Assembly (NCBI RefSeq): GCF_037094465.1
Contig: NZ_CP146609.1
Span: forward strand, 310,001 to 374,000
Reading direction: 5' to 3'
Length of the DNA: 64,000 bases
Source: Pseudodesulfovibrio sp. 5S69
GTDB taxonomy: Bacteria > Desulfobacterota > Desulfovibrionia > Desulfovibrionales > Desulfovibrionaceae
The notes below the pieces were generated by a model, which saw only the letters and a list, made by a program, of their open reading frames with translations, had not been told where the DNA came from and made no database searches. Positions 1-64,000 of the stretch are shown piece by piece; position 1 is the first letter of the stretch, and every line of letters begins with the position of its first letter. The position numbers and the translations under genes were made by a program.

Positions 1-44
1 CCCATTCGAATCCGGGCACCTTTCCGTGGCGGAACGCGCTGCTT

Positions 45-101
45 GTATTACGAATTTAAATTTAGTAGCAAAACGTAACACAAGATGTTGACTCGTGTTA
101 C
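45..101 (+). promoter_or_regulatory. Putative operator region of the hydrogenase-like/Nif-like operon
   Basis: The only long non-coding stretch before the first gene (1-254) is AT-rich around 45-120. It holds GTATTACGAA at 45-54 and an inverted pair GTAACAC (75-81), 13 bases, GTGTTAC (95-101). The same half-sites occur upstream of the [FeFe]-hydrogenase operons and the nickel transporter in this window, so a shared regulator is inferred. As I recall, NikR operators in Geobacter use GTGTTAC and GTAACAC half-sites 13-14 bp apart. Here the spacing fits but the half-sites are in the opposite order. No clear sigma-70 or sigma-54 promoter was identified. Confidence 0.5.
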
Positions 102-254
102 ATCTGCATATATCGTGACGCCTCCACAACTTCGGTTGTGAACGCATCCTGCGGGAAGGGGGTTCTGACCTTAGGGCGAGCGTGTCTCGACGTGTCGCCT
201 TCCCCGTGCATGCGTCGCCGCTCCCCCCCTTCCTCGGGACACCGAGGAGGCACA

Positions 255-1889
255 ATGACACATTCTCCGGCTGTTCAAAGAGCCGTTTTCGATGCCGAGG
301 CAATGGCGCGGACGCAGACGGAAGTTTCCTGTCCGGCCAACGCCTTCGTCGCCCGCGTCCGACTGGCGGACGGCGTTGTGGATGAGGCTTGGAGCACGGG
401 CCGCATGGTCCGGAACATGGACGTGCTGCTCAAGGGCGAACTGGACGCCAAGGGACGCCCCGGCTTCGTCCACCAGGCCCACTGCCTGTGCAACGATGGC
501 CATGCCCTGGCCGCCATCCGGGCCGTGGAGGATCTGGCGGGCGTAACCGTGCCGCACGGTGCGGGCCTGGTGCGCAGGCTGGTCCAGTCCCTGCGATGTA
601 TGCAGGAGCATCTGCTCCATTTTTATCAATTTCATCTGCCCGACTGGGCGAGCCTGGACAGGGCCTTGCGCGCCGACCCGGCCCGAACCGCGGCCTTGGC
701 CGCCCTGCCCGGCGAGGACGCGACCTATTTCCGTGCGCTCAAGGAGCGGCTGCGCGGGCTGGCCGAAGCGCGGGGGGACGGGGAATCCGACGCGCGGCAT
801 GACGATGCGTATCGGGGAACCGACGAACTGCATCTGCTGCTCTACGGACACGCCCTGGACGCCGTGCGGGTCGGCAGATCGCTCCAGGCGGCCCTGGCGC
901 TGCTGGACTGCGGCCCCAAGGGGTTCAAGGCCTACCGCATCGGCGGGTTGCCCGAGGACCTGGATTTGGGCGCGGAAAGCCTGGACCGGTTGCGCGCCAT
1001 CCTTGACGAATGCCGTGGATTCCTCCGCACCGTCTTTCCCGCCGACCTGACTCGGCTGGCCCGCGTCTACGGTTCTTGGAGCGGCCTGGGCGCGGGCGAG
1101 ACCCTGCTGACCTGGGACGACGTGACCGGCGCGGTCCTTGTCGATCCCATGGACGGCGAGGCCGCCTGGGCGCACGCCCAACCGGACGCCGCCGCCATCC
1201 GCGAGGAGCGCGAGCCGGACTGGCAGGGCGCGGACCGGCATCGCTACCGGCTGTTCGCGGATCGAGGCGAGCCGTTGTTCCGTTGGGGCGGGGGCGTCTA
1301 CTTCTGGCTGCCCGCGCCGAGGCACGGGGAGACCGCCTGCGAAGTGGGCCCGCTGGCCCGGGTCATGGGCGGCATGCTCGTCGGCGACCGCGACCTGGAC
1401 CGGACGCTCTCGGACCTGCTCGGCGGCTGCGGCCTGACCATGGCGGCCATGAACTCCACCCTGGGCCGGATCCTGGCGCGGGGCGCGGAGTCCGCCGCCC
1501 TGATGCGCTCCCTGCCGGGGGTGCTGGACGAGCTGGAACGGACCCTGCTCGGGGGGGCTCCCCGCTCCGTGGATTTCGCCCTGCCCCGATCCGGCGTCGG
1601 CGTGGGCCGGGTGGAGGTGCCGCGCGGCGCCCTGACGCACACCGTCCGCTGGGGCAATGGCCGGATACTCAATCACGACTACCTGATCCCGTCCCTGTGG
1701 AACTTCTCCCCGCGCGACACCATGGGCGAGCGCGGCCCGCTTGAGCGCGCCCTCCTGGGCACGCCGGTGGCCGACCCGGACCGCCCCGTGGAAATCCTGC
1801 GCACCCTGCACCAGTTGGACCCCTGCAACGCCTGCCACGTGGTCGTCGAGGACCGCGATACCGGCCGGATCAGTCTGACCACGGCCTGA
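255..1889 (+). CDS. [NiFe]-hydrogenase large-subunit-like protein, divergent, no small-subunit partner
   Basis: This 544-residue protein is homologous to [NiFe]-hydrogenase large subunits. The segment HALAAIRAVED (residues 83-93) follows the usual N-terminal cluster motif. The C-terminal stretch GTPVADPDRPVEILRTLHQL precedes DPCNAC (522-527). Both metal-binding motifs are altered. The N-terminal pair is CLC (Cys77, Cys79, then His83) instead of RxCGxCxxxH. At the C-terminus the usual DPCxxCxxH reads DPCNACHVV, with His one residue after the Cys rather than three. A 17-residue tail follows the last Cys, so proteolytic maturation is possible but the normal cleavage residue is missing. The start at 255 follows GAGGAGG; the open frame extends upstream but has no ribosome site there. 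No small subunit is encoded nearby. It heads an operon with HydE-like, NifHDK-like and HypCDE genes. Four Cys remain, so it could hold a mono- or dinuclear centre built on Fe(CN)2CO. The function is unknown. Confidence 0.8.
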   Translation: MTHSPAVQRAVFDAEAMARTQTEVSCPANAFVARVRLADGVVDEAWSTGRMVRNMDVLLKGELDAKGRPGFVHQAHCLCNDGHALAAIRAVEDLAGVTVPHGAGLVRRLVQSLRCMQEHLLHFYQFHLPDWASLDRALRADPARTAALAALPGEDATYFRALKERLRGLAEARGDGESDARHDDAYRGTDELHLLLYGHALDAVRVGRSLQAALALLDCGPKGFKAYRIGGLPEDLDLGAESLDRLRAILDECRGFLRTVFPADLTRLARVYGSWSGLGAGETLLTWDDVTGAVLVDPMDGEAAWAHAQPDAAAIREEREPDWQGADRHRYRLFADRGEPLFRWGGGVYFWLPAPRHGETACEVGPLARVMGGMLVGDRDLDRTLSDLLGGCGLTMAAMNSTLGRILARGAESAALMRSLPGVLDELERTLLGGAPRSVDFALPRSGVGVGRVEVPRGALTHTVRWGNGRILNHDYLIPSLWNFSPRDTMGERGPLERALLGTPVADPDRPVEILRTLHQLDPCNACHVVVEDRDTGRISLTTA

Positions 1890-1915
1890 TACCCCATGCA
1901 CAAAGGAAACGGAAA

Positions 1916-2926
1916 ATGAATCGAGAGACGATACTGGACGCCCTTCGGGACGATCTCTGCCAGGAGGCCCTGTTCCGACAGGCCGACCAGGTGCGCCGGG
2001 AACAGGTGGGCAGCGAGGTGCAGTTGCGCGGCGTGGTCCATTTTTCCAATTATTGCCGCTGCAACGACCTCTATTGCGGTCTGTTCCGGGACAACGGCCA
2101 GTGCAAGCGGTTCCGCATGACCGAGGACGAGATCGTGGACACGGCCCTGGCCGTGGCCGAGGCGGGCCTGCACACCGTAGTCCTGCAATCGGGCGAGGAC
2201 CCGTTCTTCACCAGGCCCATGCTCTGCTCCGTCATTGAGCGCATTCTGGACAAGGCGGACGTGGCCGTGACCCTGAGCCTCGGGCTACGTTCCCGCGAGG
2301 ACCTGATCGCCTTCCGGGACGCCGGGGCCGAGCGCTATCTCATGAAGCACGAGACCATGAACCCGGCCCTCTATGCGCGCATGCGCCCCGGGCTGAAGCT
2401 CGACGACCGGCTGCGGCTCATCGACCTGCTGCGCGAACTAGGCTTCCAGGTGGGCGTGGGCAACATCGTGGGCCTGCCGGGCCAGACCCTGGAGGACCTG
2501 AGCGAGGACATCCTCTTCTTCCAGGCCTTCCAGCCGGACATGATCAACATCGGCCCGTTCATCCCCCACGCCCAGACCCCGCTCAAGGACGATCCCGCGG
2601 GCGACATCGAACTGATGCTGCGCGTCTTCGCCCTGACCCGGATCGTCACCGGCAACACGCACATGGCCGCGGCCAACACCGTGGCCACCCTGGACCCGGA
2701 CAACGGGCAGTACCGGGCCCTGACCCAGGGCGGAGCCAACGTCATCATGCCCAACTGCAACCCCTTCCTGAAGAGCCGGGAGGACAAGGTCGAGTACGAG
2801 TTTCAGATCACCACACGCAAGCGCTACGTCTCGGTGGACGAGGCCCGGAGCGTGGTCGGCCGGGCCGGGCGAACCATCGGCGGGAGCAAGGGACATTCAT
2901 TCAAACTGCAAGGAGGAACAAATTGA
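1916..2926 (+). CDS. HydE-family radical SAM protein with rearranged cluster motif
   Basis: This 336-residue protein matches HydE of [FeFe]-hydrogenase maturation along its length. Recognisable stretches are VLQSGEDPFFTRPML, the KHETMNP and GNIVGLPGQT segments, and GPFIPHAQTPL near residue 210. HydE acts on organometallic Fe-CO-CN species during H-cluster assembly. The oddity is the radical SAM motif: HydE has CxxxCxxCG, but here the codons read C-R-C-N-D-L-Y-C-G. The middle Cys has moved two positions and an Asp sits where it should be (CxCxxxxC). A second, canonical HydE-type protein is encoded at 10349-11236, so this copy is probably specialised to the Nif-like operon. Its stop overlaps the TTG start of the NifH-like gene, implying coupled translation. 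It could bind a site-differentiated cluster with changed ligands, or have lost SAM chemistry. Confidence 0.85.
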   Translation: MNRETILDALRDDLCQEALFRQADQVRREQVGSEVQLRGVVHFSNYCRCNDLYCGLFRDNGQCKRFRMTEDEIVDTALAVAEAGLHTVVLQSGEDPFFTRPMLCSVIERILDKADVAVTLSLGLRSREDLIAFRDAGAERYLMKHETMNPALYARMRPGLKLDDRLRLIDLLRELGFQVGVGNIVGLPGQTLEDLSEDILFFQAFQPDMINIGPFIPHAQTPLKDDPAGDIELMLRVFALTRIVTGNTHMAAANTVATLDPDNGQYRALTQGGANVIMPNCNPFLKSREDKVEYEFQITTRKRYVSVDEARSVVGRAGRTIGGSKGHSFKLQGGTN

Positions 2927-3690
2927 TCAAGGTAGCGATCTACGGCAAGGGCGGCATCGGCAAGTCCACGGTGACTTCCGGGATTTCCGCAGCCCTGGGC
3001 CTTGAAGGATACAATGTCATGCAGGTGGGCTGCGACCCCAAGACGGACTCCACCATCAACCTGCTCGGCGGCACCCCTCCGCCTCCCATCCTGCAATACC
3101 TTCAGGAACAGGGCAGGCCCGAGACCCTGGAAGCCATCGTGCGACGCGGCTTCGGCGGCGTGGCCTGCATGGAGGTGGGCGGTCCCACGCCGGGCGTGGG
3201 CTGTTTCGGCCGGGGCATGCTCACGGCCTTCGAACTGCTCGACGAGATGGGGGCCTACGAGCGCTTCCAGCCGGACGTGGTCCTGTACGACATCCTGGCC
3301 GACATCGTCTGCGGCGGCATTGCCGTGCCCATGCGCGAGGGGTTCGCGGACAAGGTCTGCATCGTCACCTCGGGCGAGAAGATGGCCCTGCTGGCCGCCC
3401 AGAACATCATTTTGGCCCTGCGCAACTTCGCAGACCGCAACTACGCCGAGCTGGGCGGCCTGATCCTCAACTGCCGCGACATGGCCGACGAGGTCGAGCG
3501 GGTGGAGGAGTTCGCCCGCAAGATGGACACCGAGGTCATCGGCGTGATTCCGCGCGACACGGTCATCCACAAGTTCGAGGAAGAGGGCAGGACCATCGTG
3601 GAGGGCGACCGGACCCTGCCGACCTCCGCACGGTTCTTCGACCTGGCCCGAACCATCGTCAATTTCGCCGAAAAACGGAATGCAGCCTAA
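2923..3690 (+). CDS. NifH-like ATP-dependent reductase (Fe protein homologue)
   Basis: This 255-residue protein has all the Fe-protein hallmarks. It has a deviant Walker A GKGGIGKST (residues 8-16), the switch region GCDPKTDST (36-44), GPTPGVGCFGRG with Cys94, and DIVCGG with Cys130. Those two Cys bridge a [4Fe-4S] cluster across the homodimer. The family couples ATP hydrolysis to one-electron transfer to a NifDK-, BchNB-, CfbD- or MarDK-type partner. The start is TTG at 2923, placed well after AAGGAGG and overlapping the upstream stop. Its partners follow immediately at 3704 and 5012. It is shorter than NifH (about 290 residues), ending soon after the nucleotide-binding core, as in other nitrogenase-like reductases. 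Confidence 0.92.
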   Translation: MIKVAIYGKGGIGKSTVTSGISAALGLEGYNVMQVGCDPKTDSTINLLGGTPPPPILQYLQEQGRPETLEAIVRRGFGGVACMEVGGPTPGVGCFGRGMLTAFELLDEMGAYERFQPDVVLYDILADIVCGGIAVPMREGFADKVCIVTSGEKMALLAAQNIILALRNFADRNYAELGGLILNCRDMADEVERVEEFARKMDTEVIGVIPRDTVIHKFEEEGRTIVEGDRTLPTSARFFDLARTIVNFAEKRNAA

Positions 3691-3703
3691 CCGGGAGGAA
3701 AAC

Positions 3704-5002
3704 ATGGATCTGGATCACGCCCGCGTCCGCATCGAGGACCTGCGGGAAAAAGCGGATTTCCCCTTCGCCCCCCTGGAAGGCGTGGGGCCCAACCTGGCTG
3801 GCTGGGGGGTCATCGAGACCTGCCTGCTCCTGCCCGAGTCCGTGGCCATCATGGCCGGGCCTTCGGCCTGCCTGCGCCACTCGGCCTTCATGGCCCACGC
3901 GCGCGGCTTCACCGAGCGGTTCCACATGCTCTGCATCGAGGAACTGGACATGACCATGGGCAACCACCTGCCCCTGGTGGAGCAAGGCATGGCCGACATC
4001 CTGGCCCGGCGCGACGAAAAGGTCGCCTTCCTCATCGTGGGCTGTCCGGACTACATCCTGGGCACGGACTTCACCGGGGTCATCAACCGGCTGGAGGCGT
4101 CCACCGGCAGGCGGATCATCCTCGGGGCCATGGCCCCCATCACCATCGGCCTCAAGGAGTCGCCCTTCACCTCGGCCTACACCTCGTTCTTCGAGTTCCT
4201 CAAGCACGAGAAGCGCGAACCCAAGGACGACCGGATCAACCTGCTGGGCACCTTCATGCCCCTGTCCGCTTCCGGCGAATTCTACCGGGTCCTGGCCGAC
4301 GCCGAGCTGGACGACGTGCTCCAGATCCCCCTCTGCCCGGACCTTGAGACCTTCGCGGGCATGGCCCACGCCCGGGCCTCGGTGGTCATGCATCCCCTGG
4401 CCAATGGATTGAGCGGCAAGCTGCAGGGCGAGATGGACATTCCGACCTGCTTTGCGCCCACCGCCTACGGCTTTTCGACCATCCGGGAGCAGTACGGGCT
4501 CATCGGCGAGGCCGTGGGCCGCACCCTTGCCGTCGACAAGATCGAGGCAGACGCCCGCGAGGCGGCCCGGCCCATGCTCGACGCCCTGCGCGGAAAGAAC
4601 GTGGCCGTGGGGTGCAGCATCAACGGCAGCCCCTTCGAGCTGGCCCTGTTCCTGGTGGACCAGGGCGTGAACGTGGAGACCCTGTTCGCGCGCGGGACCA
4701 TCAAACCCTATGAGTGGAAGCTCATCGAACAACTGCGCGCGGCCAAGCCGGACATCCAGGTGTACAACGTCTCCCATCCGGCCCTGTACGGCCGGACCGA
4801 GCCCTTCGACCACGTGGAGGTGGCCTACGGGGTGGACGCGGGCATGTTTTGCGCCCACGCGGCCAACGTGCCCCTGTCCCGTTACCAGGAACAAAAGTAC
4901 GGCTTCGAAGCCACCCTGTGGATGCTGGACCAGACCCGAGAGGCCATGGAGCACCCTGTGGCCAACTACGACTGGATCTACGCCCACGACTTTCTCATCT
5001 AA
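3704..5002 (+). CDS. NifD-like nitrogenase-superfamily subunit, alpha type
   Basis: This 432-residue protein has the NifD/BchN fold pattern. Three N-terminal Cys match the P-cluster or [4Fe-4S] ligand positions: Cys40, Cys56 in GPSAC, and Cys114 in VGCPDYILGTDF, which corresponds to the nitrogenase CPxxLIGDD segment. In the region that carries the FeMo-cofactor Cys in NifD (HCYRSM type) this protein reads VVMHPLANG, so that Cys is absent. It is therefore not a classical nitrogenase but a member of the nitrogenase-like group that includes DPOR, COR, CfbD and methylthio-alkane reductase. It probably receives electrons from the NifH-like protein and pairs with the next gene. The start at 3704 is preferred over an in-frame ATG at 3680 because GGGAGG lies between them. 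The substrate is unknown. Confidence 0.88.
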   Translation: MDLDHARVRIEDLREKADFPFAPLEGVGPNLAGWGVIETCLLLPESVAIMAGPSACLRHSAFMAHARGFTERFHMLCIEELDMTMGNHLPLVEQGMADILARRDEKVAFLIVGCPDYILGTDFTGVINRLEASTGRRIILGAMAPITIGLKESPFTSAYTSFFEFLKHEKREPKDDRINLLGTFMPLSASGEFYRVLADAELDDVLQIPLCPDLETFAGMAHARASVVMHPLANGLSGKLQGEMDIPTCFAPTAYGFSTIREQYGLIGEAVGRTLAVDKIEADAREAARPMLDALRGKNVAVGCSINGSPFELALFLVDQGVNVETLFARGTIKPYEWKLIEQLRAAKPDIQVYNVSHPALYGRTEPFDHVEVAYGVDAGMFCAHAANVPLSRYQEQKYGFEATLWMLDQTREAMEHPVANYDWIYAHDFLI

Positions 5003-5011
5003 GGAATTGTC

Positions 5012-6217
5012 ATGAAAGAATATCATCACCTTCTCCCCCTGGCCACGGGCTACTTCGGTGTCAGCTCGGCCCTGTACGATTTCGAGGGGCTCGTTGTGGT
5101 CTACGGCCCGGCGGGCGGGGCCTGGCACATCAACATCGAGGACGAGCCGCGCTGGTACCGGGGCCCGGCCACGGTGGTCGGCGCGGGCCTGCTGGAAATG
5201 GACGTCATCCTGGGCAACGACGACAAGTTCATCGACAACATCGTCAAGACCGCCGAGGGGTTGAACCGCCGCTTCGTGGCCCTGGCCGGCACGCCCATCT
5301 CCGAAATCATCGGCACGGACCTCAAGGGGTTCGCCCGAACCATCGAATCGCGCACCGGCCTGCCGGTCTTCATGGTCCCCACGGCCGGGTCCGAGCCCTA
5401 TCCCGAGGGGGCGTCCAAGGCCTTCCTAGCCCTGGCCGACAAGTTCATGGACCCGGACGCACCCGGCATCGGCAACGGCGTCAACGTGCTCGGGGCCATC
5501 CACCTGTCCACCGGCAAGGAAGCGCACCTCGGCCCGCTATTCGACATCCTCCGCGAGGAGGGCTTCTGGCTGATGAGTACCTTCGCCGGGCCCGTGCTCG
5601 GATTGAGCGATCCCCTGGAAGGCGTGCGCAACGCGGCGGGCGCGGGGGTCAACGCCGTCATCTCCACCAGCGGCCTGGCCCTGGCCAAGCGCATGTATAC
5701 GGACCACGGCATCCCGTTCGTGGTCGGCATGCCAGTCGGGCTGGCGGGCTGCAACGCCTTCCTGGCCATGCTGCGCGGCGAGGAGCCGCCCGCGCCGGAC
5801 AGGCCGGACCAGGCCGCCCCGCAACGACACGCCCTGGTCATCGGCGAGCCGGTCATGAGCTACGGCCTGAAGCACTGCCTGGTCCACGACTTCGGCATCC
5901 CGCGCGTGGACGTGGTCTGCGTGGCCCCGAGCCAGGCGCTCTTTTGCGAGTCGTCGGGCCGAGGCGGCCTGCTGGCCGAACGCGGGCCCCACGACCGGGA
6001 CACGGACGGCGAGGCCGAGATCGCCGCCCTGATGAACGACCCCTCAGTGGATCTGATCGTGGCCGACCCCTGCTACCGAGCCTTGACCAATGGTCCGGCC
6101 GTGTTTGTGGACCTGCCGCACGTGGCCATGAGCGCCCGCATCCACTGGGACCTGGACTACGAATACATCGGCGAGCCGGGGTACGACTACCTTGCCTCAC
6201 ATCTACTGGACGACTGA
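5012..6217 (+). CDS. NifK-like nitrogenase-superfamily subunit, beta type, lacking cluster Cys
   Basis: This 401-residue protein has NifK-like landmarks: YGPAGGAWH (residues 31-39), LLEMDVILGNDDKF (60-73, like the NifK E-x-D-x-V-F-G-G segment) and TPISEIIGTDLKGF (94-107, like the NifK CMAEVIGDDL segment). At each position where NifK has a P-cluster Cys this protein has a non-Cys residue (Ala/Gly/Thr). The heterodimer would thus have three Cys from the alpha-like subunit and none from this one, an arrangement reminiscent of DPOR, where an Asp supplies the fourth ligand. All Cys are in the second half. It starts 9 bp after the NifD-like stop with an AAGGA site, so the two are surely co-translated. 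It may be a diverged docking or regulatory half. Confidence 0.85.
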   Translation: MKEYHHLLPLATGYFGVSSALYDFEGLVVVYGPAGGAWHINIEDEPRWYRGPATVVGAGLLEMDVILGNDDKFIDNIVKTAEGLNRRFVALAGTPISEIIGTDLKGFARTIESRTGLPVFMVPTAGSEPYPEGASKAFLALADKFMDPDAPGIGNGVNVLGAIHLSTGKEAHLGPLFDILREEGFWLMSTFAGPVLGLSDPLEGVRNAAGAGVNAVISTSGLALAKRMYTDHGIPFVVGMPVGLAGCNAFLAMLRGEEPPAPDRPDQAAPQRHALVIGEPVMSYGLKHCLVHDFGIPRVDVVCVAPSQALFCESSGRGGLLAERGPHDRDTDGEAEIAALMNDPSVDLIVADPCYRALTNGPAVFVDLPHVAMSARIHWDLDYEYIGEPGYDYLASHLLDD

Positions 6218-6233
6218 ACCCAAGGAGGAAACC

Positions 6234-6482
6234 ATGTGTCTCGCCGTTCCCGCCGAAGTGCTCTCCATTGACGCCGACGTGGCCGTCTGCCGCGTGGACC
6301 GGGGGCAGACCACGGTCAAGGCGTCCCTGATGCTTCTGCCCGCCGCGCCCGAGGTGGGCGAATTCCTGATCATCCACGCCGGGTTCGCCTTGCGCGTCCT
6401 GGACCGGGAGGAGGCCGAGGAAAGCCTGCGCGCGCTCAATGAAGCCGTGGGCTGTCCCCTGGGTACGGGTACCGAGGAATAA
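6234..6482 (+). CDS. hypC: HypC, Fe(CN)2CO carrier chaperone
   Basis: This 82-residue protein begins MCLAVPAEV, with the essential Cys2, and carries the conserved IHAGFAL segment with its His. HypC binds HypD and carries the Fe(CN)2CO unit to the hydrogenase large subunit. AAGGAGG precedes the ATG, and the spacer to the NifK-like stop is only 16 bp, so it belongs to the same transcript. The family is also written HypC/HybG. The sequence looks canonical, so it may serve the normal [NiFe] hydrogenases of the cell as well as the divergent large subunit at 255-1889. Confidence 0.95.
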   Translation: MCLAVPAEVLSIDADVAVCRVDRGQTTVKASLMLLPAAPEVGEFLIIHAGFALRVLDREEAEESLRALNEAVGCPLGTGTEE

Positions 6483-6485
6483 ACT

Positions 6486-7580
6486 ATGAGCTTTGAATTA
6501 CTGGAAAAGTTCCGTGATCCGGCCCTGTGCCGGAAAATCCTCGACAAGATGGAATCCGAACTGGACCGGGAGCTGCGCTTCATGGAGGTCTGCGGCACCC
6601 ATACCGTGGCCATCTTCCAGAGCGGGCTGCGCTCCCTCCTGCCGGAAAAGATCGTCCATCTCTCCGGGCCTGGCTGTCCGGTCTGCGTGACCCACGAGTC
6701 CGAGGTCAACGCCTTTCTGGACCTGGCGGGGCACGAAAACGTCATCCTGGCCACCTTCGGCGATCTCATGCGCGTTCCCGGCGACAAGGGCCGCAACCTG
6801 AAGAAGGCCGTGGCCGACGGGGCGCGGGTCAAGGTGGTCTATTCGCCCTTCGACACCCTTAAGCTGGCCAAGGAGAACCCCGGCGACCTGGTGGTCTTCA
6901 TCGGCGTGGGCTTCGAGACCACGGCCCCGACCATTGCCGCGACCATGAAGATGGCCCGCGAGCAGGGCATCGACAACCTGCGCATCCTCTGTTTCCACAA
7001 GACCGTGCCCACCGCGCTCGACGCGCTGCTGTCGGACGAGGCCATCAACATCGACGGCTTTATCCTGCCCGGCCACGTGTCGGCCATCATCGGCGTGGAG
7101 CCGTACGAATTCATCGCCGAGAACTACGCCAAGTCCGCCGTGGTCACCGGGTTCGAGCCCCTGGACATCCTCCAGTCCCTGAACCAGATGATCGAGTGGC
7201 GAAACAAGGGCGAGGCCCACGTGGCCAACAACTACACGCGCATCGTCGGCGAGCATGGCAACCCCAAGGCGCTCGAGATCATGTACGAGGTCTTCGAGCC
7301 CTGCGACGCCCTGTGGCGCGGCCTGGGCCTGATCCCCGGCTCCGGGCTGGAAATTCGGCCCGAGTGGGAGTCCTTCGACGCCAAGAAGCAGTTCGGCATC
7401 GAGATCAAGGAGAGCCCGGCCCTGCCCGGCTGCAAGTGCGGCGACATCCTCAAGGGTGTCAAGCAGCCGGACCAGTGCCCGCTGTTCGGCAAGGCCTGCA
7501 CCCCGGCCAACCCGGTCGGCCCGTGCATGGTCTCCACCGAAGGCTCCTGTGCCGCCTACTACAAATACAAATTGGATTAG
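6486..7580 (+). CDS. hypD: HypD, scaffold for Fe(CN)2CO assembly
   Basis: This 364-residue protein is a full-length HypD. It has CGTH (36-39), GPGCPVC (61-67), GFETTAPT in the middle, and the C-terminal Cys-rich part CPLFGKACTP...GPCMVSTEGSC that holds the [4Fe-4S] cluster. HypD is the scaffold on which two cyanides and a CO are placed on iron before transfer through HypC. It starts 3 bp after hypC. All catalytic Cys are present, so this part of the operon should be functional. It is separated from hypE by a 124-bp inverted-repeat element rather than the usual short spacer. Confidence 0.96.
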   Translation: MSFELLEKFRDPALCRKILDKMESELDRELRFMEVCGTHTVAIFQSGLRSLLPEKIVHLSGPGCPVCVTHESEVNAFLDLAGHENVILATFGDLMRVPGDKGRNLKKAVADGARVKVVYSPFDTLKLAKENPGDLVVFIGVGFETTAPTIAATMKMAREQGIDNLRILCFHKTVPTALDALLSDEAINIDGFILPGHVSAIIGVEPYEFIAENYAKSAVVTGFEPLDILQSLNQMIEWRNKGEAHVANNYTRIVGEHGNPKALEIMYEVFEPCDALWRGLGLIPGSGLEIRPEWESFDAKKQFGIEIKESPALPGCKCGDILKGVKQPDQCPLFGKACTPANPVGPCMVSTEGSCAAYYKYKLD

Positions 7581-7704
7581 CAGGCTGTTGAAAAATGCGC
7601 GATTGCTGCGTTGCTGCGAAAAGTTCAAATCCTTGCGTCCGTTTTGTGCGCGGCGGCCTTGAACTTTTCCTGCGCCTTGCACTCGTCCCTTTTTGAACAG
7701 CCTG
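7581..7704. repeat. 124-bp element with terminal inverted repeats between hypD and hypE
   Basis: The ends are CAGGCTGTTGAAAAA (7581-7595) and TTTTTGAACAGCCTG (7690-7704), inverted repeats with one mismatch. The interior has a second short inverted pair, AAGTTCAA and TTGAACTT. The element begins directly after the hypD stop and ends just before the hypE ribosome site. It looks like a non-autonomous miniature element that folds into a hairpin in the mRNA. It could dampen or stabilise hypE expression. Confidence 0.75.
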
Positions 7705-7717
7705 AAAGGGTGATATC

Positions 7718-8722
7718 ATGTCTGATAAAGTGTTACTCGACTACGGCAGCGGCGGCCGCGCTTCCCAGCGCCTCATTTCCGACCTCTTTCTCAAATACCT
7801 CGGCAACGACGAACTCGACCGCCTCAACGACGCGGCGGTCCTGAACCTGTCCGGCAGGATCGCCATGTCCACCGACTCGTTCACCGTGGACCCGATCTTC
7901 TTTCCCGGCGGCGACATCGGCTCCCTGGCCGTGCACGGTACGGTCAACGACGTGGCCATGATGGGCGCGGTGCCGCGCTACATCACCTGCGGCTACATCA
8001 TCGAGGAAGGGCTGCCCATGGCCGACCTGGAGCGCATCGTCCAGTCCATGGGCGAGGCCGCGCGGCACGCCGGGGTCAAGGTCGTCACCGGCGACACCAA
8101 GGTCGTGCCCAAGGGCGCCTGCGACAAGATTTTCATCAACACCACCGGCATCGGCGAGATCATCGCCGACCCGACGCCGAGCGGCGACGCGGCCAGGGTT
8201 GGCGACGCGGTCCTGGTCTCCGGGACCATGGGCGACCACGGCCTGACCGTGCTCGGCACCCGCGAGGGGCTGGACTTCGAGGCCAAGGTCCAGTCCGACT
8301 CGGCCGCCCTGAACCACCTTCTGGTCAAGCTCGTCCGCGAACTGCCCGAGGTCCACGTCCTGCGCGACCCCACGCGCGGCGGCCTGGCCACCACCCTGAA
8401 CGAGATCACCAAGAGCTCGAACGTCTGCTGTGAACTGACCGAGACCAGCATCCCGGTCCGGCCCGAGGTCAAGGGCGGCTGCTCCATCCTCGGCCTCGAC
8501 CCGCTCTACCTGGCCAACGAGGGCAAGTTCATCTGCATCCTGCCCGGCGAATACGCGGACAAGGCCCTCGAAATCATGCGCGCCGACCCGCTGGGCCAAG
8601 ACGCCTGCCGCATCGGCACCATGACCGACGCCAACCCCGGCAAGGTCGTCCTCGTCACCCAGCTCGGCGGCAAACGCCTGCTGGGCATGCTTGAAGGCGA
8701 ACAACTCCCGCGCATCTGCTAG
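7718..8722 (+). CDS. hypE: HypE, carbamoyl dehydratase making the cyanide ligand
   Basis: This 334-residue protein is a PurM/AIR-synthase-fold HypE. It opens with LLDYGSGGRASQRLI, has the ATP-binding VVTGDTKVV segment, and ends PRIC. The C-terminal Cys receives the carbamoyl group from HypF and is dehydrated to thiocyanate, the source of CN for HypD. The start at 7718 follows AAAGGG. HypF, HypA and HypB are not in the window. The operon therefore supplies the Fe-ligand branch but not the nickel-insertion branch of maturation. Confidence 0.95.
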   Translation: MSDKVLLDYGSGGRASQRLISDLFLKYLGNDELDRLNDAAVLNLSGRIAMSTDSFTVDPIFFPGGDIGSLAVHGTVNDVAMMGAVPRYITCGYIIEEGLPMADLERIVQSMGEAARHAGVKVVTGDTKVVPKGACDKIFINTTGIGEIIADPTPSGDAARVGDAVLVSGTMGDHGLTVLGTREGLDFEAKVQSDSAALNHLLVKLVRELPEVHVLRDPTRGGLATTLNEITKSSNVCCELTETSIPVRPEVKGGCSILGLDPLYLANEGKFICILPGEYADKALEIMRADPLGQDACRIGTMTDANPGKVVLVTQLGGKRLLGMLEGEQLPRIC

Positions 8723-8767
8723 CGCCACGGATACCAATAAAAAGTTTGGAAGGGGGAGTCCGGAGGC

Positions 8768-8818
8768 ATTCAAACGAAAGGGGGGCCCTGCTTGCGCAGG
8801 CCCCCCTTTCGTTTGAAT
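8768..8818 (+). terminator. Stem-loop ending the hyp operon
   Basis: Perfect 20-bp arms (8768-8787 and 8799-8818, each A/T-rich outside and G/C-rich inside) enclose an 11-base loop, 45 bp after the hypE stop. There is no strong T-run on either strand. It could act on both strands, since the next features are on the minus strand. Confidence 0.7.
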
Positions 8819-8835
8819 TGCCCCGGTGATGTCGT

Positions 8836-9081
8836 CTACCGGATGGCGGCGTAGGGATCGGCCCCGCCGTTCCCGATGGCCGTGGCCAGTGAGGCGGGTC
8901 CGTGGAATTCCCGCAGGACCTTGATGTAGGCCAGCTTTTCATTCAGGGGCATCTGCGCCAGTTTCCAGGACATCTTGACGCGGGAGATGAAGAAGAGCGG
9001 ATTGGACTTGCCGCCCTTGGGGCTGCGGTCCGCAGCAGTGACGCCGGTGGCCTTTATTGCATCGCATGTTTCATACCATAT
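8836..9081 (-). pseudogene. Possible gene remnant, unrecognised
   Basis: Between the hypE terminator and hydF (8723-9162) the minus strand is open for about 81 codons with codon use like a real gene. It reads through ATGVTAADRSPKGGKSN and ends YAAIR with a TAG at 8836-8838. There is no ATG until a Met near the middle, and a TGA closes the frame upstream at 9082-9084 where the DNA turns AT-rich. I do not recognise the family. It may be the 3' end of a gene broken by deletion, or a short gene with an unusual start. Confidence 0.3.
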
Positions 9082-9162
9082 TCATCCATAATATTTTATA
9101 ATTCGTATCTGCTTGAAGTATACGATTTATAAATTGTAACAAGAGTGATTTGGCGGCGGGCC

Positions 9163-10359
9163 CTATCGAAAGAAGGGAGCGATGATCCGGTCCAGCACCC
9201 CCTGGACCTTGGAGATGGCCACCCCATAGTTGGTGATGGACACATCGCGGCGGGCGCATTCGGCCATGCGGCGGAGCATTTCGGTGCGGTTCAGCATGCA
9301 CGCGCCGCAGTGGACCACAAGGCTGAATTTTTCCAGGTCTTCGGGAAAATCGTGGCCGGAATAGACCTCGAAGTGCAGGTCGCGGCCGGTGTACTGGGAC
9401 ATCCAGCGGGGAATCTTGACCCGGCCGATGTCGTCGGCCACGTCGTGGTGCGAACACGCCTCGCCGATGAGCACGCGGTCGCCGTCCTTGAGCCGGTCGA
9501 TGGCCGCAGCGCCCTGCACCAGCCGGTTCAGGTCGCCCTTGTAGCGGGCGAACAGGGTGGAGAAGGTGGTCAGGGGGATGTCGTCCGGCACGTCCCCGGC
9601 CACGCTCATGATCACCTGGGAGTCGCTGACGACCAGGGCGGGTTTGCGGTTGAAACCATCCAGGGCCGCCTGGATCTCCCGCTCCTTGACGATGGTGCCC
9701 ATGGCGTCGCAGTCCAGGATTTCGCGCAGTACCTGGACCTGGGGCAGGATCAGCCGCCCCTTGGGTGCGGCCAGATCGATGGGCACCACGCAGAGCACGC
9801 AGTCGCCCTCGTCGATAAGGTCGCCCACGATAAGCCGTTCCTGGCGGTACTCGGGCGGGGCCGCGTCGATGATCGCCTGCTTGAGGCGGTCCACGTTGCG
9901 ACCGTCCGTGGCCGAAACCTCGAGCACGGGCGCGGCCGGATCCGCCGGGATCGGGTTTGCGCCGGGTTCGCGCAGGTCCGCCTTGTTCCAGGCCACGATG
10001 TAGGGGATGTCCAGTTCGCGGATGGTCTCGATGAGGGCCTGCTCGTAGCCGGTGAGCCCGTCCTCGCCGAGCACGACCACGGCCACGTCGCTGCGGTAGA
10101 GGATCTTGCGCGTGGCCTTGACGCGCAGCTCGCCCAGTTCGCCCTGGTCGTCCAGTCCGGCGGTGTCGTAGAAGGTCACCGGGCCCAGGGGCAGGAGCTC
10201 GTAGGACTTGGCCACCGGGTCCGTGGTGGTGCCCGGCATGTCCGAGACGATGGCGATGTCTTGTCCGGTGAGGGCGTTGATCAGGGACGACTTGCCCGCA
10301 TTGCGCCGCCCCACCAGGGCGATGACCAGCCGGACGCCGCGCGGAGCCTTACCCGACAT
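9163..10359 (-). CDS. hydF: HydF, GTPase scaffold for [FeFe]-hydrogenase maturation
   Basis: This 398-residue protein has an N-terminal Ras-like GTPase domain: P-loop GRRNAGKS (17-24), then GTTTDP, DTAG and NKAD. It has a middle dimerisation region and the C-terminal cluster-binding part CSHHDVADDIGR...VHCGAC. That fits the HydF CxH...HCxxC ligand set. HydF receives the [2Fe] precursor made by HydG and HydE and delivers it to HydA. Its ATG lies inside the end of hydE, an overlap of 11 bp, so translation is coupled. No HydG gene is present in the window. Confidence 0.95.
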   Translation of the reverse strand: MSGKAPRGVRLVIALVGRRNAGKSSLINALTGQDIAIVSDMPGTTTDPVAKSYELLPLGPVTFYDTAGLDDQGELGELRVKATRKILYRSDVAVVVLGEDGLTGYEQALIETIRELDIPYIVAWNKADLREPGANPIPADPAAPVLEVSATDGRNVDRLKQAIIDAAPPEYRQERLIVGDLIDEGDCVLCVVPIDLAAPKGRLILPQVQVLREILDCDAMGTIVKEREIQAALDGFNRKPALVVSDSQVIMSVAGDVPDDIPLTTFSTLFARYKGDLNRLVQGAAAIDRLKDGDRVLIGEACSHHDVADDIGRVKIPRWMSQYTGRDLHFEVYSGHDFPEDLEKFSLVVHCGACMLNRTEMLRRMAECARRDVSITNYGVAISKVQGVLDRIIAPFFR

Positions 10360-11236
10360 GGCGGCTCTCCCGGGCGAGTCCCTCGGCCTGTGGCGGGATA
10401 GGCATGGCGGGCTGGATCGCGTCGCAGCCCCGTTCCAGGGCGAGCCGACCGCTGCCCGGACGCAGTTCGTCCAGGGACTCCATGGCCGGGATGCAGGCCT
10501 CGGGGAGCATGATGCGCAGCAGGGCGGCCATGCGCATGGCCGTATCCACGGACCCGGGGGTCATGCCGTCCATGGGCGTGCCGGATCGGGGCACGAAAGG
10601 CTCGATCTCGACCATGGCCGGCCGCAGCTCGGCCAGAAAAAGGAGATCGCGCAGGCTGTCCATGGGGGTGGTGCCGGGCAGTCCGGCCACCACGCCGGTC
10701 CCGATCTCGTAGCCGAGTTCACGCAGCCCTTCCAGCAGGCGCAGCTTGGCGGTGAAATCCGTCCCCTGGTCGAGCCGCTTGAAGGCGAACGGCTCCGAGG
10801 TCTCCAGGTTGACCTGGCAGCGGTCGGCCCCGCATTCCTTCCAGTGGACATATTCGTCGAATCCGCGTTGACCGAGGGACAGCGTGACCGCCAGGCCGTG
10901 CCGGGATTTGAGCTCCCGGACGAGTTCGCCGACAAGCGGCGCGTCGTACCTACGGTCGATGCCGGACCGGAGAATGACCGCATCGGCTCCGTCCCTCGCG
11001 GCTTGGGCGGCCATGCCCAGCACCTGGGAGGGGGGCAACCGGTAACGCCGGAGCCGTCCGTTGGCGCTGCGCAAGTCGCAGTGGCGGCACGCCCTGTCGC
11101 AGACGTTGGAGATTCGGATCACGGCGTGGACGGGGCGCGCCGCGCCAAGGGACTGCCGACGCACGGCGTCGGCTTGCGCATACAGTCCCGAGTCGTCGGA
11201 ACGGTTCAAATAATAGAGCAGATCGGTCGGGTTCAT
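10349..11236 (-). CDS. hydE: HydE-type radical SAM protein of the hydF cluster
   Basis: This 295-residue radical SAM protein has the canonical CDRACRHC motif (CxxxCxxC). It has HydE-like stretches such as GVVAGLPGTTPMDSLRDLLFLAEL and EIEPFVPRSGTPMDGM. HydE modifies the organometallic iron synthon during H-cluster assembly. It is shorter than the typical 340-350 residues and ends soon after the barrel. Its ATG overlaps the aspartase stop (ATGA) and its end overlaps hydF, so the three are one translational unit. The paralogue at 1916-2926 is closer to textbook HydE over most of its length but has the altered Cys motif. Confidence 0.88.
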   Translation of the reverse strand: MNPTDLLYYLNRSDDSGLYAQADAVRRQSLGAARPVHAVIRISNVCDRACRHCDLRSANGRLRRYRLPPSQVLGMAAQAARDGADAVILRSGIDRRYDAPLVGELVRELKSRHGLAVTLSLGQRGFDEYVHWKECGADRCQVNLETSEPFAFKRLDQGTDFTAKLRLLEGLRELGYEIGTGVVAGLPGTTPMDSLRDLLFLAELRPAMVEIEPFVPRSGTPMDGMTPGSVDTAMRMAALLRIMLPEACIPAMESLDELRPGSGRLALERGCDAIQPAMPIPPQAEGLARESRHVG

Positions 11237-12672
11237 GGCGTGTTCAGTTCCTCGAATTCTTCCGGGGTGAATCCCAGCTTGCAGAGTTGACGGGGGGAAA
11301 GAAGCCGCTTCAGCGTTTCCGGGTCGGCCACGCCGACGCGGACCGCCTGCTCGGAGACGGTCCTGCCCGCCTTGCGCGCCTCGGCCACCAGTTCGCCGAC
11401 CGGGTCGTAGCCCAGAAACGGCACCAAAACCGTGGCCAGCGCCGAGCTCTGCTCCACGTGTTCCCGGCAGCGCTCCTCGCACGCCCGGATGCCCGGTACG
11501 CAGTGCTCGGCCAAGCCGTTGCAGGCGGCGGTCAGCAGGGTCAGGGTTTCGAGCAGGGAATGGGTGATGAGCGGCAGCAGGTGGTTGAGCTCCAACTGGC
11601 CTAGGGCGGCGGCCATGGTCACGGCCTGGTCGTTGGCCATGACCCGGATGGCGGCCTGGGTGACGGCCTCTGGCATGACCGGGTTGATCTTGCCCGCCAT
11701 GATCGAGGACCCGGCCTGGAGCGGCGGCAGGCGGATTTCCCCGAACCCTGCGTCCGGCCCGCTGGACAACAGCCGCAGGTCCGAGGCGATCTTCAACAGG
11801 GTGGCGGCGCAGGCCTTGAGCATGCCCGACACCTCGACGAAGACGTCCATGTTCTGGGTCGCGTCCACAAGGTTCTCCGCCCTGGATACGGGCAGGCCCG
11901 TGATGGCCGCCAGATGCCCGGCCGCGGAGAGGATGTAGTCGCGCGGCGCGCCCAGCCCCGTGCCGATGGCCGTGCCGCCGAGATTGACCCGTTTCAGCCG
12001 CTCCCGGCACTTGAAGATGCGCCAGCGGTCCCGAGCCACGGCGTCGGCAAAGGCTCCGAAGGTCATGCCTAGGGTCATGGGCACCGCGTCGGTCAGTTCG
12101 GTCCGGGCCACTTTGACCACGTTGCGGAAGGCCGCCTCGCGCTCCTGCATGGACTCCTGGAACCGGCCGACGGCTTGCTCCAGCTCGATGAGCAGGGTCA
12201 GCGCCGCCACCTTCAGGGCCGTGGGGTACACGTCGTTGGTGGACTGGTGCATGTTGACGTCGCGCAGGGGGGCGACCAGGGCGCGGTCGCCCCGGTCGCC
12301 GCCGAGCAGTTCGGCGGCCCGTCCGGCGATGACCTCGTTGAAATTCATGTTGGTGGAGGTGCCCGCCCCGCCCTGGAAGGCGTCGACGACGATCTGGTCG
12401 GCCAGCTCACCCGCCGCCATTTCGGCGCAGGCGTCCATGATCGCCCGTCCGCGCTCCTCGGGAAGATACCCGAGGAGCGCGTTGGTCTTGGCGCAAGCCT
12501 GTTTGACTTGGGCGAACGAACGGATGAATGCCGGGTGCAACCGATATCCGGAAAAGGGGAAATTGCGCACGGCCCGCAAGGTGTGGATGCCCCAGTAGGC
12601 CTCCGCGGGCAGGGCGAGTTCGCCTATTCCGTCCTGCTCGATTCGGTTTTCTTGAGGCTTCCGGTCCCGCAT
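11233..12672 (-). CDS. aspA: Aspartate ammonia-lyase family enzyme in the hydrogenase maturation cluster
   Basis: This 479-residue protein is an aspartase/fumarase superfamily member. It has QGGAGTSTNMNFNEVI near residue 100, HQSTNDVYPTAL, and the signature loop GSSIMAGKINPVMPE, where the usual GSSxMPxKxN has Ala for Pro. Aspartase releases ammonia and fumarate from aspartate. Aspartase genes recur beside hydE and hydF in anaerobes. A plausible role is to supply ammonia for the bridging azadithiolate amine, which is an inference. Its stop overlaps the hydE start. A class II fumarase is less likely given the context but cannot be excluded by eye. Confidence 0.85.
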   Translation of the reverse strand: MRDRKPQENRIEQDGIGELALPAEAYWGIHTLRAVRNFPFSGYRLHPAFIRSFAQVKQACAKTNALLGYLPEERGRAIMDACAEMAAGELADQIVVDAFQGGAGTSTNMNFNEVIAGRAAELLGGDRGDRALVAPLRDVNMHQSTNDVYPTALKVAALTLLIELEQAVGRFQESMQEREAAFRNVVKVARTELTDAVPMTLGMTFGAFADAVARDRWRIFKCRERLKRVNLGGTAIGTGLGAPRDYILSAAGHLAAITGLPVSRAENLVDATQNMDVFVEVSGMLKACAATLLKIASDLRLLSSGPDAGFGEIRLPPLQAGSSIMAGKINPVMPEAVTQAAIRVMANDQAVTMAAALGQLELNHLLPLITHSLLETLTLLTAACNGLAEHCVPGIRACEERCREHVEQSSALATVLVPFLGYDPVGELVAEARKAGRTVSEQAVRVGVADPETLKRLLSPRQLCKLGFTPEEFEELNTP

Positions 12673-12760
12673 GGTTCGCCTTGGCTAAGGTTACAAGTGC
12701 CTGGCTTGCGTTCTCCCGGTCTTCCGCACCGGAACGCTCCGGGGTGTTTGCGGACGGGAG

Positions 12761-12795
12761 AAAAAAGGCCCGCGCCGACATCCGTGCGGCGCGGG
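12761..12795 (-). terminator. Intrinsic terminator just after the TM1266-type gene
   Basis: On the minus strand a perfect 9-bp G/C stem (CCCGCGCCG at 12769-12777 with CGGCGCGGG at 12787-12795) is followed by GGCC and six Ts (A-run at 12761-12766). It lies 12 bp past the stop of the small regulator and before aspA. aspA-hydE-hydF therefore need either read-through or their own promoter in 12673-12760. Confidence 0.75.
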
Positions 12796-12806
12796 AGTTC
12801 CGTTCA

Positions 12807-13049
12807 TCAGACCAGCAACGATTTGACCTGCACGCCGTCGAGCATGCCGAGCTTGCCGGTCAGCGCCCCGACTTCGTCGGTGCTGGCCTCGATAATCAGG
12901 TCGATGATGCTCACGCCCCGCTCCCGGAACGGCAATCCCATCCGACCCACGATCATTTCCCCGTGGTCGCTCAAGATGTTGTTGACCGCGCCGGCGGTCC
13001 TGTTGCGGTCCTTGATGATGATGCCGATGATGCCCAGCCGTTTCTGCAT
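12807..13049 (-). CDS. TM1266-type iron-only hydrogenase system regulator
   Basis: This 80-residue protein reads MQKRLGIIGIIIKDRNRTAG at the start and contains a ferredoxin-like/ACT-type fold pattern with RGVSIIDLIIEASTDEVGAL. This small family (TM1266/NikR C-terminal-like fold) is a regular companion of [FeFe]-hydrogenase genes and is thought to be a regulator. It has no DNA-binding domain, so it probably senses a ligand or acts on a partner. An AAGGAG site precedes the ATG. A leader hairpin lies upstream and a terminator immediately downstream. Confidence 0.88.
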   Translation of the reverse strand: MQKRLGIIGIIIKDRNRTAGAVNNILSDHGEMIVGRMGLPFRERGVSIIDLIIEASTDEVGALTGKLGMLDGVQVKSLLV

Positions 13050-13065
13050 CCCTTGCTCCTTCAAG

Positions 13066-13323
13066 TCGTAATACCTCAAGAGAAGAGCCCGGTTTAGCAC
13101 TCCCGGGCTCTCTGCCGGAGAGGGGACGGAGCTTCCGGCCGCTTTGCCGACTGCGATGTCGGGCGGGGCCGGGCGGCTCCCCCCTTGGGTCAGGCAAGCC
13201 CTTCCCGCAGGCGGATGGTCTCCGGTTGGAGGTGTTCTGGCGATCAGTGTTACGGAATACAATATTACTAATCAAGAAAAAATTATATGAAACGCATAAC
13301 TTTTTAAAAAAAGTATTACGAAA
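13066..13323 (-). promoter_or_regulatory. Promoter and leader region of the hydrogenase maturation genes
   Basis: The gap 13050-13436 holds three half-sites of the shared motif: GTATTACGA on the minus strand (13066-13074), GTGTTACGGA (13247-13256) and GTATTACGAA (13314-13323), the last identical to 45-54. An AT-rich tract (13255-13320) surrounds them. A stem-loop (AGAGCCCGG at 13084-13092 with CCGGGCTCT at 13103-13111) sits in the leader between this region and the TM1266-type start and could be an attenuator. The part from 13324 to 13436, after hydB, shows no feature I can name. Confidence 0.5.
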
Positions 13324-13436
13324 GGCCCACACAGAGGCTGCGAAAGGGAACGGAAGCAACAGGGTATGGGAGAGGGGGTGACGCGTTCGGCCCTTGGATC
13401 AGAAGCATCCTTGCCGCAGGTCGAAGCCGTCGGAGT

Positions 13437-13769
13437 TTAGATGTTGAACTTGTAGCCCTTGGCCTTGAGCGCAGCCACCCGGGCGCTGCGGTCCACATAG
13501 TGGGTGTGCAGCAGGTGGTGGGACATATGGCCGCAGGGACCTTCATGCAGGAAGCCGTCCTCATGGTTGTAGAGCTTCTTGATCATGGGGTTGTCCTGGG
13601 ACTTCCTGACCTTGTAGATGTGGGCGTCGGCGTCGTAGACGGACTTCTGGCGCAGGCCGACGAAGTCCATGGTGGCGGCGACCGCCTCCCTGGTCATGTT
13701 CAGGCCGAGGACCGTGTAGCCGGCCATCATGCCGCAGACCTTGATGAATCCGCGTCTGTTCAGTTTCAT
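13437..13769 (-). CDS. hydB: HydB, [FeFe]-hydrogenase small subunit with Tat signal
   Basis: This 110-residue protein has a twin-arginine signal NRRGFIK, a hydrophobic stretch and AVAA cleavage region (about residue 32). The small-subunit body follows with EGPCGHMSHHLLHTHYVDRS near the C-terminus. In Desulfovibrio the small subunit wraps the large one and carries the export signal for both, placing the enzyme in the periplasm. It follows hydA with a 14-bp spacer and an AAGGAGG site. This gene order (hydA then hydB) is the usual one. Confidence 0.95.
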   Translation of the reverse strand: MKLNRRGFIKVCGMMAGYTVLGLNMTREAVAATMDFVGLRQKSVYDADAHIYKVRKSQDNPMIKKLYNHEDGFLHEGPCGHMSHHLLHTHYVDRSARVAALKAKGYKFNI

Positions 13770-13783
13770 GGTTTCATTCCTCC

Positions 13784-15043
13784 TTATGCCCCGACCCTAC
13801 GGGCCCGGAAGCGCTTGTTGATCTGGGCCACGGTGGACCGGAACAGGGAGGCCCTGATGTCGGGGTCCACGGGCTGGCCGCCGCCGTTCACGCACCCGCC
13901 GGGGCAGGTCATGATCTCGATGAAGTGGTACGGGGACTTGCCCGCGCGCACCTCTTCGCACAGTTTGGCCGCGTTCTTCAGGCCGCTGGCCACGGCGACC
14001 TTGACCGTGCCGAAGTTGGGCACTTTCACGTCGGCGGTATTGATGCCTTCGTGGGTGCGCACGACCTTGATGTTAGGATTGTTCAGCTTCTCCCCGGACA
14101 GCACTTCGTAGGCCAGGCGCAGGGCCGCTTCCATGACGCCGCCGGAGTTGCCGAAGATCGTCGCCGCACCGGTGGAGTCGCCGAGGATCGGGTCCGGCCC
14201 CTGGGAAGGCAGGGAATTGAAGTCGATGCCCGCGGTCTTGATCATGTAGGCCAGTTCGCGGGTGTCGATGGTCGCGTCGATGTCCCGGAAGCCGCTGTCG
14301 GCCATCTCCGAACGCATCCCTTCGTATTTCTTGGCGATGCAGGGCATGATGGAGACCGTGTAGATCTTCTGGGCCGGAGTGTGGGTCTCTTCGGCGCCGT
14401 AGGTCTTGGCCAGCGGGCCGAGCATGCCGATGGGCGACTTGCAGCTCGACATGTTCGGCAGCAGGTCGGGGTAGAAGGTTTCGGCGAACTTGACCCAGCC
14501 GGGGCAGCAGGAGGTGAACTGGGGCAGGGGACGGGCGTCCTTCTGGCCTTGTTCCTTGACCCGCTGGATGAGCTCGGTGCCCTCCTCCATGATAGTCACG
14601 TCGGCAGTGAACTCGTTGTCCCAGATGTAGTTGAAGCCGAGCTGGCGCAGGGCCGCATGCATCTGGCCGCCAACGTAGGTGCCGGTGGGTTTGCCGAAGC
14701 ATTCGCCCAGGCCGTAGCGCACGGCGGGCGCGGGCATGGACACCACGATGGTGTTCGGATCTTTCAGTTTTTCAAAGATTTCATCCACGTAGGATACGCC
14801 CTCGTAGATGGCGTCGTAGGGACAGTTGACCAGGCACTGGCCGCAGTTCATGCAGGCCGCCGGGTCCACCACCTGGTGGATGCCGTCCTCGTTGATCGAC
14901 TGGATCGCCCCCGTGGCGCAGTGTTCCTCGCAGGTACCGCAAGCCTGGCACTTGGTGGCGTCGACCTGGACGAAGAACAGGCTGTCCGGGTCAATCCCCT
15001 TGGGTGCGTTGGTTTGGGTCATAACGCCTTCAATCTGTTTCAT
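13784..15043 (-). CDS. hydA: HydA, periplasmic [FeFe]-hydrogenase large subunit
   Basis: This 419-residue catalytic subunit has two [4Fe-4S] ferredoxin motifs (Cys32, 35, 38, 42 and Cys64, 67, 70, 74). The three H-cluster signatures follow in order: FTSCCPGWVKF, MPCIAKKYE and EIMTCPGGCVNGGG. It has no signal peptide; export depends on HydB. The chosen ATG at 15043 is preceded by AAGGAGGGCACC, and the length agrees with Desulfovibrio HydA (about 420). It oxidises or produces H2 and exchanges electrons with periplasmic cytochrome c3. The promoter region carries the shared GTAACAC dyad. Confidence 0.97.
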   Translation of the reverse strand: MKQIEGVMTQTNAPKGIDPDSLFFVQVDATKCQACGTCEEHCATGAIQSINEDGIHQVVDPAACMNCGQCLVNCPYDAIYEGVSYVDEIFEKLKDPNTIVVSMPAPAVRYGLGECFGKPTGTYVGGQMHAALRQLGFNYIWDNEFTADVTIMEEGTELIQRVKEQGQKDARPLPQFTSCCPGWVKFAETFYPDLLPNMSSCKSPIGMLGPLAKTYGAEETHTPAQKIYTVSIMPCIAKKYEGMRSEMADSGFRDIDATIDTRELAYMIKTAGIDFNSLPSQGPDPILGDSTGAATIFGNSGGVMEAALRLAYEVLSGEKLNNPNIKVVRTHEGINTADVKVPNFGTVKVAVASGLKNAAKLCEEVRAGKSPYHFIEIMTCPGGCVNGGGQPVDPDIRASLFRSTVAQINKRFRARRVGA

Positions 15044-15187
15044 GGTGCCCTCCTTGTTGGGGTGGATTGAAGACAAGTCCACCGGCGTGACTGCCGGTGC
15101 CGACTTTGGTGTGCATCCTGACATCGGATACCCTCCTCCGCTAACTTCGATGCCGGTCGGACCGGTTGATGTTAGCACGAATTAAAT

Positions 15188-15213
15188 AATAGTAACACAA
15201 TAGCGTTACTATT
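15188..15213. promoter_or_regulatory. Dyad operator upstream of hydA
   Basis: AATAGTAACAC (15188-15198), AATA, then GCGTTACTATT (15203-15213): 11-bp arms with one mismatch. It lies 145 bp before the hydA start in an AT-rich segment and contains the GTAACAC half-site seen in the other operons. The remaining intergenic DNA to nikA (15214-15495) shows no further feature I can name. Confidence 0.55.
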
Positions 15214-15495
15214 TCACAAAAGATATTCGTGTCAAGCGGTCTTCCATGAATCCTGTTCACATGCTCCGCGCAGCATACCAGCGCCGTCGAAGACGGCTGC
15301 TCCGCGCGTGTCAGCCGGCAGTCAACGGCGAGAGGGAGGCTGGAGATGGTACCGGCTCTGGGCGTCAAAGCGTAAACAGCCTGTGTACCTGTCCACCTGA
15401 AAACACGCTCAGAGGTCCAACAACGTCGCTCCGCTTCTCCTCAATGTCTTATCGCTCAGTAGCATCTTATAGATTTTATTATCTGTAGATATTGA

Positions 15496-15517
15496 GTGTT
15501 TCAGATTTTAGTGTTAC
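15496..15517 (+). promoter_or_regulatory. Direct repeat of operator-like half-sites upstream of nikA
   Basis: GTGTTTC (15496-15502) and GTGTTAC (15511-15517) are 15 bp apart, about 54 bp before the nikA start. The second is an exact match to the half-site found in front of the hydrogenase operons. It is followed by a T-rich tract. This is weaker than the dyads because there is no inverted partner. Confidence 0.35.
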
Positions 15518-15570
15518 CCAATGCTATCTTTTTTTAATTTCATATCCAACACCCGAGGGGAGAGACTGTA

Positions 15571-17223
15571 ATGCGAAGATGTGCGGACTGCGCCGTGGGG
15601 ATTCGGCGGACTTTGGTATTGACGGCGTTGCTCGGAGCCCTGTTGTTCACCGCTCTTCCGGGAGCGCTGGCTGCGCCGCCGGAAGGCAAGGATGTCCTGG
15701 TCTATTCCTGGAACTCCAACATGGGCGAGTTCAACCCGCACCTGTATTCACCCAACCAGATGTTCTCCCAGAACCTGATCTATGAGCCGCTGGTGCACTA
15801 TCGGGCCGACGGCACTGTCACCCCATGTCTGGCCGAGTCCTGGGTCATCAGTCCGGACGGCCGCGAATATACCTTCAAGCTGCGCAAGGACGTGCGCTTC
15901 TCCGACGGCCAGCCGTTCAACGCCATGGCCGTGAAACGCAATATCGACGCCATCATGTTCAACCACGAGCGCCACCAGTGGCTGGAGCTTATCAACCAAC
16001 TGTGGAAAGCCAAGGAAGCCGGGAAGGAGCCCGCCACCGTGCTGGATGAATACACGGTCAAGCTGACCCTGCACGACCCCTATTATCCCGCGTTGCAGGA
16101 GTTGGCCCTGATCCGCCCTGTCCGGTTCCTGTCTCCGGCCGCCATGCCGGAGAGCGGCAATACTTCCAAGGGCATCAAGGCCCCCATCGGCACCGGCCCA
16201 TGGAAGATGGTGGAATCGGTCAAGAGCGAATACGTCCTGATGGAACGCAACGAGGATTACTGGGGAGACAAGACGAAGACCAAGTATCTCCTGATCAAGA
16301 TCATTCCCGACACCAACGCCCGGGTCGTTGCCTTCGAGACCGGCCAGATCGACCTTATCTACGGCGGGGCCGGCCATGGATCGGGCCAGATCGGCCTGGA
16401 CAGCTTCGAGAACTACCGCCACGTACCGGGCGTGGTCACCAAGATCTCCGGGCCCCTGGCCACCCGTGCCTTGGCGCTGAACACCAACCGGTTCCCGACC
16501 AACGACATTGCGGTGCGCAAGGCCATACTGCACGCCGTGGACCGGGACGCCATGGTCAAGCACATCTTCATGGATGTGGAACAGCGGGCCGACACGCTCT
16601 TCTCCCCGAGCTTCCCTTATTGCGACCTGAAGCTGAAACCTTACGACTTCAGCCGGGACAAGGCCGAGGCCCTGCTGGACAAGGCGGGCTGGGTCCTGGC
16701 CGACGGCGCCAAGTACCGCAGCAAGGACGGCAAGGAACTGGCCCTGGACCTGTGCTTCGCAGGCAACGACACCTTGATGAAATCCGTGGCCGAGGTGGTG
16801 CAGGGCGATCTCAAGAAGGTCGGCATCAAGGTCAATCTGGTGGGCGAGGAAAAAGACTCCAACCTGGCCCGGCAGAAGAGCGGTGAATTCGGCATGATCT
16901 TCGGCAGCACCTTTGGCGCGCCCTACGACCCGCACTCCTTCGTCAGTTCCATGCGCGTGCCCTCCCACGCCGACTACCAGGCCCAGCTCGGTCTGCCCAT
17001 GAAGGCGGATATCGACAAGGCCATCGGTCAGGTTCTGGTCAGCGTGGACAAGACCAAGCGCCAGGAACTGTACAGGTACATCCTGGGTACGCTGCACGAA
17101 AACGCCGTGTACATGCCGATCACCTACCTGACCAACATCATGGTCTACCGGGACGGCCTCAAGGGCGCGCACTTCGGCCCGACCAAGGACGAAATACCCT
17201 TTGAGACCATCTACAAAGACTAG
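15571..17223 (+). CDS. nikA: NikA, periplasmic nickel-binding protein of an ABC importer
   Basis: This 550-residue extracytoplasmic solute-binding protein (family 5) has an N-terminal signal (about residues 12-35). Its body follows E. coli NikA closely: EFNPHLYSPNQMFSQNLIYE, IKAPIGTGPWKM, FETGQIDLIYG, GMIFGSTFGAPYDPHSF and SSMRVPSHADYQAQLGL. These are NikA rather than DppA or OppA features. It probably binds a nickel-metallophore complex. The gene opens a five-gene operon. The ribosome site is GAGGGGAGAG before the ATG. Nickel import suits an organism rich in [NiFe] enzymes and sits beside the hyp and hyd genes. Confidence 0.92.
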   Translation: MRRCADCAVGIRRTLVLTALLGALLFTALPGALAAPPEGKDVLVYSWNSNMGEFNPHLYSPNQMFSQNLIYEPLVHYRADGTVTPCLAESWVISPDGREYTFKLRKDVRFSDGQPFNAMAVKRNIDAIMFNHERHQWLELINQLWKAKEAGKEPATVLDEYTVKLTLHDPYYPALQELALIRPVRFLSPAAMPESGNTSKGIKAPIGTGPWKMVESVKSEYVLMERNEDYWGDKTKTKYLLIKIIPDTNARVVAFETGQIDLIYGGAGHGSGQIGLDSFENYRHVPGVVTKISGPLATRALALNTNRFPTNDIAVRKAILHAVDRDAMVKHIFMDVEQRADTLFSPSFPYCDLKLKPYDFSRDKAEALLDKAGWVLADGAKYRSKDGKELALDLCFAGNDTLMKSVAEVVQGDLKKVGIKVNLVGEEKDSNLARQKSGEFGMIFGSTFGAPYDPHSFVSSMRVPSHADYQAQLGLPMKADIDKAIGQVLVSVDKTKRQELYRYILGTLHENAVYMPITYLTNIMVYRDGLKGAHFGPTKDEIPFETIYKD

Positions 17224-17235
17224 GCCGAAAAGCCC

Positions 17236-18177
17236 ATGACTCGATATATCCTGAAACGACTTCTGTTGTTGATTCCCATTCTCCTGGCCGTGTCCCTGGT
17301 GGTGTTCACCATCCTGCGGCTCGGCCATGGGGACCCGGCCATGGCCTACCTGCGGCTTTCCAGCATCCCGCCCACGGACCAGGCCCTGGAAGTGGCCCGG
17401 CACGAGCTGGGGCTGGATAAACCGTTTGCCGTGCAATACGTGTCCTGGCTCGGCAAGGCCGTGCGCGGAGACTTCGGCATCTCCTACGTGACCAAGAAAC
17501 CGGTCCTGGACGAGATCCTCTACTATCTGCCGAACACCCTGATCCTGGCCGGGTACTCCCTGGCCCTGACCCTGCTGCTGAGCCTGCCGCTGGGCATGAT
17601 CTCGGCGCTGAAAAAGGATCGGCTGCCCGACCACATGACCCGGGGGCTGAGCTTCTTCGGGGTCTCCATCCCCAACTTCTTCCTGGGCTTTGTCCTGATC
17701 TGGATCTTCTCCATCAAGCTGCACTGGCTGCCGCCCCTGGGCAAGGGCGGGTTCTCACACATGATCCTGCCCATCCTGACAATGTCCTGCATGAGCCTGT
17801 GCATCAACACCCGGCTGATCCGATCGACCATGCTGGACAACATGCACTCGCGCTACGTGCTCTATGCCCGTGCGCGGGGGCTGTCCGAATCCGTGGTGGT
17901 GGGACGCCATGTGCTGACCAACTCGCTCATCCCGGTCATAACGGCCATCGGCATGCACGCCGGGGAGCTCTTCGGCGGGGCCGTCATCGCCGAATCCATC
18001 TTTGCCTGGCCCGGAGTGGGACGCTACGCCGTCTCGGCCATCTACAACCGCGACTACCCGGTCATGCAGTGCTTCATCCTCATCATGACCACCATCTTCG
18101 TGCTCATGAACCTGGCGGTGGACATCGGCTACGCCTGGCTCGATCCGCGCATCCGGATGCAGGGGGATGATCAATGA
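17236..18177 (+). CDS. nikB: NikB, nickel ABC transporter permease
   Basis: This 313-residue inner-membrane permease belongs to the DppB/OppB/NikB family. It starts MTRYILKRLLLLIPILLAVS, a typical first membrane helix, and has six predicted membrane segments. The cytoplasmic EAA-type loop (YARARGLSESVVVGRHVLTN) lies near residues 213-232. It begins 12 bp after nikA and its stop overlaps the nikC start (ATGA), so the permease pair is co-translated. Confidence 0.92.
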   Translation: MTRYILKRLLLLIPILLAVSLVVFTILRLGHGDPAMAYLRLSSIPPTDQALEVARHELGLDKPFAVQYVSWLGKAVRGDFGISYVTKKPVLDEILYYLPNTLILAGYSLALTLLLSLPLGMISALKKDRLPDHMTRGLSFFGVSIPNFFLGFVLIWIFSIKLHWLPPLGKGGFSHMILPILTMSCMSLCINTRLIRSTMLDNMHSRYVLYARARGLSESVVVGRHVLTNSLIPVITAIGMHAGELFGGAVIAESIFAWPGVGRYAVSAIYNRDYPVMQCFILIMTTIFVLMNLAVDIGYAWLDPRIRMQGDDQ

Positions 18178-19067
18178 ACATGCAATCCAACCGCTTGTTG
18201 CGCCACGGCATCCTGATCCTGGCCGGACTCCTGATTCTGCTGCTGGTCCTGTCCGCGGCGCTGGCCCCGGTGCTTTCGCCCTATGACCCGGACGAGGTGA
18301 CCCTGGAACTCAAGTTCGCCCCGCCGAGTATGGCCCACCCGCTCGGCTGCGATCATCTGGGCCGGGACGTGGCTTCGCGCTTGATCTACGGCGCCCGGAC
18401 CTCGCTCGGCTGCGTGGCCGTCATCGCAGGCCTCATCCTGGTGCTCGGCTTCACCGTCGGCGCCACCGCGGGGTATATGGGCGGTACGGTGGACTCGATC
18501 TTGATGCGCATCTGCGACGTGTTCCTGACCTTCCCCACGTTCATCCTGGCCATGTTCATGATCGGGGTGTTGGGGACAGGGATCGTCAACGTCATTCTGG
18601 CCATCTCCCTGACCCATTGGGCATGGTACGCCCGCATTATCCGCAGCTTCGTGCTGTCGCTCAAAAACCGGGAATACGTCCTGGCCGCGCGGGTGGCGGG
18701 CACGGGACGGTTCATGACCGTGTTGCGCCACGTGCTGCCCCCGGTCTTCGCCCAGCTGGCCATCCTGGCCACTTTGGACATCGGCCACATGATGATGCAC
18801 GTTTCCGGCCTCTCCTTCCTCGGCCTGGGCATCACCCCGCCCACGCCCGAATGGGGGGTGATGATCGCCGACGGCCGCCAATTCGTCTGGACCCATCCCG
18901 AACTGATCCTGTACCCGGGGCTGGCCATCTTCCTGACGGTCATGGCCTTCAACATCCTGGGCGACGGGCTGCGCGATGCGCTCGACCCGCACACCCAGAC
19001 ATCCTCGTCGCCAGAGGACACCCTGGCCGAACCGGCCCGGATGGCCGCCATCACGGAGGGATTGTAA
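18174..19067 (+). CDS. nikC: NikC, nickel ABC transporter permease
   Basis: This 297-residue second permease has the DppC/NikC architecture. A first helix is followed by a periplasmic segment with HPLGCDHLGRDVASRLIYGA. The transmembrane domain follows, with the EAA loop (EYVLAARVAGTGRFMTVLRH) and SFLGLGITPPTPEWGVMI near the C-terminus. It forms a heterodimer with NikB. Its TAA stop shares a base with the nikD ATG. Confidence 0.92.
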   Translation: MNMQSNRLLRHGILILAGLLILLLVLSAALAPVLSPYDPDEVTLELKFAPPSMAHPLGCDHLGRDVASRLIYGARTSLGCVAVIAGLILVLGFTVGATAGYMGGTVDSILMRICDVFLTFPTFILAMFMIGVLGTGIVNVILAISLTHWAWYARIIRSFVLSLKNREYVLAARVAGTGRFMTVLRHVLPPVFAQLAILATLDIGHMMMHVSGLSFLGLGITPPTPEWGVMIADGRQFVWTHPELILYPGLAIFLTVMAFNILGDGLRDALDPHTQTSSSPEDTLAEPARMAAITEGL

Positions 19068-19936
19068 TGTCCTGCACCGGCGAAACCAATCCCGACGCCT
19101 ACTTGTCCGTACGCCGACTGTGTATCGCATCCGGGGCCAAGCTCCTGGTCCAGGGCGTGGATTTCGACGCCCACAAGGGACGGGTTACCGGTCTGGTGGG
19201 CGAAAGCGGCAGCGGCAAATCCCTGACCTGTCAGGCGGTCATGGGTCTGCTCCCCCACGAGCTGGCCTCGGACGGAGTCATCGCCCTGGACAGGGAGCAC
19301 ATGCCGCTCAAAGGCCCCTCCTCGCGCATCCGCAAGGCCCGTTTCGGACATGCGGCCATGATCCTGCAAAACCCCATGAGCTGCTTTGACCCGGTCTTTA
19401 CCATAAAGAGCCACTTCCGCGAGACCCTGGCCGCGCACGGCGTGCCCAATCGGGAGAACACCCCGGACCGTTGGCAGGCCGAACTGGCCGAGGTGGGATT
19501 CCCGGCCCCCGAGACCATTCTCCCGCTCTATCCATTTCAGATGAGCGGCGGCATGCTGCAACGGGTGATGATCGCCCTGGCTCTGGCCCTGGACGTGAAC
19601 TTTCTCATTGCGGACGAGGCCACCACGGACCTGGACGCGGTTTCCCAGTCGCGCATCCTGGACCTGGTGGAAACCCTGGTGCGGCAACGCGACATCGGCG
19701 TGCTCCTGGTGACGCACGACCTGTCGGTCATCGCCCGGCTGGCCACGGACATGCTGGTCATGCACGACGGCGTCATCGTGGAACGCGGCCCGGTCAGGGA
19801 CATTTTCCAGGCCCCGGCGCACGAGTACACCACCGCCCTGCTGGCGGCCCATTACCGCCTCTACGGCATGACGCCCCCCGAGCGGCGGCCCGATCCGGCC
19901 CTGCAACCAACCGTTCCCCCAAGGAGCCTGCAATGA
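19067..19936 (+). CDS. nikD: NikD, nickel ABC transporter ATPase
   Basis: This 289-residue ATP-binding subunit has Walker A GESGSGKS near residue 45, signature FQMSGGMLQR (the LSGGQ equivalent), Walker B FLIADEATTDLD and the H-loop VTHDLS. It ends with the oligopeptide-transporter type C-terminus (ALLAAHYRLYGM). The start at 19067 follows GGAGGG and overlaps the nikC stop. It pairs with NikE to power import. Confidence 0.9.
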   Translation: MSCTGETNPDAYLSVRRLCIASGAKLLVQGVDFDAHKGRVTGLVGESGSGKSLTCQAVMGLLPHELASDGVIALDREHMPLKGPSSRIRKARFGHAAMILQNPMSCFDPVFTIKSHFRETLAAHGVPNRENTPDRWQAELAEVGFPAPETILPLYPFQMSGGMLQRVMIALALALDVNFLIADEATTDLDAVSQSRILDLVETLVRQRDIGVLLVTHDLSVIARLATDMLVMHDGVIVERGPVRDIFQAPAHEYTTALLAAHYRLYGMTPPERRPDPALQPTVPPRSLQ

Positions 19937-20787
19937 GCATCAAGTCCGACACGGCGCCCCGCCCCATTGTACGGGACCAGACCGCCGAATGCGTCCTGGA
20001 GGCGCGGAGCATAACCAAGACCTATTCCCGTGGCGGCTTTTTCAAAAAAGCTGAAGAGGTGGCCGTGCTCCATGGCGTGGACCTGGCCATCCGGGCCGGA
20101 GAATGTGTGGGGCTGATCGGCCGGAGCGGCTCGGGCAAAAGCACGCTCGGCCGCATTCTGCTGGCTCTGGAAACGCCCACCAGCGGCGAAGCCTGTATCC
20201 TCGGCCGCAGGACCACTGACGAAAAGGGCCGCGTGCGCCTGGACCGGGATCAACGGCGGGCCGTACAGGTGGTGTTTCAGGACGCCCTGGGTTCGGTCAA
20301 CCCCAGGCTGACCGCGGGCGACATCATCGCCGAGCCCCTGCGCAATTTTGAAAACCTCAAGGGCGCTCCGCTCACCGAGCGCGTGGCCGAGTTGCTGGTC
20401 CACGTGGGCCTGTCCCCGGAGGACGCAGCCAAACACCCCGCCCGTTTCAGCGGCGGCCAGCTCCAACGTATCTCCATCGCCCGCGCCCTGGCCCCTCGCC
20501 CGCGCTGCATCATTCTGGACGAAGCGCTGTCCAGCCTGGACATGCTCGTCCAGGCCAAAATCCTGGACCTCTTGGATCGCCTGCGCCGGGAAGATAAGGT
20601 CGCCTACCTGTTCGTCACCCACGACCTTCGCTTGGTCAAACTTTTCTGCGACCGCTCCGTAACCATGGAGCAAGGCCGCTTAGTTCCCTTTGACATAGAA
20701 GACCTGGCAAACGACCAAGGAAAACAAACTCTCCCGGGGGATATTCGAGAACTCGCCTCCGCCATGCTTCCCGCCGTGCCGGCGTAA
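19933..20787 (+). CDS. nikE: NikE, nickel ABC transporter ATPase
   Basis: This 284-residue second ATPase has Walker A GRSGSGKS (about residues 61-68), signature RFSGGQLQRISIARAL, Walker B CIILDEALSSLD and the H-loop VTHDLR. The ATG overlaps the nikD stop and follows AAGGAG. NikA to NikE all overlap or nearly abut, so this is a single complete transport operon. No NikR gene is seen in the window. Confidence 0.9.
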   Translation: MSIKSDTAPRPIVRDQTAECVLEARSITKTYSRGGFFKKAEEVAVLHGVDLAIRAGECVGLIGRSGSGKSTLGRILLALETPTSGEACILGRRTTDEKGRVRLDRDQRRAVQVVFQDALGSVNPRLTAGDIIAEPLRNFENLKGAPLTERVAELLVHVGLSPEDAAKHPARFSGGQLQRISIARALAPRPRCIILDEALSSLDMLVQAKILDLLDRLRREDKVAYLFVTHDLRLVKLFCDRSVTMEQGRLVPFDIEDLANDQGKQTLPGDIRELASAMLPAVPA

Positions 20788-20973
20788 AGAGAAGAGAAGT
20801 GGGGCCACATTGTGACCGAGAGTTCAATGCCCCAACAATCGAGTCTTCCGGCATGAATAAATGACTGCTTAAACCAACAAACGAAAGAGATTAAGAGGGC
20901 TCACTCCCGACTATCCCCCTCAAGGTCACCCTCCATCCTAACGATTCCATTTGTATTATTTTACATACCCCAC

Positions 20974-21008
20974 AAAAAAAGGCTTGGAAGGAAAACCTTC
21001 TAAGCCTT
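20974..21008 (-). terminator. Intrinsic terminator for the minus-strand RNA 3' end
   Basis: The stem AAGGCTTAGAAGG / CCTTCCAAGCCTT with a TTTT loop is followed on the minus strand by seven Ts (A-run at 20974-20980). It lies just downstream of the tmRNA-like 3' end and would also serve as a weak stop for nikE on the plus strand. The stretch 20788-20973 shows nothing else I can name. Confidence 0.75.
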
Positions 21009-21019
21009 TAAATTCATAT

Positions 21020-21060
21020 TGGTGGAGCTGGAGGGAATCGAACCCACGCCCTCTTGAATG
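21020..21060 (-). other. ssrA: 3' end of tmRNA (or tRNA) without its body: attachment-site scar
   Basis: Read on the minus strand, the segment contains GGGTTCGATTCCCTC and ends CAGCTCCACCA, a T-arm, acceptor strand and CCA like the tmRNA 3' end, followed by its own terminator. No matching 5' acceptor strand (GGGGCTG type) occurs in the next 400 bp, so the body is missing. The T-stem pairing is imperfect, as expected for a recombinant att junction. The minus-strand frame entering it reads AFKRAWVRFPPAPP, the kind of read-through tail seen at integrase ends. The region 21061-21506 has no convincing gene and may be degenerate element DNA. Confidence 0.6.
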
Positions 21061-21506
21061 CCCTTAAGGGATTGTGAAGATTAAATTGGCTCAACTTGTC
21101 TGCCCTCAGTAAGAATTTACGTGTCGCCCAAGTGTCATTTGCAACGGCAACTATGATTTTTGTGGTGAATATGAAGTTTTTAACCCCTTAAAACAACGTA
21201 GATAAGCGACCTTTCGGTTGATTGTTTCCGGCCTTTCACGCCGTTAACGACTGCCCAAGATCGAGATGATCTGCGCCACATAAACAGGACAAGGCCGTAC
21301 GGAGTTGACATGGGTTGAAATGACCACTATAATTATTTGAAATTAAAGTGTATTTTTTATTCTGCGTGTGTGAAGAAATGTGTTAAATCATTTCCGAAAT
21401 CATCGAAGAACATCTGGTATCACCATAAATCGCCCAAAAGTAACCCTCTGCCATGATTGAAAAACACGGCAGGGGGCGGCTTTTCAGAAACGTGGTGGGT
21501 ACTTTT

Positions 21507-21940
21507 AAGAATCCCGTATTCGCTTCGCTCAGGGGCGTCGGACGCTGAAGGGCGAGACCGAACGCCTTCCGCCGTGCCGGTTGGCGATTTCGGGTAGAAA
21601 AACGGATTTTACGGCGTGCTTCTTTGCAGAAAGGGGCACGCCGTTTTTTCTACCCGAACTAGCTGGTTTTTTGGGGGAAAGGCGTAACGCCTTAAGAGTT
21701 TTTATTTCATCCACAGGAACAAAACGTCGCCAGGGCGTCATGATGGGGTATGTCCACGCTTGCCAGCGGCGTTAGTTACCGTCCAACCAAGCTCCTCCCT
21801 CCCCACGCGCAACACTCCGCCACCCCGCGCCCACACCTTCGCCGCAGGCGACACAAAAAGTTTTGGAGATTCCAACGAACCTTTTTCAAAAGGTTCGTTG
21901 GCGGGGTCTGGGGCAGCGTCCCAGCCGCCGAAGGCATCTT
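21507..21940 (+). repeat. Long modular intergenic repeat, copy A
   Basis: One of five related copies in this window. Copy A has the left module beginning AAGAATC...GTATTCGCTTCGCTC, then the shared block ACGCCTTCCGCCGTGCCGG. The core inverted repeat is about GATTTCGGGTAGAAAAACGG with its complement near 21637-21658. The last parts are a right module with TTCGCCGCAGGCGACACAAA, a hairpin formed by CGAACCTTTT and AAAAGGTTCG, and a GGGGTCTGGGGCAGCG tail. It abuts the stop of the next gene. Short frames inside are not genes. Confidence 0.75.
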
Positions 21941-24370
21941 CTAAGCGGCCACGTGGTCGCCGAATATCTCCCAGGTCTTCAAAAAGGTGGCGTCGAAGGT
22001 CCGGTTCTCCACGTGGGAGCGGGCCTTGCGGCGCATGTACTGGATGCGTTCCGGGGTATCGACCATGTGGAGGATGGCGCGGAGCAGGGAGTCGGGGTCG
22101 CCCGCGGGCACGATAAGGCCGGTTTCGTTGGGCAGGACGTTTTCGGCCGGGCCGCCCTTGTCAGTGACGATGACGGGCAGTCCCGAGGCCTGGGCTTCGA
22201 GGACCACGTTGCCGAAGGTGTCGGTGGCCGAGGGAAAGACGAACAGGTCGGCGCTGGCGTAGGCCTGGGCCAGGGCTTCGCCTTTGAGCACGCCGGTGAA
22301 GGTGGCCGGGGTGGAGCGCAGGGCGCGCTGCATCTCGGCCAGGTAGGGACCGTCGCCGACCACGATGAGCTGGATGGCGTCGCGCATGCGTGCGGCCTTG
22401 CGGAAGGCCTCGGTCAGGGTGTCCAGCCCCTTTTCCTTGGACACGCGGCCCACGTAGAGGAGCTTGGTGCCCCCGCCGATGTCGAACTTGTTGAAGAAGC
22501 CGTTGCGCTTGGCTGGGTGGAACCGTTCGGTGTCCACGCCGCGCGGGTAGGTGACGATCTTGCCGGGGTCGATGCCGCGGTCGATGAGTTCGAACTTGGT
22601 CGCCTCGCTGGGCGCGTAGATAACCTGCATCTGGTTGTAGAACCAGGACATGTAGCGCCAGCAGCCGTCTTCCAGGCCCGCGTCTTCGGTGAAGGCCCCG
22701 ACGTATTCGGGGAAGGCGGTATGGTAGGTGCCGTGGAAGGGAAGTTTCAGAATCTTGGAGATGGCCAGGGCGGCCAGGCCGACCGGGCCGGGGGTGGCGG
22801 CCAGGATGCAGTCGTATTCCTGTTCGAAGCAGTGGGTGAGCATGTCGAGAAACGGCGGGTAGGCCAGCGAGATTTCTGGATATTCCGGGATGTCGAAGCG
22901 GCCCACGGGCTCGAAGGAGACCGCCCCGGGCACGTCGGCCCTGGCGCCGCAGGTGATCACGGTCATGTCCTTGCCGTGGCGGGCGACCATCTTGAGCTGC
23001 TGGCGAATGGTCCGGGCCACGCCGTTGATCTCGTCGAAGGTGTCGGTGAAGTGGGCGATCTTGAGGTCGTCGCTGGTGCGGGCGCCCCGTTTGCGGAAAC
23101 GGTCGAGGCACTGGTTGGAGAAGGCCCGTTCGGTGGAGAAGAGGTCGTAGCCCACGAAGTAGGGGGCGAGCAGTGTGTACAGGGAGCCGGCCGAGCCGAT
23201 GGAGTGGAAGACGTCGAAGAGGTTAGCGCCGAGCACCGAGTTGAGGGTCCGGTCCGCGAACTGGGCGAGTACGCGGTTGGCGGCCAGGGAGACGAAGCGG
23301 GCCCATTCGCGTTCCAGGGTGATGACGTCGTCGACCTTGCCCCGGGCGATGCGCAGGAGCGTCGGGTCGTGGGCGATGATGTCGGCGGCCTCCTTGAGGA
23401 GCAGCCCCTGGACCGAGTCGGTGGGGCCGTATTCGCGGTGCAGGGTGGCCTTGCCGCGGCCGATGATGCGCTGGAGCAGGGTGGACAGGGTCTGTTTGGG
23501 TTCCTCGCCGGGGTGCAGCGCGGCCTTGATGAAGCGGAAGCAGAGGTGTTCGGAGACCTCGGGCGAAAGAGAGCCGGTGCGCGAGCGGTAGAACTGGTAG
23601 GCGATGCCGTAGAGGTTGTGGGCCATGGTCCGGGGGGTGGCCGGGCTTCCGGCGGGTCGGGAGGTGCGCTCGGCCAGGCCGGTCAGGACGTTGTTCAGGG
23701 TAGGCTGGCCCGGGAACACGGTGTGCATGCGCGCGATGTTCAGGGAGGAGTGGTCGTCGGAGCCGCCGGTGATGCCCTTTTCCCACGGCTCGTCGCCGTA
23801 GGGTTCGATGTTGTGGATGTTGGCCAGCCGGTCGATGTCCAACGGGGTGAGCCGGGCGACGATGTCGCGCAGGGTCCTGTTCTGGCGGGCGTCGCGGGTG
23901 CCGTTCTCTTCCAGGGTGTTGAACAGCAGCAGGGCCTGTTCGAAGTGCGCCGGGGTGAGCCGGTCGTTGACCGCGAAGAGCGGGTGGGCCAGGACGTGGA
24001 CGATGCGCTGCTCTCGGAGATAGGGGACGAGGTCGAAGACGTTTTCGCGGCAGCGCTGGATGTCCTCATGCTGGGCCTCGGTGATGTCGTAGGCGAGCAC
24101 GTGGAGCTTGCAGCGGTCTTCGGGAAAGTAGGTGGTGATCTCCTCGCTGACGAAGGTGTTCGGCAGGTGGGCTATCTCGAGCGCCCCGGCGATGGTATTG
24201 TGGTCGGTGATGGTGACCATGTCCATGCCCTTTTTCAGCGCGATGTCGTAGAGGCGTCGCGGCTCGGTAAAGCTCTCGGGGCAGCCGATCTTCTGCAGAA
24301 TCCACTGCGACGGGCGCGTGGAAAACCGTGAGTGAACATGCATGTCCACCTTGAACAGGGGGTCAGCCAT
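21941..24370 (-). CDS. PHP phosphoesterase domain fused to a family 4 glycosyltransferase
   Basis: This 809-residue fusion protein has two halves. The N-terminal part (about 1-290) is a PHP metal-dependent phosphoesterase-like domain: DMHVHSRFS, TDHNT, and GGSDDHSSLN further on. The C-terminal part (about 430-800) is a GT4 glycosyltransferase: FTDTFDEINGVARTI, LLYVGRVSKEKGLDTL, and FPSATDTFGNVVLEAQASGL with the E-x7-E type catalytic segment. The combination suggests a sugar-transfer step coupled to a phosphate-sensing or phosphoesterase function, perhaps in glycolipid or surface glycan synthesis. It stands alone, upstream of a DksA-like gene in the same direction. Similar fusions exist in Desulfovibrio, as I recall, but the substrate is not known to me. 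Confidence 0.88.
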   Translation of the reverse strand: MADPLFKVDMHVHSRFSTRPSQWILQKIGCPESFTEPRRLYDIALKKGMDMVTITDHNTIAGALEIAHLPNTFVSEEITTYFPEDRCKLHVLAYDITEAQHEDIQRCRENVFDLVPYLREQRIVHVLAHPLFAVNDRLTPAHFEQALLLFNTLEENGTRDARQNRTLRDIVARLTPLDIDRLANIHNIEPYGDEPWEKGITGGSDDHSSLNIARMHTVFPGQPTLNNVLTGLAERTSRPAGSPATPRTMAHNLYGIAYQFYRSRTGSLSPEVSEHLCFRFIKAALHPGEEPKQTLSTLLQRIIGRGKATLHREYGPTDSVQGLLLKEAADIIAHDPTLLRIARGKVDDVITLEREWARFVSLAANRVLAQFADRTLNSVLGANLFDVFHSIGSAGSLYTLLAPYFVGYDLFSTERAFSNQCLDRFRKRGARTSDDLKIAHFTDTFDEINGVARTIRQQLKMVARHGKDMTVITCGARADVPGAVSFEPVGRFDIPEYPEISLAYPPFLDMLTHCFEQEYDCILAATPGPVGLAALAISKILKLPFHGTYHTAFPEYVGAFTEDAGLEDGCWRYMSWFYNQMQVIYAPSEATKFELIDRGIDPGKIVTYPRGVDTERFHPAKRNGFFNKFDIGGGTKLLYVGRVSKEKGLDTLTEAFRKAARMRDAIQLIVVGDGPYLAEMQRALRSTPATFTGVLKGEALAQAYASADLFVFPSATDTFGNVVLEAQASGLPVIVTDKGGPAENVLPNETGLIVPAGDPDSLLRAILHMVDTPERIQYMRRKARSHVENRTFDATFLKTWEIFGDHVAA

Positions 24371-24421
24371 GGGTGTCTCCGTTGCGGCGGGCGGGCCGCC
24401 GCGGGTAAGTCGTTCGGCGGC

Positions 24422-24772
24422 CTAGGCGCAGCGCCGGTTGAGTCCGTCGTCCTCGGCGGACTGGCAGTGCACGCAGAGGCGGGCCGAGGGGTTGGCCATG
24501 AGCCGGGCCATCCCGATCTCCTCGCCGCATTCCTCGCAGATGCCGTAGTCGGAATGGGAGAGGCGCTTGAGGGCCGCCTCCATCTCGCGGATGCGGGCCA
24601 CCCGGCGGCGCTGCATGGCCACGGAAAGGCCGTGCTGGGCGAGCTGGGAAGCGAAATCGGTGTCGTCGGGGCAGTTCTCGAGGGCGGTGATCCCGCCGTT
24701 CAATTGGCCGTTGATGCTGTGCAGGCCCTGCATGAGGTGGGACCTGATTTCCCTGATCTGGTTCCTGGTCAT
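24422..24772 (-). CDS. DksA/TraR-type C4 zinc-finger protein
   Basis: This 116-residue protein has an N-terminal helical region and a C-terminal zinc finger CEECGEEI...CVHC, preceded by LSHSDYGI. This is the DksA/TraR pattern of proteins that act in the RNA polymerase secondary channel. It lacks the conserved DxxDxA tip in obvious form, so a ppGpp co-regulator role is uncertain. The ATG at 24772 follows GGAGG. It lies 51 bp before the PHP-glycosyltransferase and could be co-transcribed with it. Confidence 0.85.
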   Translation of the reverse strand: MTRNQIREIRSHLMQGLHSINGQLNGGITALENCPDDTDFASQLAQHGLSVAMQRRRVARIREMEAALKRLSHSDYGICEECGEEIGMARLMANPSARLCVHCQSAEDDGLNRRCA

Positions 24773-24986
24773 GATACCTCCTCCGATTGAGTATGAGTTG
24801 ATCCTTCCTATTCCCTCCGGGCCGGGCATGGGTGGCGCTTTGGTGACAGGCTTTCGACATTTCCGTGCAATCCAACCGTTCGAAATCGTGGACTCCCCGG
24901 GCAAAGGCCGGTACCATTCAGGCTGGATGTGAAAGCTGTTTTGAATAACTCTTGAAAAAGTCCAGACATATGAAAGGAGCCTTCCG

Positions 24987-25430
24987 ATGAAATGGATGTA
25001 TGTGCTGTTCGCCCTGGCGGCCGGGGCAATGATGCCGGTGCAGGCAGGCATCAACCTGCGGTTGCGCGGGTCCCTGGGCGACCCGGTCTGGGCGGCGGCG
25101 GTCTCCTTCGGCGTGGGCACCCTGGCCCTGCTGGGCTACCTGCTGGTCTCGCGCACGCCCATGCCCACGCTCGGCATGGCCGCCTCGGCCCCGTCCTGGG
25201 CCTGGACGGGCGGGGCGCTGGGGGCGTTTTTCGTCTTCGCGACCATCATTCTGGCCGGGAAGATCGGGGCCACGAGCATGATGGCCTGGCTGCTGGCCGG
25301 CCAACTCATCGCCGCCCTGGCGCTGGACCACTTCGGCGTGGTCGGGTATCAGGTGCATACGGTATCCTGGCCCCGCGTCTTCGGGATATGCCTGTTGGTG
25401 GCCGGGGCTGTTCTGGTCAATAAATACTAA
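24987..25430 (+). CDS. YdcZ/DUF606-family small DMT membrane protein
   Basis: This 147-residue, very hydrophobic protein has five likely membrane helices: MKWMYVLFALAAGAMMPVQAG at the start, then WAAAVSFGVGTLALLGYLL and a C-terminal helix ending VNKY. The AGINLRLR segment after the first helix is typical of the YdcZ branch of the drug/metabolite transporters. The substrate is unknown. It starts 16 bp after an AAGGAG-like site and is followed 10 bp later by the prenyltransferase gene, so the two probably form an operon. Confidence 0.8.
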   Translation: MKWMYVLFALAAGAMMPVQAGINLRLRGSLGDPVWAAAVSFGVGTLALLGYLLVSRTPMPTLGMAASAPSWAWTGGALGAFFVFATIILAGKIGATSMMAWLLAGQLIAALALDHFGVVGYQVHTVSWPRVFGICLLVAGAVLVNKY

Positions 25431-25440
25431 CCGAGAGAGA

Positions 25441-26307
25441 ATGATGAGTTTCGCCAAGGACTTGGTCACCGTCTGCCGGATGGTCAAGATCGAGCATTCG
25501 GTCTTCGCCCTGCCCTTCGCCTATATGGGCGCGTTCCTGGCCGCCCGCGGGTGGCCGGGGCTGTACAACATGATCGTGCTGACCGTGGCCATGGTGGCCG
25601 TGCGCTCGTTCGCCATGGCCTTCAACCGCTACGCCGACCTGGACATCGACCGCGAGAACCCGCGCACGCAGAATCGCGAACTTGTCACGGGCGAACTGTC
25701 CACCCGGTTCACCCTGGCCTTCATCGCGGCCACGGCCGTGGTCTTCGTGATCGCCTGCGCGCTGATGAATCCGCTGTGCCTGCTGCTCTCGCCCGTGGCC
25801 CTGGCCATGGCCGCGTCCTACAGCTTCTGCAAGCGGTTCACCTACTGGTGCCACTTCGTGCTCGGCTCGGTCCTGGGCCTGGCCCCGGTGGCTGGCTGGA
25901 TCTGCGTGACCCCGTCCATTTCCCTGCCCTCGGTCCTGCTCTTCTGCGGCGTGACCCTGTGGGTGGCCGGGTTCGATCTGCTGTACGCCAGCCAGGACGC
26001 CGACTTCGACCGCGAGCGCGGGCTGTGGTCCATCCCGGCCCGGCTGGGCATCCCGGCGGCCCTGGGCATCTCGACCCTGAGCCACGCCGTGGCCGCCGCC
26101 TTCTTCCTGCTGGCGGGCTGGGCCGCGAACCTGGGGCCGGTCTACTTCACGGTGGCGGCGCTCCTGGGCGTGACCCTGATGGCCGAACACCTGCTGGTCA
26201 AGGCGGACGACATGAGCCGGGTGAACGTGGCCTTCTTCACCATGAACGGGATTATCTCCGTGGTCCTGTTCGTGGCCACGGTCATTGATCTGGCCGTTAC
26301 GGGCTGA
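25441..26307 (+). CDS. UbiA-family prenyltransferase (probable menaquinone pathway)
   Basis: This 288-residue integral membrane prenyltransferase has the two Asp-rich motifs of the family. NRYADLDIDRENPRTQNRE lies near residues 60-78 and YASQDADFDRERGLWS near 181-196. The rest forms about eight membrane helices. The close relatives in sulfate reducers are annotated as 4-hydroxybenzoate prenyltransferase-like, and in futalosine-pathway organisms as MqnP. That assignment is inference. Two adjacent ATGs (25441, 25444) are both possible starts. Confidence 0.88.
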   Translation: MMSFAKDLVTVCRMVKIEHSVFALPFAYMGAFLAARGWPGLYNMIVLTVAMVAVRSFAMAFNRYADLDIDRENPRTQNRELVTGELSTRFTLAFIAATAVVFVIACALMNPLCLLLSPVALAMAASYSFCKRFTYWCHFVLGSVLGLAPVAGWICVTPSISLPSVLLFCGVTLWVAGFDLLYASQDADFDRERGLWSIPARLGIPAALGISTLSHAVAAAFFLLAGWAANLGPVYFTVAALLGVTLMAEHLLVKADDMSRVNVAFFTMNGIISVVLFVATVIDLAVTG

Positions 26308-26332
26308 TAGTCTGTTCATCGAGGTTTCCCAT

Positions 26333-27733
26333 ATGGAAGAGCAGCTCACGCCGATCATGGCCAAAATTTCGGAGATTCTCCTGTTTCTGGAGGACTGGCT
26401 CCGGACCAACGTGCTGACCTGGCGCACAGCGGCCCAGTGGCTCTGCGCGTTGGCGGCCCTGCTGATCTCCCTGGCCGTGTGGCGCGTGGTCCGGCCCCGC
26501 CTGGAGCGCTGGCGCTACGCCCACGTGCAGAACCCGCTGGGCCGGGGCGCGCTCTATGTCCTCATCCAGACCGGCGGGCTGTTCCTGTTCATCCTGCTGG
26601 CCCAGATCGGGGCCGGGGTCTTCGAGTTCCTGAACTACCGGCCGTGGGTCCTGGACGCGCTCAGCCAACTGACCGTGGCGGGCATCGCCATCCGCCTGCT
26701 GGCCCTGACCATGTCCAACAAGGGGCTGGCCCGGAGCACGGCCACCGTGGTCTGGGTCTTCGTCGGCCTGCACATGCTCGGCCTGCTCACCCCGTTCACC
26801 AATTTCCTGCAGAACCTGTCGTTCTCCATGGGGAGCACCACCTTTACGGCCCTGGGCGCGCTCAAGGGACTGATCCTGGCCGTCATCCTGCTCCAGGCCG
26901 CGGTCATGCTTTCCAAGTTCGCGGTCACCCGCATCGGGCACATGCGCGACGTCTCGCCCTCGGTCCAGGTCCTGCTCGGCAAAACGGTCAAGGTGATCCT
27001 GTTCACCGTGGCCATCCTCATGGCCATGTCCAGCGTGGGCATCGACCTGACCAGCCTGGCCATCTTCTCCAGCGCGCTCGGCGTGGGCATCGGTTTCGGC
27101 CTGCAGACGATCATCTCCAACTATGTGGCCGGGATCATCCTGCTCATGGACCGGTCCATCAAGCCGGGCGACACCATCGAGGTGGGCGGCGTGTTCGGCG
27201 TGGTCAGCGGGGTGTTCGGCCGCTTCTCCTCGGTCAAGACCCGCGACGGCAAGGAATATCTCATCCCCAACGAGCAGTTCGTGACCAACGAGGTCATCAA
27301 CTGGACGTACTCGGACACGGACGTGCGGCTGCGCATCCCGGTGGGCATCTCGTACGGGTCCGACGTGGACAAGGCCTTGAAGCTCATGGAGGAGTCCACC
27401 AGGGATTTGAAACGCATCCTGACCTCGCCCGAGCCGCGTGCCCTGCTCATGGAGTTCGGGGACAGCTCGGTCAACCTGGAGTTGCGCGCCTGGATCGCGG
27501 ACGCCAGCGACGGGGTCTCCAACATCAAGAGCGACGTGCTTCGGCGGATCTGGAATTCCTTCCACGAAAACGGCATCGAGTTCCCGTTCCCGCAGCGTGA
27601 CGTGCTCCTCAAACCCGGCTCGTCCCTGGCCGTGACCGTGGACCGGGGCGGCGCGCCCGAAGTTTCGTCCGAAGCCCCGTCCGAAGTCCCGCCCGCCCCC
27701 TCGGACGAGCCCCCGACAAACCCCGAGGAATAG
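26333..27733 (+). CDS. MscS-family mechanosensitive channel
   Basis: This 466-residue protein has about five N-terminal membrane helices followed by the MscS core. The pore helix region is FSSALGVGIGFGLQTIISNYVAG. The beta domain is DTIEVGGVFGVVSGV with TRDGKEYLIPNEQF, and the C-terminal cytoplasmic cage follows. A Pro- and Ser-rich tail (about the last 30 residues) is an add-on. It opens under membrane tension to release solutes. The start at 26333 gives the first natural Met after the prenyltransferase stop. Confidence 0.92.
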   Translation: MEEQLTPIMAKISEILLFLEDWLRTNVLTWRTAAQWLCALAALLISLAVWRVVRPRLERWRYAHVQNPLGRGALYVLIQTGGLFLFILLAQIGAGVFEFLNYRPWVLDALSQLTVAGIAIRLLALTMSNKGLARSTATVVWVFVGLHMLGLLTPFTNFLQNLSFSMGSTTFTALGALKGLILAVILLQAAVMLSKFAVTRIGHMRDVSPSVQVLLGKTVKVILFTVAILMAMSSVGIDLTSLAIFSSALGVGIGFGLQTIISNYVAGIILLMDRSIKPGDTIEVGGVFGVVSGVFGRFSSVKTRDGKEYLIPNEQFVTNEVINWTYSDTDVRLRIPVGISYGSDVDKALKLMEESTRDLKRILTSPEPRALLMEFGDSSVNLELRAWIADASDGVSNIKSDVLRRIWNSFHENGIEFPFPQRDVLLKPGSSLAVTVDRGGAPEVSSEAPSEVPPAPSDEPPTNPEE

Positions 27734-27736
27734 CCC

Positions 27737-28135
27737 ATGCGCACCCTGACCGCCATCCTCATCGTCGTCGCCCTGTTCGCCCTGTGGGACGTGTGCTGGT
27801 GGCTGGCGGGCGTGCGCCCCATGTCCCCGTGGTCCCTGCGGGCGGCCCTGAAAAAGAGCGACCCCCCGATCCTCATCGACGTGCGCACACCCGGCGAATA
27901 CGAGCTGTTCCACATCCCCGGCGCGGTCAACGTGCCGTACCCGGCCGGCCTGAACGAGCTGGCCCAGGCCGCGCCCGACCCGGACAGCCCCGTGGTCGTC
28001 ATCTGCATGACCGGGCACCGCTCCCCGCCCACGGTCCGCCAGATGCAGAAAGGCGGCTACACCCACGTGCGCAATCTGACCGGCGGCATGGCCGCCTGGA
28101 AGCTCTTCGGTGGTGGGACCATCTCCGGCGGGTGA
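27737..28135 (+). CDS. Membrane-anchored rhodanese-like protein
   Basis: This 132-residue protein has one N-terminal membrane helix (residues 3-24). A rhodanese domain follows: LIDVRTPGEYELFHIPGAVNVP, the active-site loop VICMTGHRS with its Cys, and GGMAAWK. It probably transfers sulfane sulfur at the membrane face. It starts 3 bp after the MscS stop, so it is in the same transcript. Confidence 0.9.
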   Translation: MRTLTAILIVVALFALWDVCWWLAGVRPMSPWSLRAALKKSDPPILIDVRTPGEYELFHIPGAVNVPYPAGLNELAQAAPDPDSPVVVICMTGHRSPPTVRQMQKGGYTHVRNLTGGMAAWKLFGGGTISGG

Positions 28136-28179
28136 CCGCTATCCTGCTGAAATAGAGCCCCCTTTCATGGCCCGTAAAA

Positions 28180-28229
28180 GTAGCTTGACAATCAAACTAC
28201 ATCCCGTTTAGAAAGTTTGAAAGTCAAAT
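28180..28229 (+). promoter_or_regulatory. Two MarR-type operators over a promoter
   Basis: GTAGCTTGA-CAA-TCAAACTAC (28180-28200, 9-bp arms with one mismatch) and TTTGA-AAG-TCAAA (28216-28228, perfect) are two palindromes with the same TTTGA/TCAAA core and spacing. The first overlaps TTGACA (28185-28190), a good -35 box. The next operon encodes a metal exporter and a MarR protein, so autoregulation is likely. Confidence 0.7.
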
Positions 28230-28259
28230 AATACTCCTTTCAAACCAATTGGACGGATC

Positions 28260-28985
28260 ATGCACTTCGATTCCATATTCTGGGTGGCCCTGCAGTCGAG
28301 CGTGTTGCTCGGGCTGGTGCACGGGGTCAATCCGTGCGGACATTCCTGGCTGGTTCTGGCCCCGTTCGTGTACGGCGAGAAGCGCGGCGGGCGGGTCCTG
28401 GCCCTGACCCTGTCGTTCATTGCCGGGACCACCCTGGCCTGCCTGCTCATCGGGCTGACGCTGGGGTCGGTCTCCCTGGCCATCCCCAAGTCCTTCACCC
28501 TGTACGTGGACGTGGCCACCTTTGCGGTCCTGCTCGTCCTGGGGCTGATCCTGATCGTCCGGCCGCATCTGCTGCACAGCCACGATCACGGACACGACCA
28601 TGCCCATGAACACTCGCACGATCATGGCCATGGACACGAGGCCGCCCACGCCTGCCCCGGCCACGGATGCAAGCCGACCGCCCGGTCCATGACGGTCTGG
28701 GGGCTGTTCACCATCGGGTTCGTGAACATGATCGTGCCCTGCCCGACCGTGGCGCTGATGTACACCTACGCGCTGGACTCGGGCAGCGTGCTCAAAGGCA
28801 CCGCGGTCTTCGGGGTCTACGCCGTGACCACCGGGATCACGCTCGGCGCGATCATCTTCGCCATCTACAAGGCCGCCGGGCTGATGCGCACCCTGACCCA
28901 GTCGTGGATCGAGCCCCTGGTCATGCGCGCCGCCGGGGTCATGACCATCGCCTTCGGGGCCTACAGCCTGTACACGTCCATCTAG
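28260..28985 (+). CDS. His-rich metal (probably Ni/Co) exporter-type membrane protein
   Basis: This 241-residue membrane protein has about six helices. It starts with a segment like NicO/RcnA and CcdA-type transporters (LLGLVHGVNPCGHSWLVLAP). A large His-rich cytoplasmic loop (about residues 104-135, repeated H-D-H-G-H units) and NMIVPCPTVALMYTYAL follow. The His loop and the paired PC motifs suggest metal handling; Ni or Co efflux is the best guess. It is followed 11 bp later by its own MarR-family regulator, and the promoter has two MarR-type operators. Confidence 0.75.
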   Translation: MHFDSIFWVALQSSVLLGLVHGVNPCGHSWLVLAPFVYGEKRGGRVLALTLSFIAGTTLACLLIGLTLGSVSLAIPKSFTLYVDVATFAVLLVLGLILIVRPHLLHSHDHGHDHAHEHSHDHGHGHEAAHACPGHGCKPTARSMTVWGLFTIGFVNMIVPCPTVALMYTYALDSGSVLKGTAVFGVYAVTTGITLGAIIFAIYKAAGLMRTLTQSWIEPLVMRAAGVMTIAFGAYSLYTSI

Positions 28986-28996
28986 AGGGAGGGGAC

Positions 28997-29407
28997 ATGG
29001 TCGACAGAATCAACCACGCCATCGTGGAGTTTTTCGAAAAGCTCTCGTCCTGGGAACACGACGTGGTCCGCGAAAAGGGCATGACCCTGCCGCAGATGCA
29101 CACCCTGGAGGTGCTCGGCATCCACGGGGCCATGCGCATGAAGGAGCTGGCCGAGGCCATGGGCATTACCACGGGCACCCTGACCGTGCTGGTGGATCGC
29201 CTGGAGGACAAGGAGTGCGTGCGCCGCGTGCCCCACGACACGGACCGCCGGTCCATCAACGTGGAGCTGACCGGCCAGGGCAGGGCGCTCTTCGAGGAGC
29301 ACGACCGGTTGCACCTGCGCCTGACCGAGGAGCTGACGGCCGCCTGCCCGCCCGAGGACCGCGAGGCGCTCCTGCGCTGCCTGACGAGCATGAACGCGCA
29401 GTTCTAG
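28997..29407 (+). CDS. MarR-family transcriptional regulator
   Basis: This 136-residue winged-helix regulator has the pattern MRMKELAEAMGITTGTLTVLVDRLEDKECVRRV (helix-turn-helix) followed by the wing PHDTDRRSINVELT. It sits directly after the metal exporter gene with a GGAGGGG ribosome site. It is the obvious candidate to bind the two TTTGA/TCAAA operators at 28180-28229. Confidence 0.92.
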   Translation: MVDRINHAIVEFFEKLSSWEHDVVREKGMTLPQMHTLEVLGIHGAMRMKELAEAMGITTGTLTVLVDRLEDKECVRRVPHDTDRRSINVELTGQGRALFEEHDRLHLRLTEELTAACPPEDREALLRCLTSMNAQF

Positions 29408-29424
29408 CCTGGGCCGCTCCGGCC

Positions 29425-29459
29425 ATGCCGCCCATCACGCATTGCGATGCGGGCGGCAT
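29425..29459 (+). terminator. Stem-loop after the marR gene
   Basis: ATGCCGCCC (29425-29433) pairs with GGGCGGCAT (29451-29459), with a smaller ATCACGCATTGCGATG hairpin in the loop. It lies 17 bp past the stop. There is no T-run, so it may be rho-assisted or serve as a boundary to metX. Confidence 0.55.
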
Positions 29460-29494
29460 TGACCGCACGGGCCGCCTGCCTTACTTTCTCCCGC

Positions 29495-30676
29495 ATGAGC
29501 GAATATATCGACCAGATCGAGACCGGCGAGTCCGTGGGACTGGTGGAGAAGCAATTCTTCACCTTCGGCGCGGACGCCCCCCTGGTCCTCGAATCCGGGC
29601 GCACCCTCGGGCCGGTCACCCTGGCCTACGAGACCTGCGGCACTCTGAACAAGGACAGGACCAACGCCATCCTGGTCTGCCACGCCCTGACGGGTGATTC
29701 CCACGTGGCCGGGTTCTACGACCCGGAAGACCCCAAGCCGGGCTGGTGGGACCTGATGGTCGGGCCGGGCAAGCCCATCGACACGGATAAATATTTCGTC
29801 ATCTGCTCCAACGTCGTCGGCGGGTGCATGGGTTCCACCGGGCCCATGTCCGAGAACCCCGGGACCGGCCGCCCGTACGGCGCGTCCTTCCCGGTGGTGA
29901 CCATCGGCGACATGGTCCGCGCCCAGCGCCGCCTGGTCGACTCCTTCGGCATCGACACCCTGCTGGCCGTGGTCGGCGGGTCCGTGGGCGGCATGCAGGT
30001 CCTGGAGTGGTCCGTGCGCTACCCGCACCGGGTCCACGCGGCCATCCCCCTGGCGACCACCACCAAGCACTCGGCCCAGGCCATCGCCTTCAACGAGGTC
30101 GCCCGCCAGGCGATCATGGCCGACCCCAAGTGGAACCGCGGCGACTACTACGAATCCGGCCGCCCGGAGCACGGCCTGGCCGTGGCCCGCATGGTCGGGC
30201 ACATCACCTACCTGTCCGACGAGTCCATGCGCCACAAGTTCGACCGCAGGCTCCAGGACCGCGTGGAGCTGTCCTTCGACTTCGAGGCCGACTTCCAGGT
30301 GGAGTCCTACCTGCGCTACCAGGGCAACAAGTTCGTGGACCGGTTCGACGCCAACTCGTTCCTCTACCTGACCAAGGCCGCCGACTATTTCAACCTGGAG
30401 AACCAGTACGGCGAGGGCTCCCTGGTGGCCGCCTTTTCGCGCGCCTCCTGCCGCTACCTGGTGGTCTCGTTCACCTCGGACTGGCTCTACCCGACCTACC
30501 AGTCCAAGACCATGGTCAAGGCCATGAAGAAGAACAGCCTGGACGTCTCGTTCTGCGAGATCGAGGCCCCGTGGGGGCACGACGCCTTTCTGCTGCCCAA
30601 CACGCGCCTGAGCGACCTGCTCTCCGGTTTCCTGAACAAGGTCTGCCTGCACTGCCGCATCGGAGGGCCCGCATGA
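29495..30676 (+). CDS. metX: Homoserine O-acetyltransferase (MetX)
   Basis: This 393-residue alpha/beta-hydrolase protein has the MetX hallmarks: YETCGTLNKDRTNAILVCHALTGDSH near the start, the nucleophile elbow VVGGSVGGMQVLEW (Ser in GGSVGG), and FTSDWLYP with the C-terminal WGHDAFLL catalytic His. It acylates homoserine in methionine biosynthesis. The start at 29495 (MSEYIDQ) is the likely one. Its TGA overlaps the metW ATG. Some MetX proteins use succinyl-CoA, and the sequence alone does not settle that. Confidence 0.92.
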   Translation: MSEYIDQIETGESVGLVEKQFFTFGADAPLVLESGRTLGPVTLAYETCGTLNKDRTNAILVCHALTGDSHVAGFYDPEDPKPGWWDLMVGPGKPIDTDKYFVICSNVVGGCMGSTGPMSENPGTGRPYGASFPVVTIGDMVRAQRRLVDSFGIDTLLAVVGGSVGGMQVLEWSVRYPHRVHAAIPLATTTKHSAQAIAFNEVARQAIMADPKWNRGDYYESGRPEHGLAVARMVGHITYLSDESMRHKFDRRLQDRVELSFDFEADFQVESYLRYQGNKFVDRFDANSFLYLTKAADYFNLENQYGEGSLVAAFSRASCRYLVVSFTSDWLYPTYQSKTMVKAMKKNSLDVSFCEIEAPWGHDAFLLPNTRLSDLLSGFLNKVCLHCRIGGPA

Positions 30677-31275
30677 GATTCGACCTCCAAGTCATCGCCA
30701 CCTGGATAGAACCAGGCAGCCGCGTGCTGGACCTCGGCTGCCGCACCGGCTCGCTGCTGGCCCACCTGACCGAGCAGAAGTCCATCCTCGGCACCGGCAT
30801 CGAGATCGACGAAGAGGCCGCGGGCCAGGCCATCGCCAAGGGCCTCTCGGTCATCCACGGCGACATCTACGAGGAGATCGAGGACTACCCGGACAACGCC
30901 TTCGACTACGTCATCCTGTCCCAGGCCCTGATGCAGGTCCTGGACCCCGAAACCCTGATCCGCGAAATGCTCCGGGTCGGCAGACTCGGCGTGGTCTCGT
31001 TCCCGAACTTCACCCACTACAAAAACCGCCTCCAGATGCTCTTCACCGGACGCGCGCCCATGTCCAAGGAGCTGCCCTACGAGTGGTACAACACGCCCAA
31101 CATCCGGGTCATCCCGATCATCGACTTCCGCCGCTTCTGCCGGCACCTGGGCGTGCCCATCGTCAAGGAGGTGGCCATCTCCACCCACCACCACGACGAA
31201 CTGGGCAAAGTCATCACCTTCCTGCCCAACCTCTTCGCCACCTTCGGCATCTTCATGCTCGGCCAAGGCAAATAG
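30673..31275 (+). CDS. metW: MetW, methionine biosynthesis partner protein
   Basis: This 200-residue SAM-dependent-methyltransferase fold protein contains VLDLGCRTGSLLAHL and ALMQVLDPETLIREMLRVGR. SFPNFTHYKNRLQMLFTGRAP and PYEWYNTPNIRVI are characteristic of MetW. It is translationally coupled to metX, the usual arrangement, and is required for or stimulates the MetX step in many proteobacteria. A long repeat element follows the stop. Confidence 0.93.
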   Translation: MRFDLQVIATWIEPGSRVLDLGCRTGSLLAHLTEQKSILGTGIEIDEEAAGQAIAKGLSVIHGDIYEEIEDYPDNAFDYVILSQALMQVLDPETLIREMLRVGRLGVVSFPNFTHYKNRLQMLFTGRAPMSKELPYEWYNTPNIRVIPIIDFRRFCRHLGVPIVKEVAISTHHHDELGKVITFLPNLFATFGIFMLGQGK

Positions 31276-31289
31276 CACCGGACCGGGCG

Positions 31290-31745
31290 GGAGAAGTGCC
31301 TCCTGGCCTCCAGCCGTTGGCGAGTCTTGAAGCCCTACGGACGAGGACAGCAGCGATCGGCTGGGGCGCTGCCCCTGGACCCTCCCAAACTTTTTGTGTC
31401 GCCTGCGGCGAAGGGAGAGACACGGGGTGGCGGATCGTTGCGCGTGTGGCGGGGAGTAGCCGGGCGTTGGCAGGTGCGGGCGTAACCCGCAAAATAGCCC
31501 TGGCGGCGTTTTGTCACTGTGGATGAAAGGAAAAGACATAAGATGTAACGCCTTACCCGAAATCGCCAACCGACACGGCGGAAGGCGTATCTAACTTAGC
31601 CTTCCGCGTCCGCACACCCCTGAGCGAAGCGAATACGAGATTCTTAAGGCACTCGGCCTTAAGCGGGTGCAGGGCAGCGCCCTGCCCGCCGGAGGCGCCG
31701 CCCGGCGAGGACTTTCCCCGACGGGGCCGCCGGAGGCATCCCCCG
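31290..31745 (-). repeat. Long modular intergenic repeat, copy B (inverted, lacks core hairpin)
   Basis: On the minus strand it reads AAGAATCTCGTATTCGCTTC, then ACGCCTTCCGCCGTGTCGG, TTGGCGATTTCGGG and a CATCCACAG...CAAAACG module. The TTCGCCGCAGGCGACACAAA block and a GGGGCAGCGCCCCAG tail follow. It is the reverse orientation of copy A and shares A's left module. The 22-bp core inverted repeat present in A, C, D and E is absent. An extra module with CCGGAGGCATCCCCC ends at the next gene. Confidence 0.7.
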
Positions 31746-31749
31746 CACC

Positions 31750-33021
31750 CTACTCCCCGCAGGGTACGCCGTGGGATTTGTAGATTTCGCCGAGTTGGCG
31801 GATGAGGACCTTGTTGTTGAACACGGCGTGGGCGCGTTCGACGGCGGCGGGGATGATCGTCCGGCGCAGGCCGTCGTCGGTCAGGGCGCGGCGGATGATG
31901 CCGGCCAGGGCGGCGGGATCGTTGGACGGGCAGAGCAGGCCGGTCTGTTCGTGGGTGACGAGTTCGGGCACGCCGGAGACGTCGGTGGCGGCCACGGGCA
32001 CGCCGGTGGCCATGGCCTCGGCGACCACGTTGGGGATGCCGTCCCGGTCTCCGTCCCTGGCCTCGCGGCAGCCCAGGGTGAAGCAGTCGGCGCGGTTCAG
32101 CAACGCGATGACCTCGTCGTGGGTGATGGTTCCGGGCAGGGTGGTCACGTCCTCCAGGCCAAGCTTGCGGACGAGGTCCCTGATCTTGCGGTTGAATTTG
32201 GCCTTGCCCTCGCCGACCAGGGTGTAGCGGAAGTCGAGCCCCTGGGCGCGCAGTTCGGCCAGGGCCTCAAGCACGGTGTCCAGCCCCTTCTTCTCCACGA
32301 ACCGGGCCACGGTCAGGATCTCGTAGGGCGGCCGGGCCTCGGGCGGACGGCCGTTGGGCGAGAAGAGGTCGAGGTTGATGCCGTGGTACACGCAGTGGAT
32401 GGGGTTGCCGTTCGCCACGTGCTCGCGCAGGTAGCGCTCGTTGTACCGGGTGCAGGTGACCACGAACTTGGCCCGCGCGACCTTGTCACGGATGCGCTCC
32501 GGGTCCTGGGTGTAGATGTCCTTGGCGTGGGCGGTGAAGGAAAAGGGGATACCGGCCAGGCAGGCGGCGTACATGGTCACGGTGGTCGGGGTATGGGCGA
32601 AATGGCCGTGCAGGTGGGCCAGGTTCACGCCGCCGTCGAGAACCGACTTCTGGACGATGTAGCCCGCCTGGAGCATGTGCTTGACCCAGGTGTGCTTCTT
32701 GGGCGCGAGCCTGAACCGCTTCCTCATCAGCTTGAGGCACTCGCGATAGCGGCCGGGCATGCGCAGGAACAGGCGCACGTTGTGGTAGACGAGCCGGGGC
32801 AACCCCCAGAGCATGGATTCCGGCAGGTAGGTGACCTTGGCCTTGATCCGCTTGATGGACTCGTGGGAGAAATTCTCGCGCGGGGCGCGCATGGAGTAGA
32901 TGTGGATGGTGAAGCCCATCTCTTCGAGCAGGCGGATCTCGTTGGAGATGAAGGTCTCGGAAATGCGCGGGTACCCCTTGAGCACCATGCCCAGGGTCTT
33001 TTTGCCGGAAGGTGCGAACAT
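31750..33021 (-). CDS. Family 4 glycosyltransferase
   Basis: This 423-residue protein has GYPRISETFISNEIRLLEEMG at the N-terminus. HLHGHFAHTPTTVTMYAACL, ILTVARFVEKKGLDTVLEAL and GIPNVVAEAMATGVPVAATDVSGVPEL complete the pattern. It is a GT4 enzyme of the type that builds surface polysaccharide or glycolipid. The start at 33021 overlaps the stop of the upstream GT28-like gene (TGATG), so both are translated together. The acceptor is unknown. Confidence 0.88.
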   Translation of the reverse strand: MFAPSGKKTLGMVLKGYPRISETFISNEIRLLEEMGFTIHIYSMRAPRENFSHESIKRIKAKVTYLPESMLWGLPRLVYHNVRLFLRMPGRYRECLKLMRKRFRLAPKKHTWVKHMLQAGYIVQKSVLDGGVNLAHLHGHFAHTPTTVTMYAACLAGIPFSFTAHAKDIYTQDPERIRDKVARAKFVVTCTRYNERYLREHVANGNPIHCVYHGINLDLFSPNGRPPEARPPYEILTVARFVEKKGLDTVLEALAELRAQGLDFRYTLVGEGKAKFNRKIRDLVRKLGLEDVTTLPGTITHDEVIALLNRADCFTLGCREARDGDRDGIPNVVAEAMATGVPVAATDVSGVPELVTHEQTGLLCPSNDPAALAGIIRRALTDDGLRRTIIPAAVERAHAVFNNKVLIRQLGEIYKSHGVPCGE

Positions 33022-34184
33022 CAGCAGTTCTCGCGGAAAAAGAGCAGCCGTTCGCGCATGACCTTGAGCCCGGTCATGGCGAAGGTTTCCAGGGCCGAGG
33101 TGTAGGGCGTGGGGTCTTCGAGCAGGGCGTTGATCTTTTCGCGCATGGTCTCGGGCGAGACGTCGTCCCAGCGGATGTACTCGCACAGCCCCTGTTCCTT
33201 GAACACCTTGGCCCGGATGAGCTGTTCCTGGCGCGGGTTGTCGCGGGGGATGATCAGGGCGGGTTTTTTCAGGGAGAGGATCTCGCACATGGTGTTGTAG
33301 CCGCCCATGGAGACCACCAGGTCGGACTTGGCCATGCGCTTTTCCATGTTGCGCACGAACGGCTTGATCTGGACCTTGAGGGCGCGGGCGCGGTCGGCCA
33401 GCTCATCCAGCCGCTCCAGGGAGAGGAACGGGCCGGTGATCATCAGGGTCTTGAAGTCCACGGTCCCGTTGGTCTCGAGCATCTTCAGGTAGGTGTCGAG
33501 CACGGTGTAGCCGTCCCCGCCGCCGCCGATGGTGACAATGACCTGCTTGTGCTTGCGCCGGGCCTTGCGGGCGCGCGGGATGAAGCGCGGGATGTAGCCG
33601 GTGAACACGGTCTTGGCCGCGATGTCGTCCGGGAAGGCGTACTCGGTGATCGGGTCGTACATGGACTTGGCCCCGTAGACCCAGATCTCGGAGTAGAGGT
33701 CGCGCAGGACCTCGGGAAATTTCTTGCGCTGCCAGTCGGCGCGGGTGGACTCGGCGTCGTCCAGGATGTCGCGCAGGCCGAGGACCACGCGCGAGCAGGG
33801 CAGGTGCTTGCGCATCCACTTCAGGGTCGGCAGGACCTCGCCCTTGAGCCCGGTGGGGACCTTGTCCACGATGAGCAGGTCCGGCTTGAAGCTTTTGGCC
33901 GTGGCCGAGATGATCTTGGTCCGGATGGAGATGGCGATCTTGGGATCGACCTTGATGGAATGGGGCACGTAGACCACGTTGGTCTTCTTGATCATGCCGG
34001 GGATGCGCACGAAGTCGATGCCGCGCGGCATGGTGTACCGGCCGACGATGGGCGACCCGGTGACGATGAGGATGTTCACCTCGGGCCCGACCAGATTCCT
34101 GGCGATGGCCATGGTGCGGCGGATGTGTCCCAGACCGTAGGTGTCGTGGGAATACATCAGGATGTTGTAGGCTTTCGATTCCAT
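33021..34184 (-). CDS. MurG/GT28-like glycosyltransferase
   Basis: This 387-residue protein has a glycosyltransferase B fold. YSHDTYGLGHIRRTMAIARNL is at the N-terminus, VIVTIGGGGDGYTV is in the linker, and the C-terminal donor-site segment is DLVVSMGGYNTMCEIL followed by IPRDNPRQEQLIRA. These match the family of predicted glycosyltransferases near MurG. It begins at MESKAYN, with a gap of about 120 bp to the radical SAM gene. It is paired with a GT4 gene downstream. Confidence 0.85.
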   Translation of the reverse strand: MESKAYNILMYSHDTYGLGHIRRTMAIARNLVGPEVNILIVTGSPIVGRYTMPRGIDFVRIPGMIKKTNVVYVPHSIKVDPKIAISIRTKIISATAKSFKPDLLIVDKVPTGLKGEVLPTLKWMRKHLPCSRVVLGLRDILDDAESTRADWQRKKFPEVLRDLYSEIWVYGAKSMYDPITEYAFPDDIAAKTVFTGYIPRFIPRARKARRKHKQVIVTIGGGGDGYTVLDTYLKMLETNGTVDFKTLMITGPFLSLERLDELADRARALKVQIKPFVRNMEKRMAKSDLVVSMGGYNTMCEILSLKKPALIIPRDNPRQEQLIRAKVFKEQGLCEYIRWDDVSPETMREKINALLEDPTPYTSALETFAMTGLKVMRERLLFFRENC

Positions 34185-34306
34185 GGGTATCCGCGGGTCA
34201 CAAAAAAAGCCGGACAGTCCATCTTCTCCGGCAACAAGCACACATTATCGGCTTGCGCGGTTTCTGTCCAGAACCGGTCAGGACCAATCTGCCATTTCCC
34301 GGAAAA

Positions 34307-35422
34307 TCATCGGGGGGCGTCGGCGTCGGCGTTGACGTCCAGACAGATGCCGGGGTCGAAATCCGGGGCGTCGGCGCGGGCGCCGTCGAGGTTGGCGGCA
34401 TACAGCGGGTTGTCCGGCCGCGCCTTCAGGGCGCGCTCGAAACGGCGCACGGCCGCGGCCGCGTCGCCGCGCCGCCAGGCCAGCACGCCGAGGTTGTTCT
34501 CACCGCACGGATGGCCGGGCGAGACGGCCATGGCCCGCTCGAAAGCGGTCAGGGAGGCATCGTTTTCGGCCACTACCGCGAACTGGACGCCCTCCACCAG
34601 GGCGGCCTGGGCGTCGCTGAGCTGCACGTGGTCCAGCCCCCGGCAAGGGCAGCGCTTCTTGGTGCAGGGCGGGCAGCCCTCATAGAGCGAGACCTCGTCC
34701 ATGACGTTGCCGAGCACGGTCTTGTCGCCGGGGCAGCGGAAGATCGTCCCGTCGGGCTCCATGCGCAGCAGGGTGCGGCCCGCCGAACAGGGCAGGCCCT
34801 CGAAGTTGAAGGCCACCTTCCGGCCCTGCTCCGGGTGGTCGGCGAAGATGGCCCTGGCCCGGTCGCCGTATGCCTCGGGGTAGCGCCGCCCCTCGAAGCT
34901 CCCCCGGAATGGACGCGGGGTGATGCGGATGCCGTGGCCCGCGAAAAAGGCGACGTCCTCGTGGAAGCGCGCCTCCAGGGTGGGATGAACCACGTAGTTG
35001 ACGATGATCTCGAATCCCTTGTCCAGGAGCAGTTGGGCGTTTTGGATGAAGGCGTCCACGCCCTTGATCCGCTCGCGCTCCTCGATGTGCAAGGCCACGT
35101 AGAGGTTATGGACCCGCTTCGGGTCGATGCGCTGCGCGAACTCCCGGACCTTGGAGGACACGGACAGGTTGGTGTCGATGCCGATGACGTGGGTTTGCGT
35201 CAGGGTCTCGCAGACGTCGACGATGCCGGGGTAGATGAACGGCTCGCCGCCGGTCAGGCCGACCTTCCACGTCTCGCCCGTGCCGTCGAGGAAGTCCTTG
35301 ATGCGGGCCGCATCCAGGGTCTCGGTGACCGGCGTGTTGTCATGGGGAAAGTAGCAGTATTCACAGCGGAAATTGCACTTCCGCGTCATGTTCCAGATCA
35401 GTGTGTTGCAGGGGACGTTCAT
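34307..35422 (-). CDS. Radical SAM protein with C-terminal TPR-like region
   Basis: This 371-residue protein has the radical SAM motif CNFRCEYC near residue 16, GLTGGEPFIYPG, and a SPASM-like Cys cluster (FRCPGDKTVLGN...CPPCTKKRCPC) near residues 235-270. A C-terminal TPR-type repeat (AFERAMAVSPGHPCGENNLG, then a second unit) follows. Members modify peptides, proteins or sugars. In this polysaccharide neighbourhood a carbohydrate or anchor-modifying role is possible but unproven. The start follows from MNVPCNTLIW. The gene is divergent from the deacetylase. Confidence 0.8.
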   Translation of the reverse strand: MNVPCNTLIWNMTRKCNFRCEYCYFPHDNTPVTETLDAARIKDFLDGTGETWKVGLTGGEPFIYPGIVDVCETLTQTHVIGIDTNLSVSSKVREFAQRIDPKRVHNLYVALHIEERERIKGVDAFIQNAQLLLDKGFEIIVNYVVHPTLEARFHEDVAFFAGHGIRITPRPFRGSFEGRRYPEAYGDRARAIFADHPEQGRKVAFNFEGLPCSAGRTLLRMEPDGTIFRCPGDKTVLGNVMDEVSLYEGCPPCTKKRCPCRGLDHVQLSDAQAALVEGVQFAVVAENDASLTAFERAMAVSPGHPCGENNLGVLAWRRGDAAAAVRRFERALKARPDNPLYAANLDGARADAPDFDPGICLDVNADADAPR

Positions 35423-35521
35423 ACCGGTGTGGCCTCCGTGCATGGTCCTGCCACATTGTCGGTAAAAATGCCAGCGCGGGTAGTGGCTTTTATTCCAAAG
35501 CTCTGGTACAATCAACGTCCC

Positions 35522-36301
35522 ATGACTGCCCACTCCATGAATATCCTGCTGCGCGAACTGGACGCCTGGAAGGACGCGGGTGCGACCGCCGAATTCTGGT
35601 GGCGCGACGACGACGCGGCCGAACCGACCGCGCCCCTTGACCGGCTCCTCTCCCTGAGCGGCCGGTACGGCGTGCCCTGCGGCCTGGCCACTGTCCCGGC
35701 CAAGGCGGGCGAACCGCTGCGCAAGACCGTGTCCCACGCCCATCTCGTCTGGGTCCTGCAGCACGGCTTTGCCCACAAGAACCACGCCCCGTCCGGCACC
35801 GGGGCCTGGGAGCTCGGCGGCCACCGGCCCAAGTCCGTGGTCATGGACGAGCTCAGGCAGGGCATGGGCAAGCTGACCCAGCTATTCAAGTTCCAGTTCG
35901 TGCCCGTGCTGGTGCCGCCGTGGAACCGCATCGACCCGGAACTGCTGCCCTACCTGCCGGTCCTGGGCTACCGGGGGCTGTCCTCCGGCTACAAGAAATC
36001 GCGGCCCGCGCCGCCCGCCGGCCTGCGCGTGGCCGACGCCCACTGCGACGTGCTCCACTGGAAGGACAAGCCGAACGTGCGCTTTGCCGGAACGGAAAAG
36101 TGCTTGAAATTATTGGTGGACCATCTGAAAGACAAGCGCACCAGCGAGGCCGATGCCGACGAGCCCACCTGCGTGCTCACCCACCACATGGCCATGGACG
36201 CCGAGGCCTGGGCGTTTGTGGAGACCCTCTTCGAGGCGACCACGGCCCACCCTGCGGCCGCGTGGCTCTCCCCGGCCGCGATCTGGCCCGCCAAGGACTG
36301 A
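35522..36301 (+). CDS. Polysaccharide deacetylase-like protein
   Basis: This 259-residue protein has WWRDDDAAEPTAPLDRLLSL (the DD motif of NodB-type deacetylases) near residue 26. GFAHKNHAP, VPPWNRIDPELLPYLPVLGY and a C-terminal LTHHMAMDA follow. It matches the polysaccharide deacetylase fold with divalent-metal residues. It is divergent from the radical SAM gene. The target is likely an N-acetylated surface or cell-wall sugar. An alternative Met lies five codons in. Confidence 0.75.
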   Translation: MTAHSMNILLRELDAWKDAGATAEFWWRDDDAAEPTAPLDRLLSLSGRYGVPCGLATVPAKAGEPLRKTVSHAHLVWVLQHGFAHKNHAPSGTGAWELGGHRPKSVVMDELRQGMGKLTQLFKFQFVPVLVPPWNRIDPELLPYLPVLGYRGLSSGYKKSRPAPPAGLRVADAHCDVLHWKDKPNVRFAGTEKCLKLLVDHLKDKRTSEADADEPTCVLTHHMAMDAEAWAFVETLFEATTAHPAAAWLSPAAIWPAKD

Positions 36302-36417
36302 CCCGGCCCGCCTCGCGGCCGATTCCGCCTGTTTGGCACCGAACGGGTAGGTTTCTGCTTGCACACTGCGGACGAACGATCTACCGTCCCTGTCGAACCA
36401 CTTCCCAGAGGATTGCC

Positions 36418-37275
36418 ATGACCGCTACACTGCGCCCCATGAAGGCGGCGGACATAGACGCCGTCTGTACGCTCTTGCATGAGCATATGAATCCGAACTT
36501 CACCGCAAAGCGCTGGAAGGCGCTTTTCTCCCCGGTCTGGTGCGCCGAAAAGCACGACCTGGGCATCGTGGCCGAGGACAACGGCCGCATTGTGGGCGTG
36601 CACGGCCACGTATGCTCCTACCGGGTCATCGACGGACACCGGGAGCGGTTCCGAAACTTCTCCTCCTGGTACATCCTCAAGGAATACCGCAAGAGCGGGC
36701 TCGGCTCGGGCATGGTCGAAATGGCCTGCGCCGACCCCGAGGTGACCTGCACCGTCTTTTCGCTGTCTCCCAAGCAGACCGACTTCTTTAAAACGCTCGG
36801 CATGAGCGTGCTCGAAGAGGAGCGGCTGTTGTGGCGCAAGACCGGCAAGCGGTACGACAACCTCGAACTGGTCAGCGACCCGGTCAAGATCCGCCAATGG
36901 TGCGACCAGGGGGACATCCGGGTCTTCGACGACCACCACGACCTGCCGGTCATCCCGGTCCTGGTCATGACCCGCTGCACCCAGTGCCTGCTCTTCCTGT
37001 CCCGCGCCGTCAAACACGGCGGCAGGATCTACTACGACGTGCTCTACCGCTCGAATCCGGCCATGTTCACCGACCGGGTCCAGGACATCGCCGAGGCGCT
37101 GTTGCCCGACGAAGACTGCGTGCTGGCCGCGGACCGGCGGTTCACGGACCACGACGCCGGGGGCGAGGTGGAGGTTATCAAGTCCCCGCGCTTCTACAAG
37201 TCCGCGCGGGTCCAGCCACGGGACATCGACCTGGCCTATTCCGAAATTTCCCTGCTGGGGCTCAAGCTCGACTAG
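36418..37275 (+). CDS. GNAT-family N-acetyltransferase
   Basis: This 285-residue protein has MTATLRPMKAADIDAVCTLL at the N-terminus, followed by EDNGRIVGVHGHV, SSWYILKEYRKSGLGSGMVEMA and FFKTLGM. That is the acetyl-CoA-binding core of the GNAT fold. The second half is additional and has no clear match. The position after a deacetylase gene suggests sugar or protein acyl-transfer. The start is preceded by AGAGGA. Confidence 0.8.
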   Translation: MTATLRPMKAADIDAVCTLLHEHMNPNFTAKRWKALFSPVWCAEKHDLGIVAEDNGRIVGVHGHVCSYRVIDGHRERFRNFSSWYILKEYRKSGLGSGMVEMACADPEVTCTVFSLSPKQTDFFKTLGMSVLEEERLLWRKTGKRYDNLELVSDPVKIRQWCDQGDIRVFDDHHDLPVIPVLVMTRCTQCLLFLSRAVKHGGRIYYDVLYRSNPAMFTDRVQDIAEALLPDEDCVLAADRRFTDHDAGGEVEVIKSPRFYKSARVQPRDIDLAYSEISLLGLKLD

Positions 37276-37321
37276 GCCCCGCCCTTGCCCAAAATCGCCC
37301 GGCAGGGTAATTAGTCGGGAC

Positions 37322-37900
37322 ATGAGCGAAGAAAATACCTACCCCACGTCCCTGGAAGCGCCCGAGGGCGACGCCACGCCCCTGACCCTGAGCCTGGTGG
37401 GCAGGCTGCTGGCACAGTCCCGACAGAGCCCGCGCAAGCGCCTGCTCCAGAGGCTGCACAAATCCCTGGACGCCGGCGCACACCGCATGTTCAACGCCAT
37501 GCAGCCCGGCACCTACATCATGCCCCACCGGCACCTCGACCCCGCCAAGGAAGAGACCGTTCTGGTCATGGCCGGGTCCATGCTCTTCATCCGCTTCACG
37601 GACGACGGCGAGATCGCCGAGCAGGTCCTGCTCCAGCCCGGCACCGAGACCTTCGGCATGGACGTCGCCCCGCACGTCTACCACACATACGTGCCCCTCA
37701 AACCGGACACCCTGGTCTTCGAGTGCAAGACCGGCCCGTACTCGGCGGAATCGGACAAGGATGTGCCTGCCTGGGCCCCGCGCGAGGGGACCCCGGAGGC
37801 CGAGCAGTACCTCCTGGAGATGCTCAAGGCCCTGGCCGCCAAGGCCAACGCCGAGGCCGAGGCCGTCAAGGCGGACCGGGGCGGCGAACCGGACCAATAG
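37322..37900 (+). CDS. WbuC-family cupin metalloprotein
   Basis: This 192-residue protein has NAMQPGTYIMPHRHLDPAKEETVLV and FRFTD-type strands, then GMDVAPHVYHTYV. The His and Glu residues are those of the cupin metal site and the spacing follows the WbuC family. Its name comes from polysaccharide gene clusters but the biochemical role is not established. The C-terminus is an Ala- and Glu-rich tail. Confidence 0.8.
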   Translation: MSEENTYPTSLEAPEGDATPLTLSLVGRLLAQSRQSPRKRLLQRLHKSLDAGAHRMFNAMQPGTYIMPHRHLDPAKEETVLVMAGSMLFIRFTDDGEIAEQVLLQPGTETFGMDVAPHVYHTYVPLKPDTLVFECKTGPYSAESDKDVPAWAPREGTPEAEQYLLEMLKALAAKANAEAEAVKADRGGEPDQ

Positions 37901-37973
37901 CCCCGCACCGGCCTTGCCGCCCGGCACCGAATACAGTACACGGGGTAAGTTTTTCCCGTAAGGAGACCACCCC

Positions 37974-38885
37974 GTGAACACCCGCGCCCTCCGCGCCGAC
38001 ATCCTGCTCTTCCTCACCGCCGCCATCTGGGGCCTGGCCTTTGTGGCCCAGCGCGTGGGCATGGAACACGTCGGCCCCCTGACCTTCAACGGCATCCGCT
38101 TCGCCCTCGGGGCGCTGGCCCTGGTCCCGCTCACCCTGGCCCTGGAAAAACGGCGCGCCCCCGGCAACCTCGGCGCGGACCGCAAACGCATGGCCGTGGG
38201 GGGCATGCTTCTCGGCATCGCCCTGTTCGTCGGGGCCTCCCTGCAACAGATCGGCCTGGCCGGTCCGCAACTGGCCGGGTTCGGACTGGAGGCGTCCACT
38301 GCGGGCAAGGCGGGGTTCATCACCGGGCTGTACGTGGTCCTGGTGCCCATCTTCGGCCTGCTCCTGGCGCAAAGGCCGGGCTGGGGCACGTGGATCGGCG
38401 CGAGCCTGGCCGTGGTCGGCATGTACCTGCTGTCCGTGACATCAAACCTGACCATCTCCTTCGGTGACCTGCTGGTCTTCATCGGCGCGTTCTTCTGGGC
38501 GGGCCACGTCCTGCTCGTGGGCAAGCTCTCCCCCGGCCTGGACGGGGTGGACGCCATCAAGCTGTCCACCATCCAGTTCGCGGCCTGCGCGGTGTTGTCG
38601 CTCCTCGGCGCTGTGGTCACCGAGGAAATCACCCTGGCGGGCATCCTCGGCGCAGCCCCGGCCATCGCCTACGGCGGGCTGATGTCCGTGGGCGTGGCCT
38701 ACACCCTCCAGGTGGTCGCCCAGCGCGATGCCCAGCCCGCCCACGCGGCCATCATCCTCAGCCTGGAATCGGTCTTCGCCGCCCTCGGCGGCTGGCTGAT
38801 GCTCGGCGAGGTCCTGTCCACCCGAGGGTTGATCGGGTGCGGGCTCATGCTCGGCGGCATGGTCCTGAGCCAGTTGAAGCCGTAG
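37974..38885 (+). CDS. EamA/DMT-family transporter
   Basis: This 303-residue protein has ten predicted membrane helices and two EamA repeats. The first starts LLFLTAAIWGLAFVAQRVGM with GPLTFNGIRFALGALAL. The second contains LLVFIGAFFWAGHVLLVGKL and ends HAAIILSLESVFAALGGWLMLGE. Such proteins export metabolites or drugs; the substrate is not predictable. It starts with a GTG at 37974 that follows AAGGAG. Confidence 0.9.
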   Translation: MNTRALRADILLFLTAAIWGLAFVAQRVGMEHVGPLTFNGIRFALGALALVPLTLALEKRRAPGNLGADRKRMAVGGMLLGIALFVGASLQQIGLAGPQLAGFGLEASTAGKAGFITGLYVVLVPIFGLLLAQRPGWGTWIGASLAVVGMYLLSVTSNLTISFGDLLVFIGAFFWAGHVLLVGKLSPGLDGVDAIKLSTIQFAACAVLSLLGAVVTEEITLAGILGAAPAIAYGGLMSVGVAYTLQVVAQRDAQPAHAAIILSLESVFAALGGWLMLGEVLSTRGLIGCGLMLGGMVLSQLKP

Positions 38886-38915
38886 CGGCCTCTTCACCGC
38901 ATTTTCAAGACAGGA

Positions 38916-38937
38916 AAGGCCGCCTTGAGGCGGCCTT
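38916..38937. terminator. Bidirectional stem-loop between convergent genes
   Basis: AAGGCCGCC (38916-38924), TTGA, GGCGGCCTT (38929-38937) is a perfect 9-bp stem. It lies between the plus-strand EamA gene and the minus-strand mobB gene, which converge here. Confidence 0.7.
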
Positions 38938-38992
38938 CTGGTTGGCGGAAGAATCCGTGCGGAGGCGGCGATGCCGCCGGACGCGCCGTGCG

Positions 38993-39532
38993 CTAGTCAT
39001 GCGTGTCCCACATGCCGTTGTAGACCCAGCCGAAGTACTTGCGGGCGATATGGGACGCCACCTCCGCGGCGTCGTCCAGCCCGAACTTGGGGACGTCGGC
39101 GTCGGCCCCCCGGTCCGTGACCATGGCGATGAGCTTCCTGGCCTGCTGGTTGTGCCGATCGCACAGGGGATGGACGTGGGCGTCCTTGCGGTAGATCTCG
39201 ATCTTGGGCTGGTCAGAGTTGAAATACCCCTCGGCCAGGACTAGGTCCTTGTCCGCGAACAGGGTCTCGGCCAACTCCTCCAGGGACCGCTCGCGGTCGA
39301 TGGACTGGATCATGGCCACGCGGTCGGGCGAGGAGACCACCACGGTCTCGGCCCCGGCGCGCTTGAGCCGCCAGGAGTCCTTGCCCTCCACGTCCATCTC
39401 GAAGGAGTGGGCGTCGTGCTTGACCGCGCCCACGGACAAACCGAGCTTCTGCAACTCGGGCAGCAGCTTTTCCATAAAGGTGGTCTTGCCGGACTTCTTC
39501 TTGCCGACGATGCAGAGTATATGTTGTGCCAT
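38993..39532 (-). CDS. mobB: MobB, molybdopterin-guanine dinucleotide biosynthesis adapter
   Basis: This 179-residue protein has a P-loop GKKKSGKTTF (residues 10-19) and AVKHDAHSFEMDVEGKDSWR near residue 39, the MobB pattern. It binds GTP and assists MobA in attaching GMP to molybdopterin. It is divergent from moeA, consistent with molybdoenzymes such as formate dehydrogenase. A second conserved segment is LVLAEGYFNSDQPKIEIYRK. Confidence 0.92.
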   Translation of the reverse strand: MAQHILCIVGKKKSGKTTFMEKLLPELQKLGLSVGAVKHDAHSFEMDVEGKDSWRLKRAGAETVVVSSPDRVAMIQSIDRERSLEELAETLFADKDLVLAEGYFNSDQPKIEIYRKDAHVHPLCDRHNQQARKLIAMVTDRGADADVPKFGLDDAAEVASHIARKYFGWVYNGMWDTHD

Positions 39533-39735
39533 TTCAATCCCTTAAAGTTGCGATACAGGAATGCGGCCGGGGGTCCGCAACAGCCCCCCGGCGCGACGCA
39601 TCTACAGACTTTTTTATCATATATTAAGGGATCAAAGGGTGCAATTATTAAGGGAGCAAGGGGGCAATCCTTTACAACATGCGGGCCGGGTGCCAGTATC
39701 GCCACAAACGGCCGCCAAACACCCCAAGGAAGTCC

Positions 39736-40962
39736 ATGCACACACCCATCTCCCGAGCGGACGCGGTCCGCAAGCTGCTCCGGCGCGCCCGCCCGGCCGG
39801 GGAACTGGCCGTGGCCCCCATGGACGGCGTCGGCCTGGCTGCCGGGCTCGATGTCTCCGCCCTGTGCGACGTGCCCGAGCACGCCTGCTCGGTGCGCGAC
39901 GGATACGCCGTGCAAAGCCGGGACGTGGCCCCGGCCAAGGCCATGGCCCCGGTGCGGCTGGCCGTGCACGGATGCCTGCGCGCCGAGTCCGCGGACCCGG
40001 ATTCCATCGAGCCGGGTACGGCCGTGCGCGTGCTCACCGGCGGCCCGGTGCCGCCCGGCGCGGATGCTGTCCTTGCAGAAGAAGATGTCCGGGAAGAGGG
40101 TGACCACATCCAGGTCTTCGAGCCCGTGCGTCCCGGCTGGTTCGTCCGCGCCGCGGGCGGCGAGATCGCGGCGGGCACGGTCGTCACCCCGGCGGGACAC
40201 GAGATCACGCCCCAGGCGGCGGCGGTCATGACCCGTACGCGCGTGGACTCCATCCTGGTCCATCCCCGGCCCCGCGCCAGGCTCATGGCGCTCGGCAGCG
40301 AACTGGCCAAGCCGGGCCTCGACCCGGCCGAACGGATCGTGTCCGGCACCGCGCGCTTTCCGGCGGACAACCTGGTCCTGCTCAAGGGGGTCTTCGAGGC
40401 GGCCGGGGCAATCGTGGAACGGACCGGGGTCATCCCGGACGACCGCGAGCGGCTGGTCGCGGCCCTGTCAGGCCCGGATCTGCCCGAGATCATCGTGACC
40501 ACGGGCGGCACGGGCAACAGCGAACGCGACTTCGCCTTCGAGGCCGCAATCGAAAGCGGGTTCGAACCGATCTTCAAGCGCATCGACATCCGCCCCGGCC
40601 GGAACATGTTCGCGGCCGCGCGCGGCAACACCCTGCTCTTCGGCCTGCCCGGCCCGCCCGCCGCGGGCCACGCCTGCTTCCACGCGGTCATCCTCCCGGT
40701 GGTCCGCACACTGCGCGGCCTGCCCGATGCCGGACCCCGCACCGCCCGGTTCACACAGGCCATCAACGCCCGGCCCGGCTCCGAATGGCTGGTCCAGTGC
40801 AGCCTGAAGATCGAAGGCTCAACCCTGACCGCCACTCCCCTGGCCGGCAAGACCGTGCCCCCCATGCACGGCCTGGCCCAGGCCCACGGCCTCGCCGTCC
40901 TGCAAAGCGGCCAAACCCTCACCCCCGGCGACGAGGTTGAGGTACTGACGACGCTGTTCTAA
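39736..40962 (+). CDS. moeA: MoeA-type molybdopterin molybdenumtransferase
   Basis: This 408-residue protein has SVRDGYAV, VRVLTGGPVPPGADAVL and GSELAKPG. FPADNLVLLKGVFEAAGA, VTTGGTGNSERDF, RPGRNMF and LLFGLPGPPAA follow. This is the MoeA pattern, with some deviation in the last loop, where family members usually have GLPGNP. It inserts molybdate or tungstate into adenylated molybdopterin. It is divergent from mobB. An Ala/Gly-rich N-terminus is typical for this GC-rich genome. Confidence 0.88.
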   Translation: MHTPISRADAVRKLLRRARPAGELAVAPMDGVGLAAGLDVSALCDVPEHACSVRDGYAVQSRDVAPAKAMAPVRLAVHGCLRAESADPDSIEPGTAVRVLTGGPVPPGADAVLAEEDVREEGDHIQVFEPVRPGWFVRAAGGEIAAGTVVTPAGHEITPQAAAVMTRTRVDSILVHPRPRARLMALGSELAKPGLDPAERIVSGTARFPADNLVLLKGVFEAAGAIVERTGVIPDDRERLVAALSGPDLPEIIVTTGGTGNSERDFAFEAAIESGFEPIFKRIDIRPGRNMFAAARGNTLLFGLPGPPAAGHACFHAVILPVVRTLRGLPDAGPRTARFTQAINARPGSEWLVQCSLKIEGSTLTATPLAGKTVPPMHGLAQAHGLAVLQSGQTLTPGDEVEVLTTLF

Positions 40963-40979
40963 GAGCGCCTGCGGCGCCA

Positions 40980-41034
40980 GGGGAAGGGGAGAGAGGGCAC
41001 CCTTTGGAAAAGGGCTTCCCTCTCTCCCTTCCCC
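40980..41034 (+). terminator. Strong stem-loop after moeA
   Basis: A G-rich arm (40980-40997) pairs with a C-rich arm (41018-41034), enclosing an inner pair CCCTTT/AAAGGG-type. There is no T-run. It lies 17 bp past the moeA stop. The stretch that follows to 41300 has several small hairpins, such as AATCCGC/GCGGATT at 41280-41299, but no gene. Confidence 0.55.
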
Positions 41035-41302
41035 GGACTCCCTATCCCCTCTCACTCTCCGAAACCTTTTGGTGCCGCTTCGCGGATTACGGGGGCGATT
41101 ATCCGGCCCGCAACCCACCACATTGACTTCCGCATCAAGCCCCACTCCTGGCGTATTTGAGCGCCCCGCGCTCAAACAGCCCCGCACTCTCTTCCCTAAT
41201 CCCCTGGAGCGAATCGGGTGCGCAGCATCCCGACAGCGGCTCACCCCTTCGGGGCGTTGCGGAAAGACCGCAACGTCCAAATCCGCTGTCCTGCGGATTT
41301 GT

Positions 41303-41410
41303 CGAGAGTGGGCCAGCTGTGCATTTTCCGGGGGTCCGCCTGACCGCAGCGTCCCCCAGTACGTGAGGATCAGGCGGACCCTCGAAAAATGTGCAGATGG
41401 CCCGCTCTCG
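41303..41410. repeat. 108-bp imperfect palindrome upstream of pstS
   Basis: The left arm (41303-41343, starting CGAGAGTGGGCC) and the right arm (41370-41410, ending GGCCCGCTCTCG) are inverted copies that match at about 35 of 41 positions around a 26-base centre. Such a structure could be a small mobile or regulatory element, or a terminator region isolating the Pho promoter downstream. It does not resemble the five-copy repeat. Confidence 0.65.
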
Positions 41411-41429
41411 GAAGCCGTCCCCCCAAAAA

Positions 41430-41473
41430 CTGTAACTGACCTTTCTAGAGGCCGTCACGAAGATGTAACATCG
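41430..41473 (+). promoter_or_regulatory. Pho box: four 11-bp direct repeats
   Basis: Four contiguous 11-base units read CTGTAACTGAC, CTTTCTAGAGG, CCGTCACGAAG and ATGTAACATCG. They match the PhoB half-site pattern (CTGTCAT followed by an AT-rich tetramer) with GTAAC/GTCAC cores at 11-bp intervals. They end 71 bp before pstS. This is a direct sequence observation; binding by PhoB is inferred. Confidence 0.8.
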
Positions 41474-41544
41474 CGGGTCTATCACTACGTCACACGTCGA
41501 CGAGGAATGGTTTTTTATCATAATTTTTAAGGAAGGTACTTCTA

Positions 41545-42354
<810 letters not shown>

Positions 42355-42439
42355 ACCGAACGGCAACCCAAGACGAACGCAACGTCCCGTCGGGGTGGGT
42401 AACCGCCCCGACGGGATCACGCATCAAAGGCGGCAACAC

Positions 42440-43366
42440 ATGCTCGTTTCACGGTCCTCCAAGGAAAAGCTCATCCGGGCGGCCTTCCTGATCTGCGCCA
42501 GCGCATCGATCATCGCCCTCGGGCTGATCATGTACTTCCTGATCTCCGAGGCCCTGCCCACGTTCACCGGCTTCGACGCCATGGGCGAAAAGATCAGCGG
42601 ACTCAATTTCTTCGATTTCATCTTCGGCACCCAGTGGAAGCCCATTTCCTCGCATCCGCGCTGGGGCATCCTGCCGCTGATCATGGGTTCCTTCTGGGTC
42701 ACCCTGCTCTCCTCGCTCATCGCCATCCCGCTGGGCGTCATGACCGCGGTGTACCTGGCCGAGATCGCGCCTCACAAGGTCCGCGAGATCGTCAAGCCCA
42801 TGGTCGAGCTGCTGGCCTCCCTGCCGTCGGTCGTCATCGGTTTCTTCGGCATGGTCGTGGTCGCCCCGATTCTGCTCGAGCTCTTCAACATCCGGTTCGG
42901 CGTGAACATGCTCAACGCCTCCATCATGCTCGCCTTCATGGCCGTGCCGACCATCACCTCCATCGCCGAGGACGCCATCCATTCCGTCCCGGCCGAGGTC
43001 CGCGAGGGCTCGCTCGCCCTGGGCGCCACCCGGTTCGAGACCATCTGGCGCGTGGTCCTGCCCGCGTCCCTGTCCGGCCTGTCCACGGCGGTCATCCTGG
43101 GCATGTCCCGGTCCATAGGCGAAACCATGGTCGTGCTCATGGTCGCGGGCGGCGCGGCGCGCATCCCGACCTCCATCTTCGACCCGGTCCGGCCCATGCC
43201 CGCCTCCATCGCCGCGGAGATGGGCGAGACCAGTTTCGGCCTGGAACGCCACTATTTCGCCCTGTTCGCCATCGCCATGGTGCTCTTCATCATCACCTTT
43301 CTCTTCAACCTCCTGGCCGACCACATCGCCCACAAATACAAGCAGGTCGGCTCGGCCAGCCTCTAG
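42440..43366 (+). CDS. pstC: PstC, phosphate ABC transporter permease
   Basis: This 308-residue permease has six membrane helices. The EAA loop is EVREGSLALGATRFETIWRV and ILGMSRSIGETMVVLMVAG is the typical last part. It starts at MLVSRSSKEK; a longer in-frame start exists 15 codons upstream but lacks a clean ribosome site. It pairs with PstA. Confidence 0.92.
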   Translation: MLVSRSSKEKLIRAAFLICASASIIALGLIMYFLISEALPTFTGFDAMGEKISGLNFFDFIFGTQWKPISSHPRWGILPLIMGSFWVTLLSSLIAIPLGVMTAVYLAEIAPHKVREIVKPMVELLASLPSVVIGFFGMVVVAPILLELFNIRFGVNMLNASIMLAFMAVPTITSIAEDAIHSVPAEVREGSLALGATRFETIWRVVLPASLSGLSTAVILGMSRSIGETMVVLMVAGGAARIPTSIFDPVRPMPASIAAEMGETSFGLERHYFALFAIAMVLFIITFLFNLLADHIAHKYKQVGSASL

Positions 43367-43375
43367 GAAAAGGAC

Positions 43376-44308
43376 ATGTCTGAAATGGTAAGCACCGATA
43401 TCGCCATGAACGGTCCCAACATCCCGGACAATCCGGGCCTGCTTTTCCGGCGCAAGGCGACCCAGGAGATCTGGTTCACCCTGTTCCGGATCGCCGTGGC
43501 CATCAACGCCCTGGCCCTGTTCATCATCGTCGGCTACATGGTCTACTACGGCCTCCCGGCCATCAGTTGGGACTTCTTGACCACCCAGCCCACCGAGGGC
43601 GGCCTGGCGGGCGGCATCTTCCCGTGCATCGTGGGCACCTTCTATCTCTCGCTGGGCTCCATGGCCCTGGCCCTGCCGCTGGGCGTGGCCGCGGCCATCT
43701 ACCTGCACGAATACGCCACCCCCGGCCCGTTCATGCGCGTGGTCCGACTGTGCATCAATAACCTGGCGGGCGTCCCGTCCGTGGTCTACGGCCTGTTCGG
43801 CATGGCCTTTTTCGTGGCCGGGCGCGACCTCGGCGGCCTGGGCATGGGCGTGTCCATCGCCTCGGGCTGCATGACCCTGGCCGTGCTCATCCTGCCGGTC
43901 ATCATCGGCACCTCGGAAGAGGCGCTGAGGAGCGTGCCGGACACCTACCGCGAGGCCTCCCTCGGCCTGGGGGCCACCAAGTGGCAGACCATCTTCAAGG
44001 TGGTCATGCCCTCGGCCATGCCCGGCGTGTTGACCGGCTCCATCCTGTCCATCTCCCGCGCGGCGGGCGAGACCGCGGCGATCATGTTCACGGCCGCGGC
44101 CAGCTACAACCCGACCCTGCCGAAATCCATCTTCGACGAGGTCATGGCCCTGCCCTACCAGATCTATTCCCTGTCCGTTTCCTCCACCAACCCCGAGGCC
44201 ACCCTACCTCTCCAGTACGGCACTTCGCTCGTACTGGTGGCCTTGGTGTTGGGCATGAACCTGATCGCCATCATGCTCCGCTCCCGCCTGCGCAAGAAGC
44301 TGACCTAG
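43376..44308 (+). CDS. pstA: PstA, phosphate ABC transporter permease
   Basis: This 310-residue permease has the PstA pattern: GGLAGGIFPCIVGTFYLSLG, NLAGVPSVVYGLFGM, the EAA loop TYREASLGLGATKWQTIFKV and ISRAAGETAAIMFTAAA. It is directly downstream of pstC. The ATPase PstB and regulator PhoU are not encoded next. A terminator follows 20 bp after the stop, so they must lie elsewhere. Confidence 0.92.
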   Translation: MSEMVSTDIAMNGPNIPDNPGLLFRRKATQEIWFTLFRIAVAINALALFIIVGYMVYYGLPAISWDFLTTQPTEGGLAGGIFPCIVGTFYLSLGSMALALPLGVAAAIYLHEYATPGPFMRVVRLCINNLAGVPSVVYGLFGMAFFVAGRDLGGLGMGVSIASGCMTLAVLILPVIIGTSEEALRSVPDTYREASLGLGATKWQTIFKVVMPSAMPGVLTGSILSISRAAGETAAIMFTAAASYNPTLPKSIFDEVMALPYQIYSLSVSSTNPEATLPLQYGTSLVLVALVLGMNLIAIMLRSRLRKKLT

Positions 44309-44328
44309 AAAACCCAACGACTCGCCGG

Positions 44329-44368
44329 AGAGCCCCCGCACCGAACATCGGTACGGGGGCTCTTTTAT
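44329..44368 (+). terminator. Intrinsic terminator of pstSCA
   Basis: AGAGCCCCCG (44329-44338) pairs perfectly with CGGGGGCTCT (44354-44363), followed by TTTAT. It lies 21 bp after the pstA stop. This closes the operon before pstB could be read. Confidence 0.88.
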
Positions 44369-44479
44369 GAAGTTGTTTCCCTTGCGAGGCCAAAAGAACC
44401 GCGCCGCAGGCGAAATCACCCGTCATTCGGCGCGAAGCGGTTTTCAAAACCTGATTTTGCTATACGGCGCAATGCGCGC

Positions 44480-45562
44480 CTACAGGCTCGCATACAGGCG
44501 GGCGTAATCCCCGACCATGCGTTCCACGGAGAATTTCCGGCGGCCGGACAGAAAGGCTTCCTGGCCCATCTGGCGGACCAGGGAGCGGCTGGACAGGACG
44601 GACAGGGCCGTGTCCACGAATTGCCCCCGGTCGCCGGGCGGCACGAGCATGCCGGTCATGCGGTCCACGATCTGCTCGGGGATGCCGCCCACGCCGTAGG
44701 CGACCACGGGCAACCCGGCGGCCATGGCCTCCAGGACCACCAGGGAGTGGTTGTCCGCGCGGGTGGGATAGAGCAGGACGTCGGACGCGGCCATGAGCAA
44801 GGCGAGCTTTTCGCGGTCCACGTAGGGCCACAGGATGAAGTCGTCGCGCCGCTCCGCGCGGTCGCCGCCCACGGCGAAACAGACCAGGTCGGGCAGGGCC
44901 TTTTTCAAGCGCTCCCAGAGCTCCTGCCAGGTGTCGCCGGACTTGTAGGCCGCGTTCATGCCGCCATGGGCCGCGAACAGGGCCACGCGCGCCGCCGGGT
45001 GGATGCCGAGCAGCTTGCGGGCCTCGGCCTTGGCGCGCCGGTCCGCGGGCCAGGGGATGCCGTTGGGGATGACCCTGACCGGCCGGTGCAGGTGGGTCTT
45101 GGCCAGCCGGGCCAGCCAACGCGACGGCGCGGCCAGAACCGGTTCGAGCCTCTTTATTTCGGCCAGCTTGCGCTTGCGCAGCGCGTCGGCGTCCGGGAAA
45201 TTGCGCGGGCACGGAACGGCGCACCCGTCCTCGGCCATGGGGCAGTCCAGGGGATAGGGGCAGCCGCCGGTGAACAGCTCGCAGTCGTGCAGGGTGATGA
45301 CCGTCTTCGCCCCTGCGGGGATGGACCCGAGCAGGGCGGGCCAGTCTCCCGTGCAGTGCACGTGGGCGATGGACCCCTGGGGCAGGCGCGCGCCGAACTC
45401 CTCGGGCGGGATGGCCGCCACGTCCGCCTTCTCGGCCAGCTCGAAGGACAGGCTGGAGTCCACCTCGTACCGGGCCAGCCCTTCGAGCAGCAGCCGGGCG
45501 ACGCGGGTGGCCCCGCCGCTCGCCTCCAGGCCGGTGTGGTGATGGACCGGGGGCAGGTTCAT
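44480..45562 (-). CDS. Family 4 glycosyltransferase
   Basis: This 360-residue protein has an N-terminal HHHTGLEASGGATRVARLLL, CELFTGGCPYPLDCPM in the middle and VIPNGIPWPADRRAKAEARKLL. YPTRADNHSLVVLEAMAAGLPVVAYGVGGIPEQI contains the E-x7-E motif. It is a GT4 enzyme like those of WcaC/WbaZ-type clusters. The cysteine-rich segment is common in GT4 proteins of this sort. It overlaps nothing and sits 3 bp after the stop of the Pat-like gene in the same direction, so the two may be co-transcribed. Confidence 0.87.
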   Translation of the reverse strand: MNLPPVHHHTGLEASGGATRVARLLLEGLARYEVDSSLSFELAEKADVAAIPPEEFGARLPQGSIAHVHCTGDWPALLGSIPAGAKTVITLHDCELFTGGCPYPLDCPMAEDGCAVPCPRNFPDADALRKRKLAEIKRLEPVLAAPSRWLARLAKTHLHRPVRVIPNGIPWPADRRAKAEARKLLGIHPAARVALFAAHGGMNAAYKSGDTWQELWERLKKALPDLVCFAVGGDRAERRDDFILWPYVDREKLALLMAASDVLLYPTRADNHSLVVLEAMAAGLPVVAYGVGGIPEQIVDRMTGMLVPPGDRGQFVDTALSVLSSRSLVRQMGQEAFLSGRRKFSVERMVGDYARLYASL

Positions 45563-45565
45563 GGC

Positions 45566-48271
45566 CTAGTAGTCCACCTTCTCCATGTCCAATGTCATGT
45601 CCACCAGGTCCGGGTCGTGCGGATCGGGCTCGATCTCGAAACCGAACTTCCGGGACAGGCCCTGCATGGCCTTGTTCTCGAGCATGGTCTGGCCGGTGAG
45701 CAGCCTGGTGCCGCGTTCCTTGGTGTACTGGATGCCCTTGTGGAAGAGCATGGAGCCCAGCCCCTCGCCCTTCATGTCCGAGCGGACCACGATGGCGAAC
45801 TCGGCCTCGGAGTTATCCGGCTTGGTGTTGGTGCGCATGACGCCGAGCGTCTCGGGCTCGCCGCGGTCGGTCAGGGCCGTGGCGATGAAGGCCATCTCCC
45901 GGTCGTAGTCGATCTGGGTGAAGCGGGCGATGTCCTTGTGGTCGAAGTCGCGCTGGACCACGCCGAAGAAGCGCAGCCGCAGGTCCTCGTCGCTCAGGCT
46001 GGCCAGGAACGTACGGTGGGTGTCCTCGTCCTCGGGCCGGATGGGCCGCAGGGTAACCTGCCGCCCGCTCCGCAGCGTAACGCACTCCTCCAGCTCGCGG
46101 GGATAGGGCCGGATGGCCAGCCGGGACTCGCCCTCACCCTCAAACGGCGCGATGTCGATCTTGGCGTCCAGGGCGAGCACGCCCTCGGAGTCGGCGTAGA
46201 GCGGGTTGATGTCGATGGCCGTGATCTGGGGCACGTCCACGATGAGCTGGGATATCTGGATGATGGTCAGGCAGATGTCCTCGATGTCCGCCGGGAGGTG
46301 GGACGGGGTGCCCTTGAGCAGGGTGCTGATGCGCGTGCGCGAGACCAGTTCCCTGGCCAGGGACATGGACAGGGGCGGCAGGGTCAGGGCCTGGTCCTGG
46401 ATCATCTCGCGGGCCATGCCGCCGTGCCCGAACTGGAGCACCGGGCCGAAAATCTTGTCCAGATGGGCCGACACGGACAGCTCGTGCGCGCCGGGCCGGC
46501 GGCCCATGCGCTGGACCGTAAACCCCTCGATGTAGGCGTCGGGCCGCTCGCGGGTGCAACGGGCCAGGATGGAGGCCGCGCCCTCCCAGACACGCTCGGG
46601 CGTCTCCAGGTCCAGGAGCACGCCGCCCACGTCATAGGGCTGGGGAATCTGCGGGCTGCGCAGCTTCAGGGCCACGGGATAGCCGAGCTCGTCGGCCGCG
46701 ATGACCGCCTCCTTGGCGGACACGGCGATGCGCGTTTCGACCACGGGGATGCCGTAGGCGGCCAGGATGTCCTTGGCCTCGGGCTCGGTCAGCGACTCGC
46801 GCCCGCCCTCCAGCGCCAGGCGGACAATCTTTCGCGCCCCGGAGGTGTCCGGGAAGAAGTCCGTGGGCAGGGAGTCCGGGGTCTCGATGAGCATCTCCTG
46901 GTTGTGCAGGTACTCGGCCATGTACAGGAAGGCCTGGACCGCCTGGGTGGGGGTCTCGTAGGTGGGGATGCCCGCGTTGCGGAAGACCTCGCGGGCCTGC
47001 CCGGCCTGGCCGGAGCCGAGCCAGGCGGTCAGGACCATGCGCCGGACCCGTTTCAGGGCGTCGCGGATGGCCTCGGCCACCTCCACGTCGGGCTGGGCGG
47101 TCCAGGGCACGTGCATGGCGAGGATGCCGTTGGAATTCTTGTCCTTGATGAGCAGCTTGAGGACCTCGGAGTAGGCCTTGCCGTCGGCGTTGAACGGGAT
47201 GTCCACCGGGTTGGCCCTGGACCAGTTGCTTGCGCCGAGCACCCCGTCGATGCCCTTGACGGTCTCGTCGGACAATGGGGCCATCTCGCCGCCGCCCACC
47301 AGCAGCCGGTCGGCGGCCAGGATGCCCGCGGAGGTCCCGTTGGTCAGGATGGCCAGCTTGCGGCCGAAGACCTGGCGCGGCGTGGACAGGGTCTGGGCCG
47401 CGTCGAACAGCCCGTCGATGTCCTCCACCCGGAGCATGCCCGCCCTGCGGAAGGCCACGTCGTAAATTTCGTCGGAACAACAGCGCTCGCCGGTCTCGCG
47501 CTGCTTGAGGTTCGCGAGCACGGCGTCCAGCGCCTGGCCCGGCCGGATGACCAGCACGGGCTTGTTGCGCGAGGCGGCCCTGGCCGCGGACATGAACTCG
47601 CGCGCGTCGCGGATGGACTCCACGTAGAGCATGATGGACCGGGTCAGCGGGTCCGAGCCGAGATAGTCGAGGATGTCGGCGAAGGTCACGTCGATGCGGC
47701 TGCCCAGGGCGACCATGTGCGAAAATCCCACGCCCTTGTCGATGGCCCAGTCCAGGACCGTGGCGAACAGGGAGTCGGACTGCGAGATGAAGGCCACCTT
47801 GCCCGGCTCCACCCTGGCGTGGGCCAGGGAGGCGTTCAGGTTCATGGACGGAATCATCAGCCCCAGGGACTTGGGTCCGAGAATGCGTATCTCCGGCGGC
47901 TGGGCGATGGACAGGATGGTGGACTTGATGTCCTGGCTCTCGTCATAGGACATGGACGCGAACCCCGCCCCCATGAGCACGGCCGCGCGCGTGCCCCGCT
48001 CCTTCAGGGAATGAATGACCTCCGGAACCTCGTCCAGGGGCGAACAGACCACGGCCAGGTCCGGAGTCTTGGGCAAATGCTTGACAGAAGGGTAGGTAAG
48101 CACCCCGGCGATGGCCTCGGCCTGGGACGAAACCGGCATGACCGGCCCCAGAAATCCGCCGGCCATGATGTTGCGCATGACGATGTTGCCCGCGTTTCGG
48201 GGATCGTTGGTGGCACCGATAACCGCCACGGACTTGGGCTTGAAGAGGTATTCGAGATTGGTGACGCTCAT
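45566..48271 (-). CDS. Acyl-CoA synthetase (ADP-forming)-like/GNAT fusion, Pat-type
   Basis: This 901-residue protein has a CoA-binding domain (LFKPKSVAVIGATNDPRNAGNIVMRN) and an ATP-grasp type segment (EAKDILAAYGIPVVETR). IDINPLYADSEGVLALDAKI follows, and a GNAT domain lies in the last 160 residues (TLRPIRPEDEDTHRTFL...MLFHKGIQYTKERGTRLL). This is the architecture of bacterial protein acetyltransferase Pat/YfiQ, which acetylates acetyl-CoA synthetase. Catalytic His of the synthetase half is not apparent to me, consistent with Pat. The start at MSVTNLEYL (48271) follows GGAGCC; the frame upstream is Gly/Pro-rich and unlikely to be translated. Confidence 0.85.
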   Translation of the reverse strand: MSVTNLEYLFKPKSVAVIGATNDPRNAGNIVMRNIMAGGFLGPVMPVSSQAEAIAGVLTYPSVKHLPKTPDLAVVCSPLDEVPEVIHSLKERGTRAAVLMGAGFASMSYDESQDIKSTILSIAQPPEIRILGPKSLGLMIPSMNLNASLAHARVEPGKVAFISQSDSLFATVLDWAIDKGVGFSHMVALGSRIDVTFADILDYLGSDPLTRSIMLYVESIRDAREFMSAARAASRNKPVLVIRPGQALDAVLANLKQRETGERCCSDEIYDVAFRRAGMLRVEDIDGLFDAAQTLSTPRQVFGRKLAILTNGTSAGILAADRLLVGGGEMAPLSDETVKGIDGVLGASNWSRANPVDIPFNADGKAYSEVLKLLIKDKNSNGILAMHVPWTAQPDVEVAEAIRDALKRVRRMVLTAWLGSGQAGQAREVFRNAGIPTYETPTQAVQAFLYMAEYLHNQEMLIETPDSLPTDFFPDTSGARKIVRLALEGGRESLTEPEAKDILAAYGIPVVETRIAVSAKEAVIAADELGYPVALKLRSPQIPQPYDVGGVLLDLETPERVWEGAASILARCTRERPDAYIEGFTVQRMGRRPGAHELSVSAHLDKIFGPVLQFGHGGMAREMIQDQALTLPPLSMSLARELVSRTRISTLLKGTPSHLPADIEDICLTIIQISQLIVDVPQITAIDINPLYADSEGVLALDAKIDIAPFEGEGESRLAIRPYPRELEECVTLRSGRQVTLRPIRPEDEDTHRTFLASLSDEDLRLRFFGVVQRDFDHKDIARFTQIDYDREMAFIATALTDRGEPETLGVMRTNTKPDNSEAEFAIVVRSDMKGEGLGSMLFHKGIQYTKERGTRLLTGQTMLENKAMQGLSRKFGFEIEPDPHDPDLVDMTLDMEKVDY

Positions 48272-48447
48272 GTGGCTCCTTGGCGTGTCGGGACAGGACG
48301 GTTTAGGCGAACGATAGCGTCTTTTGCCGCCATGAGGCAACCGCAGAATGGGCTTGGCCGGCGGGCGGCCGGGAGCCCCGCCGGGGCCGCCGTCCGGCCC
48401 GCCGCAAGGCACGTTTCTATATTTTTATAAAAATACATATACAAACC

Positions 48448-48474
48448 TAAAGTTTTCCGCTTGCCGTCCGATAA
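48448..48474 (+). promoter_or_regulatory. Sigma-28 (FliA) promoter of the first FlxA-like gene
   Basis: TAAAGTTT (48448-48455), 11-base spacer, TCCGATAA (48467-48474). This matches the flagellar sigma-28 consensus TAAAGTTT-N11-GCCGATAA at 15 of 16 positions. It lies about 45 bp before the ATG. Confidence 0.92.
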
Positions 48475-48518
48475 GCCGTTTGAGGGAAGGTCCATGGAGC
48501 AACAAAGGAGTGCGAGCC

Positions 48519-49019
48519 ATGGCGATCGAATCACTGTTGCAACAGGCCGGGGCGTTCGTGGATACGCTGACCGTCAAGCCCGCGTCCACGGACAAGACCG
48601 GGAACGAGACCGCCCAGGAGGCGCGGGTTCCCGAGCAGGGGGACACCGTGATCATCTCCGAGGAGGGGCGCGCCTTGGCCGCGGCGGAGGATTCCGGCGA
48701 TTCCAAGGAAACCGGCGGTTCCAACGTCGGCATCGCCGCCGACCAGTCCGATGAGAGCCAGGAAGAAAGCGAGACGGACCGGATCATCCGCATGCTCAAG
48801 GAGCAGATCCAGCGCATCGAGGAGGAGATCAAGGCCCTGGAGGAGTCGGACATGCCCGAGAAGCTCAAGCGGACCATGATCCAGGACAAGCAGATCATGC
48901 TCATGGAGCTGAACGAGCAGCTCACCAAGGCCATGGAAGACAAGATGAAGAACATCGGCGGCGCTGTGGGCGGCGGCACCCGGGCCGAGGGCTTCGGCGG
49001 CTCCGCGGCCTCCTTCTGA
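48519..49019 (+). CDS. FlxA-like coiled-coil protein, copy 1
   Basis: This 166-residue protein starts MAIESLLQQAGAFVDTL and has a long charged coiled coil (about residues 80-145, with DRIIRMLKEQIQRIEEEIKA). It ends in a Gly-rich tail GGGTRAEGF. It resembles the FlxA-like family, also flagellar-regulated in E. coli. The sigma-28 promoter upstream makes a late flagellar role likely. It has a paralogue immediately downstream. An ATG at 48519 follows AAAGGAG. Confidence 0.78.
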   Translation: MAIESLLQQAGAFVDTLTVKPASTDKTGNETAQEARVPEQGDTVIISEEGRALAAAEDSGDSKETGGSNVGIAADQSDESQEESETDRIIRMLKEQIQRIEEEIKALEESDMPEKLKRTMIQDKQIMLMELNEQLTKAMEDKMKNIGGAVGGGTRAEGFGGSAASF

Positions 49020-49114
49020 CCGTAAGCGGCGCATCGGACGGCGAGCGGGCCGGGCGGTGCCCCGGAGAACCGGCCCGTTTTCGGACGGGCTCAATATAGA
49101 TTCGTTTACAAACA

Positions 49115-49141
49115 TAAAGTTTTCTATGCACGATCCGATAA
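49115..49141 (+). promoter_or_regulatory. Sigma-28 (FliA) promoter of the second FlxA-like gene
   Basis: TAAAGTTT (49115-49122), 11-base spacer, TCCGATAA (49134-49141). It is the same box, spacing and flanking TACAAAC as the first promoter, so the promoter was duplicated together with the gene. Confidence 0.92.
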
Positions 49142-49186
49142 GCCGGGCGAGGGGATGCCCATGCCCGCGACAAAGGAGTGCGAATC

Positions 49187-49642
49187 ATGGCTATCGAATC
49201 ATTGATGCAGCAGGCCGGATCCTTCGTGGATGCGCTGACCGTCAAAGCGGCGGCCACGGACAAAACCGGAAATGAAACCGCCCAGGCGGCCCGCGTGCCC
49301 GAGCAGGGCGACACCGTGACCATCTCCGAGGAGGGCCGCGCCCTGATCGCCCTGGAAAAATCCGGCGACTCCGACGAGCTCGACCAGGAAAAGGACATGG
49401 ACCAGACCATCGACACCCTCAAGAACCGCATCCAGAAGCTGGAGGAGGAAATCAAGGCCATCGAGGACGGCGACCTCCCCGAGGACCGCAAGCAGACCCA
49501 GCTCCAGGCAAAAGAGACCATGCTCATGGATCTGCGCGACCAACTGCTCAAGGCCGAACAGACCAAGCTCAAGGTCTCCGGCATGGCCGACGGCGGCGGC
49601 ACCCGCGCCAACGGCTTCGGCAACACCGCCGAGACCTTCTGA
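49187..49642 (+). CDS. FlxA-like coiled-coil protein, copy 2
   Basis: This 151-residue paralogue of the previous gene shares the N-terminus (MAIESLMQQAGSFVDALTVK), the VPEQGDTVTISEEGRAL segment and the same C-terminal GGGTRANGF tail. It differs in the linker after residue 60. Its own sigma-28 promoter and CAAAGGAG site mirror copy 1. A recent tandem duplication with divergence is the simplest reading. Confidence 0.78.
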   Translation: MAIESLMQQAGSFVDALTVKAAATDKTGNETAQAARVPEQGDTVTISEEGRALIALEKSGDSDELDQEKDMDQTIDTLKNRIQKLEEEIKAIEDGDLPEDRKQTQLQAKETMLMDLRDQLLKAEQTKLKVSGMADGGGTRANGFGNTAETF

Positions 49643-49722
49643 CCCCGGCGCCGCCTCCCCCGCGCCGGCCGCCCCCCTTCGGGGCCACAGCACTCCCCGT
49701 TTCCGCACGGAGAATATACCCC

Positions 49723-49750
49723 TTGACGCCCTTTTTCCCGCTCGTATATT
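49723..49750 (+). promoter_or_regulatory. Sigma-70 type promoter before the low-complexity gene
   Basis: TTGACG (49723-49728), 16 bases, TATATT (49745-49750). The gene starts 76 bp later. Confidence 0.6.
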
Positions 49751-49825
49751 GTAGATATACGCCAGAAGGCCCCATTGCGGGCGCATGCGGACCAGGGAAG
49801 GGCCGCTCGGCGGGGAGAAAATCCC

Positions 49826-51523
49826 ATGTCCATGGGAGTTACAGACTTCATCGTGGCCGGCCCTCCGGGTCAGACCACCGCAGGCCCGGCAGGCTCGTTC
49901 CAGGCGGGCCCGCCCGGACAGTTATCCATCGGCCAGCCCGGCCACGTCCCCATTGACGCCACACCCGCGCGCGTGCCCATCGACACGTCCATCGCCCGGA
50001 TACCCTACTCCGCAGCCGCCGGCGGCGGACTCGCCTCCGCCTTTGCGGGCGCGGCCTCGGCTGGTGGCGGCGGACTGACCGCGGGCATGTCCTCCTCGCA
50101 CATCGGCGGCGGAGGCGGCGGAGGTGGCGCCGTGGGCAGCGCCACCGGCATCGGCAGCTCCGGGCGGACCGGCAGCGACAACTCCATCAGCCAGTCCACC
50201 TCGGGCGGCTTCGCGGTCTCGGGCGGGGCCAACGTGCCCATCTCCACCGAGGCGGGCAAGCCGAACATATCCCCGGCCACGGGCGGCAGCTCCGGGCAAT
50301 CCGGCCCCGGCAACGGGGTCAGCCAGGGCACCTCGGGCGGCTTCGCGGTCTCGGGCGGAGCCAACGTGCCCATCTCCACCGAAGGCGGCCGCACCAACGC
50401 GGCCCCGGCCACGGGCGGCAATCCCAGCGGCCCGGTGGGAGGCAACCCGGTCGAATCTCCCTCCTCGCCCCCGACCAGGGCCACAGGCAGCGTGACCATC
50501 ACCCCGGGCCTCGGCGTTCAGCCCATCTCCCCGGCGGGCAACGTGCAGATCGCGCCCCAGATCGGCTTCTCCATGCCCACCCTGACCGGGTTCGTGCCCA
50601 TCACCCCGGGCGGGACCATCATGGCCCACCGCATGACCAACCCGCACGGCATGTTCTTCGGCCACACCCAGCACTGGCCCAACGACGTCTTCCACCACTC
50701 GCGCCACTCCTCGCCCTACGTGCATCCCACCGTGCCCATGGCCCCGTGGGTGCCGACCGCGGACGGCTACGCGGAACCCTTGTCCACGCCCAAGACCGAC
50801 TTCGACCAGGACACGGGCCGGGGCGCGCCCGTCGACATGCGCTCCGAATACTCCATGAGCATCGACCAGACCCAGGACATCGAGCAAAACCGCCAGGTGA
50901 CCTACAACGAAACCGTGGACCAGACCCTGGACCAGTCCATGAACCAGGTGGTCGAACGCAACGACCGCTCCCTGACCCAGAACGAGTTCGACAACTCCAC
51001 CCACCGCAACCTGGACCTGTCCACCCATCCGACCACCCAGAACACCGAAAAGGTCACCCAGAACTTCAACCGCGACAACCAGTTCTCCAACGTGACCAAC
51101 GTCAGCAACGAACAGGACAACTCGCGCAGCTTCACCTACCAGGAAAACCACGACACCACCCTGACCACCGAGAACACCGACATCCGCAACGTGGACGCCA
51201 GCCAAAGCCCCACCGAAAACCACATCGTGGAACGGAACGAACAGGACAACTCCCGAACGACCTTCGACGAGACCCGCTCCGTGATCCTGGCCTTCCCCGA
51301 ATCCTGGACCGTCGTGGCCGACAACTCCACCACCCTCAACCAGAACAACAACTTCGAGAACGTCGACCGCGGCTCCTCGGAAATCAACAACATCGACGCC
51401 GGCCAGACCCAGTTCACCACCAGCGACAACCCCACCTACGTGTTCGACAACTCCTCGCGAACCTTCCTCAACTTCGCCGCCCCCGAACGCACCGGCGGCG
51501 ACATCGTGGTCGGCAACGCATAG
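49826..51523 (+). CDS. Low-complexity Gly- and Asn/Thr-rich protein of unknown function
   Basis: This 565-residue protein is not a family I recognise. Residues 1-70 are Gly/Pro-rich and residues 75-105 are a Gly tract. Residues 115-200 contain two near-identical units of about 50 residues each (SGGFAVSGGANVPISTE). The C-terminal half (about 340-530) is very rich in Asn, Gln, Thr, Asp and Glu, with many NxT-like repeats. No signal peptide or membrane helix is evident. Such composition fits a surface or tail-fibre-like structural protein, or a filament. It lies between the flagellar FlxA pair and an orphan phage terminase, so it may belong to either. Confidence 0.55.
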   Translation: MSMGVTDFIVAGPPGQTTAGPAGSFQAGPPGQLSIGQPGHVPIDATPARVPIDTSIARIPYSAAAGGGLASAFAGAASAGGGGLTAGMSSSHIGGGGGGGGAVGSATGIGSSGRTGSDNSISQSTSGGFAVSGGANVPISTEAGKPNISPATGGSSGQSGPGNGVSQGTSGGFAVSGGANVPISTEGGRTNAAPATGGNPSGPVGGNPVESPSSPPTRATGSVTITPGLGVQPISPAGNVQIAPQIGFSMPTLTGFVPITPGGTIMAHRMTNPHGMFFGHTQHWPNDVFHHSRHSSPYVHPTVPMAPWVPTADGYAEPLSTPKTDFDQDTGRGAPVDMRSEYSMSIDQTQDIEQNRQVTYNETVDQTLDQSMNQVVERNDRSLTQNEFDNSTHRNLDLSTHPTTQNTEKVTQNFNRDNQFSNVTNVSNEQDNSRSFTYQENHDTTLTTENTDIRNVDASQSPTENHIVERNEQDNSRTTFDETRSVILAFPESWTVVADNSTTLNQNNNFENVDRGSSEINNIDAGQTQFTTSDNPTYVFDNSSRTFLNFAAPERTGGDIVVGNA

Positions 51524-51549
51524 AGGGATGCGCCTGACGACGACATGAG

Positions 51550-52128
51550 AGATGCCTCCGGCGGGCCCTCGCCGGGCGGCGTCTCCGACGGCCTAAGAAC
51601 CTTTTGAAAAAGGTTCTTAGGAATCTCCCAAACTTTTTGGGTCGCCTGCGGCGAAGGGCGTGCGGCGGCGGAAAGCTGGCGAGGGACGCCTTCCGCCGTG
51701 CCGGTTGGCGATTTCGGACAGAAAAAACGGGTGAAACGGCGTACTTCTTCACCAGAAGAAGTACGCCGTTTTTTCTACCCGAAATCGCGAGATTTGTTTT
51801 TTGGAAAAGTCATGTCCAGAAAAGAAACATTCATCCCGCCGCAGTCATAAAACGCCGCAAAACCAATTTCCCGAGCTTCGCCCACGCCCCCCTGCGGCGT
51901 TGGTTACCGTCCCGGATGATTCGCGCCGGGCGGCCCTCCGAGGCCCGTGGACGTCCGGCGCGAATCATTCGGGACACCAGTCAGCCAAGCTATTTCCACC
52001 CTCCCGCGAAACACCTCGTCACCCCGCTCCCTTACCTTCGCCGCAGGCGCCCCAAGAGGCTCGGAGGGGTCAGGGAACCCTTTCTCGAAGGGTTCCCCTG
52101 GCGGGTCTGGGGCAGCGCCCCAGCTCCA
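51550..52128 (+). repeat. Long modular intergenic repeat, copy C
   Basis: It begins GATGCCTCCGGCGGGCCC and continues to GGCGTCTCCGACGGCCTAAG. A hairpin CCTAAGAACCTTTT...AAGGTTCTTAGG follows. Next are the block GACGCCTTCCGCCGTGCCGG and the core inverted repeat GCGATTTCGGACAGAAAAAA with TTTTTTCTACCCGAAATCGC. The CATAAAACGCCGCAAAACC module, a GGGAACCC hairpin and a GGGGTCTGGGGCAGCGCCCC tail complete it. It fills the gap 51524-52129 between two genes. Confidence 0.8.
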
Positions 52129-52129
52129 C

Positions 52130-52492
52130 CTAATCCACGGCCAAGCTCGCCGTCTGGTAGACGCACATCTCGCTGAAGCCGTACAGCCGGGCGAAGCGGA
52201 AGAGCCTTGCATCGAACCGCCCCTGGTCGTCGGCGCGGACGCCCATGATCCTGGGCAGGCCGAGGCGGCGGGCCTCGGCCTTGAGCCAGTCGAGATCGCG
52301 GGCCAGGGTGCGTCGGGTTTCGGGCCCCCAGCGGGACATGGTCATATGCAGTTCGAGATATTCCGGGCGTTCGGCGACGGCGCAGGCGGCGTAGGGGCCG
52401 TGGGCGTCGGCGAGTTCGAACCAACGGTAGGGGCCGTCATCCGGGAAGTTGGCCAGGGGGGCGGGTCGGTGGTCGGTTTCAGTCACGGGCAT
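52130..52492 (-). CDS. Small phage-associated protein downstream of terminase
   Basis: This 120-residue protein has WFELADAHGPYAACAVAERPEYLELHM and RIMGVRADDQGRFDARLFRFARLYGF. The alternating strand and helix pattern resembles a GNAT-like fold, and the family occurs with phage tail or packaging genes, but I cannot name it. It overlaps the terminase stop by 14 bp, so it is co-translated. Confidence 0.55.
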   Translation of the reverse strand: MPVTETDHRPAPLANFPDDGPYRWFELADAHGPYAACAVAERPEYLELHMTMSRWGPETRRTLARDLDWLKAEARRLGLPRIMGVRADDQGRFDARLFRFARLYGFSEMCVYQTASLAVD

Positions 52493-53765
52493 GGGTGCCT
52501 CCGAAGGGGTTGTAGTTGTTGGCGGTCCGGGACGGGCGCGGGCCTGGTTCGGGTTGGCGGAAGCCCACGGCGAAGTAGCGGAAGCCGTCGGCGGCGTGGC
52601 TGGTCCAGTCGTGCAGGGGGTGGGCCGCGAAATCGGCGGTCCGGTCATTGAAGGAGCGCCGGTAGTGGCGCAGGGCTTCGAGTCCGGGGCCGCAGCGGGC
52701 CTCATCGAACCAGCAGCGCGGCAGGATGGTTCGCACGGCGTTGATGCCGTCCTGGATGGGGATGTTGGCGGCGATGTCGAAGCGGATGCCGAGGGACCGG
52801 GCCGTTTCCAGGCGCGACTTGCCGGTGCCCAGCTCGCGCACGCGGATGTCGTGGGGTGCGATGTGGGTGCCGTATTTGTAGCCCTTGGCGTCCAGGACCT
52901 TGGCGTAGTGGTCGAGGCCCTCGCCGCAGGCCTCATAGTAGTCCACCACCGCAAAGGTGCCGCCGGGCCGGGCCTGGACGAACCAGATGGAGGTGGAGTC
53001 GGACATACCCAGGTCCCAGGCGGTGTGCACGGGCATGGACGGATCCATGGGCACGGCGGTGACGCGGCCCTCGCGGTCGGCGTCGGCCAGGAGCTGGCCG
53101 AAGTAGGCCCCCCGGATGGCGGCGGTGAAGGAACATTCAAATTCCTGCTCGTATTCCTCGGGCGACATCTCGCGGGCGCTGGCGTCGAGTTCCCCGGCCG
53201 GGATGATCCCGGTCTCGGAGGCGCGGTACATGGCGGCCAGCCAGTCCGGGTCGAGCCTGGCCTTTTCCCATATCTCGTAGAGGGCGTTCTTGCCGCGCGG
53301 GGTGCCGATGAACATGGCCCAGCCCCGGCGGTCGGACAGGGCGGGCCGGATGACCTCGGTCCAGACGCGCAGGGGCATCTGGGCCACCTCGTCGAAGACC
53401 ACGCCGTCCAGGTACATGCCGCGCAGGGAGTCCGGGTTGTTGGCCCCGAACAGACGGATGCGCGCGCCGTTTTCGAAGTCGGCGCGCAGCTCGGACTCGT
53501 TGAACTTGACGATGCAGCCGTCCAGGCCCAGGCCGCAGTAGCGCTTGAGCTCGTCCCAGACCACGGTCTTGGCCTGGCGGTACAGGGGCGCGATGTAGGC
53601 CCCGCGCCAGTCGTCGCGGCGGGTGGCCCTGGCCGCGCGGATGAGCCGGTTGACGGACAGGACGGTCTTGCCGAACCGGCGGTGGCAGACCAGGACCGAG
53701 AAACGGCCGAGTTCGGCCTCGATCCTGGCCTGGTGTTCCCTGGGCACGTACAGGTCATTGGTCAT
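52479..53765 (-). CDS. terL: Phage terminase large subunit
   Basis: This 428-residue protein has an ATPase domain: Walker A variant VCHRRFGKTV near residue 24 and Walker B GVVFDEVAQM. A nuclease domain follows with HTAWDLGMSDSTSIWF and VDYYEACGEG. It is the DNA-packaging motor of tailed phages. The start is the ATG at 53765 (MTNDLYVPREHQ); an in-frame Met lies 18 codons upstream. It is an orphan: no portal, capsid or tail gene follows. Catalytic residues look intact, so it may be domesticated or part of a gene transfer agent-like remnant. Confidence 0.85.
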   Translation of the reverse strand: MTNDLYVPREHQARIEAELGRFSVLVCHRRFGKTVLSVNRLIRAARATRRDDWRGAYIAPLYRQAKTVVWDELKRYCGLGLDGCIVKFNESELRADFENGARIRLFGANNPDSLRGMYLDGVVFDEVAQMPLRVWTEVIRPALSDRRGWAMFIGTPRGKNALYEIWEKARLDPDWLAAMYRASETGIIPAGELDASAREMSPEEYEQEFECSFTAAIRGAYFGQLLADADREGRVTAVPMDPSMPVHTAWDLGMSDSTSIWFVQARPGGTFAVVDYYEACGEGLDHYAKVLDAKGYKYGTHIAPHDIRVRELGTGKSRLETARSLGIRFDIAANIPIQDGINAVRTILPRCWFDEARCGPGLEALRHYRRSFNDRTADFAAHPLHDWTSHAADGFRYFAVGFRQPEPGPRPSRTANNYNPFGGTHARD

Positions 53766-53817
53766 TGTTACCTCGCTTATGTTGACGGGCGGTACGGGCC
53801 GAGGGTATTCCACGGCC

Positions 53818-54738
53818 ATGCGAACCTACGCCCTGATTGTTTTTCTCTGCCTGCTTCTGGCCGTGCCGGGCTGCGCGGGCAAGGAGACCCCGCCCGCGGC
53901 CCCGCCCACGCCGGCGGAGTTGGCCGTGCAACGGCGACAGGCCCAGGCCGCCGAGGCGCTGACCGAGGCCATGCAACTGCGGCACGACGGCGGATTCCTG
54001 GACGAGGACACGGCGCTCGCCTACCTGAACCAGGCCCTGGACCTGGACCCGAACCTGGCCAACGCGCGCTACTACCGGTCGACCATCCTGTTCTCCAAGG
54101 GGCGGACGAACGAGGCCCTGGCCGACGTGGACCGGGCCATCGAGCTGAAGCCCGAACACGTGCAGGCGCACTACACGCGCGGCTCCATTCTGTTGAACCT
54201 GGGCCGGTTCCGCGAGGCGGCACGGGACTTCACCGAGGTCATCGGGCACGACCCGTCCATCGCCCAGGCGTTCGTCCGGCGCGGAATGTGCTACATGCGG
54301 CTGCACCGCGAGGACGAGGCCATCGACGACTTCGGCAGCGCCCTGGCCATCAATCCGGCCAACCTGGAGGCCAACTACAACCGGGGCATGGCGTACCTGG
54401 CCCGGGGCGAGTACGACGCAGCCCTGAGCGATCTGTCCCAGGCGTACGTCCTGGATGCGGACAACGTCCGGCTGCTCACCGCGCGAGGCCAGATTCTGCT
54501 CAAGCTCGGGCGGTTCAAGTCGGCCGCCCGGGACTACCTGCGGGCCACCCAGCTGGCCCCGGGGCAGAGCCCCCTGTACGGCCTGCTCGCCGAGGCCCTG
54601 GCCGGGGCCGGGGAGATGGACCAGGCCATCGAGGCCGCGGAAAAGGCCCTGTCCCTGGCGCACGCCCGTGGCGACGACTCTCTGGCCGCCCGGTACAGGG
54701 ACCAGCTCCGGCAATACCGGGACAAGACCTATCCCTAG
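53818..54738 (+). CDS. TPR-repeat lipoprotein
   Basis: This 306-residue protein has a lipoprotein signal peptide (LCLLLAVPGCAG, Cys near residue 19). At least seven TPR units follow, for example ALADVDRAIELKPEHVQAHY and ALSDLSQAYVLDADNVRLLT. It is likely an outer- or inner-membrane protein that scaffolds other proteins. It is divergent from the terminase gene and lies between two minus-strand phage modules, so it was inserted there or kept by chance. A downstream gene converges on it. Confidence 0.85.
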   Translation: MRTYALIVFLCLLLAVPGCAGKETPPAAPPTPAELAVQRRQAQAAEALTEAMQLRHDGGFLDEDTALAYLNQALDLDPNLANARYYRSTILFSKGRTNEALADVDRAIELKPEHVQAHYTRGSILLNLGRFREAARDFTEVIGHDPSIAQAFVRRGMCYMRLHREDEAIDDFGSALAINPANLEANYNRGMAYLARGEYDAALSDLSQAYVLDADNVRLLTARGQILLKLGRFKSAARDYLRATQLAPGQSPLYGLLAEALAGAGEMDQAIEAAEKALSLAHARGDDSLAARYRDQLRQYRDKTYP

Positions 54739-54740
54739 GC

Positions 54741-54953
54741 TCATCGCAGCACCTCGAAGAGCATCCGTCCGCCCAGGGCGGCCACGCCCGCCACGCTGCC
54801 CCAGACCAGCCGCTCCAGCAGCCGCAGCTTCTCCCGGTTGCCCGCGCAGCGCCGGGTTTCGTTGATCTCGCGGATGGCCACCTGGATGGCCTTGACCCTC
54901 TCGTCGATGCGGACCAGGAGGTCCTGCAGGTCCTGTCTCTCCATGGCCGTCAT
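54741..54953 (-). CDS. Small coiled-coil membrane protein, XhlA-like
   Basis: This 70-residue protein has a coiled-coil start (ERQDLQDLLVRIDERVKAIQ) and a single membrane helix near the C-terminus (LVWGSVAGVAALGGRMLFEVL). This is the layout of haemolysin XhlA-type phage proteins that accompany holins. Its start overlaps the upstream holin stop (ATGA). Confidence 0.6.
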   Translation of the reverse strand: MTAMERQDLQDLLVRIDERVKAIQVAIREINETRRCAGNREKLRLLERLVWGSVAGVAALGGRMLFEVLR

Positions 54954-55366
54954 TTGCCGCCTCCCAGGGCGTCCTTGAGCCCGCGCACCGCGCCGGGCAG
55001 GTAGTCGCCGATCTTCTTGACCCCGAGCACGGCGGCCACGATCCAGAAAGTGATCTGCAAAAACCAGTCGGGCAGGGCCTCCCAGGAGCGGATGACCTCG
55101 GCCGCGCCCTCGGGGTCCACCCCGGACCAGATGAAGAAACCTATCCAGGCGAAGAAGAGCACGTCGTCTTTCCAGCCCGCGTTCTCCAACTGTTTCATCT
55201 CCCAATCGTGATTGAATTCCCGGTCCGACCGGGCCAGCCGCACCCGGTTCTCCATGACCGCCTTCTTCAGTTCCTGTTTTCCCTTGAAGTGGTCCGCCAC
55301 TCCGTCCACCACCGTGGTCAGCAGTCCGGCCACGGTCGCGATAATCGGTATCATGCCGTTCTCCAT
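54950..55366 (-). CDS. Phage holin-like membrane protein
   Basis: This 138-residue protein has an N-terminal helix (IPIIATVAGLLTTVVDGVA), a charged middle with KKAVMENRVRLARSDREF, and two further helices (VLFFAWIGFFIWSGV and WFLQITFWIVAAVLGVKK). It resembles the three-helix phage holin family. Together with the small coiled-coil protein it could form a lysis module, but no endolysin is seen. It is transcribed toward the TPR lipoprotein gene. Confidence 0.65.
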   Translation of the reverse strand: MENGMIPIIATVAGLLTTVVDGVADHFKGKQELKKAVMENRVRLARSDREFNHDWEMKQLENAGWKDDVLFFAWIGFFIWSGVDPEGAAEVIRSWEALPDWFLQITFWIVAAVLGVKKIGDYLPGAVRGLKDALGGGK

Positions 55367-55411
55367 ATCCTTGAGGATTGCTCACGCACCCCGGTCCCGG
55401 ACAGCATAGCC

Positions 55412-55435
55412 CCGGTTTTCGGCAAAACCGGTTTT
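55412..55435 (+). terminator. Stem-loop with T-run in the gap before the CBS gene
   Basis: CCGGTTTT (55412-55419), CGGC, AAAACCGG (55424-55431), then TTTT. No plus-strand gene ends just upstream, so it may be an orphan terminator or leftover. The rest of 55436-55643 shows only a ribosome site AAGGAGG before the CBS gene. Confidence 0.45.
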
Positions 55436-55643
55436 CGGGAGAGATCGGCAGGGAAAAACAGGCGAATGGTATAAAAAATCATCTTGACGGGGTTCCGGCG
55501 GCCGGGGTAGCCGACCAGGCCCGACCGGTGTGCGAAAAACCCGTCGCAGGGCTAGCCAAATGGCGCGGGAAACGTTACGAATAGCACAGAATATCGATTG
55601 TATCCGGCCGGGCGAGGCCGGTTAACCAAGGAGGAATACCCCT

Positions 55644-56318
55644 ATGCTGGTAGTCAACTGGATGAGCACCGACGTCGTCACCATCACCCCCGAGCGCTCC
55701 ATGATGAAGGCCTCCAAGCTGATGAAGGACAAAGGCATCAGCCGTCTGCCCGTGGTTGATGAAGAAGGCAAAATCATAGGCATCGTCTCGGACCGCGACG
55801 TCAAGGACGCCTCCCCGTCCAAGGCAACCACCCTGGACGTTCACGAGCTGTACTACCTCCTTTCCGAGATCAAGGTCGGGGACATCATGACCAAAAAGGT
55901 GGTCACCATCCGCGACACCGAGACCGTGGAAAAAGCCGCCGTGCTCATGCTCGAAGGCAACTTCGGCGGCCTGCCCGTGGTCGACGAGGAAGACAAGGTC
56001 GTGGGCATCATCACCGATACCGACATCTTCAAGGTCCTGGTCGAAATCTCCGGCGTCTACGAGGGCGGCGCCCAGTTCTGCCTGCGCCTGTCCACCGAAC
56101 CCGGCAGCCTGCGCCCGGTGCTGGCCTTCCTCAAGGAACACGGCGCGCGCATCATGTCCATCATGACCCACAACGTGCCCGAATCCGAAGGGTTCAAAAA
56201 CGTGTACGTGCGCATCCGCGACATGGAAAAGCCCGAGTTCAAGCGCCTCAAGCAGGACCTCGGCGAGACCTTCGACGTCGTCTACTGGGCCGTGGACTCC
56301 GTCCATAACGTCATCTAA
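55644..56318 (+). CDS. CBS-domain protein with ACT domain
   Basis: This 224-residue protein has two CBS domains (about residues 8-60 and 75-130: MSTDVVTITPERSMMKASKLM and IMTKKVVTIRDTETVEKAAVL). A C-terminal ACT-like domain follows (FCLRLSTEPGSLRPVLAFLK). CBS pairs bind adenylate ligands and ACT domains bind amino acids, so the protein probably senses energy and amino acid state. The start has an excellent AAGGAGG. It is preceded by an AT-rich promoter region and followed by a terminator. Confidence 0.85.
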   Translation: MLVVNWMSTDVVTITPERSMMKASKLMKDKGISRLPVVDEEGKIIGIVSDRDVKDASPSKATTLDVHELYYLLSEIKVGDIMTKKVVTIRDTETVEKAAVLMLEGNFGGLPVVDEEDKVVGIITDTDIFKVLVEISGVYEGGAQFCLRLSTEPGSLRPVLAFLKEHGARIMSIMTHNVPESEGFKNVYVRIRDMEKPEFKRLKQDLGETFDVVYWAVDSVHNVI

Positions 56319-56435
56319 CCCCGGTGACAGCGCGGATAGATCACTTTTTTCGATAAAAGCACGATAAGTTACTTGATCTATATCCTCGCGTAATATAGTT
56401 ATATCTTACCGACGATCTCTGCCTTTTCCGAATCC

Positions 56436-56465
56436 AGGAGGCCGCCCCGCAAGGAGCGGCCTCCT
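56436..56465 (+). terminator. Stem-loop after the CBS gene
   Basis: AGGAGGCCGC (56436-56445) pairs perfectly with GCGGCCTCCT (56456-56465) around a 10-base loop. It lies about 115 bp past the stop. The AT-rich DNA between 56319 and 56420 holds an imperfect TAGATCA/TGATCTA pair but nothing I can name. Confidence 0.65.
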
Positions 56466-56490
56466 GCCGTTTCAAGGGACGCCGGATGTT

Positions 56491-57087
56491 GGGGAATGCC
56501 TCCGGCGGGCGGCGTCTCCGACGGCCTAAGAACCTTTTGGAAAAGGTTCTTAGGGATCTCCCAAACTTTTTGTGTCGCTTCGCGAAGGGCGTGCGGCGGC
56601 GAAAGGACGCGACGTGGACGCCTTCCGCCGTGCCGGGTGGCGATTCCGGGCAGAAAAACGGATCAGGCGGCGTGCTTTTTCACCACAAGAGGCACGCTGT
56701 TTTTTCTACCCGAAATCGCGGGTTTGTTTTTCTTAAAAGGCTTATCCCGCCCCCCCGCAGTCATAAAACGCCGCACAACCAATTCCCCGAGCTTCGCCCA
56801 CGCCCGGCCTGCGGCGTTGGCAACCGTCCCGAAGGGGGCGCACCGGACGGCTAAGGGCCTCGGAGGGCCGCTCTGCGCGAACCCTTCGGGACACCGCACC
56901 GCCAAGCTACTCCCTCCCCCCACGCGCAACAGTCCGCCATACCCGTGCCCGCACGCCCTGCCGAAGGCACACAAAAAGCTCGGGAGGGGTCCAGGGAACC
57001 CTCTTAAAGGGTTCCCCTGCGCGGGTCTGGCAGCGCCCCAGCCGCCGGAGGCACCCGCCTGGCGAGGCCTGCCGAAGGCCTCGCATT
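56491..57087 (+). repeat. Long modular intergenic repeat, copy D
   Basis: It begins GGGGAATGCCTCCGGCGGGC and the CCTAAGAACCTTTT...AAGGTTCTTAGG hairpin. It contains GACGCCTTCCGCCGTGCCGG and a GCAGAAAAACGG core with TTTTTTCTACCCGAAATCGC. It ends with GGGAACCC(T)...GGGTTCCC and GCCGCCGGAGGCACCC. Terminal inverted repeats (GAATGCCTCCGGCGG and CCGCCGGAGGC) are clear. Non-coding. Confidence 0.8.
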
Positions 57088-57173
57088 GGCCGGTCAAAGC
57101 TTCACCAAGTACCTTAAGAAATATGAAGAAGAGCCGAAAAGAGGGAAGACAGCGTTTGGAGAAAGGAGCGGTT

Positions 57174-57584
57174 ATGGGAAACGTGGTGGCCTTGGAGGAA
57201 TTTCGGCGCACGCTGGATCGGCGCGAGGAGCGCGGCAAGGTGTTGGCGCGACCCGAAATTCGGGGTGCGGACATATGGGGCCGGGACTACACGCAACTGG
57301 AGGCGGTGGTCTTCGGGTTGTTGAAGGTCCGGGAGATCGCGGCCTACCATGCGTCGTTGCGCGCGGCCCGGCATGCGGACGGGTCCGGGCAGGCGTTCGA
57401 CGCATTGTGCCTGGACGCCCTGGACGCGGCCTATCGGGTGGCGGACCTGGGTCCGGCCCGGCTCAAGGCGGCGGTCAAGCCGCTTAAGGAATGGCTCCTG
57501 GACGCCATGACCGAGGACAACAAACGCGACATGGCCTGGGCCCTGGTCCTGGTCGACCTGATCGAAAAGTCGCCGACCAAGTAG
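57174..57584 (+). CDS. Conserved-looking hypothetical protein
   Basis: This 136-residue soluble protein is mostly alpha-helical, with EFRRTLDRREERGK at the N-terminus and FDALCLDALDAAYRVADLGPARL in the second half. I do not recognise the family. The ATG at 57174 has a good AAAGGAG site and the codon use is normal for the genome, so it is likely real. It follows repeat copy D directly. Confidence 0.6.
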   Translation: MGNVVALEEFRRTLDRREERGKVLARPEIRGADIWGRDYTQLEAVVFGLLKVREIAAYHASLRAARHADGSGQAFDALCLDALDAAYRVADLGPARLKAAVKPLKEWLLDAMTEDNKRDMAWALVLVDLIEKSPTK

Positions 57585-57632
57585 ATATCGATAAGTGACG
57601 ATAATCTACTAATACCATAATTTTAAATTGAT

Positions 57633-57663
57633 AAAAAGCCGTCGATTCATGCGACGGCTTTTT
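57633..57663 (+). terminator. Intrinsic terminator
   Basis: AAAAAGCCGTCG (57633-57644) pairs with CGACGGCTTTTT (57652-57663). The T-run follows in the plus direction, 48 bp after the stop of the hypothetical gene. Confidence 0.88.
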
Positions 57664-57845
57664 CGATGGCGTCCCCATCCCCGCCCCGAAGCCGGCCGCG
57701 GGGGACTGGGAGGATGAAGGCCTGCGAGCGGACGGTTTCCGGCGGCGTGCGGACGCCAGGCGCGTTTTGCCGCCGTTTACCCGCCGGATTGCGCCCTTCC
57801 CCGATATTTCATTGCCTGGACCGGCGGGTATCGTATGGTGCAGGC

Positions 57846-58661
57846 ATGGGAGAAGACGCAGTCGGCCGGGACGGCCCCCAGATTCTGCTGTCGGCGGGGT
57901 GTTTGTTCCACCTGCCGCTCAAGCTTGTGGCGCGCATCGGCCGGGAGGCCGGGTTCGCAGGCATGGAACTGATTATGAACTCGCCCAAGCTCGATCCGCA
58001 GGCCGGGCTCGCTGCTATCAACGACATCCTGCCTATCCGCAGCCTGCACGCCCCGTTCCGCGACTGGTCGGCCTGGGGCGGGCATCTCAACTCCTGGCGC
58101 GCGACCACGGCCCTGGCCAACTCCCTGCCCGAGGCGGACCACATCGTCATGCACCCGCCCGGCTCGCGGCTGGCCAACATGATCCAGAACCGCTGGTTCG
58201 AGAAGGCCGTGGACCTGCCGCTGCTCCTGGACGCCAAGGGCCGCATCCGCTTCTCGCTGGAGAACATGCCGTGGGCCGAGGGCTCGCCGTTCGGCCGCGA
58301 CCCGCTGGATAAGCTCATGGCCCAGTGCCGGGACAAGAACGTGGGGCTGACCTTCGACGTCTGCCACATGGGGGTGTCCGGGCGCAACGTGCTGGAAGCC
58401 ATCGACAAAGTGCCGCCCGAGCTGCTCTGCAACGTCCACTTCTCCGACGCCTTGGGCTACACCGAGCATCTCGCGCCGGGCAAGGGTGCGCTGCCGCTCG
58501 ACGATTTTCTGGAGCGCCTTGGCAAACGGGGCTACGCCGGATACATTACCCTTGAACTGGAACCGGGCGCCTTCCCCGACGACGTGGACGGCACCGTGGA
58601 ATTGCTCACCAGGCTGCGCGGGGACATGGAGGCGCGGCTGACAACCGGCCGGAGTGAATGA
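57846..58661 (+). CDS. Sugar phosphate isomerase/epimerase-like protein (TIM barrel)
   Basis: This 271-residue protein has GCLFHLPLKLVARIGREAGF and GMELIM. SLHAPFRDW, DHIVMHPPGSR, FSLENMP, LTFDVCHMG, NVHFSDALGY and YITLELEPGAF follow. These are the metal-binding positions of the AP-endonuclease-2/xylose-isomerase-like barrel. Such proteins are usually annotated as sugar isomerases or endonuclease IV-like. Substrate unknown. Its stop overlaps the next gene start. Confidence 0.78.
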   Translation: MGEDAVGRDGPQILLSAGCLFHLPLKLVARIGREAGFAGMELIMNSPKLDPQAGLAAINDILPIRSLHAPFRDWSAWGGHLNSWRATTALANSLPEADHIVMHPPGSRLANMIQNRWFEKAVDLPLLLDAKGRIRFSLENMPWAEGSPFGRDPLDKLMAQCRDKNVGLTFDVCHMGVSGRNVLEAIDKVPPELLCNVHFSDALGYTEHLAPGKGALPLDDFLERLGKRGYAGYITLELEPGAFPDDVDGTVELLTRLRGDMEARLTTGRSE

Positions 58662-59074
58662 CCATGCCCCAAGCCTATCTCGACGCGGTCCGCCAGCCCG
58701 GCCAGACCGTGAACAACCTCTTCGCCTTCCTCGGCATCGTCGTCGACACCATCGAACCGGACCGGGCCGTGCTGCGCCTGCCGTTTAAACCGGAACTGAC
58801 CCAGGGCGCGGGCATGGTCGCGGGCGGCGTGCTGGGTACTCTGCTCGACGAGACCATGGCCCACGCGGTGCTCGGCGGCAACCGGCCCGGCGAGCGGACC
58901 ACCACCGTGGACCTGTCCGTCAGCTTCCTCCGCACGGTCAAGCCCGGCTCGGACCTGAACTGCGAGGCCCGCGTGGTCAAACGCGGCGGCCGCGTCCTGT
59001 TCGTCGAGGCCAGCGCCTCTTCCGACGGCCGGGAAGTGGCCCGGGGCACGGCCTCGTTCCTGCTCCTGACCTGA
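58658..59074 (+). CDS. PaaI-type hotdog thioesterase
   Basis: This 138-residue protein has the hotdog pattern GAGMVAGGVLGTLLDETMAHAV, followed by TTTVDLSVSFLRTVKPGSDL and ARGTASFLLL. It probably hydrolyses acyl-CoA thioesters. It starts within the stop of the isomerase-like gene (ATGA), so the two are coupled. Confidence 0.82.
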   Translation: MTMPQAYLDAVRQPGQTVNNLFAFLGIVVDTIEPDRAVLRLPFKPELTQGAGMVAGGVLGTLLDETMAHAVLGGNRPGERTTTVDLSVSFLRTVKPGSDLNCEARVVKRGGRVLFVEASASSDGREVARGTASFLLLT

Positions 59075-59142
59075 TCCGAAGCCCTTGCCCCGCCCGGTTT
59101 CATGCTTATTTTCCTTCCGTACGACATCAACGGAGGAACACC

Positions 59143-59577
59143 ATGACCACCGACAATAAACTCATCGTCTGCCCGCACTGCGGGGCCGTCAATCGCGTCC
59201 AGACCGGCCGCGAGGCCGAAGCCGTCTGCGGCAAATGCCGCGACAAGGTCTTTGACGACCACCCCGTCGAACTCGTGGGCTCGACCTTCGACCGCCACAT
59301 CGCCAAATCCCAGGTCCCCATTCTCGTGGACTTCTACTCGCCCACCTGCGGCCCCTGCCTGATGATGGGCCCCCAGTTCGCCGACGCCGCCAAAAACCTG
59401 TTCCCCAAGGTCCGGCTGGCCAAAATAGACACCTCGGCCGAACAGGCCGTCGCCGGACGCTACGGCATCCGCGCCGTGCCCACCCTCATCCTGTTCAAGA
59501 ACGGACGGGAAGCGGCCCGCCAGTCCGGCGCCATGAACGCCCGCGACATCGCGGCCTGGGTGAAGCAGTACCTGTAG
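59143..59577 (+). CDS. trxC: Thioredoxin 2 (TrxC)-type
   Basis: This 144-residue protein has an N-terminal zinc ribbon (CPHC at 10-13 and CGKC at 29-32) and a thioredoxin domain with active site CGPC at 69-72 in the context SPTCGPC. The residue before the CGPC motif is Thr instead of the usual Trp. The zinc ribbon identifies TrxC, a redox-stress thioredoxin. It has its own GGAGGA site and stands alone. Confidence 0.92.
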   Translation: MTTDNKLIVCPHCGAVNRVQTGREAEAVCGKCRDKVFDDHPVELVGSTFDRHIAKSQVPILVDFYSPTCGPCLMMGPQFADAAKNLFPKVRLAKIDTSAEQAVAGRYGIRAVPTLILFKNGREAARQSGAMNARDIAAWVKQYL

Positions 59578-59593
59578 GGCGTGACGCCGCGTT

Positions 59594-60145
59594 GGGGAAT
59601 GCCTCCGGCGGACCCTCGCCGGGAGGCGTCTCCGACGGCCTAAGAACCTTTTGCAAAAGGTTCTTAGGAATCTCCCAAACTTTTTGTGTCGCTTCGCGAA
59701 GGGCTTGCGGCGGCGAAAGGACGCTAGGTGGACGCCTTCCGCCGTGCCGGGTGGCGATTTCGGGCAGAAAAAACGGATCGGACGGTGTGCTTCTTCACCA
59801 GAAAAAGCACGCCGTTTTTTCTGCCCGAAATCGCGGGGTTTGTTTTTGGGAAAAGGCTTATCCCAAAGAGAAACATCCTCCCACCGCAGTCAGAAAACGC
59901 CGCAAAACCAATTCCTCGAGCTTCGCCCATGCCCGCCTGCGGCGTTGGTTACCGTCCGGCGCGAACCCTTCGGGACACCACGCAGCCAAGCTACTCCCTC
60001 CCCCACGCGCAGCAATTCGCCATCCCGCGCCCGCACGCCCTGCCGAAGGCACACAAAAAGCTCGGGAGGGGTCCAGGGGAACCCTTTTCTCAAAGGGTTC
60101 CCCTGGCGGGGTCTGGGCAGCGCCCCAGCCGCCGGGGGCATTCTT
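59594..60145 (+). repeat. Long modular intergenic repeat, copy E
   Basis: It begins GGGGAATGCCTCCGGCGGAC. The CCTAAGAACCTTTTGC...AGG hairpin, GACGCCTTCCGCCGTGCCGG and a core GCGATTTCGGGCAGAAAAAA with TTTTTTCTGCCCGAAATCGC follow. The CAAAACCAATTCC module and GGGAACCC...GGGTTCCC come next. It ends near GCCGCCGGGGGCATTCTTC, inverted relative to the start. It fills the gap between trxC and the PLP enzyme gene. Confidence 0.8.
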
Positions 60146-60227
60146 CAATCCGCCCAACCGTGCTTGTTTCCCGTGCCCGACTTTGGTATTTCTCTGCGAT
60201 CATTGTGAAATCGATCCGGGAGAGCCT

Positions 60228-61418
<1,191 letters not shown>

Positions 61419-61448
61419 CGCGAGCGCGCCGAGGGGTGAGAACAAGAT

Positions 61449-62507
61449 ATGTTGCTGGACGTGCCCTTTTTGCCCCGCGACGACTACGTCACCTTCCTGC
61501 GCGAGCGGTCCGACCGGCTCACGTCGGTCCATTTCCCGTTGAATGATCCGCGCGTGCCCGACGCCCGGCAGCGGCTGGAAGGGCCGGATATCGAAGCGGT
61601 CGTGCGCGGCCTGAACCGGCTGGAGGGCGTGGACCGGTTCCTGCTCATGAACGGACGGCTGCACCGGCCGGAGCGGTATTTCGACGCGGCCGGACTCAAC
61701 GCCACCGCCGACCTTCTGGTGCGGCTCGCGGACGAGGCCGGGCTGACCGGGGTGGTCTTCGCGGACGCGTATTATTTGCAGGCGCTGTCCGACGCACGGC
61801 CCGAAGTCTGCGAACGGCTGGAGGCGGTACCGAGCGTCAACGCCATGCCGGACACGCCCGCCAGGGTCTTCGCCCTGCTGGACATGATTGCGGAGACCGC
61901 GTTCCGCCCGCCGTCGCGGCTGGTGGCGGACCGCGCCCTGAACCGCGACCCGGACGGTTTGAGCGCCCTGGCCCACGGGCTACGCGCCCGGCACGCGGAC
62001 ATCCGCCTGTTCCTGTTGGCCAACGAGGGGTGCCTGTACCACTGCCCGTACAAGCCCGCTCACGACGCGCACATCGCGTTGGTGGTGGAGGGGCTGTGCG
62101 GAGACCGGACCTTTGCCCTGAACCGGGAGTTCGGCTGCGTGCGGCGCATGCTCGACGAGCCGGGGCTGATGCTCGCCTCGCCGTTCATCCGGCCCGAGGA
62201 CGCGGGCCGCTATGAGGGGCTGGTCCACGGGCTCAAGCTCTGCGGGCGCAACCGGGGCGCGGACTTTCTCCTGCGCGCGGTGGCCGCCTACGCGGAGGAG
62301 CGGTACGAGGGCAACCTGCTGGACCTGATGGACGCCATGGGCGATTTGGCGGACCGGGTGCACATCCCCAACCACTGGCTGCCCGCCGATTTTTTCGAGC
62401 AGGTCACGGCGTGCGACAAGGCATGCCGCGCCTGCGGCCTGTGCGCGGCCCTGGCCGATCGCATCGCCAAACGCACCGACCCCGGCCTGCCCGGGCTCAG
62501 GCGCTGA
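61449..62507 (+). CDS. U32-peptidase-like protein with C-terminal Cys cluster
   Basis: This 352-residue protein has FLLMNGRLHRP, LTGVVFADAYYLQALSDARPE and SVNAMPDTPARVF. NEGCLYHCPYKPAHDAHIAL is the U32 signature type region, and ends with CDKACRACGLCAALADRI. The layout is like peptidase U32 / UbiU-UbiV proteins that bind a [4Fe-4S] cluster. Its role here is not evident. It starts 30 bp after the PLP enzyme stop. Confidence 0.72.
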   Translation: MLLDVPFLPRDDYVTFLRERSDRLTSVHFPLNDPRVPDARQRLEGPDIEAVVRGLNRLEGVDRFLLMNGRLHRPERYFDAAGLNATADLLVRLADEAGLTGVVFADAYYLQALSDARPEVCERLEAVPSVNAMPDTPARVFALLDMIAETAFRPPSRLVADRALNRDPDGLSALAHGLRARHADIRLFLLANEGCLYHCPYKPAHDAHIALVVEGLCGDRTFALNREFGCVRRMLDEPGLMLASPFIRPEDAGRYEGLVHGLKLCGRNRGADFLLRAVAAYAEERYEGNLLDLMDAMGDLADRVHIPNHWLPADFFEQVTACDKACRACGLCAALADRIAKRTDPGLPGLRR

Positions 62508-62571
62508 TCGTTTCCATTCACCCCGGCCCGCCCCGAACGGCAGGCCCCAATGCATACGAGGAGCAACGCTC

Positions 62572-63150
62572 ATGAAAAAATCCCTCGGTCCCAACACTCT
62601 GGCACAGCCCGCCCCCGTTTGGGCGGTGGGTTCCTATGACGAAGAGGGCAAGCCCAACGCGATGATCGCGGCCTGGGGCGGCATCTGCGGCTCGGACCCG
62701 GCCTGCCTGACCGTGTCCGTGCGCCCGTCGCGCCACACCTACAAGGGCATCCTCAAGCACAAGGCGTTCACCGTGTCCGTGAGTTCGGCCCCGCTCGCCG
62801 CCGAGGCGGACTTCCTGGGCATGGCCTCGGGCGGCAACGTGGACAAGTTCGCGGTCACCGGCCTGACCCCGGTCAAGGCCGAGTTCGTGGACGCTCCGTA
62901 TATCGAGGAGTTTCCGCTGGTCATCGAGTGCGAGCTCAAGGAGACCGTGGACCTCAACGTGCACGTCATGTTCGTGGGCGAGATCAAGGACGTGAAATGC
63001 GACGAGGACAAGCTGGCCGACGGCAAGTACCCGGACCCGGAAAAGGTCCTGCCGCTGATCTTCTCCCCCGGCACCCGAAGCTACCACACCGTGGGCGAAA
63101 AGGTCGGCAGGGGCTTCGACCTGGGCAAGAAATTCCTCAAGAAAGGCTAG
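62572..63150 (+). CDS. flr: Flavoredoxin-family flavin reductase-like protein
   Basis: This 192-residue protein has APVWAVGSYDEEGKPNAMIAAWGGICGSDPACLTVSVRP, the FMN-binding N-terminus of the flavin reductase-like family. TVSVSSAPLAAEADFLGMAS and VDKFAVTGLTPV complete it. In Desulfovibrio flavoredoxin transfers electrons toward thiosulfate reduction. The start at 62572 follows GAGGAG. Confidence 0.88.
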   Translation: MKKSLGPNTLAQPAPVWAVGSYDEEGKPNAMIAAWGGICGSDPACLTVSVRPSRHTYKGILKHKAFTVSVSSAPLAAEADFLGMASGGNVDKFAVTGLTPVKAEFVDAPYIEEFPLVIECELKETVDLNVHVMFVGEIKDVKCDEDKLADGKYPDPEKVLPLIFSPGTRSYHTVGEKVGRGFDLGKKFLKKG

Positions 63151-63153
63151 CTG

Positions 63154-64000
63154 ATGCGTCGCCCCGGCCCGTCCCCGCTCCTGCTCCCGGCCCTGTTCGC
63201 GGCCCTGCTCCTGATCGGTGCGGGGTGCGCGGCGCGACGGCCGGACGCGCCCCGGCTGCTGCCGGTGCAGGACGCCGGGGCATACCACGGGTTGCCCGGG
63301 GAGGCCCTGCTCATGAGCCCGGAGGTCCAGGCCGTGGCCTGGTCGGATTTTCTCGCGCGCCACTTCGACCCCTGGGGGCGGACGCAGCCGGAGTATCCGG
63401 CCGACAAGGTCTTCTGGGGGCTGACCACCTTCGCGGACAAGCGGTTGTACGGAGAAAACCTGCTGCCCCGCGACCCGGCCTGGCTCGCTGCCATGACCGC
63501 GGCCTCGCGGGTCGACGAGTACCCGAGCCTGAGCCGGCGGGCCATAGCCGTGGCCAACACGGCCATGCGGGTCCTGCCCACGGGCAAGCCCGCCTTCGAC
63601 GACCCACGGCAGGCGGGCGAGGGATTCCCCTTCGATTACCTGCAGAACTCCCTGGTCCTGGCCGGGACGCCGCTGTACGCCAGCCACGAGAGCGCGGACC
63701 GCGCCTGGGTGCTGGTGGAGTCGCGTTTCGCCTACGGTTGGGTGCGGCGCACGGATATCGCCTGGGTGGACGACGACTTCGCCCGGACGTTCAGGACCGG
63801 CGCGTTCGCGGCCGTGGTCCGGGACGGGGTCTCCCTGACGGACACGGACGGCGTGTTCCGTTTCAAGGGGTTCATCGGCACCCTGCTGCCCGTGGCTGAG
63901 CGTGCGAAAAGTGCCGGAGACGGCAGCCTCACGGTCATGGTCCCGGCCAGAGACGTCCTCGGCCGGGCGGTCGTCCGGTTCGCCCAGATCGCGCCCGGAG
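63154..64000 (+). CDS. SH3-type lipoprotein, truncated by the window end
   Basis: This lipoprotein has a signal peptide with lipobox LLLIGAGC. A body with DFLARHFDPWGRTQPEYPADKVFWGL, then PFDYLQNSLVLAGTPLYASHES and WVRRTDIAWV, follows. This is the N-terminal layout of SH3-domain NlpC/P60 cell-wall peptidases in this group. The catalytic domain would lie past the window edge. It starts right after the flavoredoxin gene (3 bp). Confidence 0.75.
   Translation, partial: MRRPGPSPLLLPALFAALLLIGAGCAARRPDAPRLLPVQDAGAYHGLPGEALLMSPEVQAVAWSDFLARHFDPWGRTQPEYPADKVFWGLTTFADKRLYGENLLPRDPAWLAAMTAASRVDEYPSLSRRAIAVANTAMRVLPTGKPAFDDPRQAGEGFPFDYLQNSLVLAGTPLYASHESADRAWVLVESRFAYGWVRRTDIAWVDDDFARTFRTGAFAAVVRDGVSLTDTDGVFRFKGFIGTLLPVAERAKSAGDGSLTVMVPARDVLGRAVVRFAQIAPG

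Follow-up and report, generated by a model that had tools for sequence, protein, structure and literature searches.

The window analysed here is a stretch of 64,000 nucleotides from Pseudodesulfovibrio sp. 5S69 (contig NZ_CP146609.1, positions 310,001 to 374,000), and all coordinates are counted from its first nucleotide. An ORF check and profile searches recovered eight intact open reading frames on the plus strand between positions 255 and 8722, and the profile matches confirmed their families, in agreement with an earlier note that had described eight genes on one strand (Table 1). Successive intergenic distances along this operon were 26, −4, 13, 9, 16, 3 and 137 bp. The last of these gaps, where a miniature repeat had been claimed, proved to hold an insert with inverted ends; it was missing between hypD and hypE in the genome's other hypDE copy. 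Searches by ORF and family found no HypA, HypB, HypF or [NiFe] small subunit among the eight genes, again as the note had it, and a promoter scan gave matches at chance level only. The adjacent minus-strand genes (hydF, a second hydE, aspA and hydAB) had been overlooked.

Table 1. Genes and other features of the operon and of the facing strand (window coordinates).
Feature	Position	Strand	Evidence and remarks
hydL	255..1889	+	PF00374 (NiFeSe_Hases) 276.5 bits; motif columns; [NiFe]-hydrogenase large-subunit homologue
hydE'	1916..2926	+	TIGR03956 265 bits; HydE-family, C-R-C-N-D-L-Y-C
nifH-like Fe protein	2923..3690 (TTG start)	+	PF00142 (Fer4_NifH) 262 bits
nifD-like component 1 subunit	3704..5002	+	PF00148 (Oxidored_nitro) 75 bits; family alignment; tree
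nifK-like component 1 subunit	5012..6217	+	PF00148 (Oxidored_nitro) 79 bits; Cys/His table
hypC	6234..6482	+	TIGR00074; MCLAVP start
hypD	6486..7580	+	TIGR00075; 98.5% DNA identity to second genomic copy
insert, 136 bp	7581..7716	none	26-nt inverted ends, 81% complementary
hypE	7718..8722	+	TIGR02124; C-terminal PRIC; 99.4% DNA identity to second genomic copy
hydF, [FeFe]-hydrogenase scaffold GTPase	9163..10359	-	TIGR03918 552 bits
hydE_H (second hydE)	10349..11236	-	canonical CX3CX2C; 167 bits, below cut-off; end branch 2.14
aspA-type ammonia-lyase	11233..12672	-	NF008909 610 bits
[FeFe]-hydrogenase small subunit	13437..13769	-	PF02256
hydA, [FeFe]-hydrogenase group A	13784..15178	-	TIGR02512 470 bits

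HydL retains the second L2 cysteine and both cysteines of DPCxxC; its Fe-bridging cysteines, the RGxL arginine and PSLWN are kept. It lacks the first L2 cysteine, the terminal Ni ligand, and the maturation-cleavage histidine; the four Ni/Fe cysteines of a [NiFe] large subunit are therefore not all present. The first L2 cysteine was missing in 17 of the 18 HydL proteins covering the site, the other three Ni/Fe cysteines being kept. HydL was linked in all 19 Desulfovibrionaceae loci of type A, the form found here, and was absent from two Desulfofervidaceae loci (L010, L011) and from 10/10 loci of type B. Because these sister clusters lack HydL, we rejected it as the centre of the system; it is at most a clade-specific carrier.

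The HydE-like assignment held at the level of the family, since HydE' scored above the curated cut-off (254.6 bits) and its predicted structure was closest to T. maritima HydE, but the middle cysteine of the radical-SAM CX3CX2C motif is replaced by aspartate. This aspartate was present in 23/23 loci (22/22 type-A loci and L009) and, among the matches listed, in 80 of the 81 database proteins covering the site; judged by sequence, it is diagnostic of the operon form. A distinct HydE form adjoined nifH in every type-A locus examined. HydE' was the sole HydE in 10 of the 19 type-A Desulfovibrionaceae genomes, where HydA was nonetheless present. The genome's second HydE retains CX3CX2C but has diverged, and type-B HydE retains the radical-SAM cysteines, showing that loss of the radical chemistry is not general. 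Mutation of the SAM-motif cysteines in canonical HydE leads to defective maturation, according to the part of one article that treats them (PMC9431212), and an excerpt of another describes the reduction of Fe(II) to Fe(I) by canonical HydE as radical-based (PMC12752695).

The three Nif-like proteins belong to the nitrogenase superfamily by Fer4_NifH and Oxidored_nitro homology. The NifH-like protein retains the cluster cysteines and the P-loop, and its best PDB match was a nitrogenase iron protein. Nitrogenase component 1 has six P-cluster cysteines and binds its cofactor through Cys275 and His442. This set is not complete here: two cysteines of the NifD-like protein align with P-cluster-type cysteines, the Cys/His table showed no conserved P-cluster cysteine in the NifK-like protein, and histidine occupies the aligned cofactor-cysteine position. 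The NifD-like and NifK-like proteins stood apart from this genome's own nitrogenase proteins in a tree without DPOR, CfbD or Mar sequences. NifD-like proteins also turned up in Thermodesulfobium and Lebetimonas genomes.

[FeFe]-hydrogenase is described as receiving its CO and CN ligands from the radical enzyme HydG. The genome carries HydA, HydF, AspA and two HydE, yet no HydG was found across its whole 4.16 Mb; the best TIGR03955 match had an E value of 1.9e-63, under the cut-off, compared with E values below 1e-100 (best 7e-278) in HydG-positive genomes. A search for a HydG remnant at the locus also found none. The H-cluster motifs L1–L3 of HydA are intact (TSCCPGW, MPCIAKKYE and EIMTCPGGCVNGG), and hydA was the sole PF02906 match in the whole genome, making it the only [FeFe]-hydrogenase. 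Genes of the aspA type have been reported in hyd operons (PMC11736057).

The N-terminal cysteine of HypC, the cysteine motifs of HypD and the C-terminal cysteine of HypE are all present in the window proteins; E. coli has Hyp proteins of its own. The hypDE genes are duplicated in this genome, the second pair (at L146) being 98–99% identical, and for this reason we rejected hypDE as ancestral dedicated parts of this operon. Linkage in the 19 type-A Desulfovibrionaceae loci, some of which end at contig ends, was seen for hypC in 13, hypD in 6 and hypE in 6. A [NiFe]-type match was present in 37/37 genomes examined (in eight type-B genomes only a short one, like the window's EchE), so the Hyp proteins could serve those enzymes. 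Matches of 365 aa to PF00374 were rejected as proof that genomes of genus g18 lack [NiFe] enzymes, because the own-genome case (L003) was read as EchE. Proteins of 758–830 aa were likewise rejected as new partners, the two tested being HypF; eight further type-B proteins of this size and that of L011 resemble HypF.

We surveyed 348 genomes of the order, 181 with HydF and 167 without. The nitrogenase-like system occurred in 29/181 and 0/167 of these, respectively. HydG was absent from 24 of the 29 genomes with the system and from 19 of the 152 HydF-positive genomes without it (Fisher p 1e-13), or from 21/29 and 18/152 by the curated cut-off (p 7e-11), p values that overstate independence because the genomes are related. 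The contrast recurred inside genera: by our own HydG threshold, absence with and without the system was 6/7 and 1/22 in g1, and 10/10 and 2/42 in g18. A HydG paralogue scoring 325–333 bits, above the curated cut-off of 312, is present in the type-B genomes G135, G137 and G141; these three were counted as HydG-absent because the paralogue's class, which we rejected as HydG, occurs in HydF-minus genomes too. A partial HydG match in G350 (139 bits) was read as ThiH-like.

Several stages of loss were visible. HydG was retained alongside the system in five genomes; canonical HydE was retained but HydG gone in G000, G270 and G314, or truncated in G235; and both were gone in 10. HydA and HydF occurred with neither HydG nor the system in 12 genomes (the 19 minus seven without HydA), one of which, G136, contained two C-terminal HydG fragments. 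A metagenome-assembled genome (G351, L013) had hydE'-nifHDK, and HydA was not found in it. Type B, with 10 loci, is a second, distant form that clusters hydA, hydE, hydF, two nifHDK sets and hypF-C-D-E; in Desulfofervidaceae, L010 clusters hydA, hydE, hydF, nifHDK and hypC-D-E-F. The earlier note had made its reading depend on the hydrogenase-like and HydE-like genes accompanying the Nif-like genes; judged by this, the hydrogenase-like subunit is not a constant companion, as NifHDK-like, HydE and Hyp genes occur without it in L010, L011 and the 10 type-B loci.

Taken together, these genes look like an undescribed, HydG-free means of building the iron-carbonyl-cyanide site of [FeFe]-hydrogenase, apparently from [NiFe] maturation parts and a nitrogenase-like reductase. 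We consider it probable that the operon is an alternative, HydG-independent H-cluster maturation route for the neighbouring [FeFe]-hydrogenase, whose H-cluster is the most likely target. What points to this is the linkage to hydA, hydF and aspA, a genome in which HydG was not found, the presence of the HypCDE machinery for CN and CO, a HydE without the middle radical-SAM cysteine and, by homology, a putative ATP-driven nitrogenase-like reductase. A search of the open-access literature gave no description of such a system. Of the earlier note's two suggestions, our results fit that of a reductase maturing an organometallic Fe cofactor; they gave no support to a new cofactor enzyme built around the hydrogenase-like subunit.

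The genomic evidence that HydG is replaced is strong; the chemistry we infer as follows. HypE, with HypF, would supply cyanide, and HypCD would assemble an Fe(II)-CN-CO unit. In the HydL clade this unit may pass to HydL, which could act as a scaffold given its retained Fe-bridging cysteines and its loss of the first Ni cysteine and processing site. Low-potential electrons from NifH would then reach the NifDK-like proteins, where Fe(II) would be reduced to Fe(I) and CN and CO adjusted, a job done by canonical HydE through radical adenosylation. HydE' would bind and pair the Fe units, and HydF would deliver the [2Fe] unit to HydA, its dithiomethylamine bridge made with AspA-derived ammonia. That the Fe-CO-CN part proceeds with no functional radical-SAM step, Hyp giving Fe(CN)2CO, the ATP-driven reductase converting it to Fe(I)(CN)(CO)2 and the clusterless HydE serving HydF as a non-radical pairing scaffold, is a tentative proposal, rather more apt to fail than to hold.

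The operon might instead make some other organometallic Fe cofactor, one that resides in HydL, and lie near hydA and hydF merely because all are hydrogen-metabolism genes. The 19/19 linkage of HydL in type-A Desulfovibrionaceae and its conserved Fe-bridging cysteines, RGxL arginine and PSLWN would suit this reading, but we judged it unlikely: HydE'-NifHDK and Hyp occur without HydL in two Desulfofervidaceae loci, the type-B system adjoins hyd genes without HydL in 10/10 loci, the system never occurred without HydF in 348 genomes, and HydG loss is left unexplained. An accessory reductase could also repair or reactivate an H-cluster made by another route, HydG not being replaced. Five genomes do combine HydG with the system, and there are other enzymes whose activation depends on ATP-driven systems bearing nitrogenase-type clusters, the activation complex of methyl-coenzyme M reductase being an example (PMC12176620). 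Since HydG is missing from 24/29 system genomes (21/29 by the curated cut-off), and canonical HydE from 10 of them as well, the CO/CN iron unit must have some source; Hyp genes, moreover, were found in three cluster types, and repair therefore seems quite improbable. That the nitrogenase-like enzyme has an unrelated function, its co-occurrence with HydF reflecting shared ancestry, is very hard to credit, for although these are related genomes, and few acquisitions suffice for the 19 of type A, hydA/hydE/hydF clusters occur in distinct lineages, the contrasts hold within g1 and g18, and the distinct HydE form stands beside nifH throughout the type-A loci examined.

A second natural maturation route, independent of HydG, would, if true, tie together the Hyd, Hyp and Nif systems of organometallic assembly, which are separate from one another, assign a new function to nitrogenase-like proteins, account for many HydA-bearing genomes without HydG and provide a new enzyme set for [FeFe]-hydrogenase production. 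In the part of PMC9431212 concerned with them, Clostridium acetogens are reported to have HydE and HydF with no recognised HydG, and an atypical HydG is proposed as one explanation; they share HydE and HydF without HydG with our system, and a Nif-like link was not seen in that part. With HydEFG maturation the locus has in common HydA with intact motifs, HydF (TIGR03918, 552 bits), a HydE-family protein and AspA, whereas genomic HydG was not found, type-A HydE' lacks the middle radical-SAM cysteine, and NifHDK-like and Hyp proteins are added. HypABCDEF maturation of [NiFe] enzymes shares HypC, HypD and HypE (and HypF in sister clusters) with their Fe(CN)2CO motifs; here, however, no HypA or HypB was recognised in the clusters, the one operon protein related to the large subunit has lost a Ni cysteine as well as the cleavage histidine, and the linkage is to [FeFe] genes. 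Lastly, the system described here resembles DPOR/COR, CfbCD and methylthio-alkane reductase in pairing an Fe protein of the NifH type with a component 1 made of two subunits, and in a D subunit that retains two P-cluster-type cysteines; it differs in a K subunit without conserved P-cluster cysteines, a histidine at the aligned cofactor-cysteine position, D and K subunits that group away from the nitrogenase proteins of the genome, and a gene context of hyd and hyp.

HydG was missing in 24 of the 29 genomes that carry the nitrogenase-like system versus 19 of the 152 HydF-positive genomes that do not (p = 1e-13, kinship ignored). These counts come from one set of 348 genomes of the order, profiled for the NifD-like family (E < 1e-50), HydG (E < 1e-100; best match 7e-278) and HydF (E < 1e-50; 181 genomes, of which 178 passed the curated cut-off). 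NifD-like matches occurred in 130 genomes. The 29 counted comprised 19 at about 710–760 bits and 10 at about 177–221 bits; the 101 weaker matches (E 1e-6 to 1e-18) were left out as probable ordinary nitrogenase genes, and a weak match of the window genome maps onto its own nifDKEN locus. All 29 system genomes had HydF, and the system was found in none of the 167 HydF-minus genomes. With the curated HydG cut-off instead, G135, G137, G141 and G099 swapped class, and HydG was missing in 21/29 genomes with the system versus 18/152 without it (p = 7e-11, kinship ignored). Within single genera, at the E < 1e-100 threshold, HydG was missing in 6/7 system genomes versus 1/22 others (g1), 10/10 versus 2/42 (g18), and both system genomes versus 1/15 (g34). 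HydA (TIGR02512) scored above its cut-off in 28 system genomes; that of the 29th, G116, fell below it at 355 bits. In G130 the cluster copy is split while another copy passes.

Seven of the 19 HydF-positive genomes lacking both HydG and the system had no HydA above cut-off (G305, G265, G210, G019, G057, G058, G230) and therefore need no maturation. The remaining 12 carry HydA. One (G136) carries a pair of C-terminal HydG fragments, one or both of them at a contig end, another (G099) has a 325-bit HydG paralogue, and all the rest are draft genomes, with G244, G249 and G254 nearly complete. HydA, HydE and HydF without HydG or the nitrogenase-like system were found in G239, G241, G244, G249, G254 and others (loci L094–L097, L101), which represent either a further maturation case or an assembly gap. 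Separately, a HydG-like radical SAM family at loci L107–L115 (298–333 bits, HydG-like C-terminal cysteines) is present also in HydF-minus genomes.

In the window itself, the eight operon genes reported in the earlier note were all intact and without interruption at the positions stated there, and profile matches bore out their family assignments. The genes facing them are listed below.

Genes on the strand facing the operon in the window
Gene	Position	Strand
hydF	9163-10359	facing operon
second hydE	10349-11236	facing operon
aspA	11233-12672	facing operon
[FeFe]-hydrogenase small-subunit gene	13437-13769	facing operon
hydA	13784-15178	facing operon

This hydA is the sole PF02906 match of the host genome (4.16 Mb, single contig), and its H-cluster motifs are intact. 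The top TIGR03955 (HydG) match in the host genome was under the cut-off (E 1.9e-63), and tblastn found no HydG remnant between the window's hydF and hydA. Relatives with the ordinary system have the order hydF-hydE-(aspA)-hydG-hydA or similar (L058, L059, L060, L062). The host also has four strong nitrogenase-type genes, read as nifDKEN, a normal [NiFe] hydrogenase and an EchE-like gene. Its second hypDE copy (L146, 9143–11278) matches window 6475–8745 at 98.5% (hypD) and 99.4% (hypE) DNA identity, a case of recent duplication or gene conversion. Between hypD and hypE, at 7581–7716, lies an element of 136 bp whose inverted ends measure 26 nt and are 81% complementary; it is an insertion, because the two genes are nearly adjacent in the other copy. 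Beyond the hydA side lie nickel ABC transporter genes (15571 to about 19930; nikA-, nikB- and nikD-type matches).

The operon's HydE-family protein, HydE', carries a distinctive substitution. In type-A loci, those like the window's, the middle Cys of CX3CX2C is replaced by Asp in 22/22 loci and in L009, which an overlap filter had removed from the 22-locus table; the position is Cys in the 28 other HydE examined. A database search gave 7972 hits; among the top 120, Asp stood there in 80 of the 81 family-assigned proteins covering the site (79 of the 83 best-scoring plus fragment P0291, placed in the family on 59% identity and the Asp). The family member P0280 has Cys, three family fragments do not cover the site, and the rest have Cys in 36/36. 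Type-A proteins also have His249 (22/22), Cys281 (22/22) and His42 (21/21 covering), none of which was found in the 28 others. They form a single group in the HydE tree (SH-aLRT 100), and the predicted structure (pLDDT 88) is nearest to T. maritima HydE.

HydG and canonical HydE are retained to differing degrees. The five genomes holding both the system and HydG (G287, G089, G094, G321, G328) also kept canonical HydE, whereas G270, G314, G000 and G235 kept it without intact HydG. In the draft genome G235, HydG is shortened to a 153-codon N-terminal part (L074:2697–3158) between hydA and aspA. HydE scores fall to 220 bits (G314) and 166 bits (G000), and no other end branch in the HydE tree is as long as that of the window's second HydE (2.14). 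Both HydG and canonical HydE are missing in ten genomes: no second HydE above 100 bits was found in 10 of the 19 Desulfovibrionaceae system genomes, all ten having HydA and HydF, nor in the four genomes of L010–L013. Quality is high in several of the HydE'-only genomes: G095 consists of a single contig, and the listed completeness of G212, G220, G228, G256, G295 and G301 is 99–100%. Read from the gene content, this series matches the pattern expected if HydG had been replaced and the old HydE had then decayed.

Type A, with the core hydE'-nifHDK, comprises the 19 Desulfovibrionaceae genomes plus L010–L013. The Desulfovibrionaceae loci have hydL in 19/19 (one copy cut by a contig end), hypC in 13/19, and hypD and hypE in 6 each, contig ends cutting some loci. 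The Desulfofervidaceae locus L010 has no hydL and runs on a single strand as hydA-small subunit-(100-aa ORF)-hypE-hypC-aspA-hydF-hydE'-nifH-nifD-nifK-hypF-hypD; L011 resembles it, with hypF present and no hypC, D or E recognised. HydG above cut-off was absent from the four genomes of L010–L013; a partial 139-bit match in G350 is, by our reading, probably ThiH-like. Type B, the distant form in ten g18 genomes, reads hydA-(small ORF)-hydE-hydF-nifHDK-nifHDK-hypF-hypC-hypD-hypE, with hypF-like genes in 9, hypD in 8, hypE in 7 and hypC in 6 of the ten loci, several being cut by contig or fetched-region limits. Type-B clusters have two tandem, divergent NifHDK sets (L077–L086). A quick tree was built from 11 type-A and 6 type-B loci, and its inner branches are long. 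In it, one NifD-like group (SH-aLRT 96) and one NifK-like group (SH-aLRT 99) span both types, separate from the window genome's own nitrogenase proteins (SH-aLRT 91). Thermodesulfobium narugense and Lebetimonas are named among the sources of NifD-like proteins.

HydL has lost the first L2-motif Cys in 17/18 copies covering the site and the His three residues past DPCxxC in 19/19; the second L2 Cys (18/18) and both DPCxxC cysteines (19/19) are retained. Judged from these residues, HydL could plausibly carry an iron unit made by Hyp. Outside this clade it is no part of the system. The NifH-like protein retains its cluster residues and P-loop. The NifD-like protein keeps two Cys aligned with nitrogenase Cys and has mostly His at the site of the NifD/NifE cofactor Cys, and the alignment showed no P-cluster Cys kept in the NifK-like protein. 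Searched against PDB sequences, the NifD family matched best to two chains annotated as nitrogenase (65 bits).

The Hyp unit has two CN and one CO, so in a HydG-independent route the ligands would have to be exchanged or more CO drawn from elsewhere. Our search of the open-access literature turned up no account of the system. HydE and HydF are described from Clostridium genomes in which no HydG was recognised, a case left with no firm explanation (PMC9431212), and AspA-type lyases, able to supply the bridgehead nitrogen, occur within hyd operons (PMC11736057). In the known pathway, HydG makes an Fe(II)(CN)(CO)2 synthon, which HydE reduces to Fe(I) via radical adenosylation and pairs, and HydG and HydE can be replaced by a synthetic dimer used together with HydF and parts of the glycine-cleavage system (PMC12752695); mutating the HydE SAM-motif Cys leaves maturation defective (PMC9431212). 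A HydE without that Cys, together with an ATP-driven reductase and Hyp ligand machinery, suggests that Hyp substitutes for HydG as the ligand source and NifHDK for the radical reduction step.
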